DNA of 64,000 nucleotides, taken from assembly GCF_900142735.1 (NCBI RefSeq), contig NZ_FRBY01000002.1, positions 558,001 through 622,000 of the forward strand. Direction: 5' to 3'. Within the stretch, counting starts at the first letter, position 1. Each line of letters starts with the position of its first letter. Of this stretch, positions 1-64,000 are shown one piece after another. The notes under the pieces are model-generated. The model saw nothing but the letters and a program-made list of their open reading frames with translations. It was not told the origin of the DNA and made no database searches. The DNA comes from Flavobacterium saccharophilum. GTDB taxonomy: Bacteria > Bacteroidota > Bacteroidia > Flavobacteriales > Flavobacteriaceae. Position numbers and translations under genes: made by a program.

Positions 1-1770
1 CATTCCAAAATACGACGTTACTGATGGCCATCCGTAAGGAGTTGGCTCTCCACGATAATCAAAACCTGTCCAAAAAAATACTCCGGCCAAATACGGTCTT
101 TCAGCATAAAACTTCCAGCCTTCTTCTATACTATAAAAAGTCGAGCGTGGTTTTTTATCGTATGCACTTTGATAATGTTTGGCATCATCTGTAAAATAAA
201 CACCTCGCGTTGCAAAAGTCGAACCTTCTTCTGTTCCCATTCCGGGTTGGTTTTTGAACTCATTTCGGTGCGCATCGATATCTCCGTTTCCTAAATAATT
301 ATACCCCATAATTTCAACAACAGAAGATATTCCGCTTTTAAAACCACTGCTTATTCCAACGGTTACAGGCCTTGTAGAATCAATACTTTTCGCAAATCCC
401 TGCATCACATTGGTAACACGCTCACCTACAATATTGCCTTCAATATTCCATTCTTCATTGCCAACCGACCAACAAAAAATACTTGGATGATTGCGGTCAC
501 GCTCGATCATTCGTTTTAGATCACTCAAATGATAATCGTTAATTCCCATTAAACGGGTTTCATCAATCACAAGCATTCCCAATTCATCACAGGCTTTGAG
601 TAATTCCGGAGTTGGTGGATGATGCGAACAGCGATAGGCATTCGACCCCATTTCTTTGAGTTTTTTGATTCGATAATACTGCAATTCATCTGGCAAAGCG
701 GTTCCAATTCCGGCATGATCCTGATGATTATTTGTTCCTTTTAGTTTCACCGATTTTCCATTCAGAAAAAAACCTTTTTCAGCATCAAATTGAATGGTTC
801 TGATTCCGAAAGAAGTACCATAACTGTCGATTACTTTTCCGTTTTGTTTGATTTGAGTTTCTAAACGATATAAATTCGGATTCTCGATATCCCATAACAA
901 TGGATTTTTAACTGATAATTTTGAAGTGGAATTTACAGTTTTATAAAAATCTGGAGCCTCAACATTTTCAGAAATAGTAGTGATTTGTTTCCCTTTAGCA
1001 TCAAAAATAGTCTGAGTAATTTCAACTGAACCTTTATCATTCCCTTTATTTTCAATAGTAACTTCAGCCGTAATTTCGGCACTATTCTCTTTTATTTCTG
1101 ATGTTACATAAGCCCCGTTTTCAATAACAAAAATCGGATTTGTTTTTTGAAGATAAACGTGTCGATAAATTCCCGCGCCTTCATAAAACCAGCCTTCCTC
1201 CATCGAAGCATCAACACGAACCACAATTGTATTTTCTCCACCATAATTCACATAAGCCGAAACATCATATTCAAATCCATTGTATCCGCTTTCTTCTGTT
1301 CCAAGGAAATAGCCGTTAAAGAACACTTTTGAATTTCTAAAAACACCATCAAATTTTAAGGAAATAATTCGGCCCTTATCACTTTCCGGAATACTGATTT
1401 TCTTTCTATACCAGCCAATGCTTTTTTCGGGAAAACCTTTTCCAGCAGTTTTAAATCCGTGACTATAGCTTGCTTTTTCGCTGAAAGATTGCTCCACAGC
1501 CCAATCGTGTGGCAAATCTAATTTTCTCCAGGCACGGTCATCAAAGCCTGATGCTGCTGGTCCATCGCCAAATCCGGTTTTTGTCAAATAAGAAAAATAC
1601 CCCTCGGCGTGGCCAAAATCTTTTTGTGTATCATATAAATGTCCGAACGAAAATCGCCAGTCTTTATCAATTAAAGTCAAATCTCTATCTGATTTATTTT
1701 GTGCCGAAGTACAAAACGAAATCAAAAGAATAAAAAAGCATAGGATTTCTTTCGGAAAAATAGATTTCAT
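1..1770 (-). CDS. GH2 beta-galactosidase/glucuronidase-type glycosidase (3' end cut by window)
   Basis: A secreted glycoside hydrolase family 2 enzyme expected to cleave beta-linked sugars from oligosaccharides in the periplasm. The ATG at 1768-1770 starts a signal peptide (MKSIFPKEILCFFILLISFC..AQ). Reading on gives a sugar-binding domain (about residues 30-210), an Ig-like domain and the TIM barrel. The acid/base Glu is in the motif SVGNEEW at residue 439, and the nucleophile lies in the GTEEGS motif at residues 514-515. 590 residues are visible; the C-terminus lies beyond position 1. The exact substrate cannot be read from the sequence. The GH3 gene at 10041-12257 hints at a shared glycan-use role. 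Confidence 0.9.
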   Translation of the reverse strand, partial: MKSIFPKEILCFFILLISFCTSAQNKSDRDLTLIDKDWRFSFGHLYDTQKDFGHAEGYFSYLTKTGFGDGPAASGFDDRAWRKLDLPHDWAVEQSFSEKASYSHGFKTAGKGFPEKSIGWYRKKISIPESDKGRIISLKFDGVFRNSKVFFNGYFLGTEESGYNGFEYDVSAYVNYGGENTIVVRVDASMEEGWFYEGAGIYRHVYLQKTNPIFVIENGAYVTSEIKENSAEITAEVTIENKGNDKGSVEITQTIFDAKGKQITTISENVEAPDFYKTVNSTSKLSVKNPLLWDIENPNLYRLETQIKQNGKVIDSYGTSFGIRTIQFDAEKGFFLNGKSVKLKGTNNHQDHAGIGTALPDELQYYRIKKLKEMGSNAYRCSHHPPTPELLKACDELGMLVIDETRLMGINDYHLSDLKRMIERDRNHPSIFCWSVGNEEWNIEGNIVGERVTNVMQGFAKSIDSTRPVTVGISSGFKSGISSVVEIMGYNYLGNGDIDAHRNEFKNQPGMGTEEGSTFATRGVYFTDDAKHYQSAYDKKPRSTFYSIEEGWKFYAERPYLAGVFFWTGFDYRGEPTPYGWPSVTSYFGM

Positions 1771-1992
1771 AAATAATGTGGTTAACAGAGATGATTAGCA
1801 AATAGCGCTAAAATTAAAATTTTAAAATGGTATAAATTAATAGTATTTTATCAAAACATGATCTTTCTATCAAACAATAATACCTGAAAATTAGACGTTA
1901 AAAATTTAGAATCATTCTATCAGCGGTTCTTTACCAAATCTTATTGTTTTGGTGTAATTTTATATTGAAATTTAACAAAACCAAATTTAATC

Positions 1993-2376
1993 ATGAGTGT
2001 TATAAAAGACGAAAATACGCTTCTTAGCACCATTAAGCGTATTGATGAGAAGATAGACAAATTAAACGATCAAAAAATAATTGCCTTTTTTAATCATCTT
2101 GGCTTGGCCGAAAGAGAGGATGTACCAAATAATTTTCTAGACTTTGAAACCATACTTATCGTGGTTCCAAACCGACATATATCGCACGAATTAAAATATT
2201 TTAAATATTCCATTTCCCGCCTTTCTTTCGTGACTAACCCGTATGCGAAACAAATTCATGTTTATGATTTTAAGGAATGGAATGCAATTACCCGAAATAA
2301 AACACAATTTCAGGTGAGAGAGTTGTTGAAAACCAGTTTTGGTGGTGTAAGGGATATTACTGAGGGAATGAATTAA
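1993..2376 (+). CDS. Hypothetical protein, 127 aa
   Basis: A short cytoplasmic protein I do not recognise. It starts at ATG 1993 and has a charged helical N-terminus (residues 1-50), then a hydrophobic strand (FETILIVVPN) and a basic, aromatic C-terminal half ending at GGVRDITEGMN. There is no signal peptide, membrane segment or Cys/His cluster. It stands alone between the divergent GH2 gene and the repeat block before lpd. Codon use looks like its neighbours, so it is probably a real gene. Confidence 0.7.
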   Translation: MSVIKDENTLLSTIKRIDEKIDKLNDQKIIAFFNHLGLAEREDVPNNFLDFETILIVVPNRHISHELKYFKYSISRLSFVTNPYAKQIHVYDFKEWNAITRNKTQFQVRELLKTSFGGVRDITEGMN

Positions 2377-2382
2377 TTTTTT

Positions 2383-2825
2383 GTTTCAGGTTTGGATTGT
2401 GCAGTTTAACCGCTAGGTTCGCAAAGGGATTACGCAATGTTCGCAAAGATTTATATACAGCTTTGCGAACTTATAAAGCCAACTACAAACACATCAAAAA
2501 AACTACTTTGCGTGCTTTGCGGTAAAATTTAACCACAAAGTTCACAAAGGAATTCCACAAAGTTCACAAAGGAATTCTACAAAGTTCACAAACGCATCGA
2601 ACAAGTCAATCACATACAGCTTTGCGAACTTAAAAGCCAACTGCAAACACATCAAAAAAAATACTTTGCGTGCTTTTCGGTAAAATTTAACCACAAAGTG
2701 CACAAAGGAATTCCACAAAGTTCACATATGCATAGAACAAGTCAATCACATACAGCTTTGCGAACTTTAAGGTCCACTACAAACACATCAAAAAAAATAC
2801 TTTGCGTGCTTTGCCGTAAAATTTA
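2383..2825. repeat. Dispersed 'ttcgcaaag / accgcaaag' repeat block, three units
   Basis: This gene-free stretch holds three tandem diverged units of about 140 nt. Each contains 'cacaaag' or 'cgcaaag' direct repeats, then 'tacagctttgcgaact', then 'caaacacatcaaaaaa', then 'tactttgcgtgcttt(g)cggtaaaatt'. The first unit begins with 'tttcaggtttggattgtg'. The same composite, with the same leading sequence, is found again downstream of lpd at 4441-4742. No coding potential is visible. Confidence 0.85.
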
Positions 2826-2948
2826 ACTCACTAAGCTTTCCATAAATTCTTTCTCTTAAATATCACTAATTCAACAAATTAATTAACGAAATAGCATAAA
2901 TTCTTTTCCGTATTAAAACATAAATTCTTATATTTCAGCAACTTAATC

Positions 2949-2996
2949 AAAGGCACATTCATTGCTTACTCTAAAAAGTATTCATGTCGTGCCTTT
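2949..2996 (+). promoter_or_regulatory. Inverted repeat ahead of lpd
   Basis: AAAGGCAC (2949-2956) and GTGCCTTT (2989-2996) form a perfect 8-bp inverted repeat with a 32-nt loop, 35 nt before the lpd start. Outside it the sequence extends the pairing with one mismatch (ATC / AAT). It could be an mRNA 5' hairpin or an operator. No U-run follows it, so it is not a terminator. Confidence 0.4.
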
Positions 2997-3031
2997 AATC
3001 GTTTCTTTAAAAACAAAAATAAATTTTACCT

Positions 3032-4438
3032 ATGGAAACAAAATTTGATATCATTGTTATTGGTTCAGGTCCTGGCGGCTATGCCTCGGCAATTAGATGT
3101 TCACAATTGGGTTATAAAACTGCAATTGTCGAAAAATACAAAGCTTTAGGAGGTACTTGTACCAACGTTGGCTGCATACCAACAAAAGCATTACTCGATA
3201 GTACAGAACATTATCATACCGCCGAAACCAAATTTGCCACTCATGGCATCAATACAGGTAAACTTAGCTTAGATTTTACCCAATTAATAAAAAGGAAAAG
3301 CGAAGTTGTAGAACAAAACATTAATGGTCTTAATTTTTTAATGAAGAAAAATAAAATTGAAGTTTTTGAAGGAATTGCTTCATTTTTAAATGATAAGGAA
3401 ATAAGCGTTAAAGGAACTGACGGTTCGTCAACAACAATTTCTTCAACCTATTATATTATTGCCACAGGCTCTAAACCTGCTACAATTCCTGGTGTTGAAA
3501 TTGATAAAAAAAGAATAATTACTTCTACAGAAGCACTTTCACTTCCTGAGAAACCAAAAAGCATGGTAATTATTGGCGGTGGAGTTATTGGTGTCGAAAT
3601 GGCTTCAATATATGCCCGAATAGGAGTCGAAATTACTATAATTGAATATTTTGACAGCCTGATTCCGACAATGGATAAGGATTTAGGAAAAGAGCTTAAA
3701 AAGATATTTACCAAACAGAATATTAAAATTTTGTTGAGCCATAAAGTGCAATCAGCCAAAAATAACGGCAAAAACACAACCGTCAGTTTTCTTGACGCAG
3801 CAAATGCTCCACAGGAAATTACGGCCGATTATTGTTTGGTTGCGGTTGGAAGAAAACCTTATACAGAAGGCTTGGGACTGGAAAACACTGGCGTAGAATT
3901 AGATTCAAAAGGTAGAATTGTAACCAATGAAAAACTGCAAACCAAAGTCGAAAACATTTATGCCATTGGTGATGTTGTGGCCGGAGCAATGCTGGCACAC
4001 AAAGCAGAGGAAGAAGGTATTTTCGTAGCCGAAACCATTAACGGGCAAAAACCTCATATTAATTACAAATTGATTCCCGGTGTTGTGTATACCTGGCCTG
4101 AAGTTGCTTCTGTTGGTTATACAGAAGAAGAACTAAAAGAAAAAAACATTGAATATCGTGTTGGTAAATTTCCTTTCTCAGCCAGTGCCAGAGCAAGAGC
4201 TGCTATGGAAAAAGATGGTTTTTCTAAAATTCTTTCTGATCCAAAATATGGTGAACTTCTAGGCATGCACATCATTGGCCCGCGTGCTGCCGATTTAATT
4301 GCACAAGGCGTAATTGGAATGGAATATGAAGTTACCGATGAAGATATGTTCCGAATTTCATATGCTCATCCAACTTACTCTGAAACATTAAAAGAAGCTT
4401 ATATGATTGCCTCTGGACAAGGAGCTATTAACATTTAA
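3032..4438 (+). CDS. lpd: Dihydrolipoyl dehydrogenase
   Basis: The E3 flavoprotein of 2-oxoacid dehydrogenase and glycine-cleavage complexes, which reoxidises dihydrolipoamide with NAD+. The 468-residue length is standard. The N-terminal FAD fold GSGPGGYAS (11-19) is followed by the redox disulfide C43-x4-C48 in GGTCTNVGCIP, an NAD-binding fold (IIGGGVIGVE, about 180), a second FAD motif (YAIGDV, about 310) and the catalytic dyad H446/E451 in SYAHPTYSETLKEA. No E1 or E2 genes are adjacent, so the partner complex is unknown. The gene is bracketed by homologous direct repeats at 2383-2825 and 4441-4742. Confidence 0.96.
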   Translation: METKFDIIVIGSGPGGYASAIRCSQLGYKTAIVEKYKALGGTCTNVGCIPTKALLDSTEHYHTAETKFATHGINTGKLSLDFTQLIKRKSEVVEQNINGLNFLMKKNKIEVFEGIASFLNDKEISVKGTDGSSTTISSTYYIIATGSKPATIPGVEIDKKRIITSTEALSLPEKPKSMVIIGGGVIGVEMASIYARIGVEITIIEYFDSLIPTMDKDLGKELKKIFTKQNIKILLSHKVQSAKNNGKNTTVSFLDAANAPQEITADYCLVAVGRKPYTEGLGLENTGVELDSKGRIVTNEKLQTKVENIYAIGDVVAGAMLAHKAEEEGIFVAETINGQKPHINYKLIPGVVYTWPEVASVGYTEEELKEKNIEYRVGKFPFSASARARAAMEKDGFSKILSDPKYGELLGMHIIGPRAADLIAQGVIGMEYEVTDEDMFRISYAHPTYSETLKEAYMIASGQGAINI

Positions 4439-4440
4439 AT

Positions 4441-4742
4441 TGTTTCAGGTTTCAGGTTTCAGGTTTCAGGTTTGGATTGTGTAGTTTAACCGCAACGAAC
4501 GCAAGGGATTACGCAATGTTCGCAAAGATTCATACAGCTTTGCGAACTTATAAAGCCAACTACAAACACACCAAAAAAATACTTTGCGTGCTTTGCGGTA
4601 AATTTTTACCACAAAGTTCACAAAGGAATTCCACAAAGTTCACAAACGCATAGACCTAGTCAATCACATACAGCTTTGCGAACTTTAAAGTCCACTACAA
4701 ACACATTAAAAAAATACTTTGCGTGCTTTGCGGTAAAATTAA
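4441..4742. repeat. Dispersed repeat block, two units, with TTTCAGG x4
   Basis: Second copy of the composite repeat seen at 2383-2825, in the same orientation. It begins with four tandem TTTCAGG heptamers (about 4443-4470; one copy at 2383), then 'tttggattgtg(t)agtttaaccgc'. It carries two 'cacaaag/cgcaaag..ctttgcgaact..tttgcggtaaa' units. It runs to within a few bases of the minus-strand gene ending at 4747. Confidence 0.85.
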
Positions 4743-4746
4743 TTCG

Positions 4747-5217
4747 CTATCTAATTTCAAAAATACTGATAAACTTTTGCTCTAATTTTTTCCTTTTTCG
4801 CTCTTCATTCCATCTAGAATAAAAAGCCATAAAAAGTAAAAACAAATTAACAATTGTAGAAGCTCGTCTGAGTCCTCTCGCAAAAAACAGAAAAAATATA
4901 TTAATTGCCAGAATTAGAATTATGGGAGAATATTTTGCTATAATTAGCTGCCATTTATTATCTGGTTCGACAATATAGTCCACTCTTACTCTATTATTAA
5001 CATTCTTATAGTTTCCTTTTACAATGAAAGGTGTTGATGACTTTGGAGAATTTACTTTTAACCTAAAACTTTTATCATCAAAAAAACCATAAAAAGGCTT
5101 TATTGCACCTGACACAGGAAATATTCTAACCTTTCCCAGTTGTGACTTTGTAGATCCAACTTGAGTATTATTTATTAATCTTACTCGAAATTCTTGTAAG
5201 CTGAGTTTTGACTCCAT
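4747..5217 (-). CDS. Hypothetical membrane protein, 156 aa
   Basis: Unrecognised. The N-terminal 90 residues look like a soluble beta-rich domain (SKLSLQEFRVRL..VRIFPVSGAIKPFYGFF). Two hydrophobic segments follow (about 93-112, SPIILILAINIFFLFFA, and 119-133, TIVNLFLLFMAFY) and then a basic tail (NEERKRKKLEQK). There is no signal peptide. It starts 15 nt after the TlpA-like gene, so the two are likely co-transcribed; a 'GGAAAT' stretch just upstream may help initiation. Confidence 0.65.
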   Translation of the reverse strand: MESKLSLQEFRVRLINNTQVGSTKSQLGKVRIFPVSGAIKPFYGFFDDKSFRLKVNSPKSSTPFIVKGNYKNVNNRVRVDYIVEPDNKWQLIIAKYSPIILILAINIFFLFFARGLRRASTIVNLFLLFMAFYSRWNEERKRKKLEQKFISIFEIR

Positions 5218-5232
5218 GTAATAATTTCCTTT

Positions 5233-5733
5233 CTAGTTTTGCTGTGGCGCCAAAATACTCTTAACCATTTCATTCAAAGCATTTCCATGAATATTTTTGG
5301 CCAGAATAATTCCGTTTTTGTCTATTAAAAAATTTAATGGTACAGATTGCAGCATATAATCTACAGCAGCGGGAGATTTCCAATACTTAAGATCACTTAC
5401 TTGTATCCATGGAAGTTTTTGTTTGGCAATTGCTCCCAACCAAAGTGGCTTCTTGGTATCCATTGAAACGCTGTAGATGGATAATTTACCCGCATAATTA
5501 TTATATAATTTTATCAATTCCGGATGTTCCTTTGTGCATGGTCCACACCATGATGCCCAAAAGTCAATTAGGACTAAATCTCCTCTTAAAGATGTTAAGG
5601 CTACATTATTTCCTTTTGTATCCGGAAGGTCAATTTCTGGAGCTATATCTCCTACTTCAAGGCCTACAACCTGTGCTTTTGAACTGGTTATTACACAACA
5701 TAAGAATCCTAAAATAAGTAAAGTTTTTTTCAT
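5233..5733 (-). CDS. TlpA/ResA-like exported thioredoxin
   Basis: A periplasmic thiol-disulfide oxidoreductase of the TlpA/AhpC-TSA superfamily. The signal peptide (MKKTLLILGFLCCVITSSKAQ) is followed by APEIDLPDTKG, typical of the family. The redox motif WASWCGPC has C63 and C66, and the cis-Pro region is in SVPLNFLID. At 166 aa it is the size of a single-domain TlpA without the N-terminal DUF4369 domain. Likely roles are reduction of exported cysteines or cytochrome c maturation; the substrate is unknown. It lies first in a two-gene unit and is divergent from the ArsR gene across an 18-bp inverted repeat. Confidence 0.88.
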   Translation of the reverse strand: MKKTLLILGFLCCVITSSKAQVVGLEVGDIAPEIDLPDTKGNNVALTSLRGDLVLIDFWASWCGPCTKEHPELIKLYNNYAGKLSIYSVSMDTKKPLWLGAIAKQKLPWIQVSDLKYWKSPAAVDYMLQSVPLNFLIDKNGIILAKNIHGNALNEMVKSILAPQQN

Positions 5734-5763
5734 AATTGGTTAAGTTTTTTTGTTGGGGCTTTT

Positions 5764-5842
5764 TTAATCTCGCAAAGTCGCAGAGTTGCGAAGGTAATTT
5801 CTTAAGTTTTATTTTAAAAACTTCGCGACTTTGCGAGATTAA
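5764..5842. repeat. Perfect 18-bp inverted repeat between tlpA-like and arsR genes
   Basis: TTAATCTCGCAAAGTCGC (5764-5781) is an exact reverse complement of 5825-5842, with a 43-nt loop. It shares the 'cgcaaag' core with the dispersed repeats. It sits upstream of both divergent genes, so it is not a terminator for either. A related 'gcgactctgcgagatta' occurs at about 32181. Confidence 0.75.
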
Positions 5843-5916
5843 TACATTAGCAAATATAATACTTCTTCATAATTCTTTCCTTCATCATAAAATTTTCCTA
5901 AATAATTTTTCTTTAA

Positions 5917-5946
5917 TTGGCATATCGGGAAAAGTCGATATCTTTG
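5917..5946 (+). promoter_or_regulatory. arsR promoter with overlapping operator palindrome
   Basis: TTG (5917-5919), 19 nt, then TATCTTTG (5939-5946) matches the Bacteroidetes -33/-7 consensus. The inverted repeat ATATCG-N8-CGATAT (5922-5941) fills the spacer and enters the -7 box, which is where an autorepressor would bind. The ATG at 5951 is only 4 nt after the -7 box, so the transcript is predicted to be leaderless. Confidence 0.65.
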
Positions 5947-5950
5947 CGCC

Positions 5951-6253
5951 ATGGAACAAATAGAAATCTTTAAGGCTCTGTCGAACAAATCCAGATTACA
6001 AATGCTGGAATGGCTAAAAGAACCCGAAATACATTTCCCGGATCAACTCCAGCATGCAGGATTTGAACACGGCGTTTGTGTTGGGCAAATACAAGCCAAG
6101 GCAGGCCTGACGCAATCTACCGTTTCTGAATACTTGTCGATTTTACAACGTGCCGGCTTTATCGAAGCCAAACGCGTTGGACAATGGACTTACTATAAAC
6201 GCAACGAAGGTGCCTTTGAAGCACTCAGTAAATTAATTCAAACTAATTTGTAA
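5951..6253 (+). CDS. ArsR-family winged-helix repressor
   Basis: A 100-residue metalloregulator-type DNA-binding protein. FKALSNKSRLQMLEWL is the ArsR signature (residues 7-22), the recognition helix is in AGLTQSTVSEYLSILQRAGF (51-70), and the wing is AKRVGQWTYYKR. There is one cysteine (C43) and no CxC metal site, so sensing is more likely redox or organic than metal. It probably binds the palindrome over its own promoter and controls the flavin oxidoreductase 5 nt downstream. No Shine-Dalgarno is needed if the mRNA is leaderless. Confidence 0.88.
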   Translation: MEQIEIFKALSNKSRLQMLEWLKEPEIHFPDQLQHAGFEHGVCVGQIQAKAGLTQSTVSEYLSILQRAGFIEAKRVGQWTYYKRNEGAFEALSKLIQTNL

Positions 6254-6258
6254 TTACT

Positions 6259-7365
6259 ATGAGTACAAACAACCTGTTTTCGCCATTTAACTTAAAAACG
6301 TTAAATCTTAAAAATAGAATCGTAATGGCGCCAATGACGCGCTCATTCTCGCCAAACGGGATTCCAACTGATGAAGTAGCTTCTTACTACCAAAAAAGAG
6401 CTGAAGGTGAAGTTGGATTAATATTATCCGAAGGAACTGTAATTGACAGACCTTCATCATCAAACGATGCCAATGTACCTCATTTTCATGGAGATGCAGC
6501 ACTAAAAGGATGGAAAAACGTTATTGATGAAGTTCATGCTGCCGGCGGTCAAATGGGACCACAAATCTGGCATATGGGAATTATGGATAATCACCACTCT
6601 GGATGGATTCCACCCGTTCCTTTTGAGGGTCCGTCAGGTTTAAACCGACCAGATTTTAGAAATGGAGTTGCCATGACTGAGAAAGATATTGAAGATACTA
6701 TTCTTGCTTTCGGAAAAGCGGCTGCAGATGCTAAAAGACTAGGTTTTGATACTATTGAAATTCACGGTGCACATGGATATTTGATTGACCAGTTTTTTAG
6801 AGCTGAAACGAATTTACGTACTGATATTTATGGTGGAAAAACATTACCGGAACGTAATCGTTTTGCTATTGAAGTGGTAAAAGAAATTAGAAAACAAGTG
6901 GGTGAAGATTTCGCAGTAATTATGCGTTTCTCTCAATTCAAACCTTCTGATTACAATTATAAACTGGCTAAAAATCCGCAGGAATTAGAAGCATGGCTTA
7001 CACCTCTTGTTGATGCCGGAGTTGATATTTTACACTGTTCACAACGTCGTTTCTGGGAACCTGAATTTGAAGATTCTGATTTAAACTTTGCAGGATGGGC
7101 TAAAAAAGTTACAGGCGCGCCAACTATTACAGTAGGTTCTGTGGGACTTTCCGGAGATTTCTTTGGAGCTTTTGCAGGAGAAAGTTCAGAACCAACTTCT
7201 TTAGAAGAATTAAATAGACGTTTCGACAGAGGCGATTTTGATTTGGTTGCTGTTGGAAGACCTTTATTATCTGATCCAAATTGGGTTGCGAAAATCAAAG
7301 CCGGAAAAACAGATCAATTGAAAGGTTTCAGCAAAGAAGCTTTGGGACAGTTGGTTTTAGAATAA
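6259..7365 (+). CDS. NADH:flavin oxidoreductase (Old Yellow Enzyme family)
   Basis: An FMN-dependent ene-reductase of the OYE/NemA group that reduces activated C=C bonds and some nitro-compounds with NAD(P)H. At 368 aa it has the FMN-binding start NRIVMAPMTRSFS (19-31), the substrate-binding motif HGAHGYLIDQFF, then R(T)DIYGG and the phosphate-binding VAVGRPLLSDPNW. It starts 5 nt after the arsR stop, so it is almost certainly the target of that repressor, as in stress-inducible nemRA-like pairs. The physiological substrate is not shown by the sequence. Confidence 0.92.
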   Translation: MSTNNLFSPFNLKTLNLKNRIVMAPMTRSFSPNGIPTDEVASYYQKRAEGEVGLILSEGTVIDRPSSSNDANVPHFHGDAALKGWKNVIDEVHAAGGQMGPQIWHMGIMDNHHSGWIPPVPFEGPSGLNRPDFRNGVAMTEKDIEDTILAFGKAAADAKRLGFDTIEIHGAHGYLIDQFFRAETNLRTDIYGGKTLPERNRFAIEVVKEIRKQVGEDFAVIMRFSQFKPSDYNYKLAKNPQELEAWLTPLVDAGVDILHCSQRRFWEPEFEDSDLNFAGWAKKVTGAPTITVGSVGLSGDFFGAFAGESSEPTSLEELNRRFDRGDFDLVAVGRPLLSDPNWVAKIKAGKTDQLKGFSKEALGQLVLE

Positions 7366-7370
7366 ATTAA

Positions 7371-7430
7371 GGTTCAGAGTGGCAAAGGTGCAAAGGGACA
7401 AAGGTTTTTTACCTTGTCCGTCTAAACCTT
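7371..7430. repeat. 'ggttca..gcaaagg..caaagggacaaagg' dispersed repeat, copy 1
   Basis: Member of a family also seen at 7553-7590 (inverted), 7691-7751 and 48957-49045. Each copy combines 'ggttc(a/g)gag', 'caaagggacaaagg' and usually an inverted 'cctttgtccc'. Non-coding, directly after the OYE stop codon. Confidence 0.7.
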
Positions 7431-7442
7431 TCTTAATAATAT

Positions 7443-7478
7443 AAAAAGGGATAAACTTAATTGTTTATCCCTTTTTTT
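7443..7478 (+). terminator. Rho-independent terminator after OYE gene
   Basis: AAAAAGGGATAAAC (7443-7456) pairs with GTTTATCCC followed by seven Ts (7463-7478); the loop is 6 nt. It lies 78 nt downstream of the OYE stop. Confidence 0.85.
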
Positions 7479-7552
7479 AATCTGAACTATAAATAACATT
7501 TGTAGATGTACAAACCTTAGAGAGACGTTTTCTTTTTTATTAACTTCCCTTT

Positions 7553-7590
7553 TAATCCTTTGTAACTTTGTCTCTTTGTTCCTTTGAACC
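7553..7590. repeat. 'ggttca..caaagg' dispersed repeat, copy 2 (inverted)
   Basis: 'cctttgtaactttgtctctttgttcctttgaacc' reads as the reverse complement of the copy at 7371. Both copies lie within 200 nt of each other and could pair in RNA. Confidence 0.6.
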
Positions 7591-7605
7591 TATTTCTAAA
7601 AATAC

Positions 7606-7643
7606 AAAAGGGATGAAACAAATTATGTTTCATCCCTTTTTTT
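7606..7643 (-). terminator. Terminator after acyltransferase gene
   Basis: AAAAGGGATGAAACA (7606-7620) pairs with TGTTTCATCCC plus seven Ts (7626-7643). It resembles the hairpin at 7443. It can serve the minus-strand acyltransferase ending at 7750 and is T-rich on both sides. Confidence 0.65.
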
Positions 7644-7690
7644 GAATAGCTAATAACTAACAAAATTAGAAATTCAATATTTTTAAATTA

Positions 7691-7751
7691 GGTTCGGAGT
7701 TACAGAGGTTCAAAGGGACAAAGGTTTTGACCTATGAACCTTTGTCCCTTT
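7691..7751. repeat. 'ggttcggag..caaagggacaaagg' dispersed repeat, copy 3
   Basis: It contains 'ggttcaaagggacaaaggtttt', followed by its near reverse complement 'gaacctttgtccctttac', so it folds on itself. Its end overlaps the last codons of the acyltransferase at 7750. Confidence 0.65.
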
Positions 7752-8889
7752 ACAAAGAAACTTTTCTTTTCTGGAATTTATTCTGAAGCCAATTTCTAAC
7801 AGGTTCATCGTATAATTTCAAACATAAAAAAGCAATAACGATACTCGCAATTAAAACACCTATTCCAATTCCGTAACCATCTTTTATCTCCACTTTATTA
7901 TCTACAACCCAAGCCGTATACCAATAAATCAGCGGATAATGCGTGATATAAATTGGATAGGATATATCGCCTAAAAGCTTGCATATTTTAGCAGAAAAAG
8001 CACTTTTAATTTCGCCTCCTGCTCCAATGGCAACAATTAATGGAAATACTAAAATAATACAGAAAGATTCGTACAAACCGTTCATCCATAAACTGTTTTC
8101 ATCTCCGATTCTTGGTATAATCAAAACTGCGGAAATCATTAAACTGCAAATCCAGAAAGCACCTTTTATATGTATTAGTTTTCCTAAACGGCAAAGTAAA
8201 ACTCCTGCAAAAAAGGGATATAACAAACGGGTAAAACCAACATTCATTTGTTCCAGATTCAGAGACCATCCACCAATAACGTCTCCTTTTGGTCCGAAAA
8301 CAGTATAATTGATTAACATTCCAGCGAATATCAATACAAACACGGTCATTATTTTATTCGAGAATTTACGAAACAAAACAGCGTATAAAATATTGGCAAT
8401 ATATTCGAAGAAAAGTGACCAAGCTGGGCCATCAAGCGGATGCATTTCGCCCCAGCCTCTTATTTCTAAAGAGGGCGGAATTGGTAATAATGTAAATCCG
8501 ATAACCATGGTTACAATTACTTTCCACACTTCCATTCCTGCAATCATTGGAAATAGATTATCAGAAGCCTGAAAATAATAGAATATGGCACCAATGATCA
8601 TTCCCATAATAACCATGGGCTGTAAACGGATTAAGCGTCTTTTGTAAAATTCCCATTGTGTCATTTTTACCCAGCGATCGTCGTAAGCATATGCCACAAC
8701 AAATCCGGACAAAAGAAAAAAGAAATCAACGGCTAAATAACCGTGATTGATGATTTGTTTAAATCTGCTTCCTCCGTTATGTGCTTCGAAAATATGAAAT
8801 GCAACTACTAAAATAGCAGCTACTCCACGCAGACCGTCAAGAATTTCGTAATGCTTTTTTGGTTTAAAATCGGTAGAAATTGAACTCAT
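7750..8889 (-). CDS. Acyltransferase family 3 (OafA/YrhL-like) membrane protein
   Basis: An integral inner-membrane O-acyltransferase that would acetylate or acylate surface glycans. The family start EILDGLRGVAAILVVAFHIFEAH (about 15-37) holds the conserved R and H. GYLAVDFFFLLSGFVVAYAY and a run of some ten hydrophobic helices follow, ending in the basic tail LQNKFQKRKVSL. Length 379 aa is normal for a protein without an SGNH domain. It stands apart from the DUF1349 gene by a repeat block, so co-transcription is doubtful. The acceptor is unknown. Confidence 0.92.
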   Translation of the reverse strand: MSSISTDFKPKKHYEILDGLRGVAAILVVAFHIFEAHNGGSRFKQIINHGYLAVDFFFLLSGFVVAYAYDDRWVKMTQWEFYKRRLIRLQPMVIMGMIIGAIFYYFQASDNLFPMIAGMEVWKVIVTMVIGFTLLPIPPSLEIRGWGEMHPLDGPAWSLFFEYIANILYAVLFRKFSNKIMTVFVLIFAGMLINYTVFGPKGDVIGGWSLNLEQMNVGFTRLLYPFFAGVLLCRLGKLIHIKGAFWICSLMISAVLIIPRIGDENSLWMNGLYESFCIILVFPLIVAIGAGGEIKSAFSAKICKLLGDISYPIYITHYPLIYWYTAWVVDNKVEIKDGYGIGIGVLIASIVIAFLCLKLYDEPVRNWLQNKFQKRKVSL

Positions 8890-8942
8890 AAAAAATGGTT
8901 AGTTGTTAATGGTTAATTATTAATGGTCAATTGAAAACTTAT

Positions 8943-9090
8943 TTAACCGCAAAGGTCGCAAAGACTGTACGCAAGGATCGCAAAGGGCTTATCAAAGTTC
9001 GCAAAGTTTTATTCACAAAGCGTTGCGAACTTAAAAAGACAACTTAAACACAACTATAAAAAAATACTTAGCGTACCTTGCGGTAAAATT
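8943..9090. repeat. 'accgcaaag' dispersed repeat
   Basis: One unit of the family seen around lpd: 'aaccgcaaaggtcgcaaag', 'ttgcgaacttaaaaagacaactt', and an ending in 'tacttagcgtaccttgcggtaaaa'. The two ends are partly inverted (ttaaccgcaaag / cttgcggtaaaa), as in the lpd copies. Non-coding. Confidence 0.75.
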
Positions 9091-9155
9091 CGCAAAGCTT
9101 TAGATAAAATTACATAATTATCTAATTTTCTAATTATCTCAATTATCTAATTAAT

Positions 9156-9815
9156 CTATTCCTGGTGATTCTTAAGCCACTCCAGTCTTCGTTGATCTGG
9201 TAAATGTGTTACTTTAAAATTTTCAAATTTAGCCTCAAAACCTTTTCCGTCTGGCGATGCTGCCATCAGACCAACCATTACTGGTGTATTATCTTGTAAC
9301 GGTGCGTTTCTGGTCATGATATAATTTTTATCATCATAAGAGAAAAACACTTCAACAGCATCTAATCTTCTTACTACTTTTATCCAGACAAATGGCGGTG
9401 CTTTATCTAGTGTGGTTACACTCCAATCACTTTTATCATGCGTTACCACTGTGCTTATATTAAATTTTCCATCCACAAACTCAACTCCGGTTTTGATATA
9501 GTTTTTTTCATCAATACGAATCATTAATCCCATTTGATCAAATCTTGCAATATAATTACCTGTTATTTTAACTTTGGCTTCAAATTCTCCGCCATAAGTT
9601 GCGTAATAAAAAGGTGCATCATCAACTGTAAATCCGTAATGTGAAATACGCCAATAATCACTGCTGCCGGTTACATTCATGATTAATGCATTGTTTTTAA
9701 TTTCCCATTTTTCAGGTTCATTAAACCATTGCATTTTATTCAGGCTTTGCGCTGAAAAATTTTGCGCTACAAATAAAGTGATAACACCGAGTAGAATATT
9801 TTTCATATCATTCAT
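9156..9815 (-). CDS. Exported DUF1349 (concanavalin-like) protein
   Basis: A 219-residue protein with signal peptide (MKNILLGVITLFVAQNFSAQ) and a DUF1349-type beta-sandwich: EPEKWEIKNNALIMNVTGSSDYWR, GLMIRIDEKNYIKTGVEF, and the C-terminal VGLMAASPDGKGFEAKFENF. Family members occur beside glycosidases and may bind or process glycans; no catalytic function is established here. Two ATGs (9815 and 9806) are possible, the second giving the more typical signal peptide. It lies downstream of the GH3 gene with a terminator-like hairpin between them. Confidence 0.85.
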   Translation of the reverse strand: MNDMKNILLGVITLFVAQNFSAQSLNKMQWFNEPEKWEIKNNALIMNVTGSSDYWRISHYGFTVDDAPFYYATYGGEFEAKVKITGNYIARFDQMGLMIRIDEKNYIKTGVEFVDGKFNISTVVTHDKSDWSVTTLDKAPPFVWIKVVRRLDAVEVFFSYDDKNYIMTRNAPLQDNTPVMVGLMAASPDGKGFEAKFENFKVTHLPDQRRLEWLKNHQE

Positions 9816-9850
9816 TTTTTTAGACAGTAAACATTTTATTTATTTTTTGA

Positions 9851-9943
9851 ACCATTAAGATATTAAGAGAATTAAGTTTTACGCTTAATGTGCCTTAAAG
9901 AAAAATTAAGTTCAAACCTTAATTCCCTTAATATCTTAATGGT
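9851..9943. repeat. 26-bp inverted repeat between GH3 and DUF1349 genes
   Basis: 9851-9876 ('accattaagatatt..') pairs with 9918-9943, with one mismatch in 26 bp and a 41-nt loop. Such 'aaccattaagatattaag' elements look like another dispersed family. On the minus strand it would lie in the leader of the DUF1349 mRNA. Confidence 0.75.
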
Positions 9944-9972
9944 AAAAATTATTTCTTTTATTGATAAAAAAT

Positions 9973-10010
9973 CAAAAAGCAAAGCTGCAACTTTTTACAC
10001 TTGCAGCTTT
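9973..10010 (-). terminator. Terminator after GH3 gene
   Basis: AAAGCTGCAA (9981-9990) pairs with TTGCAGCTTT (10001-10010); on the minus strand a T-rich stretch follows. It lies 31 nt past the GH3 stop. Confidence 0.7.
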
Positions 10011-10040
10011 ACAACCAACCAATTTAGAAAATTAATGAAA

Positions 10041-12257
10041 TTATTGAAGTGAAAAACTCACTTTAGATTTTATAGCCGTAGATGATGCACCAATTAAAGC
10101 TTCAAAAGCTCCCGGTTCAGCAACCCAGTCGTGTTTTTTATCATCAAAGAAACTTAAAGCCGTTTTGTCAACAGTAAAAGTGATCGTTTTCTCTTCTCCT
10201 GCTTTAAGCGATACTTTCTCAAAACCTTTTAATTCTTTAACTGGACGAACCAATGAAGATTGTAAATCGCTGATATAAAGCTGCACTACTTCAGAACCTT
10301 CTCTGCTTCCTGTATTTTTCACTTTCACAGAAAATGTAATCTGATCTCCAATCGACATTTGTTTTTTGTCAGCAGTCACTTTTCCGTATTCGAAAGTCGT
10401 ATAGCTTAAACCATGTCCAAAAGAGAATAATGGTTTTATTTTTTGTTTGTCAGCCCAACGGTAACCCACAAAAATGCTTTCTTTGTATGTTACATCATCT
10501 CCGCCAGGAAATTCTCCCAATGCGTGGGCTCCGTTATCAGCTAATTTTACCGGAAAAGTGAAAGTCAATTTTCCAGAAGGATTCACATCTCCAACCAAAA
10601 CTGCAGCCAAAGCATTTCCGGCTTCTGTACCTAAAAACCAACCTTGAACAATTCCCGGAACTTCTTTTACCCACGGCATTGCCACAGCATTTCCTGAAAT
10701 ATTTACATAAACGATGTTTTTATTTACTTTCGCTAATTCGCTGATTAATTTATCCTGACCATAAGAAAGTTCCAATCCTTTACGATCATGTCCTTCATCG
10801 TCCTGATTTTCACTTTTATTCAAACCTCCAATAAAAATCACAATATCGGCATCTTTAGCTACTTTTAAAGCTTCCGCAGTCAATTCTGCCGGAGAACTTT
10901 TTTCCTCTAAACTTACTTTTGCAATAACTCCGTTATAATTGCTTGTCGGGTCTCCAACATAACCGCGAGCGTAAACGATTTCAGCCTGATTGCCAATTCT
11001 TTTCTTTAATCCTTCAAGAGGCGTAATTTCGTATCTGGCTTTCAATGAAGAACTTCCTCCACCAACAGTCATCATTTTGATTGCATTTTCACCAATAACA
11101 GCGATCTTTTTAGTTTTCGAAAGATTGATTGGTAAAATGTTATTGTTATTTTGAAGCAATACAATTCCTTCTTCAGCGATTTTTAAACCTGCTTTAGCGT
11201 GCTCTTCTGTTCCAAAAGATCCAAAAGGTCTGTTTTTATCCATTGTGGTTAAGAAAGAAAGACGTAAAATACGACGTACTTTTTCGTCTAATTCTTTAGT
11301 TCCAATTTCCCCTTTTCTAATCATTTCTGAATAAGGTTTAGCCAAATAATAGTTATCATACGCATTACTTGTTCCCCATGAAAGTCCGTTGGTCCAGGAA
11401 CCAAATTCCATATCCAAGCCATTGTGAATTGCTTGTTTTGTATCGTTAACACCTCCCCAATCAGAAACTACAACACCTTTGAATCCCCATTCTCCACGAA
11501 GAATATCGTTTAATAAAAACTCATTATGACAACATTGCTGTCCTTTGTATTTATTGTAAGATCCCATAATTGCCCAGGCATCACCTTCTTGTACAGCCGC
11601 TTTAAAAGCCGGAAGATAAATTTCGTACAATGCACGATCATCAACAATTACGTTTACTGAGTTACGATTTGTTTCCTGGTTATTTAAAGCGAAATGTTTA
11701 ACGCAGGCCGCTACTCCATTCGACTGAACTCCTTTAATGTAAGGAACTACCATTTTTGAACTTAAGAAAGGGTCTTCACCCATATATTCGAAGTTACGAC
11801 CGTTTAATGGTGTTCTGTAGATGTTAACGCCAGGTCCTAATAGTACATTTTTATTACGGTAACGTGCTTCTTCTCCTATTGATTTTCCGTATAAAGAAGA
11901 CAATTCCTTGTTCCATGTTGCTGCAAGCGCTGTTAAGGCCGGAAAAGCAATACAAGAATCATTTGTCCATCCTGCCTGATCCCATTCGTCCCATTTAACT
12001 TCAGTACGAATTCCGTGTGGTCCATCGGTCATCCAGTTTTCCGGAATTCCCAAACGCTTTACACCCGGAGAACTAAATTTAGATTGCGCATGAATCATGG
12101 CAATTTTTTCAGCAGTTGTCATTTTTGAAAGTGCATCTTCTACACGTTCGTTAATTGGCTTTTTATCATCAAGATAAACCGGAACATTGTTTTGGGCATT
12201 CATCCCAAACGAACTCAACATAAAAAGAACAAGAAGAGTTTTAACGTTTTTAAACAT
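10041..12257 (-). CDS. bglX: Exported GH3 beta-glucosidase
   Basis: A periplasmic family 3 glycosidase releasing beta-linked glucose or xylose from oligosaccharides. At 738 aa it shows a signal peptide (MFKNVKTLLVLFMLSSFGMNAQ), the (beta/alpha)8 domain with the substrate-binding motif VKHFALNNQE (K187/H188), and the nucleophile D266 in GVVVSDWGGV. The alpha/beta domain (GENAIKMMTVGGGSS and the acid/base region in KSENQDDEGHDR) and a C-terminal fibronectin-III-like domain complete the BglX layout. A TACTTTTG -7-like box lies at 12306-12313. The DUF6377 regulator just upstream on the same strand may control it. Confidence 0.93.
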   Translation of the reverse strand: MFKNVKTLLVLFMLSSFGMNAQNNVPVYLDDKKPINERVEDALSKMTTAEKIAMIHAQSKFSSPGVKRLGIPENWMTDGPHGIRTEVKWDEWDQAGWTNDSCIAFPALTALAATWNKELSSLYGKSIGEEARYRNKNVLLGPGVNIYRTPLNGRNFEYMGEDPFLSSKMVVPYIKGVQSNGVAACVKHFALNNQETNRNSVNVIVDDRALYEIYLPAFKAAVQEGDAWAIMGSYNKYKGQQCCHNEFLLNDILRGEWGFKGVVVSDWGGVNDTKQAIHNGLDMEFGSWTNGLSWGTSNAYDNYYLAKPYSEMIRKGEIGTKELDEKVRRILRLSFLTTMDKNRPFGSFGTEEHAKAGLKIAEEGIVLLQNNNNILPINLSKTKKIAVIGENAIKMMTVGGGSSSLKARYEITPLEGLKKRIGNQAEIVYARGYVGDPTSNYNGVIAKVSLEEKSSPAELTAEALKVAKDADIVIFIGGLNKSENQDDEGHDRKGLELSYGQDKLISELAKVNKNIVYVNISGNAVAMPWVKEVPGIVQGWFLGTEAGNALAAVLVGDVNPSGKLTFTFPVKLADNGAHALGEFPGGDDVTYKESIFVGYRWADKQKIKPLFSFGHGLSYTTFEYGKVTADKKQMSIGDQITFSVKVKNTGSREGSEVVQLYISDLQSSLVRPVKELKGFEKVSLKAGEEKTITFTVDKTALSFFDDKKHDWVAEPGAFEALIGASSTAIKSKVSFSLQ

Positions 12258-12305
12258 AACTATTAATTTATTAAAGCATTTAATTTACAAACAGGGACTT
12301 TTAGT

Positions 12306-12313
12306 CAAAAGTA
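12306..12313 (-). promoter_or_regulatory. Possible -7 box of GH3 gene
   Basis: On the minus strand TACTTTTG fits TAnnTTTG about 50 nt before the GH3 start. No clear TTG -33 element is present at the normal distance, so this is weak. Confidence 0.3.
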
Positions 12314-12463
12314 CCTTATAATAATATTGTAAAGCTAAAACGTTATAGTTCGTGTTAGAATTTTAAACGAAAAAAAGTAGTGAAATAAAAAAACAAAATA
12401 ATGATTATCAAATACTTACTAATTTAAAATTACTTAAAAAAGTAGTAGATTTAAAATAAATCA

Positions 12464-14104
12464 TTACATTTTCAATGAAATTAAACCGATTTTCATGACC
12501 ATTTCTTCAAAATCATTTCGGGAAACTGCCGCTTTATTTCTAGCTCTCGTACGATAATTATAAATCGTACTTAAAGAGTAACGAAGAAAGGCTGCAATTT
12601 TTACACTGTCTGTAATCCCAAGTCGGATAAGTGCAAAAATGCGAAGTTCTGTATTCAATAATTCACCTTGTTTTAAAACAATCTGTTCTTCCTTAATGAG
12701 CAACTCATTAAAGTCTTTTACAAAAGTTGGATATAAATTCAGAAAGATAATATCAAAATTTTTGTATAATTCTTCGAGCTCATTATCAACCAGAGTTGTT
12801 GATTTTAGCATTTTATAGATTTCATCAAACTGTTTTGCGGTTGCTTTCTTATTCAAGATAATGCGATAATTTTCTAACTTATTGATGTAGGTCGAGCAAA
12901 GACTGAAGAAATGCGCTATATATTCTTCTTTAATATGGTTTGATTCTGATAGCTGGGCGTTACGTTCCTGCAACTGATTATTGGTTTCAGTAATATGTTT
13001 GTTTAATTCAGCTAATTTTTGACTGGTTTCATAAAGTTCCCCACGAATTCTGGATACTTTCTTCATTTGTTTGTAAACGTAAATTACAGCTACAATTAAA
13101 AATGCCGATAACAAACTAATGCATAAAAGATAAAGTTGAAGCTCTGTTTTTCGTTTTGCTTCTCTTTCTGAATAAACAGTATTAATAATCGAATAAACTT
13201 CTGACATTAAAAGCGTACGAAATTGTACATTACAATAAAGCGCATCTTCAATCGCCGATTGCGTCAATTTATAGGCCATATCGACATCTCCAATTTCATA
13301 AAAAACCAAAGCCAGTTCCTGAAGAGAAGCGTTGTCTTTATTGGCGTTTTTTAAATCGGCAGTGGCAGAAAGCGCATAGTATTTTTTTCGCAGTTCTAAT
13401 TGATGTGATCTTTCGTAGATACTTCCTAAAAGATAAGTAACCATTGCATATTGCGGATTATCTTCTTTGGTATTTTCCAGCAAATTCTTTAACTGTTTCT
13501 CAGCTGTACCCATTTTAAGATACATGCCTTGCTGAATTTTATTGATTTTATAATTCAATGTTCCCGGATCTAATACCATTAAAAGAGAATCGCGGTATTT
13601 TTGAATTTGCTGCATGTATTGCACGCTATAACTATTGGCAGCATAATGTTCAAAAAATTCACGATAGGCTACGTAATAATTTGGCAGCAATACTTTCGAT
13701 AATGTTTTTTTGTTAATGCCTTTTATAAGCGCTTCAGATTCCCGGTATTTTCCTGAGGAAGAATAAAGCGTTACCAATTGTATTTTGGCCAAATTCAATA
13801 AATCTTTATTTTGAAGTTCTTCGGCAATTTTGAGATTCTTTTTTACATAAAAGATAGCCGAGTCTGAATTGAATTTTTGATATTCTGTATATAAGGTTTT
13901 ATTATAATTGTACTCCTGCTCTTTCGTTAAATCGTCTGATTTAATTTTTTTGAAGTTTAAAATACGTTCTTCTTTTAACTGAACATAGCGCTGTTTGTTT
14001 TTCAAAGCATCGTTTAGCTTATCTAAAATAGTATCTGTACTATCTGATGCATGAACCGGGTTACCTAAAAGAACCAATAAAAGAAATAACAAACAATTTT
14101 TCAA
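12464..14104 (-). CDS. Membrane-anchored TPR regulator with C-terminal HTH (DUF6377 type)
   Basis: A 546-residue Bacteroidetes-type regulator. It has a signal peptide (MKNCLLFLLLVLLGNPVHA), a periplasmic TPR-like helical region (about 30-310), one transmembrane helix (about 322-343, LYLLCISLLSAFLIVAVIYVY), a coiled coil (KLAELNKHITETNNQLQERNAQL) and a cytoplasmic LuxR-like HTH near the C-terminus (LNTELRIFALIRLGITDSVKIAAFLRYSLSTIYNYRTRAR). This family is commonly found next to glycan-use genes and is thought to couple periplasmic sensing to transcription. The adjacent GH3 gene is a likely target. The ligand is unknown. Confidence 0.85.
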   Translation of the reverse strand: MKNCLLFLLLVLLGNPVHASDSTDTILDKLNDALKNKQRYVQLKEERILNFKKIKSDDLTKEQEYNYNKTLYTEYQKFNSDSAIFYVKKNLKIAEELQNKDLLNLAKIQLVTLYSSSGKYRESEALIKGINKKTLSKVLLPNYYVAYREFFEHYAANSYSVQYMQQIQKYRDSLLMVLDPGTLNYKINKIQQGMYLKMGTAEKQLKNLLENTKEDNPQYAMVTYLLGSIYERSHQLELRKKYYALSATADLKNANKDNASLQELALVFYEIGDVDMAYKLTQSAIEDALYCNVQFRTLLMSEVYSIINTVYSEREAKRKTELQLYLLCISLLSAFLIVAVIYVYKQMKKVSRIRGELYETSQKLAELNKHITETNNQLQERNAQLSESNHIKEEYIAHFFSLCSTYINKLENYRIILNKKATAKQFDEIYKMLKSTTLVDNELEELYKNFDIIFLNLYPTFVKDFNELLIKEEQIVLKQGELLNTELRIFALIRLGITDSVKIAAFLRYSLSTIYNYRTRARNKAAVSRNDFEEMVMKIGLISLKM

Positions 14105-14269
14105 ACTGAATAAAAATAAATGATACCTACAAATATAGTAAAGTGATACAATTAATTTGATTTATTTATTTTGGCCCAATTTCTTCAAAATCTCAAAATT
14201 CATAATAAAAGATTGAGAAAAAGTGCCTTATAAAAATTCTATTTTAAAGAAATCACCACAATGTTTTTA

Positions 14270-14277
14270 TAATTTTG
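14270..14277 (+). promoter_or_regulatory. Possible -7 box of CHMI-like gene
   Basis: TAATTTTG fits TAnnTTTG and lies 37 nt before the start at 14315. No TTG is found at the expected distance upstream. Confidence 0.35.
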
Positions 14278-14314
14278 TTAGCACAACATTTACCTTAATT
14301 AAAACTACATAGTC

Positions 14315-14659
14315 ATGCCACATTTTGTAATTGATTGTTCCGAAAACGTAATCCGATTAAAATCGGCTGAAGAAATAATACAAGAAGTTTTTAACGCCGC
14401 TTTATCAACCGATCTTTTTATTGCTTCTGAAATTAAAGTCCGCATCAATCCATTTTCTAACTATAATAACGGAAATACGTTGGATGATTTCATTCATGTA
14501 TTCGGATATATTATGGAAGGCCGAAATGCGGATCAAAAAGCAAAATTATCAAAGGCGATTGTAACAAAATTGAATGAAATACTCTCTGAAGTCCCAGTGA
14601 TTTCAATTAATATTAAAGATTTTGAGAAGGCGAGTTATTTTAATAAAACGATGATTTAA
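14315..14659 (+). CDS. 5-carboxymethyl-2-hydroxymuconate isomerase-like protein
   Basis: A small tautomerase-superfamily protein (114 aa). The start MPHFVIDCSENVI is characteristic of CHMI/HpaF: after removal of Met the N-terminal Pro acts as the catalytic base. The homoprotocatechuate degradation genes it normally serves are absent from this window, so it may instead be a general tautomerase. It is a single gene with its own promoter-like box, convergent with the acyl-CoA dehydrogenase across a repeat-rich gap. Confidence 0.85.
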   Translation: MPHFVIDCSENVIRLKSAEEIIQEVFNAALSTDLFIASEIKVRINPFSNYNNGNTLDDFIHVFGYIMEGRNADQKAKLSKAIVTKLNEILSEVPVISINIKDFEKASYFNKTMI

Positions 14660-14734
14660 GGCTTATATGATATAATAAAATTTATATCATTCTTTCGTTG
14701 TTATAAAAAATTAAAGCCTAATAACCCCAATATT

Positions 14735-14832
14735 GTCATCCTGACGGAGGAAGAACCCCACTAGAAATTCCACAGAGTAATTTGCCAAACTTTATCGAAT
14801 TTCTAGTGTGATCCTTCGTTCCTCGGGATGAC
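14735..14832. repeat. Composite inverted repeat 'gtcatcc..gggatgac'
   Basis: The outer arms GTCATCC (14735-14741) and GGGATGAC (14825-14832) and the inner perfect 12-bp arms CACTAGAAATTC (14759-14770) and GAATTTCTAGTG (14797-14808) fold into one long stem. It looks like a mobile or REP-like dispersed element. It lies in a convergent gap and may act as a terminator for either side. Confidence 0.75.
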
Positions 14833-14909
14833 AAAAATGCGAATAAAAAAGCTTTGTCACAGTTTAAAACTTTGACAAAGCCAAGATCTATTTTCTTTAT
14901 TCTACAATC

Positions 14910-15000
14910 TTTACTCTTTACTCTTTACTCTTTACTCTTTACTCTTTACTCTTTACTCTTTACTCTTTACTCTTTACTCTTTACTCTTTACTCTTTACTC
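14910..15000. repeat. Heptanucleotide tandem array, TTTACTC x13
   Basis: Thirteen perfect copies of TTTACTC (91 nt) end 7 nt before the TGA of the acyl-CoA dehydrogenase (read on the minus strand as GAGTAAA). There is no spacer-repeat structure, so it is not a CRISPR. It lies 3' of the gene, so it cannot switch the reading frame or promoter of that gene. Confidence 0.97.
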
Positions 15001-15007
15001 TATATTC

Positions 15008-17269
15008 TCAATTAACAGCAATTGGTGCAGCCAGACAACTTTCCGGTATATCAAAAGCATTTACCAGTGCAACTGCATCGGGGCGAATATCCCAACAAAG
15101 CTGATTAACCATTTTACGGATTGCTTTGGTTTTCACTGCTTCCATATAACCATCTTCAAGATACCAGCCTTTGTTTTTTTCTAACTGCGAAAGCGCGTAT
15201 AATTGATTTAGTTTCGTCAATACTGCTTTTGATTTTTCATCTTCAACCGTTTTAATCGCGGCCTGAAATTGTTCCAGAACGACTCTTTCCAGATAAGCCT
15301 GTGCAACATCGATCATTTGATGTTGGACGACATTAAAAGCATCATAAGGTTCTAAACCATTATCAACCAATTTTTTGATACGCTGTGCTGCGGAGGCTAA
15401 AATTGTTTTTTCTCTGTGAATAAATGCCTGCAAATGAAATTGATCATCTAGTAAATGCTCATCATCTGTTCTGCGGGTTGCTATCGGATTTTTTTCGGTA
15501 ATAGCTACTTTGGCATTTTCATAGACATAATTGATAATTCCCAAAGAACCCATTTCTCCAAATGCTTTTCTGAATTCTGATAAACGATTTTTGGCGACTA
15601 ACTGCATCAAAACAGTATTATCACCTTCAAAAGTGGTATAAATTTCGGTGTCGTTTTTTAAATCATCAATTCGGTTTTCAGATAAGTATCCTTTTCCGCC
15701 ACAAGCCTCACGGCATTCCTGCAAAATATCTCTGGTGCTCCAGGTAGAATACGATTTCATTCCGGCAGCCAAGGCCTCGATTTCCTGCATTTCATCTTCC
15801 GTTTTATTCAAAAATCTTTTAGTCAGATATTGCAAAGCAAAATGAACGGCGTATGTTTTTGCTAAGGGTGGAATTAAGCGACGTTGGTGCATTCTGTAAT
15901 TTAAAATGGGTACTTCAGAACCACCTTCGGGACCGAATTGTCTTCTTTGATCGCTGTATCGAATGGCAATTGTTAATCCTGATTTGGCTGCCGCCAATGC
16001 TGAACGCGGAATCCCGATTCGGCCTCCAACCAAAGTTCCGAGCATAGTAAAGAATCGTCTGTTATCACTTGGGATTGGGCTTTCAAATTCTCCTTTCTCA
16101 TTGACAGAAGCAAAACGATCCAGCATATTTTCCTTCGGAATAACCACATTATCAAATGAAATTGTTCCGTTGTCTACGCCATTTAAACCCATTTTATGTC
16201 CACAATCACCAATTGTAATGCCATTTAAGGTATTTCCGTTTGTATCACGCAACGGAACCACAAAAGCGTTTACGCCATAATCGTGATCGTCAATAATTAA
16301 TTTGGCGAAAACGGTTGCCATTTGCCCATGAACGGCAGCGTTGCCAATATATTCCTTCTGTGCATTTTTGTATGGCGTATTAATAGTAAAAGTCTGCTCA
16401 TTATGATTGTAAGTTGCAGTAGTTTCTAATCCTTTTACGTTTGATCCGTGATGCGTTTCGGTCATTGCAAAACAACCCGGAATTTTCAACGAACCAATAT
16501 CTTTTAAGTATTTGGCATAATGTTTCTCGGTTCCGAGGGATTGAACACTCATTCCCCAAAGACCAAACTGAACGCCAAATTTTATCACTAAACTCAAGTC
16601 ATGATAACTCAAAGTCTCCATAATAGCAAAATAATCGGCTATGTTTTCTCCACCGCCATATTCCTTCGGATAAGCCATATTTCCGAGGTTTTCTTCGGCT
16701 AAAATTTTACACCAATTGTAAACGGTTTGGCGGTAAACATTAATATCAGTTGAAGTTTCATAAGCGAATTCAGGTCTTGAAATTACCGATTTTACTTTTT
16801 TGATAATGGCGGCTTCTTTCCCATCCAGAAGTTGTGTTATTTTCTGAATATCAAAATTAGAAGTCGTTTGAGAATTGGCTGTAAACGAACTGGCTTTAGT
16901 TTTAAAGTTCTGAATTACTTCTTCGCCTAAAATTCCAAGATCATTTTCAAGCTTTATAAACTCCGGTTTTACTGTTGAAATATCTAAGTCTTTTTCAGAA
17001 AGCGCCTCGGCAATATCAAAAATAGATTTAATAGATGCTTTATCCTGAATGCTTTTCTCTATATCCAGTTTCCATTGTGCGAGTTCATTTCGCGAAGGCG
17101 GATTTGAAATATCAACTTTAGAAAGCAATTGTTGTTTTTCTTCGGGCGAAAGCCACACTAAATCATTGATAAACTGCTGAATTGTGGCAAATTCTTTTTG
17201 AGTTAACAAATCATCTGACCACACTAAATAGACTAACGGTATAAAGGCTTGGAGTTTGGTATTTTTCAT
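15008..17269 (-). CDS. Acyl-CoA dehydrogenase, long form
   Basis: An FAD-dependent first-step enzyme of fatty-acid beta-oxidation. At 753 aa it is longer than classic 380-residue enzymes: a helical N-terminal extension of about 160 residues precedes the ACAD core (AYPKEYGGGENIADYFAIMET; CFAMTETHHGSN for FAD/substrate binding; GGRIGIPRSALAAAKSG; GGKGYLSENRIDDLKNDTEIYTTFEGDN holding the C-terminal core) and a C-terminal helical domain follows. I chose the ATG at 17269 (MKNTKLQAFIPLVYLVWSD); an ATG at 17299 would add ten residues. Neither has a Shine-Dalgarno. It is a single transcription unit, preceded by a terminator. Confidence 0.9.
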   Translation of the reverse strand: MKNTKLQAFIPLVYLVWSDDLLTQKEFATIQQFINDLVWLSPEEKQQLLSKVDISNPPSRNELAQWKLDIEKSIQDKASIKSIFDIAEALSEKDLDISTVKPEFIKLENDLGILGEEVIQNFKTKASSFTANSQTTSNFDIQKITQLLDGKEAAIIKKVKSVISRPEFAYETSTDINVYRQTVYNWCKILAEENLGNMAYPKEYGGGENIADYFAIMETLSYHDLSLVIKFGVQFGLWGMSVQSLGTEKHYAKYLKDIGSLKIPGCFAMTETHHGSNVKGLETTATYNHNEQTFTINTPYKNAQKEYIGNAAVHGQMATVFAKLIIDDHDYGVNAFVVPLRDTNGNTLNGITIGDCGHKMGLNGVDNGTISFDNVVIPKENMLDRFASVNEKGEFESPIPSDNRRFFTMLGTLVGGRIGIPRSALAAAKSGLTIAIRYSDQRRQFGPEGGSEVPILNYRMHQRRLIPPLAKTYAVHFALQYLTKRFLNKTEDEMQEIEALAAGMKSYSTWSTRDILQECREACGGKGYLSENRIDDLKNDTEIYTTFEGDNTVLMQLVAKNRLSEFRKAFGEMGSLGIINYVYENAKVAITEKNPIATRRTDDEHLLDDQFHLQAFIHREKTILASAAQRIKKLVDNGLEPYDAFNVVQHQMIDVAQAYLERVVLEQFQAAIKTVEDEKSKAVLTKLNQLYALSQLEKNKGWYLEDGYMEAVKTKAIRKMVNQLCWDIRPDAVALVNAFDIPESCLAAPIAVN

Positions 17270-17315
17270 AAAATATAGAATCGGTTTTAAGAATAGCATT
17301 ATAAATATTGCTCAT

Positions 17316-17352
17316 AAAAAAAGCAGGAATGAAAATACTCATTCCTGCTTTA
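17316..17352 (-). terminator. Terminator after EamA-family gene
   Basis: AAGCAGGAATGA (17321-17332) pairs with TCATTCCTGCTT (17339-17350); on the minus strand seven Ts follow. It separates the EamA gene from the acyl-CoA dehydrogenase. Confidence 0.88.
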
Positions 17353-17412
17353 AAACCCTGTTAAGATTCTGGTAATTTATTTTTAAACCAATAAAAAGTA
17401 TGCAAATTACAT

Positions 17413-18330
17413 TTAAATAGAATCTTTAGACGACAGGGTATATTTTTGTTTTAACGCAAAAATATGGTGTGAATTAAAAACGATAACCGCTATAAAAATG
17501 ATGCTGTAAGCTGCAATTTGCAAAGCACTAATGTGTTCGTGAAAAACAAAACTTGCTAAACAAAAAGCAATCATAGGATTGATGTTTAAAAGCATTCCGA
17601 CTGTTGATGAATTTATACCTGATAATGCATACAGGTTCAGGAACAAAGGAAATATGGTAAACAAAATGGCAATGGTTTCGATACAGAAATAAAACTTAAA
17701 TTCGGTTGGAACAGGTCCGCTGTATGCCGGATAAAAAGGCAATAAAAATAAGGCAGCCAATGTAATATGAAACGTTAGAATAATAAACTTATCAAAACCT
17801 TTATTGATACGCTGACTTACCAAATAACAAGCATATGTAAAACCAATAATGATACTGAAAAACATATCCATAATTGCCGTGTACGACAATAATAAACAAC
17901 CGGAAACACTCAATCCAACAGAAATCCATTGGGTTTTACTAAGCTTTTCTTTTAAAAGAAAATAAGCCAATAAAGTGGTCAAAATTGGGCAAACTAAATA
18001 GGCCAGCGAAGTTGCTTTTACACTTACATGATTCATCACATAAATAAACGTGAACCAGTTTAACATCAGAAAAACACTTCCGCCAATATTCAATAAAACC
18101 GCTTTTCGTTTTTCTGAAGCTGATAATGCTTTAAAAATTGAAACCGTTTCTACTACTTTTTTTCTCTTAAAAGCAAAAACAATTAACAACATCAAAATAC
18201 TACAACTAAAGACGCGGTAAAATAAAATATCTAAAGAAGGATAGTTATGTATAGGCTTTAGAGCGAGACTAAAAAATCCCCAGATTGCAAAACAAGTAAT
18301 GGCTGCTATGTAATATTTGGTTGTTTTCAC
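17413..18330 (-). CDS. EamA/RarD-type drug-metabolite transporter
   Basis: A 305-residue inner-membrane protein with ten hydrophobic helices in two EamA halves (KTTKYYIAAITCFAIWGFFSLALK near the start; VLLNIGGSVFLMLNWFTFIYVMNHVSVKATSLAYLVCPILTTLLAYFLLKEKLS in the middle). This resembles RarD proteins. The substrate is unknown; amino-acid or metabolite efflux is typical. It is divergent from a MocR regulator 101 nt away, and such pairs are often regulator and target. Confidence 0.85.
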   Translation of the reverse strand: MKTTKYYIAAITCFAIWGFFSLALKPIHNYPSLDILFYRVFSCSILMLLIVFAFKRKKVVETVSIFKALSASEKRKAVLLNIGGSVFLMLNWFTFIYVMNHVSVKATSLAYLVCPILTTLLAYFLLKEKLSKTQWISVGLSVSGCLLLSYTAIMDMFFSIIIGFTYACYLVSQRINKGFDKFIILTFHITLAALFLLPFYPAYSGPVPTEFKFYFCIETIAILFTIFPLFLNLYALSGINSSTVGMLLNINPMIAFCLASFVFHEHISALQIAAYSIIFIAVIVFNSHHIFALKQKYTLSSKDSI

Positions 18331-18431
18331 GATGATTAATTTGATTAGTTTTCTATTAAAGCAAATTTCTTAAAAATAAAACAGCAATACAGATACAGTT
18401 TTTGTAAATTGCACCATAACAGTTTTTTTTT

Positions 18432-19850
18432 ATGAGAAATTCGAATTACTTATATCTTCAGTTTGCTGATCGCATCGAAAAGCAAATAAAATCGGGCGTT
18501 TTGAATGTTGGCGATAAGCTTCCTTCAATACGTGAAGTTTGTGCCGAAACAGGTTACAGTATGAGCACGGTGAGTAAAGCTTATTATGAAGTGGAAAGCA
18601 GATCTCTGATTGAATCAAGGCCGCAATCCGGTTATTATGTTAGTAATACTTCGGCGAGGATTATTACAGAACCTTCTCCAAGTAGTCCCGTTTTAAAATG
18701 CCTGAATATTGATCGTGAAGATTTGATTGATCAGGTTTATGGTAATATGATGGATAACAATATTACGATGCTTTCTTTGGGTTTTCCATCGAATGAACTC
18801 CTTCCAATTGCTAAATTAAATAAAGGGATTATTCAGGCGACGCGTCAGCTTCCAAATAGCGGAACAAGCTATGAACAGGTGCAGGGAAATCTTAATTTGA
18901 GAAAAGAAATCGCGCGTTGGTCTTTTACCTGGGGCGGTTCATTAACAGAACATGACATTATTACCACTCCAGGCTGCACAAGTGCGATATCGCATTGTTT
19001 GATGACGCTGACCAAACCCGGAGATACTATTATTACAGAAAGCCCCGCTTATTTTGGGATTTTGCAATTGGCTAAGTCATTAGGTTTATATATAATGGAA
19101 TTGCCGACAAATATGACTACCGGAATTGAACTCGAAGCTTTAAAAAAGGCACTTGCAACAAAAAAGATAAAGCTATGTTTGTTGATGAGTAATTTCAGCA
19201 ATCCGTCCGGAAGTATGATGCCGGTTGAACATAAAATAGAAGTGGTTAAGTTGATGGAATTTTATAATGTTCCGTTAATTGAAGATGATATTCACGGCGA
19301 TTTATATTTTGGCTCAAGCCGACCAACCAATTGCAAAACGTATGACGAGAGCGGTATTGTACTTTGCTGTAGTTCCGTGTCTAAAACGCTGGCTCCGGGT
19401 TATCGTGTAGGTTGGGTTTCGCCGGGGAAATTCAAAAAGGAAATTCTTAGAAATAAAATTTATCATACCCTCTCCTCTCCTACTATTACACATGAAGTTG
19501 TGGGTGATTTTCTGAAAAACGGGCGTTACGAAAATCATCTTCGAAAAATTCGTCAGATCCTGAATCACAACTGTAATAACTATATTAATACGGTTCTTGA
19601 ATCTTTCCCAGCCGGAACTAAAGTAAGTCAGCCACAAGGTGGATTTTTTCTTTGGATAGAACTGGATAAGAATGTTGATACGGCAGCTTTTTATCATTTA
19701 GCTATGAAACACAACATTAGCATTGCGCCAGGAAGAATTTTCTCTTTTCAGGATCAATTCTCCAATTGTATGCGCCTAAGTTTTGGTTTGCCCTGGACAA
19801 ATGAACTGCGAGAATCAATCAAAACATTAGGAAGACTACTGCATTATTAA
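18432..19850 (+). CDS. MocR-type GntR regulator with aminotransferase domain
   Basis: A PLP-binding transcription factor of 472 residues. The N-terminal winged helix (1-72) includes GDKLPSIREVCAETGYSMSTVSKAYYEVE. A fold-type I aminotransferase domain (about 110-470) has the PLP Lys at K318 in SSVSKTLAPGYRVGW, SNFSNPSG and EDDIHGDLYF. It likely senses an amino compound or PLP and regulates the divergent EamA transporter. 'ACAGTTTTT' occurs twice in the intergenic gap as a possible direct-repeat operator, which is weak. A terminator follows at 19856. Confidence 0.9.
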   Translation: MRNSNYLYLQFADRIEKQIKSGVLNVGDKLPSIREVCAETGYSMSTVSKAYYEVESRSLIESRPQSGYYVSNTSARIITEPSPSSPVLKCLNIDREDLIDQVYGNMMDNNITMLSLGFPSNELLPIAKLNKGIIQATRQLPNSGTSYEQVQGNLNLRKEIARWSFTWGGSLTEHDIITTPGCTSAISHCLMTLTKPGDTIITESPAYFGILQLAKSLGLYIMELPTNMTTGIELEALKKALATKKIKLCLLMSNFSNPSGSMMPVEHKIEVVKLMEFYNVPLIEDDIHGDLYFGSSRPTNCKTYDESGIVLCCSSVSKTLAPGYRVGWVSPGKFKKEILRNKIYHTLSSPTITHEVVGDFLKNGRYENHLRKIRQILNHNCNNYINTVLESFPAGTKVSQPQGGFFLWIELDKNVDTAAFYHLAMKHNISIAPGRIFSFQDQFSNCMRLSFGLPWTNELRESIKTLGRLLHY

Positions 19851-19855
19851 AATAG

Positions 19856-19887
19856 AAAACCAGACAACAATTACGTTGTCTGGTTTT
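19856..19887. terminator. Bidirectional terminator between MocR and bestrophin genes
   Basis: AAAACCAGACAAC (19856-19868) pairs with GTTGTCTGGTTTT (19875-19887); the loop is 6 nt. It lies between convergent genes. Confidence 0.85.
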
Positions 19888-19911
19888 AACAAATCAAAAT
19901 CCAACATCTAA

Positions 19912-20859
19912 CTACAGAACAAAATAAGCGTCGGCTTCCACTTTTTTTGTTTCCGGCTTAAGATCAAACTCTTTAATAATATCAAATTCACTTTGATATT
20001 CATTCAGCATTTGCATTATATTTTTTTCTATTGTATTAGCAATAGCGGTAACAGGAGTATCTGTTGGCCTATTCTCGAAAGGATCCTGCAAGTGAATTGC
20101 CATTCTTTCAATCAAAAAGAAAGCGGCAGCAATTGCTGTAATCAGCGGAATAGCGAACCAGCTCAATACGCTAGTCAATCCGAAAGGCAACAATAAAATA
20201 AACAGACATAATGTTAATCTGATATACATACTGTATGTCGTTGGAAAAATGGTGTTTTTAATTCTTTCACATTTCCCCATGTGATCACATAATCTCGATA
20301 AAGTATTATCAATTTCTACTTGCTGATACATATTAATGCTTTTCTCGTTTTTAGCATTTCTTAAATCTCTTGCATGCAGCATTAAAATTGCATTTGGAAT
20401 ATTTTGATGGTTTTTAATAAATTGCAATTCTTCATCACTTACCAAACCTTTTAGAGGTTTTATAGCATCTTTATTTCGAAGTGCCTGACCCAAACTATAA
20501 CACCATGCAATCTGTCTTTTTGCAAAATTTTCTTTGAATTCACTTGCTTCGACAGAAAAATCAGGGTCTTTGTAAAATGTCAATACCTGACGAATTAAGG
20601 TTCTTGAATCGTTTACAATTGCTCCCCAGACAATACGGGCTTCCCACCATCTGTCATAGGCCTGATTTGATTTAAATGCTAATAACAAGGATATAATGGT
20701 TCCAATCATGGTTGGAATAGCAATTGGGATATCAACTGGCAGGTTTATAAAATAGTAATGAAAAATTTCGAATAATATTGTGTATGTAATTACCAGTGCT
20801 AATTCTACTTTAATCTTTCCGAGAACGTACCTCATTGGAATTCTTTTCTTTAATAACAT
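19912..20859 (-). CDS. Bestrophin-like (UPF0187) channel protein
   Basis: A 315-residue membrane protein of the bestrophin family, probably a pentameric ion channel of the inner membrane. Evidence is the N-terminal helices (VELALVITYTILFEIFHYYFINLPV; IAIPTMIGTIISLLLAFKSNQAYDRWWEARIVWGAIVNDSRTLIRQVLTF, the family signature) and the later pair (LTLCLFILLLPFGLTSVLSWF; PLITAIAAAFFLIERMA) followed by QDPFENRPTDTP, the typical acidic cytoplasmic segment. It is 47 nt downstream of the universal-stress-like gene, likely one operon. Confidence 0.9.
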   Translation of the reverse strand: MLLKKRIPMRYVLGKIKVELALVITYTILFEIFHYYFINLPVDIPIAIPTMIGTIISLLLAFKSNQAYDRWWEARIVWGAIVNDSRTLIRQVLTFYKDPDFSVEASEFKENFAKRQIAWCYSLGQALRNKDAIKPLKGLVSDEELQFIKNHQNIPNAILMLHARDLRNAKNEKSINMYQQVEIDNTLSRLCDHMGKCERIKNTIFPTTYSMYIRLTLCLFILLLPFGLTSVLSWFAIPLITAIAAAFFLIERMAIHLQDPFENRPTDTPVTAIANTIEKNIMQMLNEYQSEFDIIKEFDLKPETKKVEADAYFVL

Positions 20860-20906
20860 ATTTTCGGCTTTTAATTAAACTTATATTTTTTTTGAAGGAA
20901 TGAGCT

Positions 20907-21629
20907 TTATGCCATTTCTTCGTAGAGTGATAAAACAGGAAGTCCTAATCTATCGTTGATATTTTCTTTTTTATTTTTTTTGAACTTGATTTTTTCGCCT
21001 TTACGTGTTTCAACTAACAAATCGATATCGTATTTTGAAATGGCTTCTGATAAATAAGGAGCAAATTCTTCGTAGTTATCATCAAATTTTGAAGTTTGGC
21101 TAACAATTTCAAAAGAGAAATTGGCACTTAAGTACTGCTGAACATCTTTAACATGCATATTAGCATTACCGTTTTCAATGTAAAGTGCTTTATTAAAATC
21201 TTCTTTGAATTCTTCGTTTCCTAAATGCAAAATCGGGCATTTTTGATTTCCTGCCAATTGTATCAGATATTGATGAATTCGTTTTGTTTCTTGTTTATAA
21301 GAATTGGGCAGAACAACTAATTTCACATCAAAAGCTTCAATAATTCCTTTAAAAATTGGGGCAGAAAGTCCGTATTGATTGTGAATTTTTATTTTGCAGT
21401 TTGCAGTATGTTCGATAATATATCTGCAAGTTTCAAGAACTAGTTCCTGACTTGGAGTAAGACTAACTCTCATTTCACGCAAAAATTGAGAAGACGAAAA
21501 AGTATCAGGAGTATCTGAAACCATCATTAGAATAATCTCGCAATTGGTATTTTTTGCCTGATTAACAGCTGATTTTACAGCGCTGATAGTATCTTCTTCT
21601 AAGGTCGTTGGTATAAGGAAATTTTTCAT
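20907..21629 (-). CDS. Universal-stress-like protein, 240 aa
   Basis: A cytoplasmic protein starting KNFLIPTTLEEDTISAVKSAVNQAKNTNCEIILMMVSDTPD, the alpha/beta start of the UspA fold. A region LVVLPNSYKQETKR follows at about residue 110, and a second weaker alpha/beta half ends in DRLGLPVLSLYEEMA. No clear GxxGxG(S/T) ATP loop is visible, so ATP binding is uncertain. It is first gene of a pair with the bestrophin gene and has a palindrome immediately upstream of its ATG. Confidence 0.7.
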   Translation of the reverse strand: MKNFLIPTTLEEDTISAVKSAVNQAKNTNCEIILMMVSDTPDTFSSSQFLREMRVSLTPSQELVLETCRYIIEHTANCKIKIHNQYGLSAPIFKGIIEAFDVKLVVLPNSYKQETKRIHQYLIQLAGNQKCPILHLGNEEFKEDFNKALYIENGNANMHVKDVQQYLSANFSFEIVSQTSKFDDNYEEFAPYLSEAISKYDIDLLVETRKGEKIKFKKNKKENINDRLGLPVLSLYEEMA

Positions 21630-21654
21630 ATGTATAATCGTTTAGTTTATACAT
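21630..21654 (-). promoter_or_regulatory. Operator-like palindrome at start of universal-stress-like gene
   Basis: ATGTATAA (21630-21637) and TTATACAT (21647-21654) form a perfect 8-bp inverted repeat with a 9-nt spacer, touching the start codon at 21629. A repressor or response regulator could bind here; alternatively it is an mRNA hairpin over the start. Confidence 0.45.
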
Positions 21655-21706
21655 ACAAAATAACTACTCGTATATTAGAGGGTTCTTAATCTAAAATTAG
21701 AATTTC

Positions 21707-23110
21707 CTAAGATTCAACATTAGATTTTCTAATGTTGGCTTTTTTTGTACTGTCTTTTTTAAAAATGATGGTTACAATCGTTCCTTTGTTTTGTTCTGAC
21801 TGGACTTGTATTTCGCCATCGTGCATGCGGATAATCTTAGAAGCTAAAGGAAGCCCTAAACCGTACCCTATATATTTTGCTGCAATTTTCCCTCTAAAGA
21901 AAGGCTCATACAAATGTGGGATATCTTCGGGTGGTATTCCGATTCCGATATCATTAATACTAATTTTAATCCAGTCTTTATTAGCAGAAAGCGTTACAAA
22001 CACTTCATTATTATCAGAATATTTAACTCCGTTTGTAATAATATTATTGATCGCCAATTCTAAAAGCGGTTTGTTACACGGAATTAAAAGTAGATTAGAA
22101 TCTGTAGGAGCAAAATTAAGTTTGATGCTAACGCGGTTATCCGGATAAATTTTATCCAAATCCGATTTTACATCCATTAATAACTCATCAATTCTGGCAA
22201 TATCCAAAACTTGTTTTTTTCCGTCATAACCGGTTTGCGTTAATTTCAACAAACTTTCCGTTAAATTTCCTAATCTTGAGGCCTGACTGTAAATATTTTC
22301 AAGCGACTGAATATATTCCGGAACTGCTCTTTCTTTCAAAAGCATAATTTCAGACTCGGCAATTATAGTGGTGATAGGTGTTTTTAATTCGTGGGAAGCA
22401 TTATTAATAAAGTTCGCCTGAATTTCAAAAGAAGTTTCCAATCGGTCCAGCATATCATTAAAAGTATGTGTAAGATCTGAGATTTCATCAGAATTTTTAA
22501 CCTCGGGCAATCTGTTATGAAGATTAGAAGCACTAATTCTGTTTACCTCTTTTGTAATTCTCGCAACAGGATTAATAACTCGTTTAGCTAGAAAACGCCC
22601 TAAAAAGAAAGCCAGAAAAACAAAACCAATTCCCCCAAACAACAGTATTTTTACAATATATACAGTCGTAGTTTTTCCTCTTTTATCGCGCGCGCCAACA
22701 ATCACAATATATTTTTGATTGTTTTCTGTAAAAACCTGACCTAAGTAATATTTACTATTTACTTCAAAATAGTCTTTTCCGGTTTCCAATATATTGGAAT
22801 AAAACTTATTAGGTAAATTTAGTTTGGTATTATAATCAAAACTATTGGCGCTGTTTATTTTAAGAACATACTCTTCTTCTTCAATAAGTTCTTCCAGTCC
22901 ATTTTTTTTAAGATTGCTATAGTATTTCTTCTTTTCAGGATCATTTTGAAAATGAATTGAAGCTACAATTTTAGCTCTGTCTTCTAATCTTTTCAAGAAA
23001 TGATATCGATTATTCTCACGAAACAATACAAAAACTAAAATACACAATAACAGTGTACTAAAAGTAGAAAGAGCAACATAAGTAAAAGTAATTTTTTTTC
23101 TTATATCCAT
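21707..23110 (-). CDS. Sensor histidine kinase
   Basis: A 467-residue class I two-component kinase. It has TM1 (about 10-30), an extracytoplasmic sensor loop (31-150), TM2 (151-172), HAMP (about 173-225), HisKA with phospho-acceptor H240 in NNASHELKTPIT, and HATPase_c with the N box (LLELAINNIITNGVKYSD), G1 box (INDIGIGIPPED) and G2 box (GYGLGLPLA). The signal is unknown. It starts one nucleotide after the response-regulator stop, so the two are translationally coupled. Confidence 0.93.
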   Translation of the reverse strand: MDIRKKITFTYVALSTFSTLLLCILVFVLFRENNRYHFLKRLEDRAKIVASIHFQNDPEKKKYYSNLKKNGLEELIEEEEYVLKINSANSFDYNTKLNLPNKFYSNILETGKDYFEVNSKYYLGQVFTENNQKYIVIVGARDKRGKTTTVYIVKILLFGGIGFVFLAFFLGRFLAKRVINPVARITKEVNRISASNLHNRLPEVKNSDEISDLTHTFNDMLDRLETSFEIQANFINNASHELKTPITTIIAESEIMLLKERAVPEYIQSLENIYSQASRLGNLTESLLKLTQTGYDGKKQVLDIARIDELLMDVKSDLDKIYPDNRVSIKLNFAPTDSNLLLIPCNKPLLELAINNIITNGVKYSDNNEVFVTLSANKDWIKISINDIGIGIPPEDIPHLYEPFFRGKIAAKYIGYGLGLPLASKIIRMHDGEIQVQSEQNKGTIVTIIFKKDSTKKANIRKSNVES

Positions 23111-23111
23111 T

Positions 23112-23786
23112 TTATGGCTGTATAACGTAACCTAAACCTTTCATGGTATGAATTAGTTTGGTTTTGTAAGGTTTGTCTATTTTTTTTCTCAGATAGTTGA
23201 TATAAACATCAACAACATTGGTATTCATATCAAAATTAATGTCCCAAACATTATCTAAAATCTGATCTCGCGATACAATTCTGCCGGTGTTTTTAGCTAA
23301 ATAATAGAGTAACTTAAACTCTTTGGCAGTTAAAACAATTGATTCTCCGTTTCTTTTAACTGTTTTAGATTTACTATTAATTTCCAAATCACTGATTAAA
23401 ATAGAATCTACTTTTTCAGTTTCCTGGTTTGCTCTTCGATTAAGTGCATTTACTCTTGCATCGAGTTCGCCAAATTTAAAAGGTTTCACCACATAATCAT
23501 CTGCGCCGGCATTTAATCCCGTAACAATGTTTTCAGAGGTTCCAAGTGCTGTCAATAGTAAAACCGGGACAAAATTTTTGTCGGCTCGCAATCTTCTGCA
23601 AATTTCAATACCATTTATATCCGGTAACATTACATCTAAAATTACCACATCAAAAGTATAATTCTGAATCATTTCCAAAGCCGTTTTACCATCAAGAGCA
23701 ACACTGACATCATTGTTGTTTTCAGCGAATCCTTTACGTAAAATAGATAAGAGATTTGGTTCGTCTTCGACTATGAGTAATTTCAT
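23112..23786 (-). CDS. OmpR/PhoB-family response regulator
   Basis: A 225-residue regulator with receiver domain (phospho-acceptor D51 in VVILDVMLP; acidic pocket EDE at 7-9; K in VVKPF) and a C-terminal winged helix (TAKEFKLLYYLAKNTGRIVSRDQILDNVWD, LRKKID, MKGLGYVIQP). I start it at ATG 23786 (MKLLIVEDEP) because the 19 codons upstream are non-conserved hydrophobic sequence. Cognate kinase directly downstream. Targets may include the adjacent Omp85-type gene or the stress/bestrophin pair. Confidence 0.93.
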   Translation of the reverse strand: MKLLIVEDEPNLLSILRKGFAENNNDVSVALDGKTALEMIQNYTFDVVILDVMLPDINGIEICRRLRADKNFVPVLLLTALGTSENIVTGLNAGADDYVVKPFKFGELDARVNALNRRANQETEKVDSILISDLEINSKSKTVKRNGESIVLTAKEFKLLYYLAKNTGRIVSRDQILDNVWDINFDMNTNVVDVYINYLRKKIDKPYKTKLIHTMKGLGYVIQP

Positions 23787-23813
23787 TTGAATAATTGTAT
23801 TAGTAACAAAAAT

Positions 23814-23848
23814 AAGGATTGAGTTTAAAAATCTAAAACTCAATCCTT
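23814..23848 (-). terminator. 13-bp hairpin between Omp85-type gene and two-component operon
   Basis: AAGGATTGAGTTT (23814-23826) and AAACTCAATCCTT (23836-23848) are a perfect 13-bp inverted repeat. On the minus strand TATTTTTG follows, serving either as the U-run of a terminator for the upstream barrel gene or as the -7 box of the response-regulator promoter. Confidence 0.6.
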
Positions 23849-23989
23849 ATAAATTATGATTTAATTATGAACAGTTGAACGAAGAGAATTTTAGATTTTA
23901 GATTTCAGAATGTAGATTTCGAATCTTGCTATCTTAAATTAGGTCTAGAATTTTTCTTCCTCATTCAAATAAAATCCATTGAAATTGTT

Positions 23990-25261
23990 TTAGAAAGTTT
24001 CTCCTGCATTTAAATAGAATCCTTTAGAACTATTTCCCCATGCCTGATCAACAATCAAATTGGTCCGGGTTGCTTTATCTATTAAAATACGCAAACCTAC
24101 ACCTGCAGCAGGCTGAACGGAATGAAAAAGTTTGGTATTAGTTTCCGGATTGCTTGTAGTTACAAAATTCGTAAATACAACGCCGCTGAACATTTGATTG
24201 CAAGTAATTGGAAACCTGAATTCGCTGGCCAGATAAACTAAGTTTGTTCCTCTGAATAATCCCTGCGTATACCCTTCTCCACTTCTACTACGCTGATCCC
24301 AACCGATGGCAGGTAAATTTAAATAAGGAACTTTTCCGCTGGTTACAAATTGCCCATAGGTCCAAAGAGCCAGGATATAACGTTCATTTTTTTTAGAAAG
24401 CGGAATAAAATTGCGATATTCTGCAAAAACCACATTGCTATTATCCTGATTTTTAAACAATACCGGATTAATACGATAATTTAAGTTCGCAAACCATCCA
24501 CGAGTTGCATTAACCTGATTATCTCTGGAGTCATATACTAAATTAAGGCTTACTCCTGTCAAAAAATACTCCAGATTATTAAACCCGTACTTTTGACTAT
24601 ATTCATAATGGTAAGTAGTTTTTCCGTTTGCCAAATCTAATTCTTTATCTACGATACTTGAATACCAGTCGATATTGATACCGCCACCAACATAAAAATT
24701 CTTTTTAACTTCAAAAGAAGCCGTCTGGTGAAATTTAAAATAATTATAATCCATAGCTTGTGCAATCGAATCTATACTGAAGCCAGGTTCCTTGTCCCTG
24801 GCGGGCGGAATGATATTGGTTCCTAACCCATAATTGGGTTGTGAAAATATATATAAACGATAATCACCACTTAAGAAGATCTTATTGTTTTTTAATAAAA
24901 TATTGTTTTTGATATTTACCAGCCATTGCTTTTTTGTGGTGTAGGTTATTCCAACATTGGCAATTGAATATTTATCGGCTTTTTCTTTTCCCTTGAAAGT
25001 ATATTGCGCTACGGCTCCATAAAAGAATCCCGTCGCCGGTTGAGAACCAATGGCCGGAATGATTAAGAAGAAGCTATTTTTTATTGGTTTAACAACATAA
25101 ACAGAATCTTTCTTTTTAAAAATTTCTAATATTGTTTTAGGAGGACAAATTTCTGGATTAATGGAATCATTTTGAGCGATTGATGCAAAATGTATAAAAA
25201 ACAATAACACTAAGATTTTATATTTCTTCTGAAAGCAATTATTTTTTAAAAATTTTACCAT
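23990..25261 (-). CDS. Omp85-like outer-membrane barrel (BamA/TamA surface-antigen domain)
   Basis: A 423-residue exported protein. A basic start and hydrophobic signal (KYKILVLLFFIHFASIAQ) precede a region with no clear POTRA domain, then amphipathic beta strands typical of the D15 surface-antigen barrel (GVSLNLVYDSRDNQVNATRGWFANLNYRI; GTNLVYLASEFRFPI; GVGLRILIDKATRTNLIVDQAWG). The lack of POTRA repeats argues against being BamA itself; these short forms may export lipids or proteins or anchor partner proteins. It ends in Phe, typical of outer-membrane barrels. Confidence 0.82.
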   Translation of the reverse strand: MVKFLKNNCFQKKYKILVLLFFIHFASIAQNDSINPEICPPKTILEIFKKKDSVYVVKPIKNSFFLIIPAIGSQPATGFFYGAVAQYTFKGKEKADKYSIANVGITYTTKKQWLVNIKNNILLKNNKIFLSGDYRLYIFSQPNYGLGTNIIPPARDKEPGFSIDSIAQAMDYNYFKFHQTASFEVKKNFYVGGGINIDWYSSIVDKELDLANGKTTYHYEYSQKYGFNNLEYFLTGVSLNLVYDSRDNQVNATRGWFANLNYRINPVLFKNQDNSNVVFAEYRNFIPLSKKNERYILALWTYGQFVTSGKVPYLNLPAIGWDQRSRSGEGYTQGLFRGTNLVYLASEFRFPITCNQMFSGVVFTNFVTTSNPETNTKLFHSVQPAAGVGLRILIDKATRTNLIVDQAWGNSSKGFYLNAGETF

Positions 25262-25455
25262 CTGAAAGTTTATTTTTTGAAATAATGATTCAATCTTATT
25301 GTAAATATAAGTCTTATTTTCAACATTTTACACGAATATTCCTTTAAATTAAAAGGATAATGCTCATAACATTTTAAAAATTTAGGATTCAAAATGCGTC
25401 AATTATTAGGGTAATCAGTATCTTTTCACTCTCAAATAATCATCAAAAAACAACA

Positions 25456-26034
25456 TTGAAAAAAGAGGCTGAATATTTTCTTGATAAAGAATACAATTCC
25501 ATCATTTATGGTAGAGATGAAGCCAATTTCAAGGATTTTGAATGCTGTGTTTTTAATAATTGTAACTTTTCTGCCTGCACTTTTTTAGCTGTTACTTTTA
25601 TTGATTGTGTTTTTAATGACTGCATTTTTAATGAAGCTAAAATCAATTATGTGGCTTTTAGAACAGCCACTTTTAATCGTTGTGAAATCAAAGAAGTAAA
25701 TTTTGCAATGTGCGATAAATTGATTTTTGAAATTCATTTTTATGATTGCGTTCTGGATTTTTCGAAGTTTTATACTTTAAAAATAAAAGGAACAACTTTT
25801 ACCAATTGCAGCCTGATTGCGGTCGATTTTATGGCCACAGATCTTACAAGTGTTCTTTTTGATAATTGCGATTTATACCGATCTGAATTTGATAAAGCCA
25901 TCGCCAACAAAGCCGATTTTAAAACAAGTTACAATTATACCATCGATCCATCAAAAACGAAACTTAAGAAAGCTGTTTTTGATTTGAAGGAAGTGAAAGG
26001 ATTGTTATTTAAGCATGATGTGATTGTGAGCTAA
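25456..26034 (+). CDS. Pentapeptide-repeat protein (TTG start)
   Basis: A 192-residue protein made of A(D/N)LXX-type pentapeptides, here rich in Cys and Phe: NCNFSACTF, IDCVFNDCIFNEAKI, NRCEIKEVNF, LTSVLFDNCDLYRSEFDKAIANKADF. It should form a right-handed quadrilateral beta helix like McbG or QnrB. Such proteins can shield DNA gyrase by mimicking DNA, but most have unknown roles. The only usable start is TTG at 25456; no in-frame ATG lies upstream. A terminator follows at 26039. Confidence 0.88.
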   Translation: MKKEAEYFLDKEYNSIIYGRDEANFKDFECCVFNNCNFSACTFLAVTFIDCVFNDCIFNEAKINYVAFRTATFNRCEIKEVNFAMCDKLIFEIHFYDCVLDFSKFYTLKIKGTTFTNCSLIAVDFMATDLTSVLFDNCDLYRSEFDKAIANKADFKTSYNYTIDPSKTKLKKAVFDLKEVKGLLFKHDVIVS

Positions 26035-26038
26035 TGAA

Positions 26039-26070
26039 ATAAAAAAGCCAGCGTAGAACTGGCTTCTTTA
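26039..26070. terminator. Terminator between pentapeptide and GNAT genes
   Basis: AAGCCAG (26045-26051) pairs with CTGGCTT (26059-26065), flanked by A-rich and T-rich tracts. It lies between convergent genes and may serve both. Confidence 0.75.
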
Positions 26071-26084
26071 TTTATACTTGATAA

Positions 26085-26585
26085 TTAATTCAATTTTTTC
26101 TCCATCACATAATCTTCCATCAAATATCCTTTTCCAATATCAATATTAACTTCATCGACAACTTCAAAACCTATTTTTTTATAAAAACCTAAAGCCGTAT
26201 TAAATCGGTTTACATTTAAAATTAGCGCTGTTGAATTATTATATAAAGCTAGTTTTCCAATTTCATCAATAACCTTTTTACCAATTCCCTTCCCTTGTGT
26301 TTCTGGCAAAAGATATATTTTATGAATTTTGGTTGCAGTTTTGCCACTGTAATTATGTTCTATTCCGATGAAGCCTAAATTAGCTTCATCTTCATAAATC
26401 ATATAAAATAATTGTTCTTTTTTATTGTACTGATCTGTTAATGCTTTATCAGAATAAAAAAGATCTAACATATAATCCAATTGCTCTTTTGATAGAATTT
26501 CGCCATAAGTAATGGGCCAGGTTATATGTACTATATTTTGAATTAGTTTAACATCACTAATCTTTGCTTCTGAAATTGTAATCAT
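26085..26585 (-). CDS. GNAT-family N-acetyltransferase
   Basis: A 166-residue acetyl-CoA-dependent transferase. The acetyl-CoA loop is in KIYLLPETQGKGIGKKVIDEI (QGKGIG = Q/RxxGxG motif A), and motif B is NRFNTALGFYKKIGFEVVDE. The start TISEAKISDVKLIQNIV is typical. The acceptor is unknown; spermidine or amino-acid acetylation are possible. It lies 22 nt downstream of the GMP reductase gene and may share its transcript. Confidence 0.88.
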   Translation of the reverse strand: MITISEAKISDVKLIQNIVHITWPITYGEILSKEQLDYMLDLFYSDKALTDQYNKKEQLFYMIYEDEANLGFIGIEHNYSGKTATKIHKIYLLPETQGKGIGKKVIDEIGKLALYNNSTALILNVNRFNTALGFYKKIGFEVVDEVNIDIGKGYLMEDYVMEKKLN

Positions 26586-26607
26586 ACTGTATTTAAAATG
26601 CTTAATA

Positions 26608-27648
26608 TTATTTAGTAAAAACCTGATTTTCCTGTTCGCTTACGCGGATGAATGTTGTTCGTTTAGTAAGTTCTTTCAATCGCGACGCACCCACATACGT
26701 ACACGCGCTTCGCAATCCTCCCAAAATATCCAAAACTGTATTGATCACTTTTCCTTTAAAAGGAACCTGCACTGTTTTACCTTCGCTTGCTCTGTATTCT
26801 GCTACACCGCCAACATGTTTGTCCATAGCAGTTGTGGAGCTCATTCCATAAAATTGTTTGAATTTTTCGCCGTTAACTTCAATCAGTTCTCCTCCACTCT
26901 CTGTATGTCCGGCTAACATTCCGCCTAACATCACAAAATCGGATCCGGCGCCAAAAGCTTTTGCAACATCTCCGGGAGTAGAACAGCCACCATCACTGAT
27001 AATATGCCCGCCTAAGCCGTGCGCAGCATCAGCACATTCGATAATCGCCGAAAGCTGTGGATAACCAACACCCGTTTTAACGCGGGTTGTACAAACAGAA
27101 CCCGGACCAATTCCGACTTTTACAATATCGGCGCCAGCCAAAAGTAATTCTTCGACCATTTCGCCAGTTACAACGTTTCCGGCAATAATGACTTTATCAG
27201 GGTATTGTTTTCTGGTTTGTTTTAAAAACTGAACAAAATGTTCGGAGTAACCGTTTGCTACATCTATGCAAATAAATTTGAGTAATGGATTAGCTGTAAT
27301 AACTTGCCCAATTTTAGCAAAATCATCTTTTCCAGTTCCTGTGCTTATGGCAATAAAATCGTAAAAATCAGGAGTTACATCTTTAAGAAAATTATTCCAT
27401 TCCTCCGGAGAATAGTGTTTATGAATAGCGGTAAATAATTTTTCTTTGGCCAAAACTTTTGCCATTTCAAAAGTACCAACCGTATCCATATTCGCAGCCA
27501 TAATCGGAATTCCGGTCCAGATTGTGGTACTGTGTAAAAATTTAAAATTTCGTTCGAGAGAGACTTCAGACCGGCTTTTAAGCGTTGATCTTTTTGGTCG
27601 AATCATTACATCTTTAAATCCTAATTTCAAATCTGTTTCTATTCTCAT
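26608..27648 (-). CDS. guaC: GMP reductase
   Basis: Converts GMP to IMP with NADPH, releasing ammonia, in purine salvage. The 346-residue length fits the GuaC/animal-type GMPR group. The catalytic Cys is C186 in [17 protein letters not shown], preceded by [24 protein letters not shown]. The flap [26 protein letters not shown] is GMPR-like, and no CBS domains are present, which excludes IMP dehydrogenase. A TATCTTTG -7-like box lies at 27672-27679 on the minus strand, but its TTG is too far away. Confidence 0.93.
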
Positions 27649-27759
27649 GGCTTTAAATTTTCTGTTACTCTCAAAGATATTACTTTTGAAAATGACGGCT
27701 TTAAAATCAATAGAAAACTAATTATTCAGTTATTAACAATTGTAGATTATAGATTATTT

Positions 27760-27812
27760 AAAAATTCCACAGAGTCTCACAAAGATTTCACAGAGATTCA
27801 CAAAGTATGAGA
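27760..27812. repeat. 'ttccacagag..tcacaaag' degenerate repeat
   Basis: Short direct repeats 'ccacagagtctcacaaag', 'tcacagagattcacaaag' lie between guaC and the small membrane gene. They are related to the 'cacaaag' repeats around lpd and to 'aaattccacagag' at 14764. Nothing else is visible in the gap. Confidence 0.5.
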
Positions 27813-27851
27813 ACCTGAAACTTTAAACTTGAAACAAAAAAAACTTACTAC

Positions 27852-28391
27852 TTATTCTAAATACTTTACTTTTAAAAATCCAATTTTATAGTGAACCTGT
27901 AATGTGTCATTATTTTCTAACTTATATAAAGACTTCAAATTACTTTTTATTCTTAGCGAATCTATTTTATTTAATTGATCATCAAAAGAAATAAATTCAC
28001 TTTTCTTATCATAAATATGAAACACTTTGTTTTCGTCATTTCTTAAAACAACATAATCTTTATTAATTTCTTCAACTTTTATTTTTGAATTAAAATATAA
28101 AAGAATATCATCTGTAAATCGTTTCGAAAAAAAGGCAATAAATAAAAAAAGAATTGAAGTACCAAAAAGGAAAGTTCTATTAAGTATTTTTCTTTTAAAT
28201 CCTATTACTATAATAATTACAGCGAAAATTGAAGGTAAAATAAAAGAATAAAGCCAGGATTCATTTTTAAAAGCATCAACATCACTATAAAAATACTTTT
28301 CCTTAATATATGGATCTAAAAAAAAGAACTGTAAAATAATTAGAGCTCCAATTATTAAATATTGTACTAAAGTAGATTTTGATAGTTTCAT
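27852..28391 (-). CDS. Hypothetical membrane protein, 179 aa
   Basis: Unrecognised. Three hydrophobic helices lie in the first 95 residues (LVQYLIIGALIILQFFFL; LYSFILPSIFAVIIIVIGF; FLFGTSILFLFIAFFSK), followed by a soluble Lys/Asp-rich C-terminal domain (about 96-179; KVEEINKDYVVLRNDENKVFHIYDKK) on one side of the membrane. There are no cysteines and no known motif. It lies 43 nt downstream of the miaE gene. Confidence 0.65.
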   Translation of the reverse strand: MKLSKSTLVQYLIIGALIILQFFFLDPYIKEKYFYSDVDAFKNESWLYSFILPSIFAVIIIVIGFKRKILNRTFLFGTSILFLFIAFFSKRFTDDILLYFNSKIKVEEINKDYVVLRNDENKVFHIYDKKSEFISFDDQLNKIDSLRIKSNLKSLYKLENNDTLQVHYKIGFLKVKYLE

Positions 28392-28434
28392 TAATATGTA
28401 CTTTTATTAATTAGTTTACAATCATTATTAATTT

Positions 28435-29028
28435 TTACCCATGAATCGTTTCTCCTTTTCCGTAATTAGAAATAATTGATTCTTCGTAAGCAAGCCATTC
28501 TCTCCAACGTTTTTCAACGTCGATTCCAACTCCATATTTTCTGGCGTATGTGATGAACGTTACGTAATGTCCAGCTTCGCTTTCCATTAATTCCCTGTAA
28601 AAAACAGCTAATTCTTCGTCCTGGATATTTTCAGATAAAACTTTGAAACGTTCGCAGCTTCTGGCTTCAATCATGGCTGAGAATAATAATCTTTCAACAA
28701 GACCAGAAACACGGCTTCCGTCACCGCTTTTCTTCATATATAAATAGAGTTCATTTACATAATCGTCTTTGCGTTCGCGTCCTAATTTTAATCCTCTTTT
28801 GATGATGATATTGTGAACCTGTTCAAAATGATCGATTTCTTCTTTGGCTAAAGCCAATAAATCCTTCACTAAATCCTGATGTTCAGAATTATTGGTAATA
28901 ATCGTAATCGCATTTGTCGCTGCTTTTTGCTCGCACCAAGCGTGATCGGTCAAAATTTCTTCAATGTTTTTTTCTACAATATTTACCCATCTTGGGTCTG
29001 TTGGCAATTGTAATCTTAGTACGCCCAT
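28435..29028 (-). CDS. miaE: tRNA 2-methylthio-N6-isopentenyladenosine hydroxylase
   Basis: A non-haem di-iron monooxygenase that hydroxylates the isopentenyl group at tRNA A37. 197 residues. The ferritin-like helices carry the iron-ligand motifs: EEIDHFEQVH (about 90-100) and EARSCERFKVLSENI..EAGHYVTFITYAR further on. I start it at ATG 29028 (MGVLRLQLPTDPRWVNIVE); the open frame runs 42 codons further upstream but there it is only a translated 'aaagtc' repeat. The miaA/miaB partners are not in this window. Confidence 0.9.
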   Translation of the reverse strand: MGVLRLQLPTDPRWVNIVEKNIEEILTDHAWCEQKAATNAITIITNNSEHQDLVKDLLALAKEEIDHFEQVHNIIIKRGLKLGRERKDDYVNELYLYMKKSGDGSRVSGLVERLLFSAMIEARSCERFKVLSENIQDEELAVFYRELMESEAGHYVTFITYARKYGVGIDVEKRWREWLAYEESIISNYGKGETIHG

Positions 29029-29033
29029 TTTAT

Positions 29034-29185
29034 AAGTCTTAAAGTTAGAAAGTCGTAAAGTCAAAAGTCGTAAAGTCAAAAGTCTGAAAATCGAAAGTTT
29101 GAAAGTCAAAAAAAATAAAAGCCGAAGATCAAAACTGAAGTGAATTAAATTCATTTCAAGACTTTCGACCTTCGACTTTAAAACT
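29034..29185. repeat. 'aaagtcgtaaagtcaaaagtc' imperfect tandem and inverted repeat
   Basis: Between miaE and glyA lie repeated 'aaagtc(g/a)' units (29041-29110), then a near-inverted copy 'aagactttcgaccttcgactttaaaactttatgac' (29157-29191). The whole can fold into a long hairpin. It creates a false in-frame extension of miaE. Confidence 0.7.
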
Positions 29186-29197
29186 TTATGACTGATT

Positions 29198-30472
29198 TTA
29201 GTATACGAAAATCGGTCTTTCGCTCATCATTTCGTTTACTTCGTTAGCTACTTCTTCAATAATTGCTTCATTTGTGTGATCAGCAAGAACTTTATCGATT
29301 AAAGCAACGATAGTTTCCATATCTTCTTCAACTAAACCACGAGTAGTGATTGCAGCTGTTCCAACACGTATTCCAGAAGTTACAAATGGTGATTTATCAT
29401 CAAATGGAACCATATTTTTATTTACTGTAATTTCAGCTTTTACTAATGCATTCTCTGCTTCTTTACCAGAAATATTTTTATTTCTTAAGTCAATAAGCAT
29501 CATGTGGTTATCAGTTCCGCCAGAGATGATTTTGTATCCTCTTTTTACGAAAGCATCAGCCATAGCGTTTGCATTTTTTTGCAATTGCATTGCGTAAGTA
29601 AAGAATTCATCTTTTAATGCTTCACCAAAAGCGACCGCTTTAGCAGCGATAATGTGCATTAAAGGTCCACCTTGATTTCCAGGGAAAACAGCAAGATCTA
29701 ATAAAGATGACATCATTCTGATTTCTCCTTTTGGAGTTGTTAACCCCTGTGGATTTGGAAAATCTTTCCCCATCAAAATCAAACCTCCACGTGGTCCACG
29801 TAAAGTTTTATGAGTGGTTGTAGAAACGATATGGCAATGTGGAATTGGGTCATTCATCAATCCTTTAGCAATTAAACCTGCAGGGTGAGAAATATCAGCA
29901 AATAAGATTGCTCCTACGCTATCAGCAATTTCTCTGAAACGAGCAAAATCCATATCACGAGAATAAGCAGAAGCTCCGGCGATAATTAATTTTGGTTTTT
30001 CTTTAGTTGCAATTTCCTGAATTTTATCATAATCTAAACGACCAGTTTCAGCATCAACACCATAAAAAACTGGACGATATAAACGACCTGAAAAGTTTAC
30101 AGGAGAACCGTGAGTCAGGTGACCACCGTGAGATAAATCGAAACCTAAAATAGTATCACCAGGATTTAAACATGCATGATAAACTGCAGTATTTGCCTGA
30201 GAACCTGAGTGAGGCTGTACGTTTGCGTACTCAGCACCAAATAATTCTTTAGCTCTGTCAATCGCAATTTGCTCAATAACGTCAACTACTTCGCAACCGC
30301 CGTAGTATCTTTTGCCGGGATATCCTTCAGCATATTTGTTAGTTAAAACAGAACCAGCTGCTTCCATTACTTCGTCGCTTACAAAGTTCTCTGAAGCGAT
30401 AAGTTCTAATCCGTGAATTTGTCTGTCTTGTTCCTCTAGTATAAGGTCAAAAATTTGTTCGTCGCGTTGCAT
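29198..30472 (-). CDS. glyA: Serine hydroxymethyltransferase
   Basis: A PLP enzyme interconverting serine and glycine while charging tetrahydrofolate with a one-carbon unit. 424 residues from ATG 30472 ([14 protein letters not shown]); a longer reading from 30508 lacks family similarity. Motifs are [12 protein letters not shown] (21-32), the folate/PLP site [15 protein letters not shown] (48-61), and the PLP Lys K222 in [23 protein letters not shown] box lies at 30498-30505 on the minus strand, about 26 nt upstream, without a clear TTG partner. Divergent from the fumarylacetoacetase gene. Confidence 0.96.
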
Positions 30473-30516
30473 TTTTTCGTTTTTCGTTAATTTGATGCAA
30501 AAATACAAAAAAACGT

Positions 30517-30546
30517 TTGTGATACTGTTAGATTATGATATATTTG
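30517..30546 (+). promoter_or_regulatory. Promoter of fumarylacetoacetase gene
   Basis: TTG (30517-30519), 19 nt, TATATTTG (30539-30546). This is a full match to the Bacteroidetes vegetative consensus; the start codon is 35 nt further on. Confidence 0.7.
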
Positions 30547-30580
30547 ACATAGAATTTTTCAACAAATAATTAACATACAC

Positions 30581-31867
30581 ATGCCAATAACCGCCAACGA
30601 TACCAAAAGAAAATCATGGTTAGAAGTACCAGAAAATAGTGACTTCCCTATACAGAATATTCCTTTCGGTGTATTTCTTACCAAAGAAAATGTCGTTACA
30701 GTAGGAACAAGAATTGGCGATTACGCTATAGATTTAGGGGCTTTACAACAATTAAACTATTTTGAAGGAATAGATTTAACTGATGATATGTTTATGCAGG
30801 ACACGCTAAATGATTTTATTTCTGACGGAAAAAAAACATGGCGATTAGTCCGAAATCGTATCGCAGATATATTTGACGCAACCAATCCACAACTTAGAGA
30901 TTCAACAAAAGATCGCGATATTGTTATTTTTAAAATTGATGATGTCGAGATGCAATTACCAGTTTTAATTGGTGATTACACTGATTTTTATTCTAGTAAA
31001 GAACATGCTACGAACGTCGGAAAAATGTTCCGCGATCCTGAAAATGCCTTATTACCTAACTGGTTACACATTCCGGTAGGTTACCACGGAAGAAGCTCTA
31101 CCATTGTTCCGTCCGGAATTCCGGTACACCGACCAATGGGACAAACTTTACCAGCTGGTGAAAAATATCCTGTTTTTGGACCTTCTCGTTTAGTAGATTT
31201 TGAATTGGAAACAGCTTTTATTACAACAGACGTTAATGTAATGGGAGAAAATATTCCAACTTACGAAGCAGAAGATTATATTTTCGGAATGGTTTTATTG
31301 AATGACTGGAGCGCGCGCGATATCCAGAAATGGGAATATGTACCACTTGGACCATTCTTAGCCAAAAACTTTGCAACCTCAATTTCTCCATGGATTGTGA
31401 CTATGGATGCTTTAGAACCTTTTAGAACTAAAGGCCCAAAACAAGATCCATCTCCGCTTCCATATTTACAGACAAAAGGAAAAAAAGCTTTTGATATTCA
31501 TTTAGAAGTTTCAATTCAGCCTGAAAATCAAGAGGAAGAAACTGTAGTTTCAAAATCAAATTTCAAATATTTGTATTGGTCAATGGCCCAGCAATTAGCA
31601 CATCATACTTCAAATGGGTGCCGTGTAAATTCTGGTGACATGATGGGTTCCGGAACTATTTCTGGCCCAACTCCTGATAGTTTTGGTTCTATGTTAGAAT
31701 TGACTTGGGGAGGAAAAAATCCGATCAAATTAAAAGACGGCAGCGAACGTAAATTTATCGAAGATAATGATACCGTTATCATTAGAGGTTTCTGCGAAAA
31801 TGCAGAAGTAAGAATTGGTTTTGGAGAAGTTGCCAGTCAACTTTTACCTCCGTTTATCAGACAATGA
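30581..31867 (+). CDS. fahA: Fumarylacetoacetase
   Basis: Hydrolyses 4-fumarylacetoacetate to fumarate and acetoacetate, the last step of tyrosine degradation. 428 residues, the size of the eukaryote-like form. It has the N-terminal FAH domain (FPIQNIPFGVFLTKENVVTVGTRIGDYAIDL) and the catalytic domain with YTDFYSSKEHATNVGKMFRD (metal ligand Asp and catalytic His), PVGYHGRSSTIVPSG, DFELETAFI, VLLNDWSARDIQKWEYVPLGPFLAKNF and GSGTISGP. Other tyrosine-degradation genes are not in the window. It has its own promoter at 30517 and a terminator at 31904. Confidence 0.95.
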   Translation: MPITANDTKRKSWLEVPENSDFPIQNIPFGVFLTKENVVTVGTRIGDYAIDLGALQQLNYFEGIDLTDDMFMQDTLNDFISDGKKTWRLVRNRIADIFDATNPQLRDSTKDRDIVIFKIDDVEMQLPVLIGDYTDFYSSKEHATNVGKMFRDPENALLPNWLHIPVGYHGRSSTIVPSGIPVHRPMGQTLPAGEKYPVFGPSRLVDFELETAFITTDVNVMGENIPTYEAEDYIFGMVLLNDWSARDIQKWEYVPLGPFLAKNFATSISPWIVTMDALEPFRTKGPKQDPSPLPYLQTKGKKAFDIHLEVSIQPENQEEETVVSKSNFKYLYWSMAQQLAHHTSNGCRVNSGDMMGSGTISGPTPDSFGSMLELTWGGKNPIKLKDGSERKFIEDNDTVIIRGFCENAEVRIGFGEVASQLLPPFIRQ

Positions 31868-31903
31868 AGAGCAGATAAATTATCTGAAGAGATATAAAAA
31901 TAT

Positions 31904-31932
31904 AAAACCTTGGTTCTCGCCAAGGTTTTTTT
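31904..31932 (+). terminator. Terminator after fumarylacetoacetase gene
   Basis: AAAACCTTGG (31904-31913) pairs with CCAAGGTTTT, followed by further Ts; the loop is TTCTCG. Confidence 0.88.
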
Positions 31933-31976
31933 ATGCTTTATTTTTAAGCAAATACTTTTATGTTTGAATCTCGCAA

Positions 31977-31994
31977 TCCCGATAGCTATCGGGA
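31977..31994. repeat. 18-bp palindrome TCCCGATAGCTATCGGGA, copy 1
   Basis: A perfect palindrome. It recurs at 37531 (one base changed) and 47985, always intergenic. Confidence 0.85.
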
Positions 31995-32067
31995 GCAGAG
32001 CCTGAAAGTTTTATTAAAAGATTAAATAGCGTCCAACTTTAGCCGGATGGAAATATTTAACGCAAAC

Positions 32068-32113
32068 AAAAAGGCTTTAGCCAAACTAATCTAGTTTGGC
32101 TAAAGCCTTTTTT
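32068..32113 (-). terminator. Strong terminator after aguA
   Basis: A 21-bp stem: 32068-32088 (AAAAAGGCTTTAGCC..) pairs with 32092-32113, with a 3-nt loop and T-runs on both strands. It lies between convergent fahA and aguA; fahA already has its own terminator, so this likely serves aguA. Confidence 0.85.
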
Positions 32114-32129
32114 ATATTCAAATCGTTTT

Positions 32130-32250
32130 CCCCTAGCTGAAGCTAGGGGCTATGCAAAAAAACTTAGAAATAAAATCTTAGCGACTCTGCGAGATTAAAT
32201 TACACGTAAAACACAAAAAACTTAGTGTCTTTGTGCCTTCGTGGCCAGAC
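32130..32250. repeat. Hairpin CCCCTAGCT plus 'gcgactctgcgagatta' repeat remnants
   Basis: CCCCTAGCT-GA-AGCTAGGGG (32130-32149) is a compact perfect hairpin. It is followed by 'cttagcgactctgcgagatta' and 'cttagtgtctttgtgccttcgtggc', parts of the dispersed repeat families. No gene is visible in 31868-32250. Confidence 0.6.
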
Positions 32251-33291
32251 CTACGCAGGGATCTGTTGACTCAAACAATGCAATGTTCCGAAGCCCCAAA
32301 TGAAATCGATACAGCTAATTCCGATTACCTCTCTGTCAGGGAAACATTCTGATAAAATATTTAATGCTACTCTGTCATTGCTGTCATTAAATGTTGGAAC
32401 TAAAACACATTTATTCAGAATTAAGAAATTAGCATAACTCGCCGGTAATCTTAAATCTTCAAAATCTACACGTTTTGGCATCGGTAATGCCACAATCGTA
32501 GGCGATTTTCCGTCTTCTAATTTTGCATTTTGCAAGCGTTTCAGATTATCCTGTAATGGTTTGTAGTTTGAATCGTTTTTATCTGTTTCAACAATGGTTA
32601 CAATCGTATCTTCATTTACAAATCGACATAAATCGTCGATGTGTCCGTGGGTATCATCCCCTTCTATTCCATCACCAAGCCAGATTACATTGGTAACTCC
32701 CAGATATTCTTTAAAAACAGCTTCGTAATCTTCTTTGGTGAAATTTTTATTTCTAACCTGAATTGTCGGGTGCATCAAACATTCTTCAGAAGTCAGTAAC
32801 GTTCCTTTTCCGTTTACGTCTATTGCGCCCCCTTCCACAATAACCGGTTTTCCTTTGTACATAACCTGTGTTAACGGAACATCAATGAAATCGGCAATTT
32901 TACCCGGAACAAATTTATCTAACTGGTAATTTTTATATTTTGCCCATCCATTAAAATTGAAATTTAATGCTTCTCTTTTCGAACCATTTTTTACAATAAT
33001 TGGTCCGGAATCACGCATCCAACTTCTATTTGTTTTATGAATTATAAAAGAAACATTCGCAATATTAACACGTGCTCTTTCTAACATTTCGTTTACTTTC
33101 TCTTTCTGCTTTTCATCGGCTACGACCAAAAAAACAGTTTCAAAAGTGGCTACTTTTTTAATAAATTCTACAAAAGCCCATTGAACAGCTTCGTATTTTC
33201 CTGGCCAGTCATTACCATTATGCGGAAAACACAATACAATTCCTTGTTGTTTTTCCCATTCTGCTGGAAATCTTCTATTATTTGTTGACAT
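32251..33291 (-). CDS. aguA: Agmatine deiminase
   Basis: Converts agmatine to N-carbamoylputrescine and ammonia, a step of the plant-type putrescine route. 346 residues with the guanidino-modifying-enzyme fold. RRFPAEWEKQQGIVLCFPHN at the start, RSWMRDSGPIIV, GGAIDVNGKGTLLTSEECL, GIEGDDTHGHIDDLCRFV (catalytic Asp/His) and the nucleophile C339 in GFGTLHCLSQQIP are all present. Its pathway partner aguB lies 3.3 kb away on the same strand with two plus-strand genes in between. Confidence 0.94.
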   Translation of the reverse strand: MSTNNRRFPAEWEKQQGIVLCFPHNGNDWPGKYEAVQWAFVEFIKKVATFETVFLVVADEKQKEKVNEMLERARVNIANVSFIIHKTNRSWMRDSGPIIVKNGSKREALNFNFNGWAKYKNYQLDKFVPGKIADFIDVPLTQVMYKGKPVIVEGGAIDVNGKGTLLTSEECLMHPTIQVRNKNFTKEDYEAVFKEYLGVTNVIWLGDGIEGDDTHGHIDDLCRFVNEDTIVTIVETDKNDSNYKPLQDNLKRLQNAKLEDGKSPTIVALPMPKRVDFEDLRLPASYANFLILNKCVLVPTFNDSNDRVALNILSECFPDREVIGISCIDFIWGFGTLHCLSQQIPA

Positions 33292-33477
33292 AAAGAGGTT
33301 CTAAATTTGAAAGAGTACAAAGATAATCATTCAGAAGGATTATAAAACAGTCTATTGAAAATCCACCACAATTAAGCCAAAATATCTGTCAAAAATTAAG
33401 TTAAAGATTAAATAATGAAGGCTTAATATACGCCCAAGATCTGCTAATTACTTTTGACGAAACTAAAAACTAATAAA

Positions 33478-34998
33478 ATGAAAAAAGTATCAATCTCATT
33501 ACTAACTGCTCTTTTAATCATGACGAGTTGTAATAATGATGAAAATTCAAACAACGAACCAGAAGAAGTTGTCGTAAACGAAAATCCGGGAACTTTTAAA
33601 GAAATTGGCTCTATCACTATTGGGGGTGAAGCAGCAGCTGAAATTTCTACTTACGATGAAAAAACAAAAAGACTTTTCACTGTAAACAATAGCGGAACGA
33701 ATCAAATTGATGTAATTGATATTTCAGATCCTAGTAAACCCGTTAAAATTGGTAAAATTGACTTAACTCCTTACGAAGGAGCTTCAAATAGTGTTGATGT
33801 TTACGATGGAAAATTAGCCGTTGCATTAGAATCAACTACAAACAAACAAGGAAACGGAAAAGTTGTCATTTTTAATACTACAGATTACAGTTTAATAAAA
33901 CAAGTAACCGTAGGTGCATTACCGGATATGATTACTTTTTCTCCTGATGGGAAATATATTATGACGGCTAATGAAGGAGAGCCAAATACAGATTATTCTC
34001 AAGATCCAAACGGAACTATTTCTATTATTGAAACTAGTACATATGCTGTGACAACTTTAGATTTTGCTTCTTTCGCTCCTCAGGCTGAAACTTTGAAAAA
34101 AGATGGATTCAGAATTTCAAAAGTTGCCAAAAGTTTCGCACAGGATATTGAACCAGAATATGTTACTATTTCAGACGATTCTAAAACGGCTTGGGTAACA
34201 TTACAAGAAAATAATGGTGTTGCAAAAGTAGATTTAACTTCAAAAACAATTACAGCTATTTATCCTTTAGGATTCAAAAATTACAATACAGCAGAAAATG
34301 CAATTGATGTAAGTGATAAAGATGATAAAATTGCTTTCAATCCTTGGAAAGTAAAAGGTATGTTTATGCCGGATGCTATAAGCCATTTTTCTGCCAATAA
34401 CGTTCCTTATTTTGTTACCGCCAATGAAGGTGATGCAAGAGAATATACTGCTAATACAGATATCAAAAGAATGAAAGACTTAACGTTAGACGCTACTGTT
34501 TTTCCTGATGCAGCAACTTTAAAATTAGAAACAAATCTAGGAAGATTGAATCTTATCGCTGATATGGGAGATAATGATGGTGACGGTGATTTAGATGAAA
34601 TGGTAGCTTTTGGAGCCCGCTCATTTTCTATTTGGAATGGAAGCACTGGAAAAATTGTTTATGATAGTAAAAATGATGTAGACAAAAAAACACAAGAACT
34701 AGGAACGTACGATGACAAACGAAGTGATGACAAGGGTTCTGAACCAGAAGCTGTGAAAGTAGTAAAAATGGGAAATCAAAATATTTTGTTTGTAGGTTTA
34801 GAGAGATCTGATGCTTTTATGACTTATGATGTGACTAATCCTACATCTCCTCAATATTTACAAACAGTAAAAACCGGAGATGCACCAGAAGGAGTGTTAT
34901 TTATTCCTGCTTCTAAGAGCCCTACAAAAAGGAGCCTTTTAGTAGTGAGCAGCGAAGGCGATGGAACTGTAAAAATCTATCAGCCAGATTTAAAATAA
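33478..34998 (+). CDS. Choice-of-anchor I beta-propeller lipoprotein
   Basis: A 506-residue lipoprotein starting at ATG 33478; the lipobox is in LLIMTSCNND. The mature part is a YVTN-like beta propeller of the choice-of-anchor I / mesenchyme-surface-glycoprotein type: FKEIGSITIGGEAAAEISTYDEKTKRLFTVNN, FSPDGKYIMTANEGEPNTDYSQDP, EPEYVTISDDSKTAWVTLQENN, MPDAISHF, FVTANEGDAREY, GARSFSIWN. Family members often accompany phosphatases and sit on the cell surface; the function is not known. A TACTTTTG -7-like box at 33449-33456 lacks a TTG. A terminator follows at 35020. Confidence 0.87.
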   Translation: MKKVSISLLTALLIMTSCNNDENSNNEPEEVVVNENPGTFKEIGSITIGGEAAAEISTYDEKTKRLFTVNNSGTNQIDVIDISDPSKPVKIGKIDLTPYEGASNSVDVYDGKLAVALESTTNKQGNGKVVIFNTTDYSLIKQVTVGALPDMITFSPDGKYIMTANEGEPNTDYSQDPNGTISIIETSTYAVTTLDFASFAPQAETLKKDGFRISKVAKSFAQDIEPEYVTISDDSKTAWVTLQENNGVAKVDLTSKTITAIYPLGFKNYNTAENAIDVSDKDDKIAFNPWKVKGMFMPDAISHFSANNVPYFVTANEGDAREYTANTDIKRMKDLTLDATVFPDAATLKLETNLGRLNLIADMGDNDGDGDLDEMVAFGARSFSIWNGSTGKIVYDSKNDVDKKTQELGTYDDKRSDDKGSEPEAVKVVKMGNQNILFVGLERSDAFMTYDVTNPTSPQYLQTVKTGDAPEGVLFIPASKSPTKRSLLVVSSEGDGTVKIYQPDLK

Positions 34999-35019
34999 GT
35001 TTCAATCATCATTTTCAAG

Positions 35020-35051
35020 AAAAGGGTAAAAACTAATTTTACCCTTTTTTT
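35020..35051 (+). terminator. Terminator after choice-of-anchor I gene
   Basis: AAAAGGGTAAAA (35020-35031) pairs with TTTTACCCTTTT, then more Ts (35037-35051). Confidence 0.85.
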
Positions 35052-35151
35052 ATCTCTAATATTGAGATTATTTTAACTTATTTACATAAAAAAAAGCCAA
35101 AACGTGGGAATTATGTAAGAGCATATACAACACAATTTAAAAGTCTAAGCA

Positions 35152-35159
35152 TAATTTTG
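35152..35159 (+). promoter_or_regulatory. Possible -7 box of OmpA-family gene
   Basis: TAATTTTG fits TAnnTTTG and lies 40 nt before the start at 35200. No TTG is present 17-23 nt upstream. Confidence 0.35.
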
Positions 35160-35199
35160 TCATGAGTTTAAAATAAAAACCAACTTAATATTGAATATC

Positions 35200-36462
35200 A
35201 TGAAAAAGAAATTAGCCTCCGCATCCCTGTTAATACTGGCATTTGCAGCAAATGCGCAAAATATGGCAACTACAACAACACAGTCTTCTATAGATAAAGA
35301 GCCGTACGACAAATGGTCTATTGAATTAAATGGTGGTATCAACAAACCAACCAGAACAATGACTCCAGGTTACTCTACCGCAACTCTTAATCCCTTTCAT
35401 GCAGATTTAGGAGTTAGATACATGTTTAATCCTAAATTTGGGGTAAAATTTGATGTAGGTTATGATCAATTTACAGAGCGAGATGATACACCGGATTTTG
35501 AAAGCCGTTATGTTAGAGCAAGCGTACAAGGTGTTGTAAACATCGGTAGAGCTTTAAATTTTGAGACCTGGACTAATACGATTGGCGTTTTAGCACATGG
35601 TGGTATTGGTGTAGCACAATTAAGTACTGAAACAGGTTATGGAGGTCAGGATTATGTAGGACATGGAATTCTAGGTTTAACAGGGCAAATTAAATTAAGT
35701 AATAGAGTTGCTTTGACTGGAGACCTTACCGGAATTGTAAATGGAAGACAAAACTGGAACTTTGACGGGATGGGCTCAACGAAAACAGGCGCATTTGATG
35801 GTGTATTATTAAATGCTTCAGTAGGTCTAACCTTCTATTTAGGTAAAAACGGAAAACATGCTGACTGGGTGGGAGAAGAAGACAGATACGATGAACTTGA
35901 ACAAAGAGTTGGTTTAATTGAAACTGGTCTTTTAGACACAGATAAAGATGGTGTAGCAGATCTATATGATTTGGAACCAAACTCAATTACTGGTGTCGCT
36001 GTAAATACAAAAGGACAATCTATAGATACAAACCAAAATGGTGTTCCTGATGAATTAGAAAGCTATTTAGACAAAACTTATGCTAAAAAAGGTGATAACA
36101 ACCTAACAAACAACACTGTAGAAGAATTAATTAATGGCGGATACGTTAATGTATATTTCGACTTTAACTCTTCTAAACCAACAAATGCATCTTTATCAGG
36201 AGTTGATTTCTTAGTAAAATACTTGAAAAACAATCCAGGAAAATCTGCTGATATCATAGGATATGCTGACGAAATTGGAAATTCAAGCTACAACACTGAA
36301 TTATCAAGAAAAAGAGCTGAAGCTGTGAAAAAAGTAGCTACAAATGCTGGTATTGATGCTTCAAGACTGAATGTAATTGCAAACGGTGAAGACACTTCTG
36401 TGAATAAAAATTCTAAAGAAGCTCGTCAAATCGTGAGAAGAGTTACTTTCCAAGTGAAATAA
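35200..36462 (+). CDS. OmpA-family outer-membrane protein
   Basis: A major-type outer-membrane protein that links the membrane to peptidoglycan. 420 residues from ATG 35200 with a signal peptide ending AANAQ. It has an eight-strand-like barrel (about 30-225), a heptad segment (YDELEQRVGLIETGL), thrombospondin-3-like calcium repeats (DTDKDGVADLYDLEP; DTNQNGVPDELE) and a C-terminal OmpA domain (VYFDFNSSKPTNAS.. IIGYADEIGNSSYNTELSRKRAEAVKKV). A terminator follows at 36482. High expression is likely, given the family. Confidence 0.94.
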   Translation: MKKKLASASLLILAFAANAQNMATTTTQSSIDKEPYDKWSIELNGGINKPTRTMTPGYSTATLNPFHADLGVRYMFNPKFGVKFDVGYDQFTERDDTPDFESRYVRASVQGVVNIGRALNFETWTNTIGVLAHGGIGVAQLSTETGYGGQDYVGHGILGLTGQIKLSNRVALTGDLTGIVNGRQNWNFDGMGSTKTGAFDGVLLNASVGLTFYLGKNGKHADWVGEEDRYDELEQRVGLIETGLLDTDKDGVADLYDLEPNSITGVAVNTKGQSIDTNQNGVPDELESYLDKTYAKKGDNNLTNNTVEELINGGYVNVYFDFNSSKPTNASLSGVDFLVKYLKNNPGKSADIIGYADEIGNSSYNTELSRKRAEAVKKVATNAGIDASRLNVIANGEDTSVNKNSKEARQIVRRVTFQVK

Positions 36463-36481
36463 TCTCTGTAAATATAAATTT

Positions 36482-36517
36482 AAAAGGCGGTTTCATGTAT
36501 TTGAAACCGCCTTTTTT
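36482..36517 (+). terminator. Terminator after OmpA-family gene
   Basis: AAAAGGCGGTTTCA (36482-36495) pairs with TGAAACCGCCTTTT (36502-36515) with a T-run. Confidence 0.92.
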
Positions 36518-36525
36518 ATTGAGTA

Positions 36526-36561
36526 AAAAAAAAGGACAAATTTGAATTTGTCCTTTTTTTT
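36526..36561 (-). terminator. Terminator after aguB
   Basis: AAAGGACAAATT pairs with AATTTGTCCTTT around a 1-2 nt loop, with A-runs and T-runs on both sides, 5 nt from the aguB stop. Confidence 0.85.
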
Positions 36562-36565
36562 CTTA

Positions 36566-37456
36566 TTATCTGTCGATTGCTCTTTTTGTAATATCGCCAA
36601 AAGCATCAATTCTTCTGTCTCTGAAAAATGGCCAGTTTTGACGAACATTTTCCTGTAAATCCAAATCAACTTCGGCAATTAAGATTTCTTCCTGATCGTG
36701 AGAAGCCTGTGCTAAAATTTCTCCTTGTGGTCCAGCGATAAACGATGCACCCCAAAACTGAATTCCGTCAGTTCCGTCGATATATTGCTCTAAACCAATT
36801 CGGTTAGCGGCGGCAACAAAAACACCGTTTGCAACAGCATGTCCTTTCATTACATTCATCCAGGCGCCATATTGATTTTCACCGTATTGTTCTTTTTCTT
36901 TTGGATGCCATCCAATTGCTGTTGGATAAAATAACACTTCAGCACCTTTTAAAGCTGTGATACGAGCTGCTTCCGGATACCATTGATCCCAGCAAATTAG
37001 AGTTCCAACAGTTCCTTTTTTAGTTTCAATTGCCTGAAAACCTAAATCACCCGGAGTGAAATAGAATTTTTCATAGAAATGAGGGTCGTCCGGAATGTGC
37101 ATTTTTCGGTACAAACCAGCTTCTGTTCCATCTGTATCGATGATATAAGCACTGTTATGGTAAATTCCAGCCATTCTTTTTTCGAAGAAAGGAACAATAA
37201 TAACCACTCCTAATTCTTTTGCCAATTCACTAAAAGCAATAAAAGAAGTACTATACAATGGTTCTGCTAAAGCGAAATTATCTACATCTTCACTTTGGCA
37301 AAAATAATGACTGCTATATAATTCCGGTAATAAGATTACCTCTGCCCCTTTGTTGGCAGCATCTTTTACCCAACTGATACATTTTTTAAGATTATTTTCG
37401 GCAACGTCGTTCAGATTTAACTGAATAACGGCTATTTTATATTTTCTTTTCGGCAT
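36566..37456 (-). CDS. aguB: N-carbamoylputrescine amidohydrolase
   Basis: A nitrilase-superfamily enzyme hydrolysing N-carbamoylputrescine to putrescine, CO2 and ammonia. 296 residues from ATG 37456 (MPKRKYKIAVIQLN). The Glu-Lys-Cys triad is E45 (LLPELYSSHYF), K118 (YRKMHIPDDP) and C155 (LICWDQWYPEAAR). An upstream TTG reading adds seven unconserved residues. The promoter at 37475-37504 is strong. It pairs functionally with aguA at 32251. Confidence 0.95.
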   Translation of the reverse strand: MPKRKYKIAVIQLNLNDVAENNLKKCISWVKDAANKGAEVILLPELYSSHYFCQSEDVDNFALAEPLYSTSFIAFSELAKELGVVIIVPFFEKRMAGIYHNSAYIIDTDGTEAGLYRKMHIPDDPHFYEKFYFTPGDLGFQAIETKKGTVGTLICWDQWYPEAARITALKGAEVLFYPTAIGWHPKEKEQYGENQYGAWMNVMKGHAVANGVFVAAANRIGLEQYIDGTDGIQFWGASFIAGPQGEILAQASHDQEEILIAEVDLDLQENVRQNWPFFRDRRIDAFGDITKRAIDR

Positions 37457-37474
37457 GACATAAAATTTAGAGTG

Positions 37475-37504
37475 CAAAAATAGTAATTTTTAAAGGAATG
37501 ACAA
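37475..37504 (-). promoter_or_regulatory. Promoter of aguB
   Basis: On the minus strand TTG (37504-37502), 19 nt, TATTTTTG (37482-37475). The start codon follows 18 nt after the -7 box, so the leader is very short. Confidence 0.72.
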
Positions 37505-37530
37505 AGTTTGGTTAACCGCAAAGGACGCAA

Positions 37531-37548
37531 TCCCGATAGTTATCGGGA
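37531..37548. repeat. 18-bp palindrome, copy 2 (TCCCGATAGTTATCGGGA)
   Basis: One base differs from the copies at 31977 and 47985. It is inserted inside a 'gttaaccgcaaaggacgcaa..cgcaagttcgcaag' repeat (37511-37565), splitting it. This suggests the palindrome is a separate element that enters such repeats. Confidence 0.8.
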
Positions 37549-37728
37549 TACGCAAGTTCGCAAGAATTTTGTTTTCTTGATTTTCCCTGCTGAGACTAGA
37601 AACACAATGCGTATTCAATTAAATATTTTAAAAAAAGAAAACCATTTTACAACTATTTAATTCCATTTTAAATGAACTAGATAATTACAAAATGGCTTTC
37701 AACCTAAATTTATAACCTAAAAATTGTA

Positions 37729-38139
37729 TTAATCAATAACCACTTTTGTTGTGATAAATTCAGTTTCAGATTTTCTGAATTTGATATCGAAAGTTCCTTT
37801 TACAGCTGACTTGAATTTGTAAGTCGTCTTTTTAGGAGCTGGAACTTGTTGTGTACAAACTTCTGAAGGATATTTTGCTTCAACCTGTAAGCCTTTTACT
37901 GTACCAAGTGTTACTTCACTAATTTTATCAAATTCTCCACAAGCGTTATCTACCAAAAAAGTTACTTCATAACTAAGCTCATCGTTTACTTTTCCGGTTG
38001 CTGGTCCTTTAACCTCTGTTGCAAATGCAGCTTTAGCTACTGGGTTAGGAGTTTCTACTTCGTCATCGTTATTGCATGAAACAACTGCTAATGATAAAAA
38101 TAATACTACTAAAACTGATTTTAATCTAAAACTTTTCAT
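37729..38139 (-). CDS. Small lipoprotein, 136 aa
   Basis: A predicted lipoprotein: the signal MKSFRLKSVLVVLFLSLAVVSCNNDDE has its lipidated Cys at residue 22. The mature part (about 110 residues) looks like an Ig-like beta sandwich (GKVNDELSYEVTFLVDNACGEF..; TTYKFKSAVKGTFDIKFRKS) with two cysteines that may form a disulfide. The CNNDDE start is typical of surface-exposed Bacteroidetes lipoproteins. Function unknown; stands alone. Confidence 0.75.
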   Translation of the reverse strand: MKSFRLKSVLVVLFLSLAVVSCNNDDEVETPNPVAKAAFATEVKGPATGKVNDELSYEVTFLVDNACGEFDKISEVTLGTVKGLQVEAKYPSEVCTQQVPAPKKTTYKFKSAVKGTFDIKFRKSETEFITTKVVID

Positions 38140-38316
38140 ATAAAATAATAATTAATTGTTAATTACTATGAAGATGGGAATGCGTTGCATTGGTTGCTTT
38201 GGCGAAATGTTAAATATTTTTCAGAACGAATCAAACATCTACATATCAACACTTTGCCAGATGAAAAAAAATCACGCCACTACCGTTATTTCTTGCAAAA
38301 AATGAAATTTCTAACC

Positions 38317-38391
38317 TAGCCCCGATAAGAGCGGTATACTTTTTAGCCGCTTTTTCGGCGGCTAAAAAGATACAAGCGGATAGCGGGACAG
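38317..38391. ncRNA. Structured 'AGCCCCGAT..GCGGGA' element, copy 1
   Basis: It begins CTAGCCCCGATA and ends GGATAGCGGGACAGG, with an internal hairpin AGCCGC-tttttc-GGCGGCT extended by T5/A5. The ends match a second element at 46759-46886 while the internal hairpin differs. This looks like the conserved structured elements common in flavobacterial intergenic regions (possibly Rfam Flavo-1); I recall that family only in outline. Orientation is undecided. Confidence 0.5.
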
Positions 38392-38480
38392 GTCTTGTTT
38401 TGGAAACTGATTTTTCTGCTTCAAAAAAAAACACCAGCCTTTCGACCAGTGTTTTGAAATATTTTTTTTAAGCACTTAGA

Positions 38481-39371
38481 TCATGCCTTAGCAGCTTTTT
38501 TAGGCAGTATCTTTTTTACAAGATTTACTATTACTAAAACTACAAGTCCCAATGCTAAGCCCACTACAAATTCTTTTATAATTGCAGGAAGATTGACTTT
38601 AGGTGATAAATGATGAAAGAATGGAATGTAATGTACGAAGATACCACCAGCAACTAATAGTAATGCAATTGTACCAATTACGGTTAGAGCTTTTATCACT
38701 AACGGAAGCGCTTTCACCAATATATTACCAATAAATTTTGATATACTTTTTTCTTTTTTGCTAAACTTAATAAGTTTATAACCTGCTTCATCCATACGAA
38801 CAATTAACGCTACAATACCGTAAACGCCAATAGTTGCAATCAATGCAATGATTGAAACTACAACAATTTGCTGTGAAATAGGTTTACCAACTACCGTACT
38901 CAAAGCGATGATTACGATTTCGACAGAGAGAATAAAATCAGTTACGATTGCCGATTTTATTTTTCCTTTTTCCATTTCGAGAATTTGTTCTTCAGTAAAG
39001 GTTTCATCGGTTATTCCTTCTGATTCTTCATGCGAATGCGGAAAGATAAACTCGTATATTTTTTCGGCTCCTTCATAAGCCAAAAACAATCCACCCAAAA
39101 CTAAAACCACGATAATAGCAATTGGAAAAAAAGCACTTAATAAAAAGGCTATTGGTAAAATAATTACTTTATTAAGTAATGATCCTTTACTGATAGCCCA
39201 TAATACCGGAAGCTCTCTTGAAGAAGCAAATCCGGAAGCTTTTTCGGCATTAACAGCTAAATCGTCACCTAAAATTCCTGCAGTTTTTTTTGCTGCAACT
39301 TTACTCATTACTGCAACATCGTCCATAATTGCTGCAATATCATCTAATAGTACGAAAAAACCTGATGCCAT
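38481..39371 (-). CDS. DUF808 (YedI-like) inner-membrane protein
   Basis: A 296-residue polytopic protein. The start MASGFFVLLDDIAAIMDDVAVMSKVAAKKTAGILGDDLAVNAEKASGF is the DUF808/YedI signature. About six hydrophobic helices follow (IILPIAFLLSAFFPIAIIVVLVLGGLFLAYEGAEKIYEF; LSVEIVIIALSTVVG; and others), ending in the basic VKKILPKKAAKA. The function of the family is unknown. An imperfect A/T-flanked hairpin at about 38423-38456 could terminate it. Confidence 0.88.
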   Translation of the reverse strand: MASGFFVLLDDIAAIMDDVAVMSKVAAKKTAGILGDDLAVNAEKASGFASSRELPVLWAISKGSLLNKVIILPIAFLLSAFFPIAIIVVLVLGGLFLAYEGAEKIYEFIFPHSHEESEGITDETFTEEQILEMEKGKIKSAIVTDFILSVEIVIIALSTVVGKPISQQIVVVSIIALIATIGVYGIVALIVRMDEAGYKLIKFSKKEKSISKFIGNILVKALPLVIKALTVIGTIALLLVAGGIFVHYIPFFHHLSPKVNLPAIIKEFVVGLALGLVVLVIVNLVKKILPKKAAKA

Positions 39372-39452
39372 TATAATTGTTTTTTATATTGTGATTCTCC
39401 TTAATTTGGTGGTGCGAATCTACTACTTTTGATTTAATTTTCTGCTAAAAAA

Positions 39453-39572
39453 TTAGCTGCATTGTCCTAAAAGTACCCAGATAATTACAAAAACTAAGAT
39501 TGTTCCAAAACATCCTCCGCCTAATTTTTTTGCTCCGTACCCTGCTATTAATCCTCTAAAAATATTGTTCAT
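39453..39572 (-). CDS. 39-residue membrane microprotein
   Basis: A short ORF in the 388-nt gap between DUF808 and clpB: ATG 39572 to TAA 39453. It begins MNNIFRGLIAGYGAKKLGGG, then CFGTILVFVIIWVLLGQCS. The pattern is a basic, glycine-rich N-terminus followed by one hydrophobic helix, with a Cys at each end. It is in the same direction as its neighbours. The well-formed helix and positive-inside start argue that it is real; I cannot name it. Confidence 0.6.
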   Translation of the reverse strand: MNNIFRGLIAGYGAKKLGGGCFGTILVFVIIWVLLGQCS

Positions 39573-39711
39573 AGTATTGGTTTTTAGTTATTTATTTAAT
39601 TAAATATAATGATTTTTAAGTATTATAAAGTTGAGAAATTACTGAATCAATTATTTTATATGAATTTTAAAAAAAGTTTCATTATTCACGGTTTTAGTTT
39701 TATTGCAAAAA

Positions 39712-39742
39712 AAAAACACCAGCAATAAAACTGGTGTTTCAA
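39712..39742 (-). terminator. Terminator after clpB
   Basis: AAACACCAG (39714-39722) pairs with CTGGTGTTT (39731-39739); on the minus strand a run of about ten Ts follows. Confidence 0.92.
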
Positions 39743-39759
39743 AAATTATTCTTTTTTAA

Positions 39760-42363
39760 TTATTCTACAGGTTGCGTCTGGTTTCTGAAAACCAATTTTC
39801 CGTCGAACGCATCAATTAAAATAATACTGTCTGTTGTAATATTTCCAGCCAGGATTTCTTTAGACAATTGATTCAATACTTCACGCTGAATTACACGTTT
39901 CACCGGTCTTGCACCAAATTCAGGATCATAACCTTTATCTGAAAGATATTTGATTCCTTCCGGAGTTGCATCCATTGTGATACCTTGCAATGCCAGCATT
40001 TTGCTCACACTCTTCAATTGCAAACTCACAATTCTAGAAATATTGTCTACCGTTAATGGTGTAAACATTACGATTTCATCAATACGATTTATAAATTCAG
40101 GACGTACAGTTTGTTTCAATAAGCCTAAAACTTCCACTTTTGCAGCTTCGGTTGCGGCTTCGACACTTCCTTTTAAATTCTCAAATTTCTCTTGTATAAT
40201 CTGACTTCCCATATTGGATGTCATGATGATAATCGTATTTTTGAAATCGGCCAAACGTCCTTTGTTATCTGTCAATCGGCCTTCATCTAAAACCTGCAAT
40301 AAAATATTGAAAGTATCCGGATGCGCTTTTTCAATCTCATCTAACAAAATTACAGAATACGGTTTTCTACGAACAGCTTCTGTCAATTGTCCACCTTCAT
40401 CATAACCTACATATCCCGGAGGCGCACCAACCAAACGGCTCACACTGTGACGTTCCTGATACTCACTCATGTCGATACGTGTCATGGCATTTTCGTCATC
40501 AAAAAGATATTCTGCCAATGCTTTTGCCAACTCTGTTTTACCCACTCCGGTTGTTCCTAAAAATAAGAACGTACCAACTGGCTTTTTCATATCCTGCAAA
40601 CCGGCACGGCTTCTACGAACGGCATCACTTACAGCCTCAATCGCTTCTTCCTGGCCTACTACTCTTCTGTGTAATTCCTCTTCCAGATGAAGGAGTTTTT
40701 CTCTTTCTGTCTGAAGCATTTTCATTACTGGAATTCCAGTCCATTTTGCTACAACTTCGGCTATATCTTCGCGGGTAACTTCTTCTTTAATCAGAGAATT
40801 TCCAGATTGATATTCCTGTAATTGTTTCAACAGAACATCCAAACGTTCTTGTGCTTCTTTGATTTTTCCGTAACGGATTTCCGCTACTTTACCGTAATCG
40901 CCATCACGTTCTGCACGTTCTGCTTCGTATTTAAAATCTTCAATTTCTTGTTTTACAGATTGAATTCCGTCAACAACATCTTTTTCCGATTTCCATTTGG
41001 TATAGATTTCGTTGCGTTCTTCTTTGAGATTCGCCAAATCCATTCCTAAAATCTTCAATTTACTTTCTTCTTTTTCGCGTTTGATGGCTTCAATCTCGAT
41101 TTCTAACTGCATGATTTTACGATCCAAAACGTCTAATTCTTCTGGTTTTGAATTGATTTCCATACGCAGTTTAGAGGCAGCTTCGTCCATCAAATCGATC
41201 GCTTTATCCGGTAAAAAGCGATTCGTAATATAACGTTGTGAAAGTTCAACAGCAGCAATAATTGCTTCATCTTTAATTTGAACTTTATGATGTGTTTCGT
41301 ATTTTTCTTTAATTCCACGTAAAATCGAAATCGCACTTTCAGTATCCGGTTCATCTACCAAAACCTTTTGAAAACGACGTTCTAATGCTTTATCTTTCTC
41401 AAAATACTTTTGATATTCATCTAAAGTTGTTGCACCAATTGCTCTTAATTCTCCACGAGCCAAAGCTGGTTTTAAGATATTAGCCGCATCCATCGCACCT
41501 TCTCCTCCACCTGCACCAACAAGGGTATGAATCTCATCGATAAATAAAACGATATCACCTTCGGCAGCGGTAACTTCTTTTACGACTGATTTTAATCTTT
41601 CCTCAAATTCTCCTTTGTATTTTGCACCGGCAATCAATGCTCCCATATCTAAAGAGAAAACTATTTTATCTTTTAAGTTTTCAGGTACGTCGCCGTCTAC
41701 AATTCTGTGCGCTAAACCTTCTGCAATAGCGGTTTTACCAACTCCAGGTTCCCCAACTAACATTGGGTTATTTTTGGTTCTTCTGGTCAAAATTTGCAAT
41801 ACACGACGAATTTCTTCGTCACGACCAATAACTGGATCCAGTTTTCCTTCACGCGCTAATTCATTTAAATTCTTAGCATATTTATTTAAAGCATTATAAG
41901 TCTCTTCAGCTGAAGCTGATGTTACTCTTTCACCTTTTCTTAGTTCTTCAATAGTTGCTTTTAAAGCTTTTCCGGTTACGCCTTGATCTTTTAAAATCTG
42001 GGCAACTTTACTTTTCGAATCGAAAATGGCCAAAATTAAATGTTCGATCGAAACGTATTCGTCGTTCATTTTTTGAGCGATGATTTCTGCTTCATTCAAA
42101 GCTTTATTAGCATCTCTGGAAAGCATGATATCGCCTCCGGAAACTTTTGGAAAGCTCTGAATAGTTGAGTCTAATATTTGTAAAAACAACGGCACATTTA
42201 CGTTCAGTTTTTTCAAAATAAAAGGTGCTACATTTTCATCCACCTCAAAAATGGCTTTAAAAATGTGTTCGTTTTCTATTTGTTGCTGTCCGTAACGTTG
42301 CGCCAATTGCTGTGAAAGCTGAATGGCTTCCTGAGATTTAGTTGTAAATTTATTTATGTTCAT
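39760..42363 (-). CDS. clpB: ATP-dependent disaggregase ClpB
   Basis: A hexameric AAA+ chaperone that pulls aggregated proteins apart with DnaK. At 867 aa it has the complete ClpB layout: N-terminal Clp repeats (1-145, [20 protein letters not shown]), NBD1 with Walker A GEPGVGKT and Walker [15 protein letters not shown], the long coiled-coil M domain (about 405-530, [22 protein letters not shown]), NBD2 with Walker [15 protein letters not shown], and the C-terminal domain. The coiled coil distinguishes it from ClpA/ClpC. I see no CIRCE or HrcA site upstream. Confidence 0.97.
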
Positions 42364-42570
42364 AGTTTATGTTATTAAGGTTTGATTTTCATTTAATAAT
42401 TGATACCATTAAAATTCGAATTTATTGAATCCACTTTTTAATTTTAAATGGTGTAATTTTGCTAATGAACTTTCAAATTATATTCCATTATAAAAATACA
42501 GACAAAAAGTCATTTAAAACAGTTTTTTACCTAATTTTAAACGACAAAAAGTCATAAATACAGTCAAAAT

Positions 42571-42960
42571 ATGAGTTTTTTAAATTCTATCTTCGGAAAT
42601 TCAGACAATTCTGAATCACAAAAAAGTAATGTGAACTGGATTCCTCTAACAAATTTAGCACAGTTAAATGATATAGCGAACATGTCTAGTGTTAAGCCTA
42701 TTGTAATTTTTAAGCATAGCACAAGATGCAGCATTAGCCGTTTTGCCTTAAAACAATTTGAAAGAGAATATGATTTAGATGAAACTGTTGACGCTTTCTT
42801 TTTAGATTTAATTGAACATCGCGATGTTTCAAATGAAATTGCCAATAAATTTGGTGTTTATCATGAATCACCACAACTTATCTTAATTAAGGACGGAAAA
42901 GCAGTTTATGATGTTTCGCATAGCGATATTAGTGCTGAGGCATTAAAAAGTAAAGTATAG
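42571..42960 (+). CDS. ytxJ: Bacillithiol-system redox protein YtxJ
   Basis: A thioredoxin-fold monothiol protein of 129 residues thought to reduce bacillithiol-mixed disulfides. The active-site motif is FKHSTRCSISRFALKQFE (single Cys at about 54, followed by SIS), and the cis-Pro stretch is HESPQLILIKDGKAVYDVSHSDIS. Its presence suggests that this organism makes bacillithiol. It is divergent from clpB with about 207 nt between; a 22-bp inverted repeat follows the stop. Confidence 0.88.
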   Translation: MSFLNSIFGNSDNSESQKSNVNWIPLTNLAQLNDIANMSSVKPIVIFKHSTRCSISRFALKQFEREYDLDETVDAFFLDLIEHRDVSNEIANKFGVYHESPQLILIKDGKAVYDVSHSDISAEALKSKV

Positions 42961-42970
42961 TTATTTTTTT

Positions 42971-43034
42971 GTAAAATGTAAAATGTGATTTGTGAGATGT
43001 TATAATTTCTCCCAAATCACATTTTACATTTTAC
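42971..43034. terminator. Perfect 22-bp inverted repeat between ytxJ and membrane gene pair
   Basis: 42971-42992 (gtaaaatgtaaaatgtgatt..) is the exact reverse complement of 43013-43034, with a 20-nt loop. It is T-rich on the ytxJ side. It can act as a bidirectional terminator, but its length and direct inner repeat (gtaaaat/gtaaaat) also suit a mobile repeat. Confidence 0.75.
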
Positions 43035-43038
43035 AATA

Positions 43039-44205
43039 CTAAAAATTTCCTTCTGAACCGCCTCCGCTATAGCCTCCTCCTCCAAATTCCATTGGAGAAC
43101 TTTCCGGCTTTACGCCTGGTTTCATTCCGAAAGTTGATGCTACAATTAAGGCTTCAGCATTTAAAAGTGCATTTGAATGATTAATTCTATCTGGTTTAAA
43201 AGTCAAACCTCTTTCTTTCTCTTTCAATTTCTTTATGGAGAAATAAGCTATTGCAAATAACACTACTCCGCCAAGTGTTAGTGCTACTTCAATTGGTAAA
43301 ACGGAATGATAAAATCGAATGGTATAAATTGAAAACCCAATAGCTAAGAAGCTTATCCAAAGCATAATTCTGTCTTTCGTTTTTAAGGCTTGTACCAAAT
43401 AAATAATCGGAACAATCAGCGTGAAAGCATAAAAGAAATAAGCAAACGGAATATCAGTTCCCGGAAGAATTTCATTTCCTAAAAGCATAATTGAAAGCTC
43501 TCTTACGACCAAATAATTACATGAAAGATAGAACAGAATTAAACAGAAACTATTAGCCAACAAAAGACCGTTGTAATAATAGCTTTCCGTAAGACTATGG
43601 ATTGATTTTTTAGTAGAGAAGTAAAAACCAGCAGCAGAAATCATTGCTGCAAAAGGCAAAATTGTTTTTCCGATTTCACCAAATTCAAATAAGCCATAGA
43701 ATAAAACTGCGCAGCTTGCTAAACAAAAAACCAGTAATGAAGGTAAATGTAAGTAGCGCCTGTACATTACAAATGCTGCAATTGCCATGAAAATAGCAAT
43801 TATCAATTCATATCCATCCGTTGTAATTCCGATAGCGAAACCTACGTTTAAAATCGCTCCCAAAATAAAAGCATCATCCAAACCGTGCCCGTAATATTTT
43901 TGATTGGCTAAAAATTCTGCTCCGGCAAAACCAACTCCGGCAAAAATATAGCAACAGATTTTGAAATATAATTCATCGCCCACCATTCCAACTATCGAAA
44001 TAGCTCCACATATCGATCCGTATAAAAATGACCCCAACAGAAAAAACCCTAATCGTACCAGAATATACTTTTGGTTTTTAAAATCAGGCAATTGCTTTTT
44101 TATTAAATCTTTTTGCTCTTTGCTGATAAAACCAGCATTTTGCAATGAATTTGCTTCTTCCAATAAAGCCAAATCGTCCAATAATTGTTTATCGTGTGCT
44201 ATCAT
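43039..44205 (-). CDS. Polytopic membrane protein with glycine-rich tail
   Basis: A 388-residue protein of unknown function. A soluble N-terminus (LLDDLALLEEANSLQNAGFISKEQKDLIKKQ) resembles the DUF2157 start of its upstream partner. About eleven hydrophobic helices follow, then a cytoplasmic tail ending PMEFGGGGYSGGGSEGNF, like the Gly/Ser tails of TPM-domain membrane proteins. Its start overlaps the stop of the upstream gene by 4 nt, so the two are coupled and probably form one complex. Confidence 0.75.
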   Translation of the reverse strand: MIAHDKQLLDDLALLEEANSLQNAGFISKEQKDLIKKQLPDFKNQKYILVRLGFFLLGSFLYGSICGAISIVGMVGDELYFKICCYIFAGVGFAGAEFLANQKYYGHGLDDAFILGAILNVGFAIGITTDGYELIIAIFMAIAAFVMYRRYLHLPSLLVFCLASCAVLFYGLFEFGEIGKTILPFAAMISAAGFYFSTKKSIHSLTESYYYNGLLLANSFCLILFYLSCNYLVVRELSIMLLGNEILPGTDIPFAYFFYAFTLIVPIIYLVQALKTKDRIMLWISFLAIGFSIYTIRFYHSVLPIEVALTLGGVVLFAIAYFSIKKLKEKERGLTFKPDRINHSNALLNAEALIVASTFGMKPGVKPESSPMEFGGGGYSGGGSEGNF

Positions 44206-45200
44206 TCGGTTATTTCTTTATGGAAGTTTTTAATCAATTTAATAAATAGTACTATCGAGCCGATAAAATAGACTGGCAGCATAAAAACAAACAATTCCCA
44301 AATACCAGAGAAATCTACTAAATCTAAAATTCGAAAGAAGAATATATTCAACCCAATATAAGCATAAATGATCATAAAAACATACAATGACATTGCTTTG
44401 GTTTCATGGCTCACTTTATAAAAATAATAGGATGAAGCAGCTAAAACCAATCCAAAAAGCATCCAAATTCCATCATAATCGGAATCTGTCAAATTACTAA
44501 TTGATGCTATACTTATTAAATGCAAGGCAAAAGTTAAATAGATGAAATTAAAATGTGTTTTTAAATTTGTTCTGGAACTGTAAATTGTCCATAAAATAAG
44601 TAAACCTCCCAGTATGATAGCAGAATAGCTAAGTGTTTCATTCGAATAAAAATCATTATGTAATAAATCCTGAGGTGTCACAGAAAGCCCGATATAGGCA
44701 GCTAAACCCGTAATTGCTATAGTTAAAACGCTTTTATTATCGAAATAATAAGCACAAAAGAAACTTATTAGAGTTGGAATTAAAGTTGCCAAATCATAAT
44801 TAGTTCCGAAAGGTTTATATTGAAATTGAAGATAGCCAATAAAAATACAGGTTAAAATATTAGCCGCTAAAACCAAATATTCCAGAAATGGGCTCTCAAA
44901 AACGGTTTCTGTTTTTTGAAATCCCTTGGATTTTTTAAAGCAATAGTAGAAACAAACTGCAATTACAATAAGTAATATTGAGAGAATTGCGATATGACCA
45001 ATAGTATCTATGTTTTCATAAATTAAAATCCCTATTCCGGAAGTAAAAAGTAACACAGATAGATACAGGAAAAGTTTCAGTTCTGCATTCAATGAGAAAA
45101 TATTCAGGTTTCGATAAGCTTTAATTTCCTGATATTGATTTTCGGTAATTAGATTCTTATCCAGAAGCGATTGGGTCGCCTGGTCATCAAACTTATTCAT
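44202..45200 (-). CDS. DUF2157-type membrane protein
   Basis: A 332-residue protein. The N-terminal soluble segment (SLLDKNLITENQYQEIKAYRNLNIFSLNAELKLFLYLSVLLFTSGIGILIYENIDTIGH) fits DUF2157. About ten hydrophobic helices follow. No enzymatic motif is seen. It is the first gene of a two-gene unit with the 388-residue partner, lying downstream of the arginine operon and separated from it by a strong terminator at 45301. Confidence 0.75.
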   Translation of the reverse strand: MNKFDDQATQSLLDKNLITENQYQEIKAYRNLNIFSLNAELKLFLYLSVLLFTSGIGILIYENIDTIGHIAILSILLIVIAVCFYYCFKKSKGFQKTETVFESPFLEYLVLAANILTCIFIGYLQFQYKPFGTNYDLATLIPTLISFFCAYYFDNKSVLTIAITGLAAYIGLSVTPQDLLHNDFYSNETLSYSAIILGGLLILWTIYSSRTNLKTHFNFIYLTFALHLISIASISNLTDSDYDGIWMLFGLVLAASSYYFYKVSHETKAMSLYVFMIIYAYIGLNIFFFRILDLVDFSGIWELFVFMLPVYFIGSIVLFIKLIKNFHKEITE

Positions 45201-45300
45201 GTTTTGGTTTTATAAATAGCAAATCAAAAATAGTCTTTTTTTGATTGATTAAAGACTATTTTTTAATACGGAAAATCTTTCTTTAAAATTTAATGCATAA

Positions 45301-45337
45301 AAAAACCGATTTGTATATCACTACAAATCGGTTTTTT
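45301..45337 (-). terminator. Terminator at the end of the arginine/proline operon
   Basis: AAAAACCGATTTGTA (45301-45315) pairs with TACAAATCGGTTTTT (45322-45336); T-runs on both strands. It lies 20 nt past the argH stop. Confidence 0.92.
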
Positions 45338-45356
45338 ATTTAAAAGTATAACTTTA

Positions 45357-46637
45357 TTAAAAAGCCACTTTCATTTTATTTTTAATAGCATCTAAACACA
45401 GATTATTTATACTGCCTTCGTGTGTGTGTTTTGTTTCTTTTGGAGATTGATAAGTTCCTGCTTCCAATTGTTCTGCAACAGCTTTGTAAGCATCTCTAAA
45501 CGGCATTCCAGCCACAACCATTTCGTTTAAAGTATCAACCGTAAACAAATAATCGTATTTTTTATCTTTTAAAATATTGTCTTTAACTGTAATATCTTTT
45601 ACAGAGAAAATTGCAATATCTAAACAAGCTTTAAGGTTTTGAAGTGCCGGAAATAAACCTTCTTTTAAAAGTTGTAAATCTCTATGATAACCACTTGGCA
45701 AATTATTTGTGATTAAAGTGATTTCGTATGGAAGCGCCTGAATCTTGTTACATTTTCCTCTGATCAATTCGAACACATCTGGGTTTTTCTTGTGAGGCAT
45801 AATGCTTGAACCTGTTGTAAGATGAGCTGGCAAACTAATGAAATCAAAATTCTGACTCATATACAAACAAACGTCCATTGCAAATTTCGATAACGTTGCT
45901 GCTACACTACTCATGGCAAAAGCAACGGTTTTCTCTGCTTTTCCACGGCTCATTTGTGCGGCAACCGCATTGAATTTTAACGTTTCAAAACCTAATTCCT
46001 GTGTTGTAAAAGTTCTGTTTATTGGGAAAGAACTTCCGTAACCTGCCGCAGATCCTAACGGATTTTGGTCCACAACTTTAGACGCTGCATTCAACATTGT
46101 AATATCATCAATTAAGCTTTCAGCGTAAGCAGAAAACCACATTCCGAATGACGATGGCATCGCAATTTGCAAATGCGTATAACCTGGTAATAAAACATTT
46201 TGGTGTTTTTCTGCCGATTCCATTAACAAGTCAAACAATGTTTTTACCTGCTCTTTTATTGCTTTTAATTCATCTTTTAAATACAAATGAACATCAACTA
46301 AAACCTGATCGTTACGAGAACGTGCCGTGTGGATTTTCTTTCCGGCATCGCCCAATTTTACCGTTAACAGATATTCGATTTTAGAATGTACATCTTCAAA
46401 ACTGTCTTCAATTTCGAAATTTCCAACTACGATATCTGCAATAATATCGTTTAATGCATCAACCAAAGAAGTTGTTTCTTCTGAAGTCAATAAGCCAATT
46501 TTCCCCAGCATTTTAGCGTGTGCGATTGAACCTAAAGCATCGTATTTTGCTAGAACTAAATCTAATTCACGATCGTTTCCAACTGTGAAGTGTTCGATTT
46601 GTTTGTCTGTTGGTATTCCTTTTTCCCAAAGTTTCAT
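45357..46637 (-). CDS. argH: Argininosuccinate lyase
   Basis: Last step of arginine synthesis: argininosuccinate to arginine plus fumarate. 426 residues of the fumarase/aspartase superfamily. Motifs are RSRNDQVLVDVHLYLKDEL (about 105-123), PGYTHLQIAMPSSFGMW (catalytic His) and the signature GSSIMPHKKNPDVFELIRG (catalytic Ser loop). Last gene of the operon, 254 nt after the deacylase gene; a structured repeat element and a 25-bp direct repeat fill that gap. Confidence 0.96.
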   Translation of the reverse strand: MKLWEKGIPTDKQIEHFTVGNDRELDLVLAKYDALGSIAHAKMLGKIGLLTSEETTSLVDALNDIIADIVVGNFEIEDSFEDVHSKIEYLLTVKLGDAGKKIHTARSRNDQVLVDVHLYLKDELKAIKEQVKTLFDLLMESAEKHQNVLLPGYTHLQIAMPSSFGMWFSAYAESLIDDITMLNAASKVVDQNPLGSAAGYGSSFPINRTFTTQELGFETLKFNAVAAQMSRGKAEKTVAFAMSSVAATLSKFAMDVCLYMSQNFDFISLPAHLTTGSSIMPHKKNPDVFELIRGKCNKIQALPYEITLITNNLPSGYHRDLQLLKEGLFPALQNLKACLDIAIFSVKDITVKDNILKDKKYDYLFTVDTLNEMVVAGMPFRDAYKAVAEQLEAGTYQSPKETKHTHEGSINNLCLDAIKNKMKVAF

Positions 46638-46646
46638 AACTTAGAT

Positions 46647-46698
46647 TTTTAGACTTCTTAGATTGTTAGATTTTTTTAGACTTCTTAGATTGTTAGAT
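46647..46698. repeat. 25-bp direct repeat upstream of argH
   Basis: The 25-nt unit beginning TTTTAGACTTCTTAGATTGT occurs at 46647-46671 and again, identical, at 46674-46698. It lies 10 nt before the argH start and could affect its translation. Confidence 0.8.
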
Positions 46699-46758
46699 CT
46701 TCTAAAGTTGATGTTTTCTAATTTACTCTGGATGTCATTGTTTATACTGTTCGTGTTT

Positions 46759-46886
46759 CTAGCCCCGATAGTAGTGGAAATCCTTTTGTGCCGGGGTTCG
46801 GCACAAAAGATTACTTCACTTAATTTTTATTTCAATCGGAGTTCAGTGAACTTCGTTTGAAACGGATAGCGGGATTAGCTCCTAAA
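46759..46886. ncRNA. Structured 'AGCCCCGAT..GCGGGA' element, copy 2
   Basis: It begins CTAGCCCCGATA and ends GGATAGCGGGATTAG, sharing these ends with 38317-38391. The inside differs: a perfect hairpin CTTTTGTGCCG-gggtt-CGGCACAAAAG, then a smaller stem AGTTC-agt-GAACT. It lies inside the arginine operon, between argE and argH, so it is transcribed at least in the minus direction. Candidate structured RNA or mobile repeat, possibly Flavo-1-like. Confidence 0.5.
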
Positions 46887-46891
46887 TAATT

Positions 46892-47962
46892 TTATAATTT
46901 AAAGAAATCGCTTAGTATTTTGATATACAATTCGACTCCTTCTTCAATTTCATTTACAAAAATAAATTCGTCTGCTGAATGTGACCGCAATGTTTCTCCT
47001 GGTCCTAATTTTAAAGACTGACAGCTTAAAACAGATTGATCCGAAAGTGTTGGCGAACCGTACGTTGTTCTTCCCAATGCGATTCCGGCCTGAACTAAAC
47101 CGTGCGCAACTGGAATAGACGAAGCGTTTAAATGCATAGATCTTGGTGTAACTTCAGCATTTACGTTTGCTTTAACAACTTCTAAAATTTCCGTATTTGA
47201 ATAACGATCGGTTACACGAATATCAACTACCAAATCACATTCTGATGGAACAACATTATGCTGTTTTCCTGCACTAATCTGTGTTACGGTCATTTTTACG
47301 GGACCTAAAACATCAGAAATTTTATCGAATTTATAGTTTTTAAACCATTCCATTACCGGAATTGATTTGTATAATGCATTATCATCGTTTTGGTGTGCAG
47401 CGTGACTTGCAGTTCCTTTTACTTTTACATCCAAAACCAACAAACCTTTTTCGGCAATGGCCAATTGCATTAATGTAGGTTCGCCTACAATGGCGCAATC
47501 TAATTCTGGTAAATGTTTTAAAACACTGTTTAAACCATTTTTACCGCTGCTTTCTTCTTCAGCGGAAGCTACAATTACCAAATTATGTGACAAGTTTTGA
47601 TTCTCATAAAAATGAACAAAAGTGGCCAAAAGCGAAACCAAACAGCCTCCGGCATCATTACTTCCTAAACCAAATAATTTTCCGTCTTTTTCAATCGCCT
47701 TAAACGGATCGTTAGTATAAGCCTGATTTGGTTTAACCGTGTCATGGTGAGAATTCAGTAAAAGTGTCGGTTTATTTTCGTCGAAATATTTATTGAAAGC
47801 CCACACATTATTATTTTCTCTTTTAAAAGGAATTTCGTTTTGATTGAACCAATTTTCTATTAAAAGCGCCGTTTGATCTTCTTCACTTGAAAATGAAGGC
47901 GTTTCAATTAGATTTCTTAATAGTTGTATGGCTTCTTTGGTAAGCGTTTCTATATTCTTCAT
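46892..47962 (-). CDS. argE: M20-family deacylase of arginine pathway (ArgE type)
   Basis: A di-zinc amidohydrolase that should remove the N-acyl group from acyl-citrulline or acyl-ornithine. 356 residues. Metal-ligand motifs are LLNSHHDTVKPN (first His and the Asp), GLGSNDAGGCL (bridging Asp), ASAEEESSGKNG (Glu pair) and VGEPT; the dimerisation domain lies at about 170-280. Because the operon has an N-acyl-ornithine carbamoyltransferase (ArgF'), the expected substrate is N-acyl-citrulline, probably succinyl. 216 nt separate it from argB; that gap contains a palindrome and a 'gccacgaatt' repeat. Confidence 0.88.
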   Translation of the reverse strand: MKNIETLTKEAIQLLRNLIETPSFSSEEDQTALLIENWFNQNEIPFKRENNNVWAFNKYFDENKPTLLLNSHHDTVKPNQAYTNDPFKAIEKDGKLFGLGSNDAGGCLVSLLATFVHFYENQNLSHNLVIVASAEEESSGKNGLNSVLKHLPELDCAIVGEPTLMQLAIAEKGLLVLDVKVKGTASHAAHQNDDNALYKSIPVMEWFKNYKFDKISDVLGPVKMTVTQISAGKQHNVVPSECDLVVDIRVTDRYSNTEILEVVKANVNAEVTPRSMHLNASSIPVAHGLVQAGIALGRTTYGSPTLSDQSVLSCQSLKLGPGETLRSHSADEFIFVNEIEEGVELYIKILSDFFKL

Positions 47963-47984
47963 AAGTGTAGTTTCTCTGCCACGA

Positions 47985-48002
47985 TCCCGATAGCTATCGG
48001 GA
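47985..48002. repeat. 18-bp palindrome TCCCGATAGCTATCGGGA, copy 3
   Basis: Identical to 31977-31994. It sits just upstream of the argE start codon, inside the operon transcript, flanked by 'gccacga' and 'cgaagtcac', again splitting another repeat. Confidence 0.85.
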
Positions 48003-48100
48003 CGAAGTCACAAAGTTTTTATTAAATCTGTGACATTTTTAATTTGCGCAAATTTCTTAAATTAATATTTAAAATGGCTTGAGCAATTGTGTTTTTTTTT

Positions 48101-48173
48101 GCCACGAATTACACAAATTTTCGCTAATTTTTTTTAAAATTTTAATTCGTGAAAATTCGTGAAATTCATGGCA
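48101..48173. repeat. 'gccacgaatt..aattcgtg..atggca' inverted repeat
   Basis: The left half 'gccacgaattacacaaattttcg' and right half 'cgtgaaaattcgtgaaattcatggc' are imperfect reverse complements around an AT-rich loop, between argB and argE. A dispersed-element type distinct from the 'cgcaaag' family. Confidence 0.6.
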
Positions 48174-48178
48174 GCATT

Positions 48179-48955
48179 TTATAACGTAATTGTAGTATGC
48201 AAAACATCAGGATTTTGCAACATCTTGTGATGTCCAATTTTGATTTTTTGAACACCTCTTGACAAGCTGTTAAAACAATTATCTAATTTCGGAATCATTC
48301 CGGAATGGATTACTTTTTCCTCTTTTAACTTGTTGTATAAAGCTTCGTTTATTTCTGTAATTACAGAAGAATCATCTTCTGAATCTTGTAAAACGCCTTG
48401 TTTTTCAAAACAGTATGTTAGCGTAACATCAAAAACTGCAGACAACGCGATTGATAATTCGCTTGCAATGGTATCGGCATTTGTGTTTAATAACTGACCG
48501 TTTTTATCGTGTGTAATCGCGCAGAAAACAGGAACAATTCCGTTTTCAAGTAAGGTTTTTAATAAAGCTGTATTTACTTGTTTTACATCGCCTACAAATC
48601 CGTAATCAATTGTTGGATGGTTTCTTTTGGTTGATTGAATCAAATTCCCATCAGCTCCGGAAAACCCCATTGCATTGCTGTCTTTTGCCTGTAATTGTGC
48701 TACAATATCTTTATTGATTTGTCCTGCGTAAATCATAACCACAACATCAAGCATTGGAGCATCTGTAATTCGGCGTCCATCAATCATTTGAGGAACTAAA
48801 CCAATGCTCTGCGCCATTTTTGTAGCCGATTTTCCACCGCCATGAACCAAAACTTTATATCCTTCGATCTTAGAAAAATCAGTTAAAAACTGTTCTAATT
48901 CAGTTGGATTGTCGATTATATTTCCACCAATTTTTATTACGGTAACTTCTTTCAT
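48179..48955 (-). CDS. argB: Acetylglutamate kinase-type enzyme
   Basis: Phosphorylates the gamma carboxyl of N-acylglutamate with ATP. 258 residues from ATG 48955 (MKEVTVIKIGGNIID); an upstream reading adds only non-conserved residues. Motifs are KIGGN at the start, VHGGGKSATKMAQ (acyl-glutamate site), GFSGADGN and NTNADTIASELSIAL (nucleotide site). It is shorter than arginine-inhibited NAGKs, as it lacks their N-terminal helix, so allosteric inhibition by arginine is unlikely. Whether it takes acetyl- or succinyl-glutamate is open. Confidence 0.94.
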   Translation of the reverse strand: MKEVTVIKIGGNIIDNPTELEQFLTDFSKIEGYKVLVHGGGKSATKMAQSIGLVPQMIDGRRITDAPMLDVVVMIYAGQINKDIVAQLQAKDSNAMGFSGADGNLIQSTKRNHPTIDYGFVGDVKQVNTALLKTLLENGIVPVFCAITHDKNGQLLNTNADTIASELSIALSAVFDVTLTYCFEKQGVLQDSEDDSSVITEINEALYNKLKEEKVIHSGMIPKLDNCFNSLSRGVQKIKIGHHKMLQNPDVLHTTITL

Positions 48956-48956
48956 G

Positions 48957-49045
48957 AGGTTCAAAGGTTCAGAGGAACAAAGGGACAAAGTTTAGATCCA
49001 GTTTATAAACCTCTGAACCTTTGCAACTTTGAACCTTTGCACCTT
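48957..49045. repeat. 'ggttcaaagg..caaagggacaaag' dispersed repeat, copy 4
   Basis: 'ggttcaaaggttcagaggaacaaagggacaaag', then 'aacctctgaacctttgcaactttgaacctttgcacc' in opposite sense, fold into one long imperfect hairpin between argF' and argB. Same family as 7371-7751. Confidence 0.7.
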
Positions 49046-49048
49046 TAT

Positions 49049-49996
49049 TTACAATTTCTTTAAAATCTTCTGTAAAACTAATTGTGCTGAATACGTTCTG
49101 TTATTTGCTTGCTGAATTACGATTGAATTCTCGCTGTCAATTACTTCGTCGCTTACAATTACGTTACGACGAACCGGAAGACAATGCATAAACTTTCCGT
49201 TGTTGGTCAAAGCCATTTTTTCAGCAGTAACCGTCCAGCTTGGGTCGATGTTGGTTACTTTTCCGTAATCGTTGAAGTTACTCCAGTTTTTCACGTAAAC
49301 AAAATCGGCATTTTCGAAGGCTTTATTTTGATCGTATTCAATTTTACAATCTTTTGTGATTTCCGGACTCAATTCATAACCTTCAGGATGTGTAATTACA
49401 AAATCCATGTCTTTTTGCAATTGCATCATTTCTACGAATGAATTGGCAACTGCTTGTGGTAACGCTTTTGGATGTGGCGCCCAGGAAAGTACTACTTTCG
49501 GTTTGTGTTTCGTTTTGTACTCTTCCATTGTAATAGCATCAGCTAAAGACTGAAGCGGATGACGAACAGCACTTTCCATGTTTACGATTGGTACAGTTGC
49601 GTGTTTCAGAAATCCTGAAATTACTGTTTCAGCATAATCTTTTTCTTTGTCGGCCAAACCTGCAAAAGCACGAATTGCGATAATGTCACAATATTGAGAT
49701 ACTACTTCAGCAGCTTCCTTAATATGTTCTGAAGCTCCAGAATTCATAACAGCGCCGTCTTCGAACTCTAATGTCCAGCCTTCGTTGGTAAAATTCATCA
49801 CCATAACATTCATTCCTAAATTTAAAGCTGCTTTTTGAGTACTCAAACGCGTTCTTAAACTCGGATTAAAGAATAACATCCCTAATGTTTTATTCTTTCC
49901 TAAACTTTGATTTTTAAGCGGATTCTTTTTGATTTTTAATGCGCTTTTTACCCATTTTGATAATGAGTTGATATCTTGAATTGAAATATAATTCAT
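49049..49996 (-). CDS. argF': N-acyl-ornithine carbamoyltransferase (succinyl type predicted)
   Basis: Carbamoylates N-acyl-ornithine instead of free ornithine. 315 residues from ATG 49996 (MNYISIQDINSL). The carbamoyl-phosphate loop FFNPSLRTRLSTQ (42-54) and the C-terminal FMHCLPVRRN are clear, and the HPLQSLAD motif is present. The residue that separates Xanthomonas acetyl-ornithine enzymes (Glu) from Bacteroides fragilis succinyl-ornithine enzymes (Pro) is Ser89 here, in MNSGASEHI. From memory, swapping that Glu to Ser turns the acetyl enzyme into a succinyl one, so I predict succinyl-ornithine. Confidence 0.92.
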   Translation of the reverse strand: MNYISIQDINSLSKWVKSALKIKKNPLKNQSLGKNKTLGMLFFNPSLRTRLSTQKAALNLGMNVMVMNFTNEGWTLEFEDGAVMNSGASEHIKEAAEVVSQYCDIIAIRAFAGLADKEKDYAETVISGFLKHATVPIVNMESAVRHPLQSLADAITMEEYKTKHKPKVVLSWAPHPKALPQAVANSFVEMMQLQKDMDFVITHPEGYELSPEITKDCKIEYDQNKAFENADFVYVKNWSNFNDYGKVTNIDPSWTVTAEKMALTNNGKFMHCLPVRRNVIVSDEVIDSENSIVIQQANNRTYSAQLVLQKILKKL

Positions 49997-50012
49997 AGTT
50001 TTTTCTTTAAAA

Positions 50013-50870
50013 TTATTTATGAGCATTGCTCTTTTTTTTCTTGATTCTTAAAATGGTATGTATTGTTGCTAGATAGAAATTAAATATCCAACTATACCAA
50101 ATCGCTTTATCATATCCGTTTTTTTGATCTAAATTATGATGACGAATTCCAAAATTATTTGCGATACTAAAAATATCATTTTCATCTTTTTTATTCAAAA
50201 ACTCCTTTATATCTTTTCTTAAAAATTCTAAAATGTCCGCTAGTTCTCGAATAGCATCTTTTCTATCTTCGAGCGTTGATTTATGTTGCCGAAATTTCAC
50301 AATAGCAAGACTCAATTTATTTTTAATATTTTCTAAATCATCAGTTGGAATGCTTGCATTATATAAAGTAGAAAGACCTTCATCTACCAAATTTAAAATC
50401 TCTCCTTTATCAGAAATCTCAAAACCATCTTTATAATCTCTTAATAAAGGATTAAACAGTTCTCTAAAATACTTTTTACCTTCATTGTCATCAAATTTTG
50501 AATAATGATAACCACAACTATAGCCAAACCCTAAATCATGAAAATCTCGTTCTAAACCTTTTGAACAATAGTCGTGAAGAAATTCTAAAATATCAAACAA
50601 GTCATCTTCGCTGTAATTTTCAATTTTTTCATTAACTGGATATAGATTATTTTTTCTTAAATTAATAAACATAAGTAAAGAAATATCTGGACCTAATTCT
50701 CCTGCAATAAATCCATCTGAACAATTAATTCCCAAGTACTTTTGAAAATATCCATTCTCAGTTAACATAGTATAAATTGCCAAAGATAATTCCTTTAATT
50801 TATCAAAAGTCATATTGCTTTCCGGTAAAACAATACCCCTTCTCCTTGAAAAAGATTCTCTTCTTATCAT
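50013..50870 (-). CDS. Unknown 285-aa protein with HEPN/abortive-infection-like C-terminus
   Basis: It is embedded in the arginine operon but has no evident biosynthetic role. It is largely alpha-helical and soluble. Residues about 20-150 (TFDKLKELSLAIYTMLTENGYFQKYLGI.. SEDDLFDILEFLHDYCSK) form one region. The C-terminal third (KDAIRELADILEFLRKDIKEFL..KKDENDIFSIANNFGIRHHNLDQ.. YDKAIWYSWIFNFYLATIHTILRIKKKK) has an R-H-H motif and a long hydrophobic helix, like abortive-infection or HEPN-type proteins. That comparison is by eye only. It starts 34 nt after proB and ends 16 nt before argF', so it is co-transcribed. Confidence 0.7.
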   Translation of the reverse strand: MIRRESFSRRRGIVLPESNMTFDKLKELSLAIYTMLTENGYFQKYLGINCSDGFIAGELGPDISLLMFINLRKNNLYPVNEKIENYSEDDLFDILEFLHDYCSKGLERDFHDLGFGYSCGYHYSKFDDNEGKKYFRELFNPLLRDYKDGFEISDKGEILNLVDEGLSTLYNASIPTDDLENIKNKLSLAIVKFRQHKSTLEDRKDAIRELADILEFLRKDIKEFLNKKDENDIFSIANNFGIRHHNLDQKNGYDKAIWYSWIFNFYLATIHTILRIKKKKSNAHK

Positions 50871-50904
50871 TACATTTATTTATAAATAACTATTAAAAAA
50901 CTTT

Positions 50905-51666
50905 CTAAATAATCTTTGTAAAAGGAATTTCTCCTTCTAATGCCTTTAAAATAAAATTATCATTTAATCCGTTGACGATCCAGGTTTCGATGTTTGCTGC
51001 TTTTGCGATTCCGGCGGCTTCGATTTTGGATTGCATTCCTCCTGTTCCGTGTGATGATTTAGATTCGCCGATTTCTTTTTCTAAAACCTGTAAATCATTT
51101 ACTAATTTTATCGTTTCGGGATTTTCATTGTGAATAGAATCTTTAGTATAAATACCGTTTGTATTAGTCGCAATAATCAGAATGTCAACATTTAAAAGAA
51201 CCGCTGTTAACGCTGCTAATTTGTCGTTATCTCCAAACCGGATCTCATCTGTGGCAACGGTGTCATTTTCATTGATTATCGGAATGTAATTATTCTCCAC
51301 CAAAACATTAATGGTATTGACAATGTTCACTTTTGACTGCTGTTTTTCAAAATCGGAATAAGACAGTAAACATTGTGATGTCAATAAACCTAAATCGCTG
51401 AAATTTTCGTGGAAAATCCGCATTAAATGGGGCTGACCAATCGATGCTAAAGCTTGTTTCAAAGCAATTTCTTTTCCTTTACTTTCCAGTTTTACAAACT
51501 GCTTTGCGGCTGCAATTGCTCCTGAACTTACAATTACAAATTCGTAATCTTTATTCAAAGCGGCAATCTGCATACCAATATCTTCAATCTTTCCCCGCGA
51601 AATATGGTTGGTTTCCTTGGTTAAAGTATTACTTCCTATTTTTAATAAAATCCTCTTTTTCCCCAT
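50905..51666 (-). CDS. proB: Glutamate 5-kinase, short form without PUA
   Basis: First step of proline synthesis: ATP-dependent phosphorylation of glutamate. 253 residues of the amino-acid-kinase fold: KRILLKIGSNTLTKE, FVIVSSGAIAAAKQF, NENDTVATDEIRFGDNDKLAA, and GTGGMQSKIEAAGIA. The C-terminal PUA domain of E. coli ProB is missing, which is common in short forms. It lies 118 nt after proA; that gap holds an 'accgcaaag' repeat. Confidence 0.94.
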   Translation of the reverse strand: MGKKRILLKIGSNTLTKETNHISRGKIEDIGMQIAALNKDYEFVIVSSGAIAAAKQFVKLESKGKEIALKQALASIGQPHLMRIFHENFSDLGLLTSQCLLSYSDFEKQQSKVNIVNTINVLVENNYIPIINENDTVATDEIRFGDNDKLAALTAVLLNVDILIIATNTNGIYTKDSIHNENPETIKLVNDLQVLEKEIGESKSSHGTGGMQSKIEAAGIAKAANIETWIVNGLNDNFILKALEGEIPFTKII

Positions 51667-51676
51667 TGTTGTTGTT

Positions 51677-51758
51677 TTAACCGCAGTTTTTTAACCGCAA
51701 AGTGCGCAAGGCTTTTTATATTGTTTGTGTTTGTAAACGGTAAGTTCGCAAAGCTTTG
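51677..51758. repeat. 'accgcaaag' dispersed repeat between proA and proB
   Basis: 'ttaaccgcagttttttaaccgcaaagtgcgcaagg', then 'aaacggtaagttcgcaaag'. A degenerate unit of the lpd-flanking family, here within the arginine operon transcript. Confidence 0.65.
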
Positions 51759-51784
51759 TCTTAATAATTATCAAATTATCTCAA

Positions 51785-52978
51785 TTATCTAATTTGTCCC
51801 TCTCCGTACACGTACCATTTGTTTGTAACCAAATGCTGCAAACCAATTGGGCCTCTTTGATGTAATTTGTCTGTGCTTATCGCTAATTCTCCGCCTAAAC
51901 CAAATTGTCCTCCATCTGTAAATCGTGTTGACGCATTGTGATACACTGCAGCGGCGTCAATAGACTCCATGAATTGCTTTGCCTTTTTTTCGTCTCTTGT
52001 AATAATAGCTGCCGAATGTCCTCCGCAATATTTGTTGATCTTTTCAATTGCATGTTGTTCAGAATCAATTGTTCCGATGACAATTTTATAATCCAGAAAT
52101 TCTTCATACCAAATATCTTCGTTTTGAAGTGTTTCGGTATTTTCGAAATTTTCTAATGATTTATCAACGATAATTTCAACTTTAGATTCTGTTAAAGCTT
52201 CAATTAACATGGCGGCAAAACCTTCGAAATTGGGTAATCTTGAATCGATTAAAACTTTATCTAAAGCATTACAAGCTGAGATCTTAGAAGTTTTGGCATT
52301 TAAAATTACTTTTAAAGCCAAATCGGTATCGGCATTTTCATGAACGTACACAAAATTGTTTCCACGACCGCTAACAATTACCGGACAAGTGGCGTGTTGT
52401 TTGACGAACTCAATTAATTTTTCTCCTCCTCTCGGAACAATTAAATCTACTTTTTGAGTTGGTTTTTCTAGGAAAGCTTGTGTTTCTGTGCGATTGTAAT
52501 TCAAATATTCAACCCAGTCTTTTGAAACTCCATTTTCTTCCAAAGCTTGATGCCAGAGCGCCACAATTTTTAAATTTGATCGTAAAGCTTCTTTTCCTCC
52601 TTTTAATAAAATCTTATTTCCGGATTTAAAGGCAATTCCACCTGCTTCAATGGTAACATCCGGACGCGATTCGTAAATAATTAGAATCGTACCAAATGCT
52701 GCTGTTTTATTTATGACTTTTATTCCATTATCATGAACAAAGTGAAAACGTTCTACTCCAACCGGATCTTCCTGAGAAGCCAGTTGATTCAATGATAAAA
52801 TCATCTCGTCGACTTTTTTATCATCTACTTTCAAACGTTCTTCCATTGCTAAATCTGAACCGTCATAAGCCAATAAATCTTCCTGATTGGTGAGAATGAT
52901 TTGATTCCGCTCCTGATCGACAAGCTTTGCCATGGAACGCAAAACGAGATTGCGTTTTTCAATTGATAATGGATTCAT
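51785..52978 (-). CDS. proA: Gamma-glutamyl phosphate reductase
   Basis: Reduces gamma-glutamyl phosphate to glutamate semialdehyde with NADPH, the second step of proline synthesis. 397 residues of the aldehyde-dehydrogenase fold: IYESRPDVTIEAGGIAFKSGN, LIVPRGGEKLIEFV, and catalytic Cys in KTSKISACNALDKVLI. The C-terminus has STRFTDGGQFGLGGELAISTDKLHQRGPIG, typical of ProA. Order proA-proB with arg genes on both sides suggests joint control of the two glutamate-derived pathways. Confidence 0.95.
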   Translation of the reverse strand: MNPLSIEKRNLVLRSMAKLVDQERNQIILTNQEDLLAYDGSDLAMEERLKVDDKKVDEMILSLNQLASQEDPVGVERFHFVHDNGIKVINKTAAFGTILIIYESRPDVTIEAGGIAFKSGNKILLKGGKEALRSNLKIVALWHQALEENGVSKDWVEYLNYNRTETQAFLEKPTQKVDLIVPRGGEKLIEFVKQHATCPVIVSGRGNNFVYVHENADTDLALKVILNAKTSKISACNALDKVLIDSRLPNFEGFAAMLIEALTESKVEIIVDKSLENFENTETLQNEDIWYEEFLDYKIVIGTIDSEQHAIEKINKYCGGHSAAIITRDEKKAKQFMESIDAAAVYHNASTRFTDGGQFGLGGELAISTDKLHQRGPIGLQHLVTNKWYVYGEGQIR

Positions 52979-53032
52979 AATTTATACTTGGTTGTTTTTT
53001 GGTTTGTTTCTTTTAAGGGAAACTTTATGATA

Positions 53033-53059
53033 CCTAACAGGTTTTGGAAACCTGTTAGG
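53033..53059. repeat. 12-bp perfect hairpin between argD and proA
   Basis: CCTAACAGGTTT (53033-53044), loop TGG, AAACCTGTTAGG (53048-53059). It has no T-run in the operon direction, so it probably does not terminate; an RNA-stability or dispersed-repeat role is possible. Confidence 0.75.
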
Positions 53060-53070
53060 ATAAGCATATT

Positions 53071-54210
53071 CTAATTTTTCAATTCTTCTAAACTTTCTTT
53101 TAAAGCGACAATAAATGTATAAATATCTGATTTTTTCACTGTCAATGGCGGCAAAATTCTTAATAGATTTTTGTTGTTCGCACTTCCTGTAAAAATATGT
53201 TTCTCGATAATTAATTTCTTTCTTAAAGCAGATACATCAAAATCAAATTCAACTCCAAGCATCAATCCTTTACCTTTTACTTGTTTGATTCCAGGAACCT
53301 GTTTGATTTGTTCTGCAAAATAAGCTGAAACTTCGTTTACGTTATCAATTAAATTTAATTTTTCAATTACGTCTAAAACAGCAATTCCAGCAGCACAAGA
53401 TAAATGGCTTCCGCCGAAAGTAGTTCCTAATAATCCGAAACTTGCTTCAAATTTTGGAGAAATTAAAATCGCTCCAACCGGAAAACCGTTCCCCATTCCT
53501 TTTGCTACAGAAATAATATCAGCATTGATTCCGTGATGTTGAAAAGCGAAGAATTTTCCGCTTCTTCCGTATCCAGATTGTACTTCGTCTAAAATCAAAA
53601 CAACATCGTATTTTTTACATACTTTTTCCAAAGCCTGAAAAAATTCTGTTGTTCCCTGGTCTAAACCGCCAACTCCCTGAATTCCCTCAATAATTACGGC
53701 AGTAACATCTCCTTTTGCCAATTCAGCCTCTACTAAATCAATTTGGTTTAGAGGTAAAAAAGTAACGACTTGCTGTGCATTAATTGGCGCAACAATTTTT
53801 TTGTTATCAGTAACCGCAACTGCTGCCGAAGTTCTTCCGTGGAAAGAATTATCAAAAGCTACAACTCTTGATTTTCCATTATGGAAAGAAGCTAATTTTA
53901 AAGCATTTTCATTCGCTTCGGCTCCAGAACTGCACAAAAACAATTCATAAGCTTCCAATCCTGAAAGCTTTCCTAATTTCTGAGCCAACTCAACCTGCAA
54001 AGGATTTTGAATTGCATTCGAATAAAATCCTAAATGATCTAATTGATTTTTTAGCTTTTCAACATAATCAGGTTGCGTATGGCCAATCGAAATTACACCA
54101 TGTCCGCTATATAAGTCTAAATATTCCACTCCGTTATTGTCTGTAATAGTGCAGTCTACTGCTTTTACAGGTGTTATGTCATAAAGTGGGTATACGTTAA
54201 ATAAATTCAT
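53071..54210 (-). CDS. argD: Acetylornithine-type aminotransferase
   Basis: A PLP class III aminotransferase making N-acyl-ornithine from N-acyl-glutamate semialdehyde. 379 residues. Motifs are FLCSSGAEANENALKLA (phosphate binding), FDNSFHGRTSAAVAVT, ILDEVQSGYGRSGKFFAFQHHGINADIISVAKGMGNGFPVGA (PLP Lys in VAKGMG) and LGTTFGGSHLSCAAG. Downstream of argC by 87 nt. It could also serve succinyl substrates, as many ArgD enzymes do. Confidence 0.94.
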   Translation of the reverse strand: MNLFNVYPLYDITPVKAVDCTITDNNGVEYLDLYSGHGVISIGHTQPDYVEKLKNQLDHLGFYSNAIQNPLQVELAQKLGKLSGLEAYELFLCSSGAEANENALKLASFHNGKSRVVAFDNSFHGRTSAAVAVTDNKKIVAPINAQQVVTFLPLNQIDLVEAELAKGDVTAVIIEGIQGVGGLDQGTTEFFQALEKVCKKYDVVLILDEVQSGYGRSGKFFAFQHHGINADIISVAKGMGNGFPVGAILISPKFEASFGLLGTTFGGSHLSCAAGIAVLDVIEKLNLIDNVNEVSAYFAEQIKQVPGIKQVKGKGLMLGVEFDFDVSALRKKLIIEKHIFTGSANNKNLLRILPPLTVKKSDIYTFIVALKESLEELKN

Positions 54211-54297
54211 TTCGTTTTGTTATTAGTTGATTGTTGATAGTTGTTGGTTAAATTCGATGTCTCCATCAACTATAAACCAAAAACCATCAACTTAATA

Positions 54298-55275
54298 TTA
54301 AAATCCGCTTGGTTTCAAATGTAAACCGATGGTTTCTTCTAAGCCGAACATCAAATTCATATTTTGAATCGCTTGTCCTGAAGCACCTTTTGTTAAGTTG
54401 TCTATGATTGAGGTAACTAAAATCCGGTTTCCTTTTTTCATTAAACTGATGATACATTTGTTCGTTTGTACGACTTGTTTCATGTTGATGTTTGTCGTTG
54501 TAACGGTTACAAACGGTTCGTATTTATAGAAATCTTCGTATTTGGCAACGGTATACTCCAAGCTTTCATCTGAAGACGTATATAATGTTGCAAAAATTCC
54601 TCTTGGAAAATCTCCTCTGTTCGGAATAAAAAGCAATTCACTTTCAAAATCATCCTGCAATTGAACCAAACTTTCTGAGATTTCTCCCAAATGTTGATGT
54701 TCAAAAGCTTTATAATGCGACATATTATTGTTTCTCCAACTAAAATGAGAGGTTTCTGAAAGTCCAACTCCTGCACCGGTACTTCCTGTTGTGGCATTAA
54801 TATGAACATCATTATTCAATAAATTATGTTTTGCTAAAGGCAATAAAGCCAACTGAATTGCTGTCGCAAAACAACCTGGATTTGCAATATAATTTGCTTT
54901 TTTAATATCTGCTTTATTCAGTTCCGGCAAACCGTAAATAAAATCTTTTCCTTCAAAATGAGCGTCTTTATTCAGTCTGAAATCATTTCCTAAATCAATA
55001 ATTTTAGTGTGACTCGCAAATTGATTTTCCTTTAAAAAGGAAATCGATTTTCCGTGGCCTAAACATAAAAACACAACATTTACCTCTGGATTGATGGTGT
55101 CAGTAAAATTCATTTCAATATCTCCCATCAAATCATGGTGCGCCAGAGAAAGCGGTTTACCTGAATTGGTTGTACTGTAAACAAAATCGATATTTACATT
55201 GGGATGATACATTAATATTCTGATAAGTTCTCCGGCCGTGTAGCCCGAACCACCAATTATTCCGACATTAATCAT
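54298..55275 (-). CDS. argC: N-acetyl-gamma-glutamyl-phosphate reductase
   Basis: NADPH-dependent reduction of the acyl-phosphate to semialdehyde. 325 residues with the NAD(P) fold GIIGGSGYTAGELIRIL at the N-terminus and the catalytic Cys in the signature YIANPGCFATAIQLALLPL. HINATTGSTGAGVG and HQHLGEI carry the catalytic His region. The start overlaps the argG stop by 8 nt, so the two are translationally coupled. Confidence 0.95.
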   Translation of the reverse strand: MINVGIIGGSGYTAGELIRILMYHPNVNIDFVYSTTNSGKPLSLAHHDLMGDIEMNFTDTINPEVNVVFLCLGHGKSISFLKENQFASHTKIIDLGNDFRLNKDAHFEGKDFIYGLPELNKADIKKANYIANPGCFATAIQLALLPLAKHNLLNNDVHINATTGSTGAGVGLSETSHFSWRNNNMSHYKAFEHQHLGEISESLVQLQDDFESELLFIPNRGDFPRGIFATLYTSSDESLEYTVAKYEDFYKYEPFVTVTTTNINMKQVVQTNKCIISLMKKGNRILVTSIIDNLTKGASGQAIQNMNLMFGLEETIGLHLKPSGF

Positions 55276-56461
55276 AATCTAAATGGTTTACAGATGAAAA
55301 TATGTTTTGCGCATTTCCTAAAATCTTAATAAATCCTTTTGCATCATCAGACGTCCAGGCATTGTTCATTTCTCCATATTGACCAAAACCTGTGTTCATC
55401 AAATCATTGTCTGATTCAATTCCGTCAAGCGAAAAATGGTAAGGTTTTAAAGAAACCGTTACAACACCATTCACTGTTTTTTGAGTGTCCTGCAAAAATG
55501 TTTCGATGTTACGCATTACAGGATCTAAAAACTGACCTTCGTGAAACAACATTCCGTACCAGTTTCCAAGTTGCTCTTTCCAGTATTGCTGCCATTTCCC
55601 AAGAGTATGTTTTTCTAGTAAATGGTGTGCTTTGATGATAATTAATGGAGCAGCAGCTTCAAAACCAACTCTCCCTTTAATTCCGATAATGGTGTCTCCA
55701 ACGTGAATATCTCTTCCAATTGCAAAAGCGTTTGCCAGTTTTTCAAGAGCAACAATGTTATTTGATGGTTTATCCATTATGCCGTTTAAACCTACTAATT
55801 CTCCTTGCTCAAAGTGTAATCTTACCTTTTCTTCACCTTCTTTTTGCAATTGCGAAGGATAAGCATCACTTGGCAATGGCTGGCTGGAAGTTAAGGTTTC
55901 TTTTCCTCCAACACTTGTTCCCCAAAGTCCTTTATTGATAGAATATTGTGCTTTTTCCCAAGAATAATGAACACCATTTTTAGATAAATAATCTACTTCC
56001 TCCTGTCTTGAAAGTTTCAAATCTCTAATTGGTGTGATAATTTCAATTTCCGGAGCAATAGTCTGGAAAATTAAATCAAAACGAATCTGATCATTTCCTG
56101 CACCTGTACTTCCGTGTGCGATAGCACTTGCTCCTACTTTTTTAGCATATTTAATAGCCTCAATTGCCTGAAAAACACGCTCTGCACTTACTGATAAAGG
56201 ATACGTATTGTTTTTTAATACATTTCCGAAAATCAAATATTTTATAGCTTTATCATAATATTTATCTACGATGGTTAGGTTGGCGTGTTGCGCGCTTCCT
56301 AATTCGTAGGCTCTTTTTTCAATTGCTGATAATTCTTCAGCATCAAATCCTCCTGTATCTACAAGTACGGTGTGAACTTCGTATCCTTTTTCATTTTTTA
56401 AATATTTCAAACAATACGAGGTATCTAATCCTCCACTATAAGCTAATACAACTTTTTTCAT
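55268..56461 (-). CDS. argG: Argininosuccinate synthase
   Basis: Joins citrulline and aspartate with ATP. 397 residues. The PP-loop is KKVVLAYSGGLDTSYCLKYL at the N-terminus; HGSTGAGNDQIRFD and SINKGLWGTSVGG (aspartate/citrulline binding) are present. The enzyme belongs to the Bacteroidetes variant with a shorter middle region and EGQFLDPVMRNIE near the C-terminus. Second gene of the operon, 65 nt after the GNAT. Confidence 0.93.
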   Translation of the reverse strand: MKKVVLAYSGGLDTSYCLKYLKNEKGYEVHTVLVDTGGFDAEELSAIEKRAYELGSAQHANLTIVDKYYDKAIKYLIFGNVLKNNTYPLSVSAERVFQAIEAIKYAKKVGASAIAHGSTGAGNDQIRFDLIFQTIAPEIEIITPIRDLKLSRQEEVDYLSKNGVHYSWEKAQYSINKGLWGTSVGGKETLTSSQPLPSDAYPSQLQKEGEEKVRLHFEQGELVGLNGIMDKPSNNIVALEKLANAFAIGRDIHVGDTIIGIKGRVGFEAAAPLIIIKAHHLLEKHTLGKWQQYWKEQLGNWYGMLFHEGQFLDPVMRNIETFLQDTQKTVNGVVTVSLKPYHFSLDGIESDNDLMNTGFGQYGEMNNAWTSDDAKGFIKILGNAQNIFSSVNHLDYD

Positions 56462-56526
56462 TTTATATAATTTAGGCTAATACTTTCGTATTTAGCAAGT
56501 TTGAGATTTCTTTTTAATTGGCATTC

Positions 56527-57168
56527 TTATGGCAAAAAAATAAAAGACAGAATTTTATTTAAGAATAAAGCTTGTTTTATTTTTTTTAATCTGTTCAAAA
56601 CAGCTTCGTTAAAAGGATGTCTTGGCGGATCTTTTTGTTTTTCTTTTGGATCGTACAACATTCCAGTACAAAGACACATTTTGTTTTCTTTGCTTTTTAG
56701 AATTTCATAATTAGTACAGGTTTTACATCCTGACCAAAAACTTGGATCAGTCGTTAATTCAGAGAAAGGCACAGGCTTATAACCCAAATCAGAGTTGATT
56801 TTCATTACAGCTAAACCAGTTGTAATTCCAAATATTTTTGCGTCTGGGTATCTTTGTAAAGAATAATCAAAAACTTTAGATTTGATCTTTTTAGCCAAAC
56901 CTAAACTTCTGTAATCCGGATGTACAATTAAACCAGAATGTGCCACGAATTTTCCGTGCTGCCAACTTTCGATATAACAAAAACCTGCAAATTTTCCATC
57001 TGCCAAAGCAATCATCGCATCACCGTTCGCCATTTTTTTCTGAATGTACTCAGGAGTTCTTTTAGCAATCCCTGTACCTCTTAATAAGGCAGATGATTCT
57101 ATCGTATCGCAAATTTCCTGTGCGAATTTGAAGTGTTCTTCTTGAGTTACAACAATAGAGATTTTCAT
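56527..57168 (-). CDS. GNAT acyltransferase with C-terminal CxxC/CxC cluster, probable N-acylglutamate synthase
   Basis: First gene of the arginine operon, 213 residues. The GNAT core has VVTQEEHFKFAQEICDTIE and the CoA loop VHPDYRSLGLAKKIKSKVFDYS. A four-cysteine cluster follows, SGCKTCTNYEI..NKMCLCTGMLYD, unlike usual GNATs, which could bind zinc or an iron-sulfur centre. No argA or argJ is otherwise present in the operon, so by position it is the likely N-acetyl- or N-succinyl-glutamate synthase. That assignment is inference. Its ATG is 1 nt after the stop of a weak TTG-initiated reading frame in the leader. Confidence 0.8.
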   Translation of the reverse strand: MKISIVVTQEEHFKFAQEICDTIESSALLRGTGIAKRTPEYIQKKMANGDAMIALADGKFAGFCYIESWQHGKFVAHSGLIVHPDYRSLGLAKKIKSKVFDYSLQRYPDAKIFGITTGLAVMKINSDLGYKPVPFSELTTDPSFWSGCKTCTNYEILKSKENKMCLCTGMLYDPKEKQKDPPRHPFNEAVLNRLKKIKQALFLNKILSFIFLP

Positions 57169-57324
57169 TTCAATAGCTGAAGTTAGAGTTAAAAATTAAA
57201 ACATACTGTTTAGTTTGAAATCTAAAAATCAATCCAATAAAATTAGACAAAATAGAAGTAACATTCTCAAAATCAAAATATTGATTTAGAAAATTTACAA
57301 AATAATATATAGTTTTAGGATATG

Positions 57325-57341
57325 TTTGTCCAATGGACAAA
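57325..57341. promoter_or_regulatory. Palindrome TTTGTCCAATGGACAAA in arginine operon leader
   Basis: 7-bp arms around AAT. The arms TTTGTC/GACAAA occur again at 57447-57461 with a 3-nt centre. It could be an operator pair or RNA hairpins in the leader. Confidence 0.5.
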
Positions 57342-57390
57342 TGATGTGATTTCAAAATGAAAAATGAATATAAATAAATACGCGGCGAAA

Positions 57391-57461
57391 AACTCTGTGA
57401 ATACTATACAGATAGTATCCGTACTTCGGGAGAAGTTACAGGAGAGTTTGTCCGTGACAAA
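57391..57461 (-). promoter_or_regulatory. Predicted three-way-junction RNA in arginine operon leader
   Basis: In RNA sense: P1 AACTCT (57448-57443) with AGAGTT (57396-57391); P2 GTAACTTC (57439-57432), loop TCCC, GAAGTAC (57427-57421) with one bulge; P3 ATACTAT (57418-57412), loop CTGT, ATAGTAT (57407-57401). Joiners are CCT, GG and TCAC. P1 runs straight into a U5 tract. A further hairpin TTTGTC-ACG-GACAAA (57461-57447) overlaps the P1 5' arm by two bases, so the two may compete. GC content is higher than in the flanks, as in structured RNA. Not verified by folding software. Confidence 0.55.
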
Positions 57462-57490
57462 GAAGTTATATGTAAACTTATTTTATTCAT
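57404..57490 (-). CDS. Candidate 28-codon leader peptide of the arginine operon
   Basis: ATG at 57490 and TAG at 57404-57406; it reads MNKISLHITSLSRTNSPVTS followed by PEVRILSV. Both Arg codons are CGG, rare in this AT-rich genome. The ATG is 6 nt after the -7 box, so it would open a leaderless transcript, as for arsR and smpB here. It runs through P1-P3 of the predicted RNA junction and stops in the P3 3' arm. It may be an arginine-sensing attenuation peptide; chance occurrence is not excluded. Confidence 0.4.
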   Translation of the reverse strand: MNKISLHITSLSRTNSPVTSPEVRILSV

Positions 57491-57496
57491 CGAGTG

Positions 57497-57524
57497 CAAA
57501 AATACACTATTTTTTTATTTGCAA
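57497..57524 (-). promoter_or_regulatory. Promoter of the arginine/proline operon
   Basis: On the minus strand TTG (57524-57522), 17 nt, TATTTTTG (57504-57497). A full consensus match. Predicted start of transcription is about 57490-57492, leaving a leader of about 320 nt before the first gene. Confidence 0.7.
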
Positions 57525-57654
57525 AACAAAAAAATAAAATTCTAACATTTTTTTAGCGTAATGTTATTTTTTTTAAAGATGCTAAGATTCTAAGTTACTA
57601 AGGTTCTGAGTTTTCTCGGAAAATTACAACCTAAAACTTGAAATCCAAAAATAT

Positions 57655-57690
57655 AAAAGCCCGATAGTTACTATATAACTATCGGGCTTT
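57655..57690 (-). terminator. Terminator after M1 peptidase gene
   Basis: AAAGCCCGATAGTTA pairs with TAACTATCGGGCTTT (57676-57690) around CTATA; on the minus strand Ts follow. The stem core CCCGATAG..CTATCGGG is shared with the 18-bp palindromes. Confidence 0.88.
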
Positions 57691-57714
57691 AAATACTTTG
57701 AAATTCTGTTTTTT

Positions 57715-59985
57715 TTAATTCTTTTTAAACGGAATAACTTTTCCATTTCCTAAAACAACCATATCAAATCCTGTTTTAGCTTCGTTAAATTTAAATTTTA
57801 AGCCCGCTCTTTTTGACTCAAAAGTGTCTTTTTCACCCTCTACAGGCTCAACAGCAAACTTAGGGTAATTTGTAATTTCTGCATTAAGAACACTGTTTTT
57901 CTCTGTAAATTCAATTTTCAAAGGACCATTTGCAGCAGAATAATTTCCTAAATATCCATCTAAAATAATATCTTTCTCTACTTTACCTTTTCCCACAGTC
58001 CAAACATTATTACTTTCGTTATAATCTGGCAAAGCATGATCAGGATCTAGTGTAATGCTTTCAATCTCTTCAGTAGAGTTGTGTTTAAAAGTCCAGTCAT
58101 TATTACGTTGCCAAATTTCAACAGGCAATTTCACTCTCGTTACTTTTCCACTTTTTGTTTTTACATCCAAAATAATTGGCATCGGCATTTTATCAAAATT
58201 CTCAACTGTAATTACAACTCCCTTTGATGGATCGTTTTTCACATATTTAATAGAATTAATTCCTTGGTCAAATCTCCAGTTATTTACAAACCAGCTTCTC
58301 CAGAACCAACTTAAATCTTCTCCTGCGACGTTTTCAATTGTTCTGAAAAAGTCATCCGGAGTTGGGTGTTTGTAAGCCCAACGCTCCACATAAGTACGTA
58401 ACGCTTTATCAAAACGCTCTTCTCCTAAAACCTGCTCTCTTAATATTGTCAATCCTGCACTTGGCTTTGCATAACATAAAACACCAATATTAGCTTCCTT
58501 CATATTATCAGGAGAACTCATAATAGTCTCTAATTTTGGGCTTGTGTAATATTCTACATCTTCGTGAAGATCTGCTGGTTTTTGTTTGTATTCTCCATTA
58601 TTGAAATCAAAAGAACTTAAAGAATTAATAAAAGTATTAAAACCTTCGTCCATCCATGCAAACAAACGCTCATTAGAACCTACAATCATAGGAAACCAAA
58701 TATGTCCAAATTCGTGATCTGTAACGCCCCATAAATCATCTCCTTTAGATTTCCATCCACAGAAAACAATACCAGGATATTCCATTCCGCCTTCATTTCC
58801 TGCTACGTTTGTTGCAGCTGGATAAGGATATTCAAACCATCTTTTCGAGTAATTTTCAATTGAAGCTTTAACGTATTCTGTAGAACGTCCGTACGCATCG
58901 TTACCTGCACTTTCAACTGGATAAGCTGATAATGCTAACGATTTTTTACCACTTGGCAAATTAATTTTTGCTCCGTCCAAAATGAAAGCAGGAGATGAAG
59001 CCCAAGAAAAATCACGGGCATTTTTTATTTGATAATGCCATGTTTTCTGCGCTGTTGCATTAGCTGTTGCTGTTGCAGCAACTTCTTCTGCAGTACGAAT
59101 CATTACGGTTTTGTCACTTTGTGAAGCAGCCTTATAACGTTTAAACTGTTCTGCAGGCAAAACTTCTGCCCCATTCAACAATTCTCCTGAACCTACAACA
59201 TAATGATTGGCAGGCACCGTTAGTTTTACGTCAAAATTTCCATATTCTAAATAGAACTCAGAAGCTCCTAAATAGGGTGCAGTATTCCATCCACGTACAT
59301 CATCATACACACACATACGTGGGTACCATTGTGCAATCGTGAAGATTTTTCCGTTTTTAGTTTCTAAAACTCCCATTCTGTCAGATCCTTCGAAAGGAGC
59401 AATGAATGAAAATTCAATTTTAATTTTTACAGATCCACCTTTTGAAGCCAATTCCTGAGGAAGAAAAATTTGCATTCTGGTATCTGAAACGATAAATTTT
59501 GCATCAGTTTCAACTTTAGTTTTTCCACCAGAAATCACTTTTACTGATTTAATTTTATTACCTCCATCAAAAACCTGACCTTGAGCTCCATTACGACTCC
59601 CTGTCAAAGGCACCACTGCATTTCCTCTTGAATCCTCTTTGAATAAGTTTTGATCCAGATTTAACCAAACAAATGATAATTTATCCGGACTATTGTTGGT
59701 ATAGGTAATTTCATCAGTACCTGTAATTTCATTTTTTACTTCATCTAACTTTGCTGTTATTTGATAATCAGCTCTGTTTTGCCAGTACTCAACACCAGGC
59801 TGACCACTTGCAGAACGGGTTGATGTGCCATTTTTTGTATAAAAATGTGGCGCAAAAGCATCATGATAATTGTAATTGTTTACCGGATTTACTGCTGTTG
59901 TAGCTGGGGTTTGCTGTGCCCAAACAGAAGAAATCCCTACAAACAAAGCCATGGTTAATAAGGCTTTAGAGGATTGTTTTTTCAT
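57715..59985 (-). CDS. Exported M1-family metallopeptidase
   Basis: A zinc aminopeptidase of the gluzincin M1 family, 756 residues from ATG 59985; the signal peptide is [24 protein letters not shown]. The zinc site is HEFGH with the third ligand Glu 18 residues later (WMDEGFNT). The usual GAMEN exopeptidase motif appears as GGMEYP, close to other exported Bacteroidetes members. N-terminal beta domain about 75-280 ([36 protein letters not shown]). It probably trims peptides in the periplasm or at the surface. A TTG at 60009 in frame is less likely as start. Confidence 0.92.
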
Positions 59986-60172
59986 ATTTTTTAGCTGTTT
60001 ATGTAGCAAATTAATGAAAAAAAAAGCTATTTACAGAGAAAACCTTAAGCTTTAATTGAACTTTAGCAAATTTTTATTAAAAAAATAATTTAAGCTATTT
60101 CTTTCAAAAACTAAAATTTATAAAATATATTTACAGTTCGATAGAAACTAATTATTTTCCAATTATATCATT

Positions 60173-61021
60173 TTGAATACAACTATTTCAAATTCAACAC
60201 TTAAAGCTTCAATTAAAAACGCAGGAGCTGAATTATTCTCGTTAAAGAATCAGGACAAGGAATTTATCTGGGAAGGTAATCCTGATTTTTGGGGAAAGCA
60301 TTCCCCTATTCTTTTTCCAATTGTAGGTACTCTAAAAAACAATGTTTATACTGTAGACGAGAAAGAATATCAATTGCCACGACATGGTTTTGCAAGAGAC
60401 ATGGAGTTTGTACTGACTACTAAAAGCGAAAATAGCGCTACTTTTTCCTTGCAGTCAAATGCTGAAACATTGAAAAAGTATCCATTTAAATTTGAATTAC
60501 AACTTATATATACACTTAAAGAAAGCACTTTAGACATTGAATACAAAGTAATAAATCAAAATACAACTAAAATGCCTTTTTCTATTGGTGCACATCCGGC
60601 GATTGCTTTACCTGGTAATTTTGATGATTATAGCTTAAAATTTGAAAAAGAGGAAGTGCTAAAATTTTCACTTTTAGAAAACGACCTGGTTTCTAATAAA
60701 ACGCAAGTTTTAGAAACCATTGAAAATTTAGTTCCCTTGAATTACAAATTATTCGAAAACGATGCTTTGGTTTTTAAAACATTAGAGTCAAACTCACTTA
60801 CTATCCTTGAAAATTCAAAACCATATATAAAAGTTGATTTTGAAAATTTCCCAAGCTTAGGTATCTGGACAAAAGAACAGGCTCCATTTATATGCATCGA
60901 ACCTTGGTTTGGTTATTCAGACACACCTGAGAATTCTGGTGATCTATTCAAAAAAGAAGGAATTTTAATTTTGGATGCAGATCAGACATTCACTTCAAAA
61001 TTCAATATACAAATATTATAA
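60173..61021 (+). CDS. Aldose 1-epimerase-family protein (TTG start)
   Basis: A galactose-mutarotase-like beta-sandwich of 282 residues, interconverting sugar anomers or hexose-6-phosphates. Motifs are NAGAELFSLKN.. EFIWEGNPDFWGKHSPILFPIVG, LPRHGFARDMEF (catalytic His region), FSIGAHPAI and ICIEPWFGYSDTPENSGD (catalytic Glu). The form resembles LACX/YeaD-type proteins. No upstream ATG is in frame, so it starts at TTG 60173. It ends 10 nt before a GNAT gene, so both are likely co-transcribed. Confidence 0.88.
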   Translation: MNTTISNSTLKASIKNAGAELFSLKNQDKEFIWEGNPDFWGKHSPILFPIVGTLKNNVYTVDEKEYQLPRHGFARDMEFVLTTKSENSATFSLQSNAETLKKYPFKFELQLIYTLKESTLDIEYKVINQNTTKMPFSIGAHPAIALPGNFDDYSLKFEKEEVLKFSLLENDLVSNKTQVLETIENLVPLNYKLFENDALVFKTLESNSLTILENSKPYIKVDFENFPSLGIWTKEQAPFICIEPWFGYSDTPENSGDLFKKEGILILDADQTFTSKFNIQIL

Positions 61022-61031
61022 AATCTAAAAA

Positions 61032-61580
61032 ATGCTAGAATTCAATTTTTCTCCATTTCCAATTATAGAAACAGAACGTTTACTTTTAAGAAGAATTACC
61101 AACGATGATGTAAATGAAATTTTTGAACTGCGTTCTAATCCTGACACTATGAAATACATTCCAAGACCTCTGGTAAAAAATACTGAAGATGCTTTGGAAC
61201 ATATCGCTATGATTGAAGATAAAATTGTAACAAATGTTGGGATAAACTGGGGAATTACTTTCAAAGACAGTTCTAAACTACTTGGTATTATTGGGTATTA
61301 CCGAATGCAGCCTGAAAATTACCGTGCTGAAATTGGCTACATGCTGTTACCTGACTTTCATGGTAAAGGAATTATACCTGAAGCCGTAAACAGATTAATT
61401 AGATATGGTTTTGATGATTTAAAATTACATTCAATTGAAGCCGTAATTGATCCTGCAAATTTAGCATCAGAAAAAGTATTGCAAAAATGCGGATTTATAA
61501 AAGAAGCACATTTAAAAGAATCTGAATTTTATGAAGGTCGTTTTCTTGATAAGGTAATTTATTCATTATTAGATAAATAA
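61032..61580 (+). CDS. RimJ/RimL-type GNAT acetyltransferase
   Basis: 182 residues. TERLLLRRITNDDVNEIFELRSNPDTMKYIPRP at the N-terminus is typical of the RimJ/RimL branch. The CoA-binding motif is EIGYMLLPDFHGKGIIPEAVNRLIRYGFDDL, and the end has NLASEKVLQKCGFIKEAHLKESEFYEGRFLDKVIYSLL. It probably acetylates a protein N-terminus or small amine; the target is unknown. Downstream of the epimerase-like gene by 10 nt. Confidence 0.9.
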   Translation: MLEFNFSPFPIIETERLLLRRITNDDVNEIFELRSNPDTMKYIPRPLVKNTEDALEHIAMIEDKIVTNVGINWGITFKDSSKLLGIIGYYRMQPENYRAEIGYMLLPDFHGKGIIPEAVNRLIRYGFDDLKLHSIEAVIDPANLASEKVLQKCGFIKEAHLKESEFYEGRFLDKVIYSLLDK

Positions 61581-61656
61581 AAACACATCCGTTTTAAATC
61601 AAAAATAATTGTTGTTAAAAGTATTTTTTTCACAATACTAACTTACTCTATTGCGT

Positions 61657-61664
61657 TATATTTG
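61657..61664 (+). promoter_or_regulatory. -7 box of DUF3575 gene
   Basis: TATATTTG, followed by C, 53 nt before the start at 61718. No TTG lies 17-23 nt upstream. Confidence 0.4.
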
Positions 61665-61717
61665 CACGCAAAATAAGTGATTTAACCCTTATTTCGAATT
61701 CCGAAAACTTACTTTTT

Positions 61718-62275
61718 ATGAAAAAAATACTTATTATCCTTGTTCTCTTCTTTTCTATCCAATCACAAAGTCAAACTTATCTAAAATTTAATGGTGCAAC
61801 TGCTTTAGTAGCAATTCCAAATATAGGAATTGAAACTAGTATTGGTGAAAAAACAACTTTTAGCGTTGATGTTATGGCTTCTTTTTGGGAATCTTTTAAT
61901 GGACATAGTCCAATGAAATTTGTTACACTGACCCCGGAAATTCGTTACCATTTCAAAGAAAGATATAATGGATTTTATGTTGGTGGCCACATTGGTGGTG
62001 ATATATATGAGATACAAAAATGGAATTATTGGGATAGTAATATGTATGAGCACGGTTTTGGTTACCGCTTAGGAGTTACTGTTGGTTATAACATTAAATT
62101 GAACGATAAATTCTTATTAGATATTTTTGCAGGAGGCGGCTGGCATCAAGGCTTCTACCATGGCTATTATAACGATGGTACACCAGGTAGATATGACAAA
62201 GCAGAAAATTGGAATAAAAGCGGAGAATGGCTTCCATACCGTGGTGGTGTTATGATTTCCTATAAATTAAATTAA
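61718..62275 (+). CDS. DUF3575-type exported protein
   Basis: A 185-residue predicted outer-membrane barrel. Signal [19 protein letters not shown], then alternating strands [39 protein letters not shown].. [27 protein letters not shown].. [32 protein letters not shown], as in DUF3575. Function unknown. Its TAA overlaps the stop codon of the convergent VF530-type gene. Confidence 0.85.
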
Positions 62276-62493
62276 AACTTAGAAAGGGATTTAATATATA
62301 AATCTTCTACCTTTTTACGAGCCCAATCGGTTTTTCTTAAAAATGTCAAACTGGATTTTATACTTGGATTTGAAGTAAAACATTTTATTGGAATTAATTC
62401 TGACAAGGTATCAAAACCATAATAAGCCACAAGCTTTTCTAATATGGATTGAAGCGTAATTCCGTGTAAAGGATCTTTCGATTGATTTTGCAT
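62272..62493 (-). CDS. VF530-family (DUF2132) small protein
   Basis: 73 residues: [61 protein letters not shown]. The 'DPLHGxTLexIL..L...YGW/F' start and [18 protein letters not shown] core are those of VF530. This compact helical family is proposed to bind DNA, without a proven role. Convergent with the DUF3575 gene, overlapping it by 4 nt. Confidence 0.9.
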
Positions 62494-62516
62494 TTTATCT
62501 TTTTAAAAATAATAGT

Positions 62517-62554
62517 AAAAGACCGTACTCCAAAAAGTACGGTCTTTCTTTTTT
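62517..62554 (-). terminator. Terminator after outer-membrane barrel gene
   Basis: AAAAGACCGTACT (62517-62529) pairs with AGTACGGTCTTT (62536-62547), flanked by T-runs. Confidence 0.9.
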
Positions 62555-62600
62555 ACAAAATTAACGAATTGAAATTAAATTTAAATCAAATCGACTACTA

Positions 62601-63239
62601 TTAGAATATAAATTTAAATCCGAAAGAAAGTGGTGATAATAAATTTGGATTACTTCCACCTAAAGCACCATTATAGGAAGATTCAACATTTGCCACATGT
62701 GCCAATCCAAAATTGGTTACAGTTGTTTTTTCTCCAACTTTTGGGTCTAAAGTTGTTGATGTGAAATTAGCCAAGTCATAAGAGAATTCTACAGAAAAAT
62801 GTTTTGTTACAAAATAATCAAATCCACCTGACAAGGCTAAACCAACCTGACTTACTTTTAAATCTCTTTCTTTTTCTTTACCTGTAATAATTGGAGCTGC
62901 TAATTGTCCAAAGAAATATAGAGAACCAGCAACATTCCAATATTTTCTTGCTAACGGCTCAATTACGATCAAATCTGTTTTTGCTGAAGTTCCTAAATTT
63001 GAATCTGCCTTTATGTTAACATACCCAAGGCCTGCACCAACTGCAACTGATGGAGTAACAAATGTTCCAACAATTGGTAAAACTGATAAACTTGTGTTTT
63101 TTGCATCTCCAGTTTTAGTTTGCTGATAACCAAATTGAGAAGTAGCAAACCAAGCCCCTTTTAAACCTTGATTTCCATCCTGTGCTTTTGCGGTTAAACC
63201 GATTAACACAATACCAACTAATGATAAAATTTTTTTCAT
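62601..63239 (-). CDS. Outer-membrane beta-barrel protein, 212 aa
   Basis: A porin-like small barrel. Signal peptide MKKILSLVGIVLIGLTAKAQ, then strands such as WFATSQFGYQQTKTG, SVAVGAGLGYVNIKA, YFVTKHFSVEFSYDLANFTS, and the C-terminal LSPLSFGFKFIF ending in Phe, the barrel-insertion signal. OmpW/OprF-N type is possible. Single gene with its own terminator. Confidence 0.88.
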   Translation of the reverse strand: MKKILSLVGIVLIGLTAKAQDGNQGLKGAWFATSQFGYQQTKTGDAKNTSLSVLPIVGTFVTPSVAVGAGLGYVNIKADSNLGTSAKTDLIVIEPLARKYWNVAGSLYFFGQLAAPIITGKEKERDLKVSQVGLALSGGFDYFVTKHFSVEFSYDLANFTSTTLDPKVGEKTTVTNFGLAHVANVESSYNGALGGSNPNLLSPLSFGFKFIF

Positions 63240-63365
63240 GTTTGAGTTTGTTTTAAATTATTAAACAAACTTATATGTAAGTTTTTTCTTTAAACATGAT
63301 CAAAGTCATTGATTAAAAAAATCTTTAATTATCTTAGATTGTATTAAAGTTTTTCAATTTTGTTT

Positions 63366-63373
63366 TACATTTG
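63366..63373 (+). promoter_or_regulatory. -7 box of smpB, predicted leaderless
   Basis: TACATTTG ends 5 nt before the ATG at 63379, so the transcript should start at or near the start codon. The nearest TTG (63339-63341) is 24 nt upstream, slightly beyond the usual range. Confidence 0.5.
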
Positions 63374-63378
63374 CAACT

Positions 63379-63834
63379 ATGTTAAAGACAGTCAATATAC
63401 TTAATAAGAGAGCTCGTTTCGATTACGAGATAATCGATACCTATACCGCCGGAGTTGTTTTAACCGGAACAGAGATTAAATCTATACGCTTAGGAAAAGC
63501 CAATATTACCGAAAGCTTTTGTGAATTTAACAATCTCGAGCTTTTTGCTATCAATACTTATATTGAGGAATATTCTTTTGGAAATCAATTCAATCATAAA
63601 TCAAGAAGTGAGAGAAAATTGCTTTTAAATAAGAAAGAACTAAAAAGCCTTCATAAAAGTGTACAAGCAAAAGGACTTACTATTGTACCGTTAAAATTAT
63701 TTACAAATGAAAAAGGTCTGGCAAAATTGCAGATCGGTCTTTGTAAAGGAAAGAAAAACTACGATAAACGCGAGTCTCTAAAAGAGCAAGACACAAAACG
63801 CGACTTAGATCGAATTAAAAAAGCTTACAATTAA
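63379..63834 (+). CDS. smpB: SsrA-binding protein SmpB
   Basis: Binds tmRNA and delivers it to stalled ribosomes for trans-translation. 151 residues: [48 protein letters not shown] is the family start, [34 protein letters not shown] the core, and the C-terminal basic tail [21 protein letters not shown] enters the ribosome decoding site. The tmRNA gene is not in this window. Confidence 0.97.
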
Positions 63835-63912
63835 AGTACTTTAATTTCACACTAAAGAAGTGTTTATTAAGATTTTATCATTATTTTTATAGAAACAATT
63901 TAACTGTAAAAT

Positions 63913-64000
63913 ATGAAAAAGTACTTAGTTTTGTTAATCGCCGTACTGGCACTTTCAGGTTGTGGCAGTAATACTTCAATTGTAAATAGCTGGAGAGATC
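63913..64000 (+). CDS. Lipoprotein gene, 5' part only
   Basis: ATG at 63913 opens a lipoprotein signal: MKKYLVLLIAVLALSGCGSN with the lipidated Cys at residue 17, then TSIVNSWRD at the window edge. The 'SIVNSWRD' start resembles DUF4136-type lipoproteins, but only 29 codons are visible. Confidence 0.65.
   Translation, partial: MKKYLVLLIAVLALSGCGSNTSIVNSWRD

Follow-up and report, generated by a model that had tools for sequence, protein, structure and literature searches.

A probable ribosome-operated arginine leader upstream of the arg/pro operon of Flavobacterium saccharophilum

Described leaders and the arg/pro locus

The attenuators of the trp, his, and phe operons combine a short leader ORF, containing codons for the end product, with alternative RNA structures, and they lie upstream of a biosynthetic operon. 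The candidate leader that we describe here, ahead of the arg/pro operon of Flavobacterium saccharophilum, shares these features, but it differs in that (i) its two CGG codons are separated rather than forming a run; (ii) its start codon stands at the very 5' end; (iii) its codons overlap an RNA junction; and (iv) it has no canonical intrinsic terminator. In other leaders, the nascent peptide itself arrests the ribosome, i.e., TnaC with tryptophan and the fungal arginine attenuator peptide with arginine. SpeFL is the E. coli counterpart of the speF orf34 leader, which is a close functional parallel. For Salmonella speF orf34, it is reported (PMC6386406) that arginine supply acts, via two Arg codons, on a structure sensitive to RNase G, and that the Arg codons of this leader ORF tie expression to arginine through alternative mRNA structures, as we propose for the arg leader. 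The likeness is one of function, with differences: the speF leader controls ornithine decarboxylase whereas the arg leader would control arginine synthesis, and the Arg codons are consecutive in orf34 but 11 codons apart in the arg leader.

Closer to the present locus, strong clues for leader-peptide attenuation ahead of amino-acid operons come from F. psychrophilum, a member of the same genus, in which conserved 5' elements precede pheA and hisG; passages of that report name these two genes and no arg leader (PMC9723704). Small ORFs reminiscent of leader peptides appear in passages on Bacteroides (PMC7366714). Our own data agree in that the his and phe leaders of the genus look like textbook attenuators: in F. 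saccharophilum, the his leader peptide reads MISNQLHHHHFHYCSQAMC (HHHH) and the phe leader peptide MASNRFYFSNSFYFFF... is F-rich, and each is accompanied by an intrinsic terminator (L144 and L161, respectively). An initial annotation of this DNA had called attenuation hardly described in the phylum, which is only partly right in view of the F. psychrophilum clues and of these his and phe leaders. Our literature search, mostly outside subscription papers, returned no arginine leader in Flavobacteriaceae.

The window, i.e., the whole stretch of 64,000 nt that was analysed, carries on its minus strand an arg/pro operon of 11.8 kb.

56527 to 57168, minus strand: GNAT-family acetyltransferase, the first operon gene (Pfam PF00583)
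45357 to 56461, minus strand: remaining operon genes (from sequence order and family searches)

The gene order after GNAT is argG, argC, argD, proA, proB, a 285-aa ORF, the N-acetylornithine carbamoyltransferase gene, and argB-like, argE-like, and argH-like genes. The argG and argD assignments are matches that score below the curated cut-offs, and the argB-like, argE-like, and argH-like genes were named by eye from their sequence and place. The 285-aa ORF (50013-50870, minus strand), situated between proB and the carbamoyltransferase gene, has no Pfam or NCBIfam match. As side observations, two matches to Flavo-1 RNA lie in the window on the plus strand (38314-38394 and 46757-46880), the second of them antisense to the operon, in the interval that separates the argE-like from the argH-like gene; and two more GNAT copies, with 52-54% identity to the first gene of the operon, are located at C5:316090-317505 of genome G000.

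A short ORF over competing RNA structures

The candidate leader is made up of a promoter and a short ORF, the latter 322 nt ahead of the first operon gene.

57497 to 57524, minus strand: sigma-A type promoter, with TTG (57524-57522), 17 nt, and the -7 box TATTTTTG (57504-57497), from the sequence
57404 to 57490, minus strand: leader ORF of 28 codons, MNKISLHITSLSRTNSPVTSPEVRILSV-stop, with its ATG at 57490 and the end of its stop codon at 57404, kept in 89/89 leaders
57452 to 57454, minus strand: the CGG of Arg codon 13, which directly precedes P1 and falls within hairpin PA, in its loop and 3' arm (sequence, 89 leaders)
57419 to 57421, minus strand: the CGG of Arg codon 24, situated at the foot of P3 on its 5' side (sequence, 89 leaders)

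The ATG follows the -7 box by 6 nt. An exact TAnnTTTG box stands 4-7 nt ahead of the start codon in 85 of 89 selected leaders, and the remaining 4 have one mismatch. Because of this spacing, the leader mRNA is predicted to be nearly leaderless; with the promoter box at -12 to -5, as given for F. psychrophilum in passages of PMC9723704, it would start ~2 nt before the ATG. In alignment A4 of the selected leaders, the ORF is open in 89/89 and 26-28 codons long, beginning with ATG in 87 and GTG in 2, and its length changes ahead of the stop codon are, as judged by eye, whole codons. Changes that create a stop in the ORF frame number 5 versus 16.7 expected, compared to 15 versus 27.7 (also low) and 29 versus 32.6 in the control frames (85/89 rows). 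The leader ORF is thus presumably translated. A 57-codon ORF on the plus strand (57364-57537) spans the whole leader antisense.

The Arg codons are nearly invariant. Codon 13 is Arg in 87/89 leaders (85 CGG, 1 AGG, and 1 CGC), and the two others (L105 and L118) have an Arg one codon off. A second Arg occurs in 89/89 leaders, at codon 24 in 88 of them (CGG in 87, AGG in 1) and at codon 23 (CGG) in L105, a row with a 3-nt deletion. CGG is rare, accounting for 8/470 Arg codons (1.7%) across the 37 long ORFs of the window. The genome has 51 tRNA matches, whose Arg anticodons are UCU, UCG, and ACG; since CCG is not among these 51, a single tRNA-Arg(UCG) gene presumably decodes CGG. As the GG of codon 24 pairs within P3, part of the conservation of this codon may be structural.

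The same nucleotides that carry the coding frame also fold into a three-way junction (P1-P2-P3), preceded by a hairpin (PA).

57443 to 57449, minus strand: P1 5' arm (AAACTCT), permutation test of duplex energy
57390 to 57396, minus strand: P1 3' arm (AGAGTTT), permutation test of duplex energy
57423 to 57436, minus strand: hairpin P2 (ACTTC-TCCC-GAAGT), covariation in 89 leaders
57399 to 57420, minus strand: hairpin P3 (GGATACTAT...ATAGTATTC), with the stop codon TAG within its 3' arm, covariation in 89 leaders
57447 to 57461, minus strand: hairpin PA (TTTGTC-ACG-GACAAA), whose 3' arm overlaps the P1 5' arm, permutation test

The segment 57370-57524 folds better than 200/200 dinucleotide shuffles (z -2.64), with P1, P2, and P3 all in its minimum free energy (MFE) structure; all three are likewise present in the MFE of 78/89 leaders. 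Across the 89 leaders, 98.4% of cells are paired in P2 (3/5 pairs changed on both sides), 94.8% in P3 (3/8 pairs changed on both sides), and 71.3% in P1 in the model structure. Taken together on A4, the three stems have 88.2% standard pairs and a covariation score of 0.209, compared to 0.135 ± 0.006 for shuffled alignments (reached in 0/500) and no more than 0.084 when partners are slid. Counting pairs with a double change does not discriminate, because the native value, 10, is reached in 9/500 shuffles and also in three of the six slid versions (12, 12, and 10). A plain MAFFT alignment with RNAalifold recovered only P2 and P3 (10 pairs) and missed P1 because the position of its 3' arm moves by a few nt between lineages. 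Given this shift and the 71.3% pairing, the case for P1 is made by the permutation test, in which the duplex energy of the native arms averaged -7.43 kcal/mol versus -5.46 ± 0.21 kcal/mol for permuted partners, with 0/20000 as good (65 distinct 5' arms). The corresponding z is -9.4, compared to -0.1 to -2.0 for seven control windows; five of these windows lie at approximately -1.6 to -2.0, a bias that relatedness alone can give. The initial observation of this leader is well beyond chance.

PA was supported in a similar manner. At least 4 contiguous pairs are present in 67/88 leaders, versus 0-8 at eight shifted positions, and its native energy (-1.80 kcal/mol) exceeds in strength that of permuted halves (-1.28 ± 0.13 kcal/mol; 0/5000 as good; 54 distinct rows). 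Changes at codon 11 tend to go along with changes at codon 14 (TTG/ACA 33, ATC/ATA 15; but also TTA/ATA 6, TTG/ATA 5, and ATC/ACA 4). PA and P1 have nt 42-44 of the ORF in common, and the covariation in both points to a real competition between two mutually exclusive structures that overlap the ORF.

The layout read from this sequence by the initial annotation is borne out in most respects, i.e., a promoter with 17-nt spacing, a 28-codon ORF beginning 6 nt past the -7 box some 330 nt ahead of a 12-kb operon (322 nt and 11.8 kb by our measure), two rare CGG codons, three stems with a closing stem, and an upstream hairpin competing with that stem (PA at 57461-57447). The comparison with relatives that it had proposed likewise came out in its favor: across the 89 leaders, the stems are conserved along with the ORF and the Arg codons within it, and P1-P3 and PA all covary.

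Two further elements lie downstream of the junction.

57364 to 57380, minus strand: TATTTATTTATATTCAT, a partial complement of the 5' end AUGAAUAAA, which may form a weak helix P0 (permutations)
57313 to 57357, minus strand: second conserved non-coding block (TTTTGAAATCA...CATTGGA...ATATCCTAAA), from conserved columns

Helix P0, pairing the 5' end with UUUAUUCAU, was better than the mean of mononucleotide shuffles in 45/53 and was set aside as weak, with 944/20000 permutations as good. Within block 57357-57313, a GGAT/ATCC hairpin is without covariation (67/500 shuffles reach its score), and a reading of the block as a promoter was discarded after visual inspection. A conserved ORF between the leader and the first gene (57170-57355) was also rejected: the frame is open in most genomes, but it is shorter than 25 codons in 10/56.

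Distribution in Flavobacterium and in other genera

A search with the leader model (R1) matched 183/398 Flavobacterium genomes, or 169/333 of those of good quality. By blastn with an E limit of 1, each of 121 Flavobacterium genomes gave some match, although many of these matches were weak and short. In the first set of loci, 56/62 lie upstream of a GNAT gene with the ORF starting at the same place, and 6/62 do not; among the loci from the model search, which come partly from genomes already in this first set, 62/66 lie beside a GNAT gene, the other 4 being matches at E above 0.3. In the first sample, 65 genomes (16 of them not of good quality) gave no strong blast match; of these, 14 have the GNAT protein and 51 lack it. 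One of these 14 (G118) has an R1 match, and nine have a more distant GNAT-argG pair, preceded in six by a leader whose Arg tail is mostly CGG and in three (L285, L292, and L293) by no such leader. The remaining four of the 14 (G009, G111, G024, and G011) have more divergent ORFs with CGG codons, directly after a TAnnTTTG box, and the CGG codons are at positions 13 and 24 in three of the four. Because of the co-occurrence of R1 and GNAT and the leaders in divergent genomes, the leader, or something like it, mostly accompanies the operon. Beyond the genus, among 397 family genomes (237 genera, stricter filters), R1 gave three weak matches outside Flavobacterium (E 0.33-0.94), none beside GNAT or argG, and plasmid records yielded no match to the leader. 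The six Arg-tailed leaders (L286-L291) that precede the more distant GNAT-argG pair make up another type of arg leader within Flavobacterium, in which the Arg codons, mostly CGG, stand around positions 29-37 of the ORF.

In the wider family, the GNAT gene is present in 98/149 Flavobacteriaceae genomes. An ATG-initiated ORF with at least 4 Arg in its last 12 residues occurs in 68/88 arg upstream regions of other genera, compared to 0.4 in shuffled sequences and 0/49 his/phe regions. Similarly, RRP-stop is encoded in some frame in 67/88 of these arg regions (0.0 in shuffles; 0/49 his/phe regions). A looser rule (3 Arg, any start) is satisfied by 88/88, but also by 8.0 in shuffles and 4/49 his/phe regions, and so includes false ones. 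The counted leaders of other genera code Arg as CGC and CGT, not CGG.

Many of these regions carry a structured RNA, which we refer to as module B, consisting of a leader that ends with Arg-Arg-Pro-stop on a CCC/GGG hairpin (e.g., CCCGTAAGGG, spanning the Pro-stop codons) and, after it, a hairpin with the nearly invariant core UAGGUGWGUCC. Module B is found mostly ~55-120 nt ahead of the GNAT match (upstream regions L185-L272, and also L273-L276), and its core is present with at most 1 mismatch in 78/88 upstream regions. Its pairs covary in alignment A5 (0.207 versus 0.125 ± 0.009 shuffled, 0/500; slides up to 0.133). The corresponding model, R2, matched 92/149 family genomes, two of these twice; one match (G060, E 0.003) is probably due to chance. 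In G481, module B precedes a 194-aa ORF of other sequence, followed by argG- and argC-like ORFs. Eight module B loci, six of them with the core at no more than 1 mismatch, had no Rfam match at E up to 0.5. Module B is a candidate for a new, family-wide RNA class, and it could act by ribosome arrest at Pro-stop or as an RNA that binds arginine or a protein.

An R2 search of the F. saccharophilum genome returned no module B. Divergent Flavobacterium loci (L280-L284) seem, by eye, to carry both a leaderless ORF and a variant of module B, so the lineage of the window may have lost the latter. ORFs placed like the leader ORF also occur in other genera, e.g., MKNLKNKIRCTVPGFPVRFRRRY, the likeness being one of placement. 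We tentatively entertain the possibility, falling short of what we would call probable, that arginine synthesis in Flavobacteriaceae is under a two-module ribosome sensor mostly without intrinsic terminators, in which module A is a leaderless Arg-codon ORF ~300 nt upstream and module B is the structured RNA near the first gene.

Sensing, output, and competing explanations

We then asked how such a leader may act on the operon, beginning with a scan for canonical terminators, defined as a hairpin with 6 or more T among the 8 nt after it, with chance levels from mononucleotide shuffles and a second run using stricter stems. The scan, which is blind to branched stems, detected one in 2/89 arg leaders (1.2 by chance; 0/89 with stricter stems), compared to 23/25 hisG regions (stricter, 23/25) and 23/24 pheA regions (stricter, 13/24) of the same genus. 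In arg regions of other genera, the counts were 21/88 (chance 1.8) and, with stricter stems, 1/88. Nearly all arg leaders thus lack a canonical intrinsic terminator, one of the defining features of a classical attenuator; by these tests, the arg leader falls outside that class, although it may work like one.

In our preferred reading, the locus is probably an arginine switch operated by the ribosome. Under a shortage of charged tRNA-Arg, the ribosome would halt at CGG13 or CGG24 and cover arms of PA/P1 or P2/P3, so that the junction could not close and the operon would be transcribed. When arginine is ample, the ribosome would clear the ORF, the junction would close behind it, and expression would fall. 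Given the lack of a conserved intrinsic terminator, the final step would most likely be premature termination of another kind, e.g., by Rho on the ~230 untranslated nt past the leader stop. The direction of the response and the output step are what we infer from this arrangement.

Different parts of this reading merit different confidence. That arginine is sensed through translation of the leader is very probable from comparative sequence data: the leader peptides rich in Arg that precede this operon in other genera make it much more likely than a single sequence could. One point that counts against our reading is that there are two Arg codons only, with no run. The full statement, i.e., an arginine-responsive, ribosome-operated leader whose output is premature termination, is close to an even call and falls slightly on the doubtful side, because it joins the sensing to the termination output. 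Arginine attenuation as put forward by the initial annotation has fared accordingly in two ways: its sensing component stands, given the conserved ORF and Arg codons, the covarying stems, and the Arg-rich leaders elsewhere, and its use of P1 as an intrinsic terminator does not, given the scan result and a variable T run.

If it operates as proposed, the leader would give a large bacterial family a specific regulator of its arginine synthesis that is open to testing, and would represent a departure from the rule that ribosome-sensing leaders end in an intrinsic terminator. Terminator-less control from a 5'-terminal AUG, in bacteria whose initiation is unlike the Shine-Dalgarno kind, thereby becomes testable.

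The same sensor could have another output, in that the position of the ribosome would determine not whether transcription terminates but how the mRNA decays or how the first gene is translated. The lack of a terminator, the block at 57357-57313, which is conserved but untranslated and lies between the leader and the first gene, and the precedent of Salmonella speF orf34 (PMC6386406) are all compatible with such an output, but the first gene begins 145 nt past that block, and we regard this alternative as unlikely while deserving serious consideration.

A canonical attenuator in which P1 and the T run after it act as a branched intrinsic terminator would have escaped the hairpin scan. In 84 leaders (5/89 lack the outermost P1 G-C pair), the 8 nt past this pair include at least 5 T in 71/84, in favor of such a terminator; however, they begin with at least 4 T in only 39/84 and contain no more than 3 T in 8/84, P1 is mostly A-U, and the surrounding region is T-rich anyway. 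The U5 noted by the initial annotation at the foot of P1 is accordingly not a conserved run, and a branched terminator appears improbable.

Nascent-peptide arrest, in which the leader peptide would stall the ribosome upon binding free arginine, could account for the near fixation of Arg13, Val23, and Arg24. The other residues drift, however, and synonymous changes make up 138/459 inferred changes in codons 2-24, i.e., 0.30 versus 0.27 expected (85/89 rows), a fraction near neutral that reveals no selection on the peptide as such and indicates that, taken over its whole length, its amino-acid sequence is little constrained. Moreover, the conserved SPE and VR codons sit in P2/P3, where RNA pairing can explain them, leaving peptide arrest a distinctly improbable explanation.

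Finally, a ligand- or protein-binding junction with an accidental ORF is hardly credible: P2 and P3 are the most conserved helices and the junction folds without ribosomes, but Rfam 15 has no family at gathering score in the leader (11 matches in 57150-57720 at E up to 5, all below that score), and the exchange of ATG for GTG, the frame open in 89/89 leaders, the fixed Arg codons, and the Arg-rich leader peptides of the family all argue against it.
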